Source: a virus
Virus record (IMG/VR): IMGVR_UViG_3300037847_002626
Coordinates: 1-20,656 of that record
Length of the DNA stretch: 20,656 nt
Reading direction: 5' to 3' (one strand)
Position numbers and translations under genes: made by a program. Positions 1-20,656 of this stretch are shown here, piece after piece. The stretch's first letter is position 1; the number at the start of each line of letters is the position of its first letter. The notes under the pieces are model-generated. The model saw only the letters and a program-made list of their open reading frames with translations, ran no database searches and was not told the DNA's origin.

Positions 1-11
1 GGTCTTACGCG

Positions 12-533
12 TTGCTCACTTCATCTCTAGTCACAGAAAAAAATGAACGACTTGCTCTTTATGCGGTATACTGTATACCTATGGCGAAGCAGAAAGAGGT
101 AGCGACACACCTAGATATGTCACCACAAAGAGTCCGAGACCTGCTAAAACAGGGCGTTTTGACTCGTGGTCATGGTCAAGATTCTTTAGATTTAGATGAA
201 TGTCGCAAAAACTACATCAGATACTTAAGAATGAGATCAAGAGGGTTGCAAAACAACTCTGGCGACCTTAATGAAGAGAAAACTAGGCTAACAAAGCTGC
301 AAGCAGACAAAGCAGAGCTAGAGGTTAGAGAAATGGAACAAAGTTTAGTCTCTGTAGAAAAAATTACAGAAGAATGGGTAGGTTATGCTGCAAATGTAAG
401 AAGCAAACTCTTAGCATTGCCTTCAAAGGTTTCACATAGGGTACAATCTGCTGATACTTATGCAGAAGCAGAAAAAATACTAAAAGAAGCTGTTTATGAC
501 GCATTGTATGAATTAAGTAATAATGGATTATAA
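12..533 (+). CDS. Terminase small subunit, Nu1-like (5' end uncertain)
   Basis: This is probably the small terminase subunit, which recognises the packaging site on concatemeric phage DNA and recruits the large subunit. Near the N-terminus, KQKEVATHLDMSPQRVRDLL reads as a helix-turn-helix for DNA binding. It is followed by a charged helical stretch (EEKTRLTKLQADKAELEVRE) and an LLALPSKVSHRV segment, both typical of Nu1-like subunits. The start is not settled. The frame is open to the window edge, so the gene could begin upstream. A TTG lies at 12, but the first ATG is at 81, just before the helix-turn-helix (150 residues). I favour 81, although no clear Shine-Dalgarno precedes it. A 15-base palindrome ends two bases before that ATG. 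The gene overlaps the large terminase by 11 bases. The family call is from pattern recognition only. Confidence 0.8.
   Translation: MLTSSLVTEKNERLALYAVYCIPMAKQKEVATHLDMSPQRVRDLLKQGVLTRGHGQDSLDLDECRKNYIRYLRMRSRGLQNNSGDLNEEKTRLTKLQADKAELEVREMEQSLVSVEKITEEWVGYAANVRSKLLALPSKVSHRVQSADTYAEAEKILKEAVYDALYELSNNGL
65..79. promoter_or_regulatory. Perfect palindrome before the small terminase ATG
   Basis: GGTATACTGTATACC has two perfect 7-base arms around a single central T, and it ends two bases before the ATG at 81. It also contains TATACT (67-72), which resembles a -10 box, but no good -35 was seen. It could be an operator, a promoter overlapped by an operator, or a binding site for the small terminase near a cos/pac region. 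If the coding start lies upstream of 81, it is simply coding sequence. Confidence 0.4.
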
Positions 534-2352
534 GAACCAGTTATCTTACATTATAGATAAGGTTAATAATGCCTTCAAGCCACCACCTGATTATTCAATC
601 GATTTATGGGCTGATAACTACCGACAACTATCACCAGAATCATCTGCTGAAGCTGGACAATGGCGGACAGACAGAGTGCCATTCCAGAGAGAGATAATGC
701 GTGTCATTACTGACCCAGATGTAGAAACTGTAGTCTTTATGAAATCAGCACAGGTTGGTGCTACTGAAATGCTATCTAATATTGTTGGTTACTATGTTGA
801 TCAAGAGCCATCACCCATATTAATTATGCAACCGACACTTAACATGGCACAAACGTATTCAAAAGATAGGCTTGCACCTATGCTAAGAGATACACCTAAA
901 TTAAAAGACAAGGTGAAAGACCCAAGAACTAGAGATGCAGAGAACACCACATTACACAAAAAATTTACTGGTGGTCATATCACAGTGGTTGGTGCTAACA
1001 GTGCATCTGGTTTAGCTTCACGACCTATAAGGATATTGTTGTGCGATGAGACAGACCGCTACCCACCTTCTGCTGGTACAGAGGGAGACCCGATTAATCT
1101 AGCTAGAAAAAGAACGACAACTTTCTGGAATCGTAAAGTCATACTAGCATCAACACCAACAGTCAAAGACGCATCTCGTATAGAAAACGCTTTTAAATTA
1201 TCAGATCAAAGACACTACAATGTGCCATGTCCAGAATGTAATCATAAACAAAAGCTACGTTGGAAAAATGTAACATGGCAAGAAGATCAACCAGAGACAG
1301 CAACCCTAGCTTGTGAAAGTTGTGGTGCAGTAATACCAGAATCAAAAAAACAATGGATGTTAAAAAATGGCGAATGGTTAGCTGAAAATCCTGATTCCAA
1401 AATTGTTGGCTTTCATATTAATGAGCTTTATTCACCTTTTAGAAAATTAGAAGAGATAGTCAAAGATTTCTTAGAAGCTAAAGATCACCCAGAAATGTTG
1501 CAAACATTTATTAATACCTCACTTGGCGAGTGCTGGGAAGAAAATAAAAGCATGGTTGATACCTCTAAGCTCTTAGAGAAATGCGAAAACTACAACGATG
1601 AAGCTATTCCAGACAATATTTTATTTATAACTGCTGGTGTAGATACGCAAAAAGACAGACTTGAGGTGCAAACGATTGGCTGGGCTGAAAAGTACGAAGC
1701 TTGGGTTTTAGAATACAAGATAATTTGGGGAGACCCATCAACTTTAGAGGTTTGGGAAGAATTAGATAAGTTTCTCAAGAAAGCCTACACCACTGAATCT
1801 GGTCGCAAACTACCAATTAAAGTGACCTGCATTGACTCAGGCGGACATCACACACAGAATGTTTACGATTTTTGTCGCCCACGCCAAGCACGCATGATCT
1901 TTCCAGTCAAAGGTCAATCACAAGCTGGTAAACCGATTGCTGGTCGAGCCACTAGTTCTGCCAAACAGCGTGTTTATTTATACCCTGTCGGTACTGATAC
2001 CGCGAAAGAGTTTATCTTCTCACGCTTAGACAAAGAAGAATCATTAATTCATTTCCCAAATACAGTTGATGAGGAATATTTCAAGCAGCTTACCAGTGAA
2101 CGCCAAGTGAAGAAAATAGTTTCTGGACAACCCAAATTAGTTTGGTATCTGCCTAAAGGTCGCAGAAATGAAGCTCTTGATACATTTGTTTATGCTTTAG
2201 CTGCTGTGTACATACTTGCACCTAATTTCAAAGCAATCACCACTAAAAAACCAGAAAAACAGATACCAAAAAGAGATTCTTTAGTAAAACAACGCCATAA
2301 TAGATACCGAAACAAGAATCCACGCAATTTTGTGTATGCTTGGAAAGATTAA
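523..2352 (+). CDS. Terminase large subunit, lambda gpA family
   Basis: This is the packaging motor ATPase and nuclease: it cuts concatemeric DNA and drives it through the portal into the prohead. At 609 residues it is close to lambda gpA (about 640). Visible motifs are a Walker A-like loop KSAQVGATE (74-82), Walker B ILLCDE (171-176, acidic pair D175/E176), and a zinc-ribbon-like insert with C236, C239, C264 and C267. The likely C-terminal nuclease acids are D374 (GVDTQ), D438 (CIDSGG) and D553 (EALDTF). The C-terminus is basic. The start overlaps the end of the small terminase (TAATAATGG), which suggests translational coupling. Residue roles are inferred from spacing and context; the family assignment is secure. 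Confidence 0.96.
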   Translation: MDYKNQLSYIIDKVNNAFKPPPDYSIDLWADNYRQLSPESSAEAGQWRTDRVPFQREIMRVITDPDVETVVFMKSAQVGATEMLSNIVGYYVDQEPSPILIMQPTLNMAQTYSKDRLAPMLRDTPKLKDKVKDPRTRDAENTTLHKKFTGGHITVVGANSASGLASRPIRILLCDETDRYPPSAGTEGDPINLARKRTTTFWNRKVILASTPTVKDASRIENAFKLSDQRHYNVPCPECNHKQKLRWKNVTWQEDQPETATLACESCGAVIPESKKQWMLKNGEWLAENPDSKIVGFHINELYSPFRKLEEIVKDFLEAKDHPEMLQTFINTSLGECWEENKSMVDTSKLLEKCENYNDEAIPDNILFITAGVDTQKDRLEVQTIGWAEKYEAWVLEYKIIWGDPSTLEVWEELDKFLKKAYTTESGRKLPIKVTCIDSGGHHTQNVYDFCRPRQARMIFPVKGQSQAGKPIAGRATSSAKQRVYLYPVGTDTAKEFIFSRLDKEESLIHFPNTVDEEYFKQLTSERQVKKIVSGQPKLVWYLPKGRRNEALDTFVYALAAVYILAPNFKAITTKKPEKQIPKRDSLVKQRHNRYRNKNPRNFVYAWKD

Positions 2353-2380
2353 AGGTATAATTTAAGGTAAACTATTTAAC

Positions 2381-2971
2381 ATGGCTAATTTATTTGATAG
2401 GGCTAACTATCCAACGCAAGAACCTGATGTGTTGGTTGTTGGCGATAGATGGGTGTGGCGTAGACCCGATTTAGTTGCTGACTATCCAACAGCAGATTAC
2501 GCATTAACCTATGAGTTTCATGAGGACTCTGGTGGTGGCGGCAGTCACAAGTTCACTATTACAGCGACAGAAACCACAACTGATTATTTAGTTGAGATAG
2601 CTAGTGCTACTACAGCAGCATATACCGCAGGTGAGTATAACTGGTATGCTTTCATTACTAGATCATCAGACAGCCAAAGAATCGCAATAGATGAAGGGCA
2701 TACTAAGCTAGAGCTGAATTTTGCTAATACAAACGCTGACAATAGAAGCCATGCTAAAAAAGTCCTAGATGCTATACAGGCGACTATTGAAGGGCGTGCA
2801 TCACAAGATCAAATGAGTTACAGCATAGCTGGGCGTTCATTATCAAGAATGTCTATTGACGATCTGTTAAAATTTAGAGATAGATACAGAGCAGAGTACA
2901 ATAGAGAGATAAAGAAATTAAGAATAAAAAACAAACAAGACACAGGTAATACAATTAAAGTAAGGTTTTAG
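2381..2971 (+). CDS. Head-tail connector, gpW-like C-terminus with extra N-terminal domain
   Basis: The gene sits between large terminase and portal, exactly where lambda has gpW, the protein that closes the portal after packaging and makes the site for tail joining. The last 70 or so residues (KKVLDAIQATIEG, then SIAGRSLSRMSIDDLLKFRDRY and a basic tail ending KVRF) look like gpW: two helices with a short beta turn. Lambda gpW is only 68 residues, whereas this protein has 196. The first 110 or so residues form a beta-rich segment (YALTYEFHED, GGGGSHKFTITATETT, AGEYNWYAFI) resembling a small immunoglobulin-like domain. A 28-base gap precedes the ATG. It contains TATAAT (2356-2361) and an AAGG, but no convincing -35. 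The gpW call rests on position plus C-terminal pattern. Confidence 0.72.
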   Translation: MANLFDRANYPTQEPDVLVVGDRWVWRRPDLVADYPTADYALTYEFHEDSGGGGSHKFTITATETTTDYLVEIASATTAAYTAGEYNWYAFITRSSDSQRIAIDEGHTKLELNFANTNADNRSHAKKVLDAIQATIEGRASQDQMSYSIAGRSLSRMSIDDLLKFRDRYRAEYNREIKKLRIKNKQDTGNTIKVRF

Positions 2972-2973
2972 AC

Positions 2974-4464
2974 ATGGCAATTTGGGACAATCTCTTTAAG
3001 CAAAGGAAAAAGCAACGAAAAATCAGGCAATATGCAGCAGCAGCTACTAAAAATATATTTTCTGATTGGACTTCACAATCCATCGCAGCAGATTCAGCTA
3101 TTAGATTTAATCTAAGAAAAATTAGAGATAGGTGTCGTGAACAAGCTCGAAACAACGATTATGTCAAAAGATATTTACAATTATTAGAAACTAATGTTGT
3201 TGGTCAAAATGGTATAAGGATGCAATCCAAAGCCAGAAATGACGATAACAACTTAGACTTTTTAGGCAATGCTCAAATAGAAAGAGCATGGCGTAAGTGG
3301 GGGAAAATGGGTAACTGTACAGTCGATGGCAGGATGTCATTCCTTGATGCCCAGAAATTATTTATTAATACTCTTGCTAGAGATGGTGAAGTCTTAGTTA
3401 GGCATCACATTAGCAGAAACCCATTAGACCCTTACAAAATAGAGTTTTTAGATGCTGATTACTTAGACGAAGAAGAAAACAAAATAATGAATAATGGTGA
3501 TGAAGTCATCATGGGTGTTAAAGTTGATAAATACAGAAAACCCAAATCATATTTCCTATTTAAAGAACATCCGCACAACACTTTGCTTGGTAAGTCAGAT
3601 AGGAGACATCAAGAAATAAAAGCTAGTGAATTAATTCACGCCTATGTATCTGACAGACCACAACAAACTAGAGGTGTGCCATTTTTAACTACAGCTTTAA
3701 CAAGGCTTAAAATGCTTGATGGGTATGAAGAAGCAGAATTGGTAGCAGCACGAGTAGCAGCTTCTAAGATGGGTTTCTTTACCAGCCCAGCAGGTGATTC
3801 TTACACAGGTGAAGATACTGAGGATGACTACACACCAATTATGAACGCTGAAGCTGGCACTTTTGAACAGTTACCAGATGGTATGTCATTTCAAACCTTT
3901 GACCCACAACACCCAACATCAGGTTTTGAAACTTTCCATAAGGGTGTGTTAAGAGGTATAGCTTCTGGTTTAGGTGTTTCTTATGTGTCATTAGCAAATA
4001 ATTTAGAAGGTGTAAATTACTCTTCTATTAGACAAGGCACATTAGAAGAAAGAGACCATTACAGAATGTTGCAGAACTTTATGATTGATCATTTTATAAG
4101 ACCTGTCTTTGAGAAGTGGTTATTAATGACTATGAGCTATCAAAATAACTTCCCAATACCTGATTCAAGGTTTGATAAATTTGCTGAAAATGCAATCTTT
4201 GTGCCTAGATCATGGGGTTGGATTGACCCTGTTAAAGAAGTAAGAGCTAATGTAGAAGGCTTACAAGCAGGCGTTATCACTATGCAAGATATACAGTCAA
4301 ACTATGGAAGGGATGTTGAAGAACTATTTGAACAACATCAAAGAGAAGATGGTTTAGCAGAAAACTATGGTGTCAAAACTGCTTACCAACCATTCGGTGC
4401 TAACAAAGCACCAGTTGAGCCAGACATAACAGATGAGGAGAGCAATGATGTCGAAGGGGAGTAA
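2974..4464 (+). CDS. Portal protein, lambda gpB family
   Basis: The portal is a dodecameric ring at one head vertex that nucleates prohead assembly and forms the DNA channel. This protein has 496 residues, near lambda gpB (533). Family hallmarks are RARNNDYVKRYLQLLETNVVGQNGI-type sequence near residues 54-78, the ERAWRKWGKMGNCTVDGRMS stretch, and LARDGEVLVR. The segment SGLGVSYVSLANNLEGVNYSSIRQG is also characteristic. The C-terminus is acidic (DITDEESNDVEGE). An AAGG upstream of the ATG could serve as ribosome binding site. The gene starts two bases after the gpW-like gene and its 3' end overlaps the start of a microprotein gene. The lambda-type portal contrasts with the HK97-type protease and capsid downstream. 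Confidence 0.95.
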   Translation: MAIWDNLFKQRKKQRKIRQYAAAATKNIFSDWTSQSIAADSAIRFNLRKIRDRCREQARNNDYVKRYLQLLETNVVGQNGIRMQSKARNDDNNLDFLGNAQIERAWRKWGKMGNCTVDGRMSFLDAQKLFINTLARDGEVLVRHHISRNPLDPYKIEFLDADYLDEEENKIMNNGDEVIMGVKVDKYRKPKSYFLFKEHPHNTLLGKSDRRHQEIKASELIHAYVSDRPQQTRGVPFLTTALTRLKMLDGYEEAELVAARVAASKMGFFTSPAGDSYTGEDTEDDYTPIMNAEAGTFEQLPDGMSFQTFDPQHPTSGFETFHKGVLRGIASGLGVSYVSLANNLEGVNYSSIRQGTLEERDHYRMLQNFMIDHFIRPVFEKWLLMTMSYQNNFPIPDSRFDKFAENAIFVPRSWGWIDPVKEVRANVEGLQAGVITMQDIQSNYGRDVEELFEQHQREDGLAENYGVKTAYQPFGANKAPVEPDITDEESNDVEGE

Positions 4465-4555
4465 ACAACGACCTAGAGATGTAAAGCAAGAACAGTTTGA
4501 TAAAAACTGGGATGCAATATTTAAAAACAAAAAGAAGAAAAATGGCAAGTTATAA
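4448..4555 (+). CDS. Conserved phage microprotein (MSKGSKQRP type)
   Basis: This is a 35-residue, strongly basic protein beginning MSKGSKQRPRDVKQEQF and continuing DKNWDAIFKNKKKK. I recognise the MSKGSKQRP...F...(W/F)D.IF...K pattern from small proteins of many phages; its function is unknown to me. GAGGAG at 4435-4440 is a good Shine-Dalgarno, with 7-base spacing to the ATG at 4448. An in-frame ATG directly before it (4445) is only 4 bases away, so 4448 is preferred. The gene overlaps the end of the portal gene and runs 14 bases into the protease-capsid gene. The tight overlaps on both sides support a real coupled gene. Confidence 0.7.
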   Translation: MSKGSKQRPRDVKQEQFDKNWDAIFKNKKKKNGKL

Positions 4556-7286
4556 ACCAACAGCAGGCATGATCGCTGAAGCAAAGAAAGGATTAGCATG
4601 GCGTAGAGAACATGGTCGTGGCGGTACTTCTGTTGGTATTTCACGAGCAAGAGATATAGTCAATGGTAAAAGTCTTTCTGAATCAACAGTAAAAAGAATG
4701 TTTTCATTTTTCTCAAGACACGAAGTAGATAAAAAAGCAGAAGGCTTTAGACCAGCAGAGAAGGGCTATCCTTCAAATGGTCGTATTGCTTGGGCTTTAT
4801 GGGGTGGTGATGCAGGCTTTAGCTGGTCAAGAAAAATCACCAATCAATTAAAGAACGAAGATGAAAGGGCAAAAGAAACCAGAGACCCTATTTCTGGTGC
4901 TATGCGTAAAGCCTTAGAAAACAAAGCCAAAGATCATAATGAAAAACATGGTGGCGATAAACGCAAGAAAACCAATGTTAGAACATTATCAGCAGTGTTT
5001 AGGCGTGGCGTTGGTGCATATAAAACCAATCCACAAAGCGTAAGACCCACAGTTAATTCACCTGAACAATGGGCGTTAGCTAGGGTTAATTCATTTTTAT
5101 ATTGTTTAAGAAATCTTAAATTCAGATCAGGTAAGCATGATACCGACTTGTTACCATCAGCACACCCTTTATCTTCTAAGAGAAATGATGGTAGAATAGC
5201 AAATATGGACAATGCAGAAAGACATATCAAAGATGTCAGAGAAACAGAAGATTCCTACATAGTTGAATTTGGTAAATCAATGCCAGAAGAAGATGACATG
5301 GAAGAAAACTCTTATCAAGATGAAGAAGAAAAAGCTCACTATGATGAAGAGAAAAGAAGTGCTGACATAGACGAAGAAATCTCTGAAGAAGAACCTTCTG
5401 AAGAAGATATTGATGAAATAGCTGAAGATGAGTATGTTGCTGAAGAAAGCAATGAGGATGTCTTGAGATTTTACGCAGAAGAAAACCTACAAAGAGCATT
5501 TGAGTTCGACAGAACAAAAATTGATGAAGAAAACAGAACAATTATGATTGGTGTATCTTCTGAAGAACCAGTAGAAAGAAGATTTGGTATGGAAGTATTG
5601 GGTCATAGTGAAGGTGAGATTGACATGAAGTTCATGGCAAGCGGTAGAAGTCCACTATTATTAGACCATGATGCTACCAAACAAATCGGTGTAGTCGAAG
5701 AGTTTGGTCTTGATCACGCCAACAAAAGAACAATCGCTAAAGTAAGATTTAGTAAAAACAAACAAGCCGATGAAGTATTCAGAGATGTTGTAGATGGCAT
5801 AAGACAAAATATTTCAGTTGGTTACGAAGTCAAGAGTATGCGAAAAGAAGATGACAAAGATGGTGATGTCAGCACTTATCGAGTCGATTCTTGGAGTCCC
5901 CTTGAAGTTTCAGCAGTCTCAATACCAGCCGACCAGTCAAGGTTAGTTGGTTTTGCAAGGTCTAAAGAAACAACTTTAATTAATAATCCGAAGGAGGATA
6001 AAACTATGTCAGAAAATGTTGACAATAAAGTTGAAGTTTCTTCTGATGCAATGAGAGCAGATATAGCAAAAGAAAATGCAGCTATCATCGATCTTGCTGT
6101 TAAACATGGCAAGAGAGACCTAGCAGAAAACGCAATTTCACAAGGTATGTCTCTGCCACAATTCAGAGGACATCTTCTCGATACTATCGCTAATGATAAA
6201 CCATTGGATTTACCATCCGATGTAGAAATGAATGTAACAGAGCAAAGAGATTACAGCTTACTAAAAGCTATCAGAGAAAGTGCTGAAGGCAAACTAAGTG
6301 GTCTTGAAAGAGAGGTTTCAGATGAAATCGCTTCAAGAACTGGTAAGCAAGCTAGAGGTTTCTATATGCCAACTAATATCGCATTTAGAGCAGATCAAGT
6401 AGTCGGTACAAATAATGTCGGTGGTTTCTTAAAACCTACAGACCATATGGGTAACGAGTTCATTGAAGCACTAAAAGCAAAATTAGTCGTTTCACAGGCA
6501 GGAGCTAGAATAATGACTGGACTGAAAGGTGATGTCGCTATTCCAAAAATGTCTGCTGAGACAAGCAATGTAGCTTTTGTTTCTGAAAACTCTGCACCTT
6601 CAGAAGGTAACGCAACTTTCGCACAAGTTACCATGAGTCCAAAGACTTTGGCTGCACAAGTTGATATATCAAGAAAGCTAATGCTGCAATCTGATCCATC
6701 AATAGAATCAGTTCTTAGACAGGACATCATCGCAACTTTCGCAAGAAAGATTGACGAAGTAGCTATCGAAGGTGGCGGTTCAAATGAGCCAAGTGGTGTA
6801 CTAGCTGGTGTTGCTTCTGGTAATGTTATTGCTGCTGCAACAAATGGTGCTGCACCAACATACGAGAATGTTGTAGAAATGATTAGATTAGTAGAAGCGT
6901 CAAATGCAATACTAAACGAAGGTTCACTAAAATTCTTAGGTAATCCAAAACTTACTTCAAAGTTAAGAAGAGTGCTTAAGTCAAGTGCTGATACATCATC
7001 AAACTTCATTCTTGAAAATGATAATTCAATCTTAGGTTATGATTACCTATCAAGCACATTAGTGCCAAGTGATCTAACAGCAGGTTCAGGAAGTGGTCTT
7101 TCAGCAATGATATTTGGTGACTTTTCACAACTTATGCTTGGATTCTATAGCGGAGTTGACGTAATCGTTGATCCGTATACAGGTTCAGCAGCAGGTACAA
7201 CAAGACTTGCATTTTTCCAAGACTTAGATGTAGCTTTAAGACATGGTGAATCTTTCTCATGTAAGAAAGATTTAATCACAACTTAA
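4542..7286 (+). CDS. Fusion: two unassigned domains, acidic linker, HK97-type prohead protease and major capsid protein
   Basis: This is one open frame of 914 residues, with no stop between protease and capsid. Residues 1-100 hold a phage-associated domain of unknown role (STVKRMFSFFSRHEVDK, then GYPSNGRIAWALWGGD). Residues 115-215 hold a second one (VFRRGVGAYKTNPQSVRPT, QWALARVNSFLYCLR). Residues 249-306 are an acidic tract with 32 Asp/Glu in 58. Residues 320-480 are a U35-type prohead protease, with LLLDHD (H376) and ISVGY (S425) as likely catalytic positions. Residues 489-914 are an HK97-fold major capsid protein. In HK97-like heads the protease sits inside the prohead and cleaves the capsid N-terminal delta region. 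The ATG at 4542 is chosen over a TTG at 4497 because the recognisable domain starts there. The upstream ribosome site is weak (AAGAAG), while a strong internal one lies at 5991. Protease-capsid fusions are known in other phages; the roles of the two N-terminal domains are not. Confidence 0.9.
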   Translation: MASYKPTAGMIAEAKKGLAWRREHGRGGTSVGISRARDIVNGKSLSESTVKRMFSFFSRHEVDKKAEGFRPAEKGYPSNGRIAWALWGGDAGFSWSRKITNQLKNEDERAKETRDPISGAMRKALENKAKDHNEKHGGDKRKKTNVRTLSAVFRRGVGAYKTNPQSVRPTVNSPEQWALARVNSFLYCLRNLKFRSGKHDTDLLPSAHPLSSKRNDGRIANMDNAERHIKDVRETEDSYIVEFGKSMPEEDDMEENSYQDEEEKAHYDEEKRSADIDEEISEEEPSEEDIDEIAEDEYVAEESNEDVLRFYAEENLQRAFEFDRTKIDEENRTIMIGVSSEEPVERRFGMEVLGHSEGEIDMKFMASGRSPLLLDHDATKQIGVVEEFGLDHANKRTIAKVRFSKNKQADEVFRDVVDGIRQNISVGYEVKSMRKEDDKDGDVSTYRVDSWSPLEVSAVSIPADQSRLVGFARSKETTLINNPKEDKTMSENVDNKVEVSSDAMRADIAKENAAIIDLAVKHGKRDLAENAISQGMSLPQFRGHLLDTIANDKPLDLPSDVEMNVTEQRDYSLLKAIRESAEGKLSGLEREVSDEIASRTGKQARGFYMPTNIAFRADQVVGTNNVGGFLKPTDHMGNEFIEALKAKLVVSQAGARIMTGLKGDVAIPKMSAETSNVAFVSENSAPSEGNATFAQVTMSPKTLAAQVDISRKLMLQSDPSIESVLRQDIIATFARKIDEVAIEGGGSNEPSGVLAGVASGNVIAAATNGAAPTYENVVEMIRLVEASNAILNEGSLKFLGNPKLTSKLRRVLKSSADTSSNFILENDNSILGYDYLSSTLVPSDLTAGSGSGLSAMIFGDFSQLMLGFYSGVDVIVDPYTGSAAGTTRLAFFQDLDVALRHGESFSCKKDLITT
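5991..6008 (+). promoter_or_regulatory. Strong internal Shine-Dalgarno and in-frame ATG
   Basis: AAGGAGG (5991-5997) lies 8 bases before an ATG (6006) that is in frame with the protease-capsid frame. It falls exactly at the junction between the last protease residues and the first capsid residues (MSENVDNK). It is the best ribosome binding site in the window. It predicts separate high-level production of the capsid protein from within the fusion frame. Confidence 0.85.
6006..7286 (+). CDS. Major capsid protein, HK97 fold (internal start of the fusion frame)
   Basis: This is the 426-residue product expected from the internal start; HK97 gp5 has 385. Residues 1-115 form a charged, probably helical segment comparable to the delta scaffold domain. 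The HK97 fold follows, with GFYMPTNIAFRA, VGTNNVGGFLKPTDH, the segment AIPKMSAETSNVAFVSE, and VTMSPKTLAAQVDISRKLM. Near the C-terminus are FGDFSQLMLGFYSGVDVIVD and TTRLAFFQDLDVALRH. A plausible protease cut lies near GKQARGFY (about residue 116 here, 604 in the fusion), leaving a shell protein of about 310 residues. The capsid fold is certain. Whether free capsid, the fusion or both are made is inferred from the ribosome site. Confidence 0.9.
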   Translation: MSENVDNKVEVSSDAMRADIAKENAAIIDLAVKHGKRDLAENAISQGMSLPQFRGHLLDTIANDKPLDLPSDVEMNVTEQRDYSLLKAIRESAEGKLSGLEREVSDEIASRTGKQARGFYMPTNIAFRADQVVGTNNVGGFLKPTDHMGNEFIEALKAKLVVSQAGARIMTGLKGDVAIPKMSAETSNVAFVSENSAPSEGNATFAQVTMSPKTLAAQVDISRKLMLQSDPSIESVLRQDIIATFARKIDEVAIEGGGSNEPSGVLAGVASGNVIAAATNGAAPTYENVVEMIRLVEASNAILNEGSLKFLGNPKLTSKLRRVLKSSADTSSNFILENDNSILGYDYLSSTLVPSDLTAGSGSGLSAMIFGDFSQLMLGFYSGVDVIVDPYTGSAAGTTRLAFFQDLDVALRHGESFSCKKDLITT

Positions 7287-7307
7287 TAGTTAATTAAGTT
7301 TTTTCTA

Positions 7308-7332
7308 GGGCTACTTCGGTAGCCCTTTTTTT
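7308..7332 (+). terminator. Intrinsic terminator with C(UUCG)G loop after the capsid gene
   Basis: GGGCTAC (7308-7314), TTCG and GTAGCCC (7319-7325) form a perfect 7-base stem closed by the very stable C(UUCG)G tetraloop, followed by seven T (7326-7332). It begins 21 bases after the capsid stop. It probably reduces transcription into the tail genes or sets the 3' end of an abundant capsid mRNA. Confidence 0.92.
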
Positions 7333-7335
7333 ATG

Positions 7336-7341
7336 TATAAT
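7336..7341 (+). promoter_or_regulatory. Possible -10 box TATAAT just after the terminator
   Basis: A consensus TATAAT lies directly after the terminator and six bases before the ATG at 7348. A start of transcription at the usual distance would fall on or next to that ATG, giving a leaderless mRNA; no Shine-Dalgarno precedes the gene. No recognisable -35 is present at 16-18 bases (the terminator hairpin occupies that place). In AT-rich DNA such hexamers also arise by chance. Confidence 0.35.
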
Positions 7342-7347
7342 AGAAAT

Positions 7348-7512
7348 ATGAAGAAGATAGTTAAATTTGTATACACTGGCACTCACTACCCAATGGGTGT
7401 TAGAGTTAATTCTGGCGATGTCGTTGAGATAGAGGAAGAATTAGCGAAAGCATACGAGAAAAATCGTTGGGGAAACATTTATAAACCAAAAGGTAAGAAA
7501 AAGGAGAAATAA
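7348..7512 (+). CDS. Small phage protein, head-tail region, unknown function
   Basis: This 54-residue protein starts MKKIVKFVYTGTHYPMGVRV and contains NSGDVVEIEEELAKAYEKN, then a lysine-rich end. The pattern of two short strands, a turn with Gly-Asp, then a short helix suggests a small beta-barrel-like fold. An in-frame ATG at 7333 is possible, but it overlaps the T-run of the terminator, so 7348 is preferred. The next gene begins directly after the stop, and its product has a similar layout. Position between capsid and head-tail joining gene suggests a head completion or head-tail role, by context only. Confidence 0.6.
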   Translation: MKKIVKFVYTGTHYPMGVRVNSGDVVEIEEELAKAYEKNRWGNIYKPKGKKKEK

Positions 7513-7692
7513 ATGAAAGTAGTAGCAACTAGAAAAGTGTGTTATCAAGGTAAATGGTACAAGGCTGGCGAAGATTTCGATTGTCGTGAAGGCGACTTTA
7601 ATGGATTGGCAGCAGCAGGTGTCGAAGCTTATAAAGAAAAAAAAGCAGAAAAGAAAGATAGAGCTATTAAAGACTTTAAACAAAGAGGTTAA
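7513..7692 (+). CDS. Small phage protein, possible relative of the preceding gene
   Basis: This 59-residue protein starts MKVVATRKVCYQGKWYKAGE, followed by DFDCREGDFNGLAAAGVEAY and a Lys/Glu/Arg-rich end. The ATG follows the preceding stop codon with no gap, and AAGGAG (7501-7506) is well placed for it. Like its neighbour it has K/Y-rich strands, an x-x-G-x-x-Y/W-x-x-G turn and a short Ala-rich helix, so the two may be diverged duplicates. Short phage proteins with a K-x-Y-x-x-G-D/E start are common at head-tail junctions, but I cannot assign a function. An A-run at 7637-7644 leads only to a quick stop in the -1 frame. Confidence 0.62.
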   Translation: MKVVATRKVCYQGKWYKAGEDFDCREGDFNGLAAAGVEAYKEKKAEKKDRAIKDFKQRG

Positions 7693-7694
7693 TT

Positions 7695-8003
7695 ATGGCT
7701 TTAGAAACTGAAAACGATCAATTAGGTTTCTTAGATACAGAAACACATGGTCTGACAGTATCTTATACCCCTAGTGGTGGTAGTGCATCTAATATTAAAG
7801 CTATTGTCAACGATGAATATTTTGGCATAGATGGTGATAGTGTTGATTTGGAAGGTAAGCAAATATTCTTAACTTGTCGCACAGCAGACGCACCAAACGC
7901 AGCACACAATGATACTTTTGTGTTTGAATCAACAACATACAAGGCGGTAAATGTCAGACCAGATGGCACTGGTTTCACAGAGATTGTCTTACAAGAACAA
8001 TGA
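7695..8003 (+). CDS. Head-tail joining protein, FII-like
   Basis: This 102-residue protein fits the lambda FII type of head-tail attachment protein, which docks the finished tail on the filled head. The N-terminus is flexible (MALETENDQLGFL). The rest is beta-rich: IKAIVNDEYFGIDGDSVDLE, then IFLTCRTADAPNAAHNDTFV and a final YKAVNVRPDGTGFTEIVLQE. An internal aspartate/alanine turn followed by a Y-x-V...PDGTG.T...L ending is typical of this family. AGAGG upstream at 6-base spacing supports the ATG. The stop overlaps the next start (ATGA), indicating coupled translation. Length and position agree with FII (117 residues); sequence similarity is only moderate. Confidence 0.65.
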   Translation: MALETENDQLGFLDTETHGLTVSYTPSGGSASNIKAIVNDEYFGIDGDSVDLEGKQIFLTCRTADAPNAAHNDTFVFESTTYKAVNVRPDGTGFTEIVLQEQ

Positions 8004-8236
8004 TTTTATATAGTGAAAATCAATTAGATGAAGCATGGCAGTATGATTGCAAGCAGCGTAGTGCTAAAGGTCGCCATTGGATTGCTAGATCAGATTATGA
8101 AAATCTTTTTGTTTTGTATTTAGACAATATGGTAAGTGGTGAAAAATTAATTAAACTAGACATCTACATCCCACCAGAAATGCTTGACTCTATAGATCAA
8201 GTTATAGATTTAGAAACAGGATATACCGATGATTGA
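8000..8236 (+). CDS. Hypothetical protein in the lambda gpZ position
   Basis: This 78-residue protein has no family I recognise. It is rich in aromatic and acidic residues (LDEAWQYDCKQRSAKGRHWI, YENLFVLYLD) and ends in an acidic tail (DLETGYTDD). There is no signal peptide or membrane segment. It overlaps the FII-like gene by 4 bases and the holin gene by 8, so it is tightly coupled to both. In lambda this place holds gpZ (192 residues, tail completion). The much smaller size here makes equivalence doubtful; it could equally be a lysis-associated protein paired with the holin. Confidence 0.6.
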   Translation: MILYSENQLDEAWQYDCKQRSAKGRHWIARSDYENLFVLYLDNMVSGEKLIKLDIYIPPEMLDSIDQVIDLETGYTDD

Positions 8237-8615
8237 AAAAGTATTAGATTCAGTGTCAGGCGTTATTGGTAAATTAGTACCAGATAAAGATTTAAAAGCA
8301 AAATTAGAGCATGAACTTAAAACAGAATTACATAAAGCAAACATGGCACAGCTTGAAGTTAATAAAGCTGAAGCAGCACATAAGTCTTTGTTTGTCGCAG
8401 GTTGGAGACCTTTTGTTGGTTGGGTCTGTGCTTTCGCTTTGGCATATCACTTTATTTTTCAACCAATCATGGTATTTGCCATATCTCTTTATGGGCTTTC
8501 AGTTACACTACCAGAATTTGACATGGGGAGTCTAATGACTATTCTTATGGGGATGTTAGGTTTAGGAGGTCTTAGAACCTTCGAGAAGGTACAGAAAGTA
8601 CAAAGAGAGAAGTAA
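8229..8615 (+). CDS. Holin, three-helix gene-transfer-agent type
   Basis: This 128-residue protein probably forms inner-membrane lesions that time lysis and release phage. It begins with an amphipathic helical region of about 50 residues (KAKLEHELKTELHKANMAQL, EVNKAEAAHKSLFVAGWRPF). Three hydrophobic segments follow, at about 59-77, 78-93 and 101-116, then a basic C-terminal tail (FEKVQKVQREK). The EVNKAEAAH.SLFVAGWRPF.GWVCA signature is that of the three-transmembrane holin family found in gene transfer agents and many alphaproteobacterial phages. Its place between head-tail and tail genes is unusual, and no endolysin gene lies in the window. It overlaps the genes on both sides. Confidence 0.85.
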   Translation: MIEKVLDSVSGVIGKLVPDKDLKAKLEHELKTELHKANMAQLEVNKAEAAHKSLFVAGWRPFVGWVCAFALAYHFIFQPIMVFAISLYGLSVTLPEFDMGSLMTILMGMLGLGGLRTFEKVQKVQREK

Positions 8616-8773
8616 TGCCAAAAAAATCTAAACTACAGTTCAGCAAAGGACACGAGCCGACAGCAGGTGCTAATGGTAAAAAAACTTGTCAGGGTCGTAG
8701 GAACTTTGGCACATCTACTCTAAATAAACATAAAAGAAGAAGTTACAAAAAATACAGAGGGCAAGGTAAATAA
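8615..8773 (+). CDS. Small basic protein, conserved-looking, unknown function
   Basis: This 52-residue, strongly basic protein begins MPKKSKLQFSKGHEPTAGAN and ends NKHKRRSYKKYRGQGK. Its ATG shares one base with the holin stop (TAATG), a typical coupled start. The composition (many Lys/Arg, Gly, no hydrophobic core) suggests a disordered nucleic-acid-binding protein. The ending resembles the style of small ribosomal proteins, but I cannot match it to one. A similar small basic protein may recur in marine phages; this is from memory and untested. Confidence 0.6.
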   Translation: MPKKSKLQFSKGHEPTAGANGKKTCQGRRNFGTSTLNKHKRRSYKKYRGQGK

Positions 8774-8786
8774 GCTACAATAAATT

Positions 8787-9230
8787 ATGGCACACGCAAG
8801 ACAAGCAATAAGAGAACAAGTTGGCACTACGCTAACTGGTCTTTCTACTACAGGTAGTAATGTTTTTCAGTCAAGGGTCTATCCACTACAAGATTCAAAC
8901 TTACCAGCTTTATTAATTTATACAAAAGAGGAAACAAGCGAAGCAATCGTCATGGGTAGTAACAGAGTGATTGAGAGAGAATTGACACTTGCAGTAGAAG
9001 CGTATGTTAAGACAAACACAAACTCAGATGACACTATTGATACTATTGCAGAAGAGATAGAGACTGCCATTGGTGCAGATTCAACGTTAAATAATAAAGC
9101 AAAAGATGTATTTTTAGTTGCAACTGATATAAACTATGTAGGTGAAGGCGAAAATCCTGTAGCAGTAGCAACACTTAATTTTTTAGTAAGCTATTGCACA
9201 GATGAAACAAATCCTTCACAATTAAGATAA
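8787..9230 (+). CDS. Tail terminator, gpU-like
   Basis: This 147-residue protein probably caps the tail tube when it reaches the length set by the tape measure and forms the interface to the head. The layout agrees with gpU-like terminators: an N-terminal helix (ARQAIREQVGTTL), then RVYPLQDSNLPALLIYTKEE and RVIERELTLAVEAYVKT. A helix follows (DTIDTIAEEIETAIGADSTL), and the last strand is VAVATLNFLVSYCTDE. Position directly before the tail tube gene matches lambda (U then V). The start has no nearby Shine-Dalgarno; TACAAT (8776-8781) five bases before the ATG raises the possibility of leaderless initiation, with weak support. Confidence 0.8.
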   Translation: MAHARQAIREQVGTTLTGLSTTGSNVFQSRVYPLQDSNLPALLIYTKEETSEAIVMGSNRVIERELTLAVEAYVKTNTNSDDTIDTIAEEIETAIGADSTLNNKAKDVFLVATDINYVGEGENPVAVATLNFLVSYCTDETNPSQLR

Positions 9231-9240
9231 AGGTAATATT

Positions 9241-9627
9241 ATGGCAACATTTAAAGGTAAAGATGGCGTAGTAAAAGTTGGGTCTAACGCTATTGGTGAA
9301 ATAAGAAATTTCTCAGTAGACGAGTCAGCCGATACTATCGAAGATACTTCAATGGGTGATACAGCAAGAACCTATGTAGATAGTTTGACACAGTTCACAG
9401 CTTCTATTGATGCTCTATTTGACGATGGAGATACAGCACAGACAGCTTTAACTATTGGTTCAACAGCTACATTTAGTTTTCTACCAGAAGGCGACTCAAG
9501 TGGTAAATATTCATTGAGTGGTTCAGGCATCGTCACTGGTATCACAAGAAGCCAATCATTTGACAACATGGTTGAAATTAGTTTTTCACTGCAAGGTAGC
9601 GGTGCATTAACAATCGGTACAGTCTAA
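9241..9627 (+). CDS. Major tail tube protein
   Basis: This 128-residue protein polymerises into hexameric rings that make the tail tube. The sequence has the usual tail-tube pattern: KDGVVKVGSNAIGEIRNFSV, then DTIEDTSMGDTARTYVDSLT. FTASIDALFDDGDTAQTAL follows, and a strand near the end carries MVEISFSLQGSGAL. It is shorter than lambda gpV (246) because it lacks the extra C-terminal Ig domain. AAAGG upstream at 7-base spacing marks the start. Between the terminator and the chaperone genes, its identity is nearly certain. Confidence 0.9.
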   Translation: MATFKGKDGVVKVGSNAIGEIRNFSVDESADTIEDTSMGDTARTYVDSLTQFTASIDALFDDGDTAQTALTIGSTATFSFLPEGDSSGKYSLSGSGIVTGITRSQSFDNMVEISFSLQGSGALTIGTV

Positions 9628-9635
9628 TTTAATTA

Positions 9636-9974
9636 ATGTCGGTATTAGATAAAGCAATTAAACACTATCAATCGCTTGATAGAATCGAATTTCATGTTGA
9701 GGAGTGGGACACAACAATCTACTCCTCAAAAATGACTGTTGGCGAAACAGCAGCAATCCAAAAAAGAGCAACAAAAAATGGTGTAACAGATGAAATCTTA
9801 ATGGTCATCTACGCTATTATTATCAAAGCTGAAGATGCAGCAGGTGAAAAAATCTTTGACATGACACAAGACACCATAGGCAAACTTAAAAATGAAGTTG
9901 ATCGTGATGTGGTTCTTAAGGTTGCATCAAAACTAATGGAAGCACCTGAGCTTAATTCTCTTAAAAAAAAATAA
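9636..9974 (+). CDS. Tail assembly chaperone, gpG-like (zero-frame product)
   Basis: This 112-residue protein sits between the tail tube and tape measure genes, the invariable place of the gpG-type chaperone that coats the tape measure during tail assembly. It is mainly helical (MTVGETAAIQKRATKNGVTD, EILMVIYAIIIKAED) and ends ELNSLKKK. The three lysine codons are AAA AAA AAA followed at once by TAA, forming a slippery site for -1 frameshifting. It is not present in mature virions in well-studied relatives. Assignment rests on position, size, the slippery site and the extension. Confidence 0.85.
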   Translation: MSVLDKAIKHYQSLDRIEFHVEEWDTTIYSSKMTVGETAAIQKRATKNGVTDEILMVIYAIIIKAEDAAGEKIFDMTQDTIGKLKNEVDRDVVLKVASKLMEAPELNSLKKK

Positions 9975-10153
9975 AAGAAGAACCAGAAATACGCAATAAG
10001 TTCACACTCGCTGAACGATTACATAAGACAGTTCAAGAAATAGATGCCATGCCACGTGAAGAGTTTGTGGCGTGGTGTGCATATTTCGATATAATAGAAG
10101 AAGAACGAAAAATTCAAGAACAACAAATGAAATATTCAAGAGGTAACATATAA
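9636..10153 (+). CDS. Frameshift-extended tail assembly chaperone, gpGT-like (-1 shift at 9971)
   Basis: A -1 slip on the A-run joins the 112-residue gpG-like part to a further 60 residues read from 9971 to 10150, with stop at 10151-10153, giving 172 residues. The extension (IKEEPEIRNKFTLAERLHKT, VQEIDAMPREEFVAWCAYFD, then IIEEERKIQEQQMKYSRGNI) is helical and of the kind seen in gpT-like parts. It has no start codon of its own near the beginning, so it is expressible mainly through the shift. In lambda the minor GT product bridges the tape measure and the tail tube subunits. The stop shares a base with the tape measure ATG (TAATG). The extension fills the gap between 9974 and 10153, which otherwise would hold no gene. 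Confidence 0.85.
9965..9971 (+). promoter_or_regulatory. -1 ribosomal frameshift site A_AAA_AAA before a stop
   Basis: Nine A residues (9963-9971) fill three in-frame lysine codons, followed immediately by the zero-frame TAA (9972-9974). The heptamer A_AAA_AAA fits X_XXY_YYZ in the correct phase, and both tRNALys can re-pair after a -1 slip. The adjacent stop would lengthen the pause. No strong downstream hairpin was noted by eye. Confidence 0.82.
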
Positions 10154-12081
10154 TGCGTGGAGCAGCAGGTGGTGGCGTATCGGACATAATGTTCGGTGTC
10201 GGCATTGATGACAAAACAAAATCAGCCATATCCAGTATTAGAAAAAATGTTTCTGGTTTTCACAATGAATTAAAATCCACAGCAGGTACACTAGCTGGCT
10301 TATTTTCTGTTAATGTCGCTAAAGATATGTCAGATTCTATTACTGACCTAAGAAACAGACTTAATTCATTTAACGAATCGGCAGCACAGACAGAAACAGA
10401 GATGGATATGCTTATGCGTGTATCTATGCTGACCAGACAGAGTTTTGATTCTACTGGTGTCGTGTTTACAAGGATGAAACAAGCTACTGCTGGACTTGGT
10501 TATGAATCAGAACAGTTAGCTAAAGCTACTGCGACAGTTGCAGCAACATTCAAACTTTCTGGTACATCTGCATACGAAGCTAATAACTCTGCTCGTCAGT
10601 TGGCACAAGGTTTATCATCAGGAAGAATATCTGGTGACGAGATGAGATCAGTGCTTGAGAACAATGTGGTCTTGGCACAGTTATTGACCAAAGGTTTTGG
10701 ACAAGACATGGTTGGTGCTTTGCGTGAGATGGGTGCTGCTGGAAAAGTTACCACCGACAAAGTAATGCCTATTCTTATAGAAGCATTTGAAGAGACCACA
10801 ACAAAAGTACAAGAGATGCAACCGACTATCGGTCAATCTTTAACTAACTTACAAACTCTCGGTATGGAGCTTATTAGAAGGTTTAATGAAGTGACTGGTG
10901 CTGCTGATACTGTAGCAAACTTTATTATGTTTTTATCCCAAAACTTAGGTAAGGTGGCTGCTTTTGCAACTGGTTTCTTGATACCAGCTTTCGTAAAATT
11001 CTCATTTGTGCTTAGTGTATTAGCTTTCAATGCAGTAAAAAAACTGAGCATGGCAATGTTACAGATGTTCTTAAAAAATCCTGTTACTGCTGGTTTAATG
11101 CTTATTCTTACTGTCATGCAATCATTTTTAATGGGTTCAGAAAAGTTCAGAAAGATTCTTAACAATACTATTATTAGATTTTTCCAAGTTACCTTACCAA
11201 ATGCTATTGATGTGGCTGCTGGTGCTTTTGTTATATTACAAACAGGACTGATGGCAGTGTTGGCTTTTATAGCCAGCAAGATGAAACCAGTGGTCGAAAC
11301 CATATTAGCACCTATTAATGCTATTAAAAGATTCTTAGGCGAAGATGAAATAAAAGTTGACTTCATGAAAGTTGATGTTTCGCAGATGAATCAAAAATTA
11401 GACAATATAGAAGAAAGAATTAAAGGCAGAACAAAAGCATTTGAACAAAAAGTTAAAAATGGTGATATACCAAATATTATTGATGGGTTATTAGGTTTTG
11501 GACAAGATGGTGAGATCACAGATGGTGAAGAAAAAGCAGTCAAGGTTGATAGTTTTGCACAAAAAGTCGGTAAAAAACTTAAAGATTTAATTGCTAAACA
11601 AAAAGATTTTGCAGAAGAAGTAGCTGATATCATCAAAGGCACATTTGATAACTTAGCAAAAAACATTACTGATTTTGTAACTGGCGGTAAATTAGCACTG
11701 AAAGACTTAATTAATGTTTTAACAAAAGATTTACTAAACGCCATGATAAGAACTGGTATTACTGATCCTATGGGTGAAGCCTTCTCATCCTTCCTTAAGA
11801 AACAGGGTGGCGGTCAAGTGCTTGCTGGGACACCATATATCGTTGGTGAAAAAGGTGCAGAGTTGTTTATACCTAACACATCAGGCAGCATTGTGCCTAA
11901 CCACCAATTATCAGGCGGTGGTGGTATTGTTGTTAATCAGTCTGTAAATTTCGCAACAGGTGTACAAGACACTGTTAAGAATGAAGTCTTGCAATTACTA
12001 CCAGAAATAGCAGAAACATCAAAAGCAGCAGTTGTAGAAGCTATGAATCGTGGCGGTAACTTTAGAAGAGGGATGCGATGA
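10153..12081 (+). CDS. Tape measure protein
   Basis: This 642-residue protein spans the tail lumen, sets tail length, and probably helps pass DNA through the host envelope. At roughly 0.15 nm per residue the tail would be about 95 nm (inference from lambda). Residues 1-60 are Gly/Ser-rich, then helical. The segment RLNSFNESAAQTETEMDMLM onward, with RQLAQGLSSGRISGDEMRSV, is characteristic of the lambda-like tape measure domain. A hydrophobic region at about 254-375 probably interacts with membranes. Residues 559-574 (GTPYIVGEKGAELFIP) are the conserved C-terminal motif of many tape measures. AAGAGGT (10138-10144) precedes the ATG, which overlaps the stop of the frameshift product. Confidence 0.93.
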   Translation: MRGAAGGGVSDIMFGVGIDDKTKSAISSIRKNVSGFHNELKSTAGTLAGLFSVNVAKDMSDSITDLRNRLNSFNESAAQTETEMDMLMRVSMLTRQSFDSTGVVFTRMKQATAGLGYESEQLAKATATVAATFKLSGTSAYEANNSARQLAQGLSSGRISGDEMRSVLENNVVLAQLLTKGFGQDMVGALREMGAAGKVTTDKVMPILIEAFEETTTKVQEMQPTIGQSLTNLQTLGMELIRRFNEVTGAADTVANFIMFLSQNLGKVAAFATGFLIPAFVKFSFVLSVLAFNAVKKLSMAMLQMFLKNPVTAGLMLILTVMQSFLMGSEKFRKILNNTIIRFFQVTLPNAIDVAAGAFVILQTGLMAVLAFIASKMKPVVETILAPINAIKRFLGEDEIKVDFMKVDVSQMNQKLDNIEERIKGRTKAFEQKVKNGDIPNIIDGLLGFGQDGEITDGEEKAVKVDSFAQKVGKKLKDLIAKQKDFAEEVADIIKGTFDNLAKNITDFVTGGKLALKDLINVLTKDLLNAMIRTGITDPMGEAFSSFLKKQGGGQVLAGTPYIVGEKGAELFIPNTSGSIVPNHQLSGGGGIVVNQSVNFATGVQDTVKNEVLQLLPEIAETSKAAVVEAMNRGGNFRRGMR

Positions 12082-12950
12082 TTATAGATATACCAACCAA
12101 TCACAACTTTGCGTCAGTGACATTTACACTCAACAGAGGCATATCATCTGCTCGTTCTGCCTTTACTAATAGACAGAGAACACAAGAATACGATGCAGTT
12201 TACTGGACTGCCGAAGTTAATTTACCACCTATGAAAAGAAGCGATGCTGTCGAGTGGGTTACATTCTTAACTAGATTACAAGGCGTTAAAAATACTTTTT
12301 TGCTTGGCGACCCATCGCACACTAGTAACAGTGGGTCATATTCTGGTAACTTCTTAGCAACAGAAAACAGAGTGTCAGATACTAGTGAAACATTATCATT
12401 CACTGCATCTACTAAGACTATCAGTGCTGCAACTTCAGTATTTACCAATACTTTTGTTGGTGACTTTATTGTTGTCTCTGGTGCAACCAATGAAGATAAC
12501 AATGGCACTTTCAGAATAACCACCAAAACATCAAACACTGCTGTTATTGTTGATCGTGATTTAGTAGACGAAACATCAACAGCAAATTGCAAGGTACAAC
12601 AGAACATCAAAGGTGCGACTGGTTTAGCATTGACAGCAGTATCATCAGCTACAGGTCTAATCGACAAGGGTGATTATTTGGCTATCCATGACGCAGCTTC
12701 AACTACATCTAATCCAGTACAATATGTTATGGCAGTAGAAGATGCTACCAGTAGAGGTTCAGGTTCACCATTAGACTATGGTGTGCGTATAGAACCCAAA
12801 TTAAGAAAAGACATAACCGCAGGTCATTATGTCAAGTTCGCAAGCCCTAAAGGTCAGTTTAGATTAGCTTCCAATCAAACCTCATGGTCTGTTAATGAAG
12901 CATCTGTCTATGGGATTTCATTTACAGCAGTTGAGGTGATCAATGGCTAG
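12078..12950 (+). CDS. Distal/minor tail protein with inserted beta module
   Basis: This 290-residue protein starts in the last codons of the tape measure gene (4-base overlap) and has GAGGG as ribosome site. Its first 90 residues (SVTFTLNRGISSARSAFTNR, VYWTAEVNLPPMKRSDAVEW, LQGVKNTFLLGDP) and last 60 (YVKFASPKGQFRLASNQTSW) look like one split domain of a distal tail or baseplate-hub protein. About residues 105-175 hold an extra beta-rich module (FVGDFIVVSGATNEDNNGTF and VIVDRDLVDET) of a kind seen in various phage tail proteins. Location right after the tape measure implies a tail-tip ring component. The exact role is inferred. Confidence 0.7.
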   Translation: MIIDIPTNHNFASVTFTLNRGISSARSAFTNRQRTQEYDAVYWTAEVNLPPMKRSDAVEWVTFLTRLQGVKNTFLLGDPSHTSNSGSYSGNFLATENRVSDTSETLSFTASTKTISAATSVFTNTFVGDFIVVSGATNEDNNGTFRITTKTSNTAVIVDRDLVDETSTANCKVQQNIKGATGLALTAVSSATGLIDKGDYLAIHDAASTTSNPVQYVMAVEDATSRGSGSPLDYGVRIEPKLRKDITAGHYVKFASPKGQFRLASNQTSWSVNEASVYGISFTAVEVING

Positions 12951-13569
12951 TAGAGACCTTAATTCAGACATAGCTAATAGATTGTCTAATGACAATCAAA
13001 ACATCGCTTATGCGGTAGATTTGGAGTTCGATTCTGGTGAGCTTAATTTGTGGACAGGTATAGGCGACTTTACTAGTGGCAGCAAAACTTACACTGGTGC
13101 TGGTGAACTCTTAACTATCTCAAACATAGAAGAAACCAACGAACTAGCATCTACTAATTTAACTATTAGCATATCAGGGCTTAATTCAGATATTGTCTCT
13201 TATGCTACTACCGAAGATTACCAAAACCGACCAATAACACTTAAACTGTTTTTCTTTCACGCTGGTACAACAGAAGAAATAGAAAGCATGATCTTGTTTA
13301 AAGGTCGTATGGACACTTTGACTGTCAATGATGGTAATGCTTTTAGTGTCGTTATCTCAGCAGAAAACAAACTTATTGATTTAACTAGACCAAAAAATCT
13401 TTACTATACGCCTGAGACACAAGAGTTTTTGCACTCAGGAGATAAGGGACTTGAATTTGTCCCTAAGATACAAGAACAACGCCTGAATTGGGGTGGCACT
13501 AACTCTGCTGGCAGTGGCGGTGGTGGTTCAGGCACAGGAGATGAGGGTGTTGGTTTTCCACAATACTAG
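12943..13569 (+). CDS. Minor tail / tail-tip hub protein
   Basis: This 208-residue protein overlaps the preceding gene by 8 bases, with GAGGTGAT (12933-12940) before its ATG. It is beta-rich (AYAVDLEFDSGELNLWTGIG, LASTNLTISISGLNSDIVSY, RPITLKLFFF). A strand then reads MILFKGRMDTLTVNDGNAFS, and a Gly/Ser-rich end (188-203) may be a flexible linker. Proteins of this style lie between the distal tail protein and the tip/fibre protein in many siphophages. I judge it a tail-tip component; it is not clearly homologous to a named lambda protein. Confidence 0.65.
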   Translation: MASRDLNSDIANRLSNDNQNIAYAVDLEFDSGELNLWTGIGDFTSGSKTYTGAGELLTISNIEETNELASTNLTISISGLNSDIVSYATTEDYQNRPITLKLFFFHAGTTEEIESMILFKGRMDTLTVNDGNAFSVVISAENKLIDLTRPKNLYYTPETQEFLHSGDKGLEFVPKIQEQRLNWGGTNSAGSGGGGSGTGDEGVGFPQY

Positions 13570-13571
13570 AT

Positions 13572-16500
13572 ATGTTAAAAGATATAATTAAAGCAGCCTT
13601 GACAGTAGCAGCCATATCGACTGGTATGGGTGCTTTAACTGGTTCAGTTACATCTCAATTTGGTAAATACTTTTTAAAACAGTTTGCTGTATACGCTGGT
13701 TTAATTGGTCTCAATGCTATCACTGCCAAAGGTGCAAACAATACTAGCGGTAAGAATTTAGGCATCAAACAGGCTGGTCTCAATTCCATAGCACCTAGAA
13801 ACATTGTTTATGGTAAAAACAGAGTAGGCGGTACTATTGTCTATCGTTCTGTGTCTGGCAATAGCAACACAAAATTACACAATGTCATAGCTCTAGCTGG
13901 ACATGAAATCAATGACCTAAAAAAACTATATATTGATGGTGGTAAAGGCTTGGTCGAGTTAGACCTGTCATCAGACTTTACCACTGCAACAGAAAATGGT
14001 GAAACAGTTTATCGTGTGACCAACACTGCGTTCACTAATACCGACAATCCAGAAGCGTACACTGGCGGTAGCTTAATTAAACTCACATTCGAAAAAGGCG
14101 ATCAAACCACATCTAATGGTTATGCTGTTAATCAGATCGGTGCTAATTGGACAACTGATCATAAATTAAAGGGCATAGCTTATGTTTACATAAATTGTAT
14201 CTACGATGCTGAGAAGTTCGCATCTTATCCTAACTTTAGTTTTGAAGTTGAAGGTAAAAAGGTTTATGACCCAGTAACCACAACTACTGCGTACTCAACA
14301 AACCCCGCTTTAATCATTAGAGACTATCTTATGGATTCGACTTATGGCTTTGGAGCTATAAGTGATGAGATTAATGACGCTACCACTGGTGCTGGATTTG
14401 TCAAAGCCAGAAGCGATTGTAATGACAGTGTGACTATCACTGGCGGAACAGAAAGTCGCTACACACTTAATGGTCAATTCGATTCTACCGAAGAACCACA
14501 GCAGGTCTTACAACATATGTTATCAGCTTGTGCTGGTCAATTATTGTACAACAATGGTAAGTTCTCATTGTTTGTTGGTAAGGAAAGAACTGCGTCTGGC
14601 ACAATCACCGATGATAAATTATTAGCACCTATCAGCATTACTACTAAAGCGTCAGGTCAAGATTTGGCTAATGGTGTTAAAGCAACCTATGTCAGACCAA
14701 GTGATAGATATATTGCTGGTGAAATCACTCCTTATCAAGACAGCACTTATCTCAGCGAAGATACTCCGTCAGGACAACAATCAGCCGACTATGAAAACTA
14801 TATGGACTTGTCATTCCCATACACACAATCGACCTTTACTGCACAACGCTTGGCACGTATCGCATTAGATTACCAAAGACAAGATCAGACCTTAACTGCT
14901 ATCGTGCCATTAGAATTTATGACGCACCAAGTCGGTGACATCATTAATTTTACAAACGATAGACTGGGTTATAGCGGTAAAGATTTTGAAATAGTAGCGA
15001 TGGGCTTTGAGTTTGTCGGTGATAGCTATTTGGCGTTACGCCTTAATTTAAAAGAATACGCTGGTTCTGTTTTCAACAACATTACTTATGTCGCTGACCC
15101 AACCTTACCATCTGCTCCGAGTGTAGGTGATAACACTGTTGGCACACCGACTGGTTTGACCTTAACTGAAAGCAGTAAAAGCACTACCGCTAAAGAAATC
15201 TATATTAAAGCGTCTTGGACTAACGATGACGATGATAAAATTGTCGCAACCGAAGTAGCATTTAAGAAATCAACTGATTCTGAATTTTCTTCTAACTATA
15301 CTAGTTACCCACGCACAACATTTACCTTTAGAGCAGAGTCATCAACCACTTATAATTTTAAAGTCAGACATATATCAAATACTGGTGTTGCTGGTGACTA
15401 TACAAGTGTGGTCAACATCACTACATCAGCCGATGTCGGCACATTTACAAGCGGTACGATTGCTGGCATCACTGTTGCCACAGATAAGTTGTACGAAGGC
15501 ACAGGCACATTTAACAATAGCAACACTGGTTTCTATTTAGATAACACAGGACAATTCTCACTCAAAGACAAATTATCTTTTGATGGCACAACCCTAAACA
15601 TCTCAGGTAACTTGACAGTTGAGAACACCATCACAGCAGATAAGATTGTCGTTGATGGCATTAATTTAGACAACTTAATTAGTGCTACTACGCAGTCTGG
15701 CTCAATTTACTTGACAGAGTTTACTGGCATCAAGATTGCTACAGCAGGGGCAACCAATGGCTATCCAGCTTTGTTAAGGATGCAAGACGATCAAGGTACT
15801 AACTGCTTTACCGACATCACGCAATCACAGACTGGTATCAACATTAGAGCCAGAGCTAACACAGCACAAGGCACAATCAGATTTCAAGGCATAGGGTCAG
15901 GCATAACACCTGTTAACTATGGTGGCTTTGATGCGTCAGGCAATTTTGAGATTGGGACAACTGATGTCATACAAGCAGGAACTAGAAACCTAGTTAATGT
16001 CGGCACTATCACAAGTGGCTTCATTTCAGCAAGTACAAGTGATGCTTCATCAGTGCCATTATCAATCGGTAGTGGTTCAAGCACAAATTACACCCTACAA
16101 AGATGGATAACATCTGCACATTCAGGAACATCTGCATACATGATTGCTTATGGAGCAAGTCATTCTTCACAAGCAAATCATTTTGCTATGAAAAATGTAA
16201 AAAGTGGTGGCGAAATATTCTTTGAATTGTTTGGTGTTGAACCTCTGAGATTGACCAGTACGGGTGCAACTTTCGCAGGCACTATCAGTAGTGGAGCTAT
16301 TACAAGCACAGGTACAAGTAGTTTTGCAGGTGGCTTAGATGTAGGTACTTTTACATCAACAGGCACTACTACTTTAAATTTAAAAGCAGAAGCACAACAT
16401 GATACTAAATTAGGATTTTTTGAAGATAATGCTAATTATGGTTTTAGTTTTAATTATGATGGTGGTACAAATCAGTTTATATTAAAAAGACATGATAACT

Positions 16501-19500
16501 CTGCGAGTGGTGCTAGTGTTTTAACTTTTACTAGGACAGATAATAATGCCACCTTTGCAGGTAATGTCGTAGTCTCAGGCGATCTGACAGTCAATGGCAC
16601 AACCACCACACTGAACACTGCCACCCTAGATGTAGAAGATAAAAACATCACCCTTAATTACTCCACAGGTGACAGCTCAAGTTCGGCTAATGGAGCAGGT
16701 ATCACCATTCAAGATGCTGTTAATTCAACTACTGATGCGACTATTTTGTGGAACACATCTGATGACAGATTTGATTTTTCAAATCATATTGGCTTGCCTG
16801 ATGATAAAAGAATAAAACTTGGTGATAGTAACGACTTACAAATATTTCATAATTCCTCAAACAATCATTCCGTTATAGCTGAATCAGGTTCAGGGGATTT
16901 AAGACTAAGTGCAGATGATCTTTATATCAAAAATGCGTCTGCTACTGAAAACAAAGCTGTATTTCTATCTGATGGAGCAGTAAAACTCTATTACGATAAT
17001 GCAGAAAAAATTAAAACGACTGCAACAGGGATAGATGTAACTGGTGTAGCAGTTGTTGATGGCTTAACATCTTCAGCTTTAGCGACAGTAGATGAACTAA
17101 GTGTCACTAACGATGCAACCTTCAATGGTAGTATTGATGTTGGTGGTGGCACTATTGATTGTGGCACTATTACCTCTTTAGGAAATATTGATGTCAATTC
17201 AGATTCAGGACAGCTTCAGTTTGGTGCAGATAATGATATGCAGATGTTTCATAATGGGGCAAAAGGTGAAATCAATATTGCTACTGGTAACTTTGATATT
17301 GATTCAGCAGGTGAAATAACTCTAGATGCAGATACTAGTGGGGTAATAAGGTTAAAAGATGGTGGTACAGAATATGGCAAGATTTCACAAAACTCTAACA
17401 ACTTAAGAATATTCAGCAGTATTTCTAATGGCGATATACTGCTTCAGGGTAATGATGGTGGCTCAACCATTACAGCACTTACTCTTGATATGTCAGCAGG
17501 TGGTAAGGCAACTTTTAATAGTGATCTTGTTGTACCTAATGCCTTTGTACAGAATTTATTTATAACAAGTAGTGGGACATCTACTGTAAACAGGCTAGAT
17601 AATGATGGTAACACTTTTTATCTCACACATGGTGATGGCTCAAGCAGAGCTTTAGAAATACACAACACAACTGGTAATGTTTCTATATCTAGTGGAAGCA
17701 CTTTCCAGATAGCAGGTGTAAATGTTATAGATACAAGCAGAAACCTAGTAAATATCGGCACTATCAGTAGTGGGGTTATTACAACAACAAATGTAATGGC
17801 ATCATCTCCTTACCATCACCATTTTGATGTTTCTGGCACTAATGTAGTAGGTGGGGGTGCTGGTATTGTTCTTCAGACTTCAGCAAGTGCAGGTACAACA
17901 GGGTTATATGGAGCAAAAATACAAGCAGTCAGAACTGCAAGTAATGATGGTAGTGCAGATTTAGAGTTTTACACTAGTGATGCAGACACAGCTTCAGGTG
18001 CACATCAGTTAGCTCTCACACTTGATGAAAACCAAAATGCCACCTTTGCAGGAAGAGTTAGTCTTGGTGAAGAATTAAGAATGACAGGGAGTGGCACTAT
18101 AAGATCAAACAATACTTTAGGATTTGTAACAGTGGGTGGTTCTGCACAATTTGGTAAATTTAAAGGTGTAGCTGCACAAACTTCTTATGGAAATGGAGTA
18201 AGTACAGGTATGTTTAATGCCTTAAATGGATATGCAGTTGGTACTGGTGTTGGCACAACTGTAATAGACAGCTCAAGAAACCTAACCAATATCGGGACTA
18301 TCAGTAGTGGTGCGATTACAGGTTCTTCCTCTATTACAGCTCTTGGAACAGGAGATTTAAGCAATTCTTTAGCTTTTCAATCTGGTAGTTCTACAAACAT
18401 TTGGAAAAACATTTCAATAAGAAGATACTTGCAACAATCTCATGCAGATGCTTTAAGTGATGGCACTCATTTATTTACAGCTAGTCCAAATGGCTCTCCT
18501 ACAGATGATGCATTTGTTTATGGTGCATTTATTATTCAATGTAGAGATAACTCAAATACTGGATTTGCAGTAAGAATAGGTAGTGGCTCTAATGTCGGAA
18601 CTGCTTTTAGAATCAATGGTTCAAAAAATGCGTTTTTTACTGGCACTATCAGTAGTGGGGCTATTACTGCAAAAAGTGGTAGCACAACAACACAAAGCAC
18701 TTTTAGTAATTTCATATCCAATAATACAGTTGTAAAAGCTGTCGTTAATCATGCTAATGAATATGGCTTATATATGGGGTATGTAAATGCTACAACCGAT
18801 ACTAATGCGATACAGTCTGGTAGGGCTAATGGTACAACAGATGAACTAGCATTAAACCCTTATGGTGGCAACGTAGGTATCGGAACTACTTCTCCTAACC
18901 AAAAATTAGTTGTTGTTGATACTGGTGGAGAAACAACAGTCGCAATTGATAATGCTACAACTACAACTGGTAATCATTCCAGATTAGATTTTAGACACAA
19001 CGGCATTACTGGCTCACAAATTAAATCAGAAAATATTGAGGATTTTACATCCTCTGCTAATAGAACATCAGACTTACAATTCTATACTAGAAACAATGGC
19101 ACAATAGCTGAGAGACTTAGGATCAAAGAAGATGGCAAGGTCGGTATAGGAACTACTTCGCCCTCTGAAAAGCTTCATGTAAAAACTACAAGCAATACAG
19201 TTGCAAAATTTGAAACTTCATTAACATCTGATTTAGCAATAGAACTAGCTAACTCAGAAGGTAGTATGTTTTTTGGTTTAGGTGGTGGTGAAGAATTTGC
19301 AGTAGGTACAGATTCAAATTTAAACGGAAGCAATAGTCTATTTGTAATAAAACAAGATGGTAGGGTAGGTATCAATACAATCGCACCATCAGAAACCCTA
19401 GATGTTGTTGGTACTGCTGAATTTATTTTAAATAATCAATCTAATGGTGTCAGAATCCGACAGACTGATAGTACACCAGGGCAAAACATGAACTCTCTGT

Positions 19501-20656
19501 ATATAGATCACGACTGTTCTGGTTCTGATACTTTCTCTGGTGATTTTGTCCACAGAGGCATATATGTAGATATGGATTCATCGGCAACAGGGGGTGACAC
19601 TTCTGAAGAACACAGGGTGTATGCAGGTGAGTTTGATGCTAGAGCAACAGGTGACAGTGATTTAGTCAAAGGTATTAGGGCTTATGCTGAATCCCAACAC
19701 TCATCAGGCACTATTTCAGGCTTGTATGGTGTTGAGGGTATTGCAATAGCTGATGAAACAGGTTCAGCAAGAACAACGACAGCTTATGGTGTCTCTGGCT
19801 TGGTTCAGTATCAAGGGACTGGTACAGGTGGCACAACGCAAGCCTATGGGGTCTATGGTAAGGTCTTACATTCAACAGCCAGTGATAAGAGTAATGTTGG
19901 ACAATCATCAGGGGTTTATGCAGAAATTGAAATTGACGACCCCGGTCAAAGTCAAACCTTAACTAACACACAAAGAGTTATTTATTCTATCTTTGACAAT
20001 GATAGTGGTGGTAATGTAGATATAAGTGGCAGAGTGTCTTTGGTAGAGGGGACATGGCAAGGTACTTTACCAACCAATGCCTATAATCTGTACTTTGGAA
20101 TAGATGTGCCATCATATATAGAAGGTTCTCTTGGGATTGGCACTGCATCTGCAGATAGTTTTTGGTCACAAGCAAACTCAATAGTTTTAGATGATGGGGG
20201 CAATACTGGTCTAACCATCAGGTCTACTTCAACAGGTAATGGTAGAGTTGTCTTTACCGATACTGCCAGTACGACAGCAGGTCTTAATGATGGTGGACAA
20301 ATTCATTATGGTCATTCTGCTGACGATATGCGATTCAGAACTGCTGGTGCTGATAGGGTAACTATTAATGCAACTGGTGTTGGTATCGGAACTACTTCGC
20401 CAAGCTACAAACTCTCAGTAGTCAACTCAGGCAACGTAGCATCATTTGGTGATGGTACTAGAGCATTTAGAGTATTTACAGATTCAGATGAAGTAAGTTT
20501 ACTTGCAGATGGTTCTGTAGATATGAAGTTCTATACTTCTGGTGCAGAGAAAATGAGGATTGATACCTCTGGTCGTGTCGGTATAGGAACTACTTCGCCA
20601 AGTGATAAATTAACTGTTAATGGTAACTTAAGTATATTTGGCAACAAGATATATAA
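13572..20656 (+). CDS. Giant gpJ-like tail tip protein fused to modular fibre (partial, 3' end beyond window)
   Basis: I read this frame through to the right edge without a stop: 2361 codons, over a third of the window. Residues 8-50 are hydrophobic (ALTVAAISTGMGALTGSV). Residues 70-520 resemble the tip attachment protein J of lambda (NPALIIRDYLMDSTYGFGAI, GQFDSTEEPQQVLQHMLSAC, DLANGVKATYVRPSDRYIAG). Residues 526-618 look like a fibronectin type III domain. From about 620 a fibre begins (TGFYLDNTGQFSLKDKL, ITADKIVVDG). Beyond 799 it consists of cassettes joined by GTISSGAIT-type linkers, marine-phage fibre blocks (LTVNGTTTTLN at 1005, LGDSNDLQIFH at 1083), a likely beta-solenoid (about 1975-2178) and VGIGTTSP repeats (1768-2336). 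Lambda gpJ has 1132 residues and a separate side fibre; here tip and fibre are one chain. It should bind the host receptor and begin DNA injection. The missing C-terminus probably carries the receptor-binding end. Confidence 0.9.
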   Translation, partial: MLKDIIKAALTVAAISTGMGALTGSVTSQFGKYFLKQFAVYAGLIGLNAITAKGANNTSGKNLGIKQAGLNSIAPRNIVYGKNRVGGTIVYRSVSGNSNTKLHNVIALAGHEINDLKKLYIDGGKGLVELDLSSDFTTATENGETVYRVTNTAFTNTDNPEAYTGGSLIKLTFEKGDQTTSNGYAVNQIGANWTTDHKLKGIAYVYINCIYDAEKFASYPNFSFEVEGKKVYDPVTTTTAYSTNPALIIRDYLMDSTYGFGAISDEINDATTGAGFVKARSDCNDSVTITGGTESRYTLNGQFDSTEEPQQVLQHMLSACAGQLLYNNGKFSLFVGKERTASGTITDDKLLAPISITTKASGQDLANGVKATYVRPSDRYIAGEITPYQDSTYLSEDTPSGQQSADYENYMDLSFPYTQSTFTAQRLARIALDYQRQDQTLTAIVPLEFMTHQVGDIINFTNDRLGYSGKDFEIVAMGFEFVGDSYLALRLNLKEYAGSVFNNITYVADPTLPSAPSVGDNTVGTPTGLTLTESSKSTTAKEIYIKASWTNDDDDKIVATEVAFKKSTDSEFSSNYTSYPRTTFTFRAESSTTYNFKVRHISNTGVAGDYTSVVNITTSADVGTFTSGTIAGITVATDKLYEGTGTFNNSNTGFYLDNTGQFSLKDKLSFDGTTLNISGNLTVENTITADKIVVDGINLDNLISATTQSGSIYLTEFTGIKIATAGATNGYPALLRMQDDQGTNCFTDITQSQTGINIRARANTAQGTIRFQGIGSGITPVNYGGFDASGNFEIGTTDVIQAGTRNLVNVGTITSGFISASTSDASSVPLSIGSGSSTNYTLQRWITSAHSGTSAYMIAYGASHSSQANHFAMKNVKSGGEIFFELFGVEPLRLTSTGATFAGTISSGAITSTGTSSFAGGLDVGTFTSTGTTTLNLKAEAQHDTKLGFFEDNANYGFSFNYDGGTNQFILKRHDNSASGASVLTFTRTDNNATFAGNVVVSGDLTVNGTTTTLNTATLDVEDKNITLNYSTGDSSSSANGAGITIQDAVNSTTDATILWNTSDDRFDFSNHIGLPDDKRIKLGDSNDLQIFHNSSNNHSVIAESGSGDLRLSADDLYIKNASATENKAVFLSDGAVKLYYDNAEKIKTTATGIDVTGVAVVDGLTSSALATVDELSVTNDATFNGSIDVGGGTIDCGTITSLGNIDVNSDSGQLQFGADNDMQMFHNGAKGEINIATGNFDIDSAGEITLDADTSGVIRLKDGGTEYGKISQNSNNLRIFSSISNGDILLQGNDGGSTITALTLDMSAGGKATFNSDLVVPNAFVQNLFITSSGTSTVNRLDNDGNTFYLTHGDGSSRALEIHNTTGNVSISSGSTFQIAGVNVIDTSRNLVNIGTISSGVITTTNVMASSPYHHHFDVSGTNVVGGGAGIVLQTSASAGTTGLYGAKIQAVRTASNDGSADLEFYTSDADTASGAHQLALTLDENQNATFAGRVSLGEELRMTGSGTIRSNNTLGFVTVGGSAQFGKFKGVAAQTSYGNGVSTGMFNALNGYAVGTGVGTTVIDSSRNLTNIGTISSGAITGSSSITALGTGDLSNSLAFQSGSSTNIWKNISIRRYLQQSHADALSDGTHLFTASPNGSPTDDAFVYGAFIIQCRDNSNTGFAVRIGSGSNVGTAFRINGSKNAFFTGTISSGAITAKSGSTTTQSTFSNFISNNTVVKAVVNHANEYGLYMGYVNATTDTNAIQSGRANGTTDELALNPYGGNVGIGTTSPNQKLVVVDTGGETTVAIDNATTTTGNHSRLDFRHNGITGSQIKSENIEDFTSSANRTSDLQFYTRNNGTIAERLRIKEDGKVGIGTTSPSEKLHVKTTSNTVAKFETSLTSDLAIELANSEGSMFFGLGGGEEFAVGTDSNLNGSNSLFVIKQDGRVGINTIAPSETLDVVGTAEFILNNQSNGVRIRQTDSTPGQNMNSLYIDHDCSGSDTFSGDFVHRGIYVDMDSSATGGDTSEEHRVYAGEFDARATGDSDLVKGIRAYAESQHSSGTISGLYGVEGIAIADETGSARTTTAYGVSGLVQYQGTGTGGTTQAYGVYGKVLHSTASDKSNVGQSSGVYAEIEIDDPGQSQTLTNTQRVIYSIFDNDSGGNVDISGRVSLVEGTWQGTLPTNAYNLYFGIDVPSYIEGSLGIGTASADSFWSQANSIVLDDGGNTGLTIRSTSTGNGRVVFTDTASTTAGLNDGGQIHYGHSADDMRFRTAGADRVTINATGVGIGTTSPSYKLSVVNSGNVASFGDGTRAFRVFTDSDEVSLLADGSVDMKFYTSGAEKMRIDTSGRVGIGTTSPSDKLTVNGNLSIFGNKIY
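15966..18668 (+). repeat. Five GTISSGAIT-type linkers separating fibre cassettes
   Basis: A short motif recurs inside the giant fibre: residues 799 (15966, VIQAGTRNLVNVGTITSG), 903 (16278, GTISSGAIT), 1385 (17724, VIDTSRNLVNIGTISSG), 1564 (18261, VIDSSRNLTNIGTISSG) and 1691 (18642, GTISSGAIT). Between copies lie unrelated beta-rich segments. A second shared string encodes NATFAG at 16545 and 18036 with 17 identical bases. These look like conserved joints at which fibre domains are exchanged. Confidence 0.8.
18873..20600 (+). repeat. VGIGTTSP fibre repeats
   Basis: Good copies begin at 18873, 19140, 20379 and 20577. Degenerate copies lie at 19365 (VGINTIAP) and 20130 (LGIGTASA). Each is followed by S/N-x-K-L-x-V and preceded by an R(L/M)RI-type or similar strand. 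Spacing is 66-89 residues, except for the 255-residue gap that holds the beta-solenoid. In known proteins such repeats often lie upstream of a C-terminal intramolecular chaperone (peptidase S74) domain. Confidence 0.85.
19494..20105 (+). repeat. Degenerate ~20-residue repeats, probable beta-solenoid in the fibre
   Basis: Repeats of the form [G/S/R]-[V/I/L]-Y/x-[G/A/V]-x-[hydrophobic]-x start at 19494, 19557, 19614, 19671, 19728, 19788, 19848, 19911 and 19977, and more weakly at 20028 and 20085. Successive spacing is 21, 19, 19, 19, 20, 20, 21, 22, 17 and 19 residues. Clearest are YGVEG, YGVSG and YGVYG exactly 20 residues apart. One stacked rung per repeat is the likely fold. Confidence 0.65.

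Follow-up and report, generated by a model that had tools for sequence, protein, structure and literature searches.

In phage HK97, the gp4 protease and the gp5 capsid protein are encoded by two separate genes. The gene described here shares with gp4/gp5 the protease family, the delta-domain strategy, and the capsid fold, but not the separation of the genes. In lambda C/Nu3 and Mu I/Z, a long protease-containing product and a short product of an internal start have a common C terminus. Our gene resembles these pairs in its nested in-frame start and shared C terminus; however, in these pairs the scaffold is what the short frame encodes, and the capsid protein has a gene of its own.

Fusions of prohead protease and capsid in one frame are already catalogued (NF045540, NF045541, and PHROG 617/4523), and an earlier sequence-only reading of this DNA also called them known. 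NF045541 (scaf_prot_MCP2) and the PHROG fusions show the same order of S78 protease, delta domain, and HK97 capsid but differ from our gene, which has an extra N-terminal region of ~310 aa. The names of the catalogued families imply one product. Gifsy-2 (NF045540), whose tripartite capsid gene was reportedly treated by Effantin et al. in 2010, likewise joins protease, scaffold, and capsid in a single frame; its ClpP-like protease is unrelated to S78. In the open-access literature searched, we found no account of protease-capsid genes with a nested start; the 2010 work lay outside it and may mention one. The fusion itself is thus known, whereas its conserved nested start was not found described.

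The best structural and sequence match of our capsid is that of the marine roseophage R4C, which also has a fusion frame with a seam site but is without the extra N-terminal domains. The R4C gene vBDshSR4C_006 is a 629-aa frame with cggaggacgcaATG (GGAGG + ATG) at codon 189, and the shell chain (PDB 8gta) comprises the C-terminal ~268 aa, which align to our fusion protein from residue ~627. The virion has been described with 415 MCP copies, in an article whose main text mentions no protease (PMC10276861).

Layout of the fusion gene

The window, a virus record of 20,656 bases, carries head and tail genes of a tailed phage: small and large terminase, head-tail joining, lambda-type portal, the fusion gene, head closure, holin, tail terminator, and tape measure. 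Among phage records, the terminase was nearest to those of Roseobacter phages CRP-8xx/406 (~48% identity). A very long ORF (13572–20654, 2361 aa) lies downstream of the tail genes and runs off the window end.

The claim of the sequence-only reading that the protease runs into the capsid protein without a stop was borne out: a single plus-strand frame is open from 4485 to its TAA end at 7286, and the Pfam and PHROG 617 domains lie in it. The 914- and 426-residue species that it predicted correspond to the frames from ATG 4542 and ATG 6006. It had passed over the N-terminal region and the 36-aa ORF (Table 1).

Table 1 Features of the fusion gene and its surroundings in the window.
Feature	Position	Strand	Remark
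36-aa ORF MMSKGSKQRPRDVKQEQFDKNWDAIFKNKKKKNGKL (MSKGSKQRP...), between portal and fusion gene	4445..4555	+	Overlaps fusion start by 14 nt
Fusion gene, 914 aa: N-terminal region, S78 prohead protease, delta domain, HK97-fold capsid	4542..7286	+	
N-terminal region, residues 1–309: helical domains and disordered low-confidence tail	4542..5470	+	
S78 prohead protease domain	5475..5966	+	Invariant His376 (5667), Ser425 (5814), Glu455 (5904)
Disordered interdomain linker, residues 461–500, housing the internal start	5922..6041	+	pLDDT <50
Internal Shine-Dalgarno (SD) AAGGAGG	5991..5997	+	
Nested reading frame (426 aa) for the predicted delta-capsid precursor, opened by internal ATG 6006	6006..7286	+	
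Delta (scaffold-like) domain	6006..6419	+	Predicted removal by protease; boundary placed from PDB 8gta
Mature HK97-fold capsid region, ~288 aa	6420..7283	+	
Intrinsic-terminator-like hairpin GGGCTACTTCGGTAGCCC and T run directly 3' of capsid stop	7308..7332	+	Read from sequence

PHROG 617 (protease + major head protein) matched residues 312–907 over profile positions 5–620 of 626 (E 2e-116). Within the same frame, Pfam placed S78 protease PF04586 at residues 370–466 (24.5 bits; gathering threshold 21) and capsid PF05065 at 628–905 (E 2.8e-33). The TIGR01554 score of 109.7 against a cutoff of 27.5 assigns the latter to the HK97-type capsids. The fusion model NF045541 reached 145 of the required 525 bits despite the same architecture, and TIGR01543 gave the protease just 26.6 against a cutoff of 59. 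His376, Ser425, and Glu455 were invariant across 23 homologues. By the Pfam match and the conserved His and Ser, the domain is classed as an S78 (HK97-type) prohead protease with predicted activity on delta domains.

In the AlphaFold2 model of the fusion protein (mean pLDDT 67, 23 sequences), the N-terminal domains are helical, confidence is low at ~214–324, and the protease at ~325–460 is followed by a low-confidence linker at 461–500. Delta helices, another low-confidence stretch at 616–638, and the capsid come next. Its best PDB match by Foldseek was the R4C capsid 8gta (E 3.1e-16); 1ohg gave E 1.2e-10. The HK97 entries 3qpr and 8fqk were also among the Foldseek matches. For the mature capsid, the R4C structure suggests ~288 aa from residue ~627 instead of the ~310 residues expected earlier.

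The N-terminal region matches phrog_2859 at residues 9–113 and, weakly, DUF5824 at 101–188. In many marine phages, a phrog_2859-bearing region of ~310 aa is joined to the protease. Many Salinibacter and Vibrio phage records were matched by the whole-fusion query and not by the protease-capsid query, presumably via the N-terminal domain. Roseobacter phage CRP-823 is annotated, unlike its close relatives, with two overlapping frames, the N-terminal domain (2486–3202) and the protease-capsid part (3162–5414); this may be a frameshift, a sequencing error, or a natural split.

At the fusion start, ATG 4542, the anti-SD pairing is −0.9 kcal/mol, in line with the weak upstream ribosome site described in the sequence-only reading. 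The 36-aa ORF, which has only a very weak phrog_3723 match (E 0.24), has an SD of −8.2/−9.4, among the strongest of the window. Since ATG 4542 sits in the tail of this strong-SD ORF, translational coupling may feed the fusion start, which we regard as possible. The weakness did not extend to the family: the median of the best possible upstream SD was −6.2 against −6.3 for the internal SD, the upstream value being biased towards strength because it was picked as the best over every possible start. A generally weak upstream start was therefore rejected, as both starts have similar SD strength across the family.

The internal start and its conservation

At the seam, AAGGAGG and, after an 8-nt spacer, the in-frame ATG 6006 lie as the earlier reading had placed them, at the domain junction; the internal Met is residue 489, within the disordered linker of the AlphaFold2 model. 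The calculated anti-SD pairing there is −11.7 kcal/mol, the strongest among the 491 plus-strand ATGs, against a generic anti-SD ACCUCCUUA that may differ from that of the host. The window's own 60 nt around ATG 6006 fold at −9.1 kcal/mol, and a hairpin begins at the start codon. The frame and the site are kept in an 89% identical contig (L002) and in a 99% identical partial contig (L003), and among the homologues collected none was found with a stop at the seam; therefore, the fusion frame is not a sequencing error.

From 5800 to 6210, over the seam and delta domain, the window and L002 are 97–99% identical, synonymous sites included. Elsewhere, identity is 91–94% upstream and ~61–79% from about 6210. 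Either recombination or constraint would explain the near-identical stretch.

In a first sample, drawn from viral contigs and one genome per bacterial species, protease and capsid were in one frame at all loci (178/178). We then used 90 representatives of <65% identity and fixed the test window to the protease profile (5–35 codons past its end), with windows in the same genes as controls. An ATG was present in 84 of the 90 seam windows and in 53% of the control windows, and an ATG with an SD of −4 or better in 74 of 90 and 11.8%, respectively (p=2e-50). The median SD was −6.25 at the chosen seam ATG, whereas the remaining in-frame ATGs had −2.2; because the seam median takes the best ATG in the linker, the window test is the fairer comparison. 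A second sample was picked for its resemblance to the protease of another phage and was hence blind to fusion. Here 75 of 80 loci were fused, four are truncated by the end of their contig, and in one the frame changes inside the capsid, not at the seam. Of 43 representatives independent of those in the first sample, 33 had ATG and SD at the seam in a window of 5–45 codons; controls reached 16.5% (p=3e-17). Comparison of homologues, the kind of check suggested at the outset, favoured the internal site, and no homologue in either sample had its two domains separated by a stop at the seam. Sequencing error or a lost stop was rejected, given one frame at 178/178 first-sample and 75/80 protease-selected loci. 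The seam start persists among fusions of <35% identity, and the SD is absent from the seam ATG in ~18–23% of representatives, some of them cyanophage-like. As judged from these counts, the pairing of ATG and SD at the seam is not chance.

A seam site is also present in a Helicobacter prophage. In Gifsy-2, gaggagtttgagcatATG (SD + ATG) lies at codon 221, the end of the ClpP-type protease domain, and is kept in relatives; the SD evidence is weaker there because the seam residues EEF..MP are also conserved. In Stenotrophomonas S1, an S78 protease precedes a capsid matching the Gifsy-2-type model, with AGGAG and ATG-Pro-Gln at the seam. By sequence comparison, the capsids of S1 and Gifsy-2 are related and their proteases, S78 and ClpP-like, are not, the proteases being swapped at the seam. 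Where the genes are separate, the capsid ATG of phi39:1 overlaps the stop codon of the protease gene, a position equivalent to the seam start, and the capsid of FP_Epona starts at the equivalent place. When the unfused protease of phi39:1 served as query, its own phage was the only match.

Alternative readings and a probable dual-start head gene

The first alternative is that the full fusion alone is made, protease and delta are trimmed from every copy, and the SD-like motif only reflects a conserved, disordered K-E-rich linker or a cleavage site. The mature capsid would be the same either way: all that precedes residue ~627 is predicted to be cut away by the protease, so mature virions, including structures such as 8gta, cannot reveal the start used. 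The linkers are A/G-rich, and 57 of 71 SDs were in the AAG-GAG codon phase (10 and 4 in the other two). Since the SD mostly falls in a K-E codon pair, amino acids explain part of the signal. We redrew every linker codon synonymously from the codon usage of its own gene. The mean best SD expected after recoding the whole linker was −4.6 against −6.6 observed (p=3e-11); gene by gene, however, the median p was just 0.28–0.29, and ~16% of genes were individually significant. Pure amino-acid constraint is thus partly true and insufficient, and other codon phases occur, as in CRP-821 (AGG AGT) and VP882 (AGA GGT). The surroundings are also start-like. By position, the profile is that of a canonical SD, with G at −10/−9 (63/73%) and A at −11 (72%), a spacer mode of 8 nt, and S, P, E, T, or D after Met in ~84%. 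On average, the seam is weakly structured (mean percentile 0.92; 0.85 GC-matched).

Packing also speaks against fusion-only synthesis. At 110 Da per residue and 1.21 Å3/Da, residues 1–626 occupy ~83,000 Å3, or 3.5e7 Å3 for 415 copies. An HK97-like prohead has an inner radius of ~200 Å and a cavity of ~3e7 Å3. By this rough estimate, 415 copies of the 914-aa fusion would overfill a T=7 prohead, as their N-terminal parts take up about the whole cavity; therefore, an all-fusion T=7 prohead is implausible here. Ordinary 620-aa fusions would fill about half of the cavity, so the argument is weaker for them. Taken together, we consider exclusive synthesis of the fusion unlikely.

Two further readings are very improbable. 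The motif could be a programmed pause for folding of the protease before capsid synthesis, with an incidental ATG, and its position exactly at the domain boundary would suit this; however, a pause requires no in-frame ATG, which the a-priori seam windows carry more often than controls, with the SD at its usual distance and residues typical of starts behind the Met. That the seam start is an unused relic of an ancestral capsid gene whose intervening stop was lost would agree with the capsid starts of the separate-gene relatives, but an unused relic would not persist in fusions of <35% identity and beyond the synonymous expectation.

We consider it likely that nested in-frame starts yield a free delta-capsid of 426 aa together with a fusion by which protease enters the shell. 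Ribosomes at ATG 6006 would make the delta-capsid precursor, and ribosomes at ATG 4542, perhaps through coupling with the 36-aa ORF, the full fusion. The capsid half of the fusion would co-assemble in the prohead lattice and bring the protease inside, which would then cut off the delta domains and itself at flexible seams and leave the ~288-aa mature capsid. A scarce fusion that takes the protease into the prohead is plausible. As in lambda C/Nu3, a conserved internal start with its own ribosome-binding site lies at a domain boundary and shares frame and stop with the long product, and both products are predicted. Of the ratio control by nested starts put forward in the sequence-only reading, the nested starts are strongly supported by conservation beyond amino acids, whereas weakness of the fusion start is not a general feature of the family.

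Meaning for phage head genes

The seam start, conserved in most of the ~130 distant fused genes sampled, probably lets the phage make plain shell protein besides the protease-tagged form. Phage heads contain hundreds of capsid subunits, and HK97 has far fewer proteases. A stop-less fusion gene looks one-to-one, and a conserved second start would resolve this without frameshift or read-through. We lean towards the wider view that tailed-phage genes for protease-capsid fusions as a class, whichever of the two unrelated proteases they carry, keep a seam start that sets the protease dose of the shell, and that the 'major capsid protein' annotated with 600–1000 aa in numerous phages and prophages is a minor product. 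If this is true, capsid annotations would need correction in many phage and prophage genomes, and capsid lengths derived from ORFs would mislead predictions of size and mass; the R4C entry gives a capsid of 629 aa, against ~268 aa in the shell chain. The seam start would also mark the point at which unrelated proteases are exchanged before the same capsid, as in Gifsy-2 and S1.
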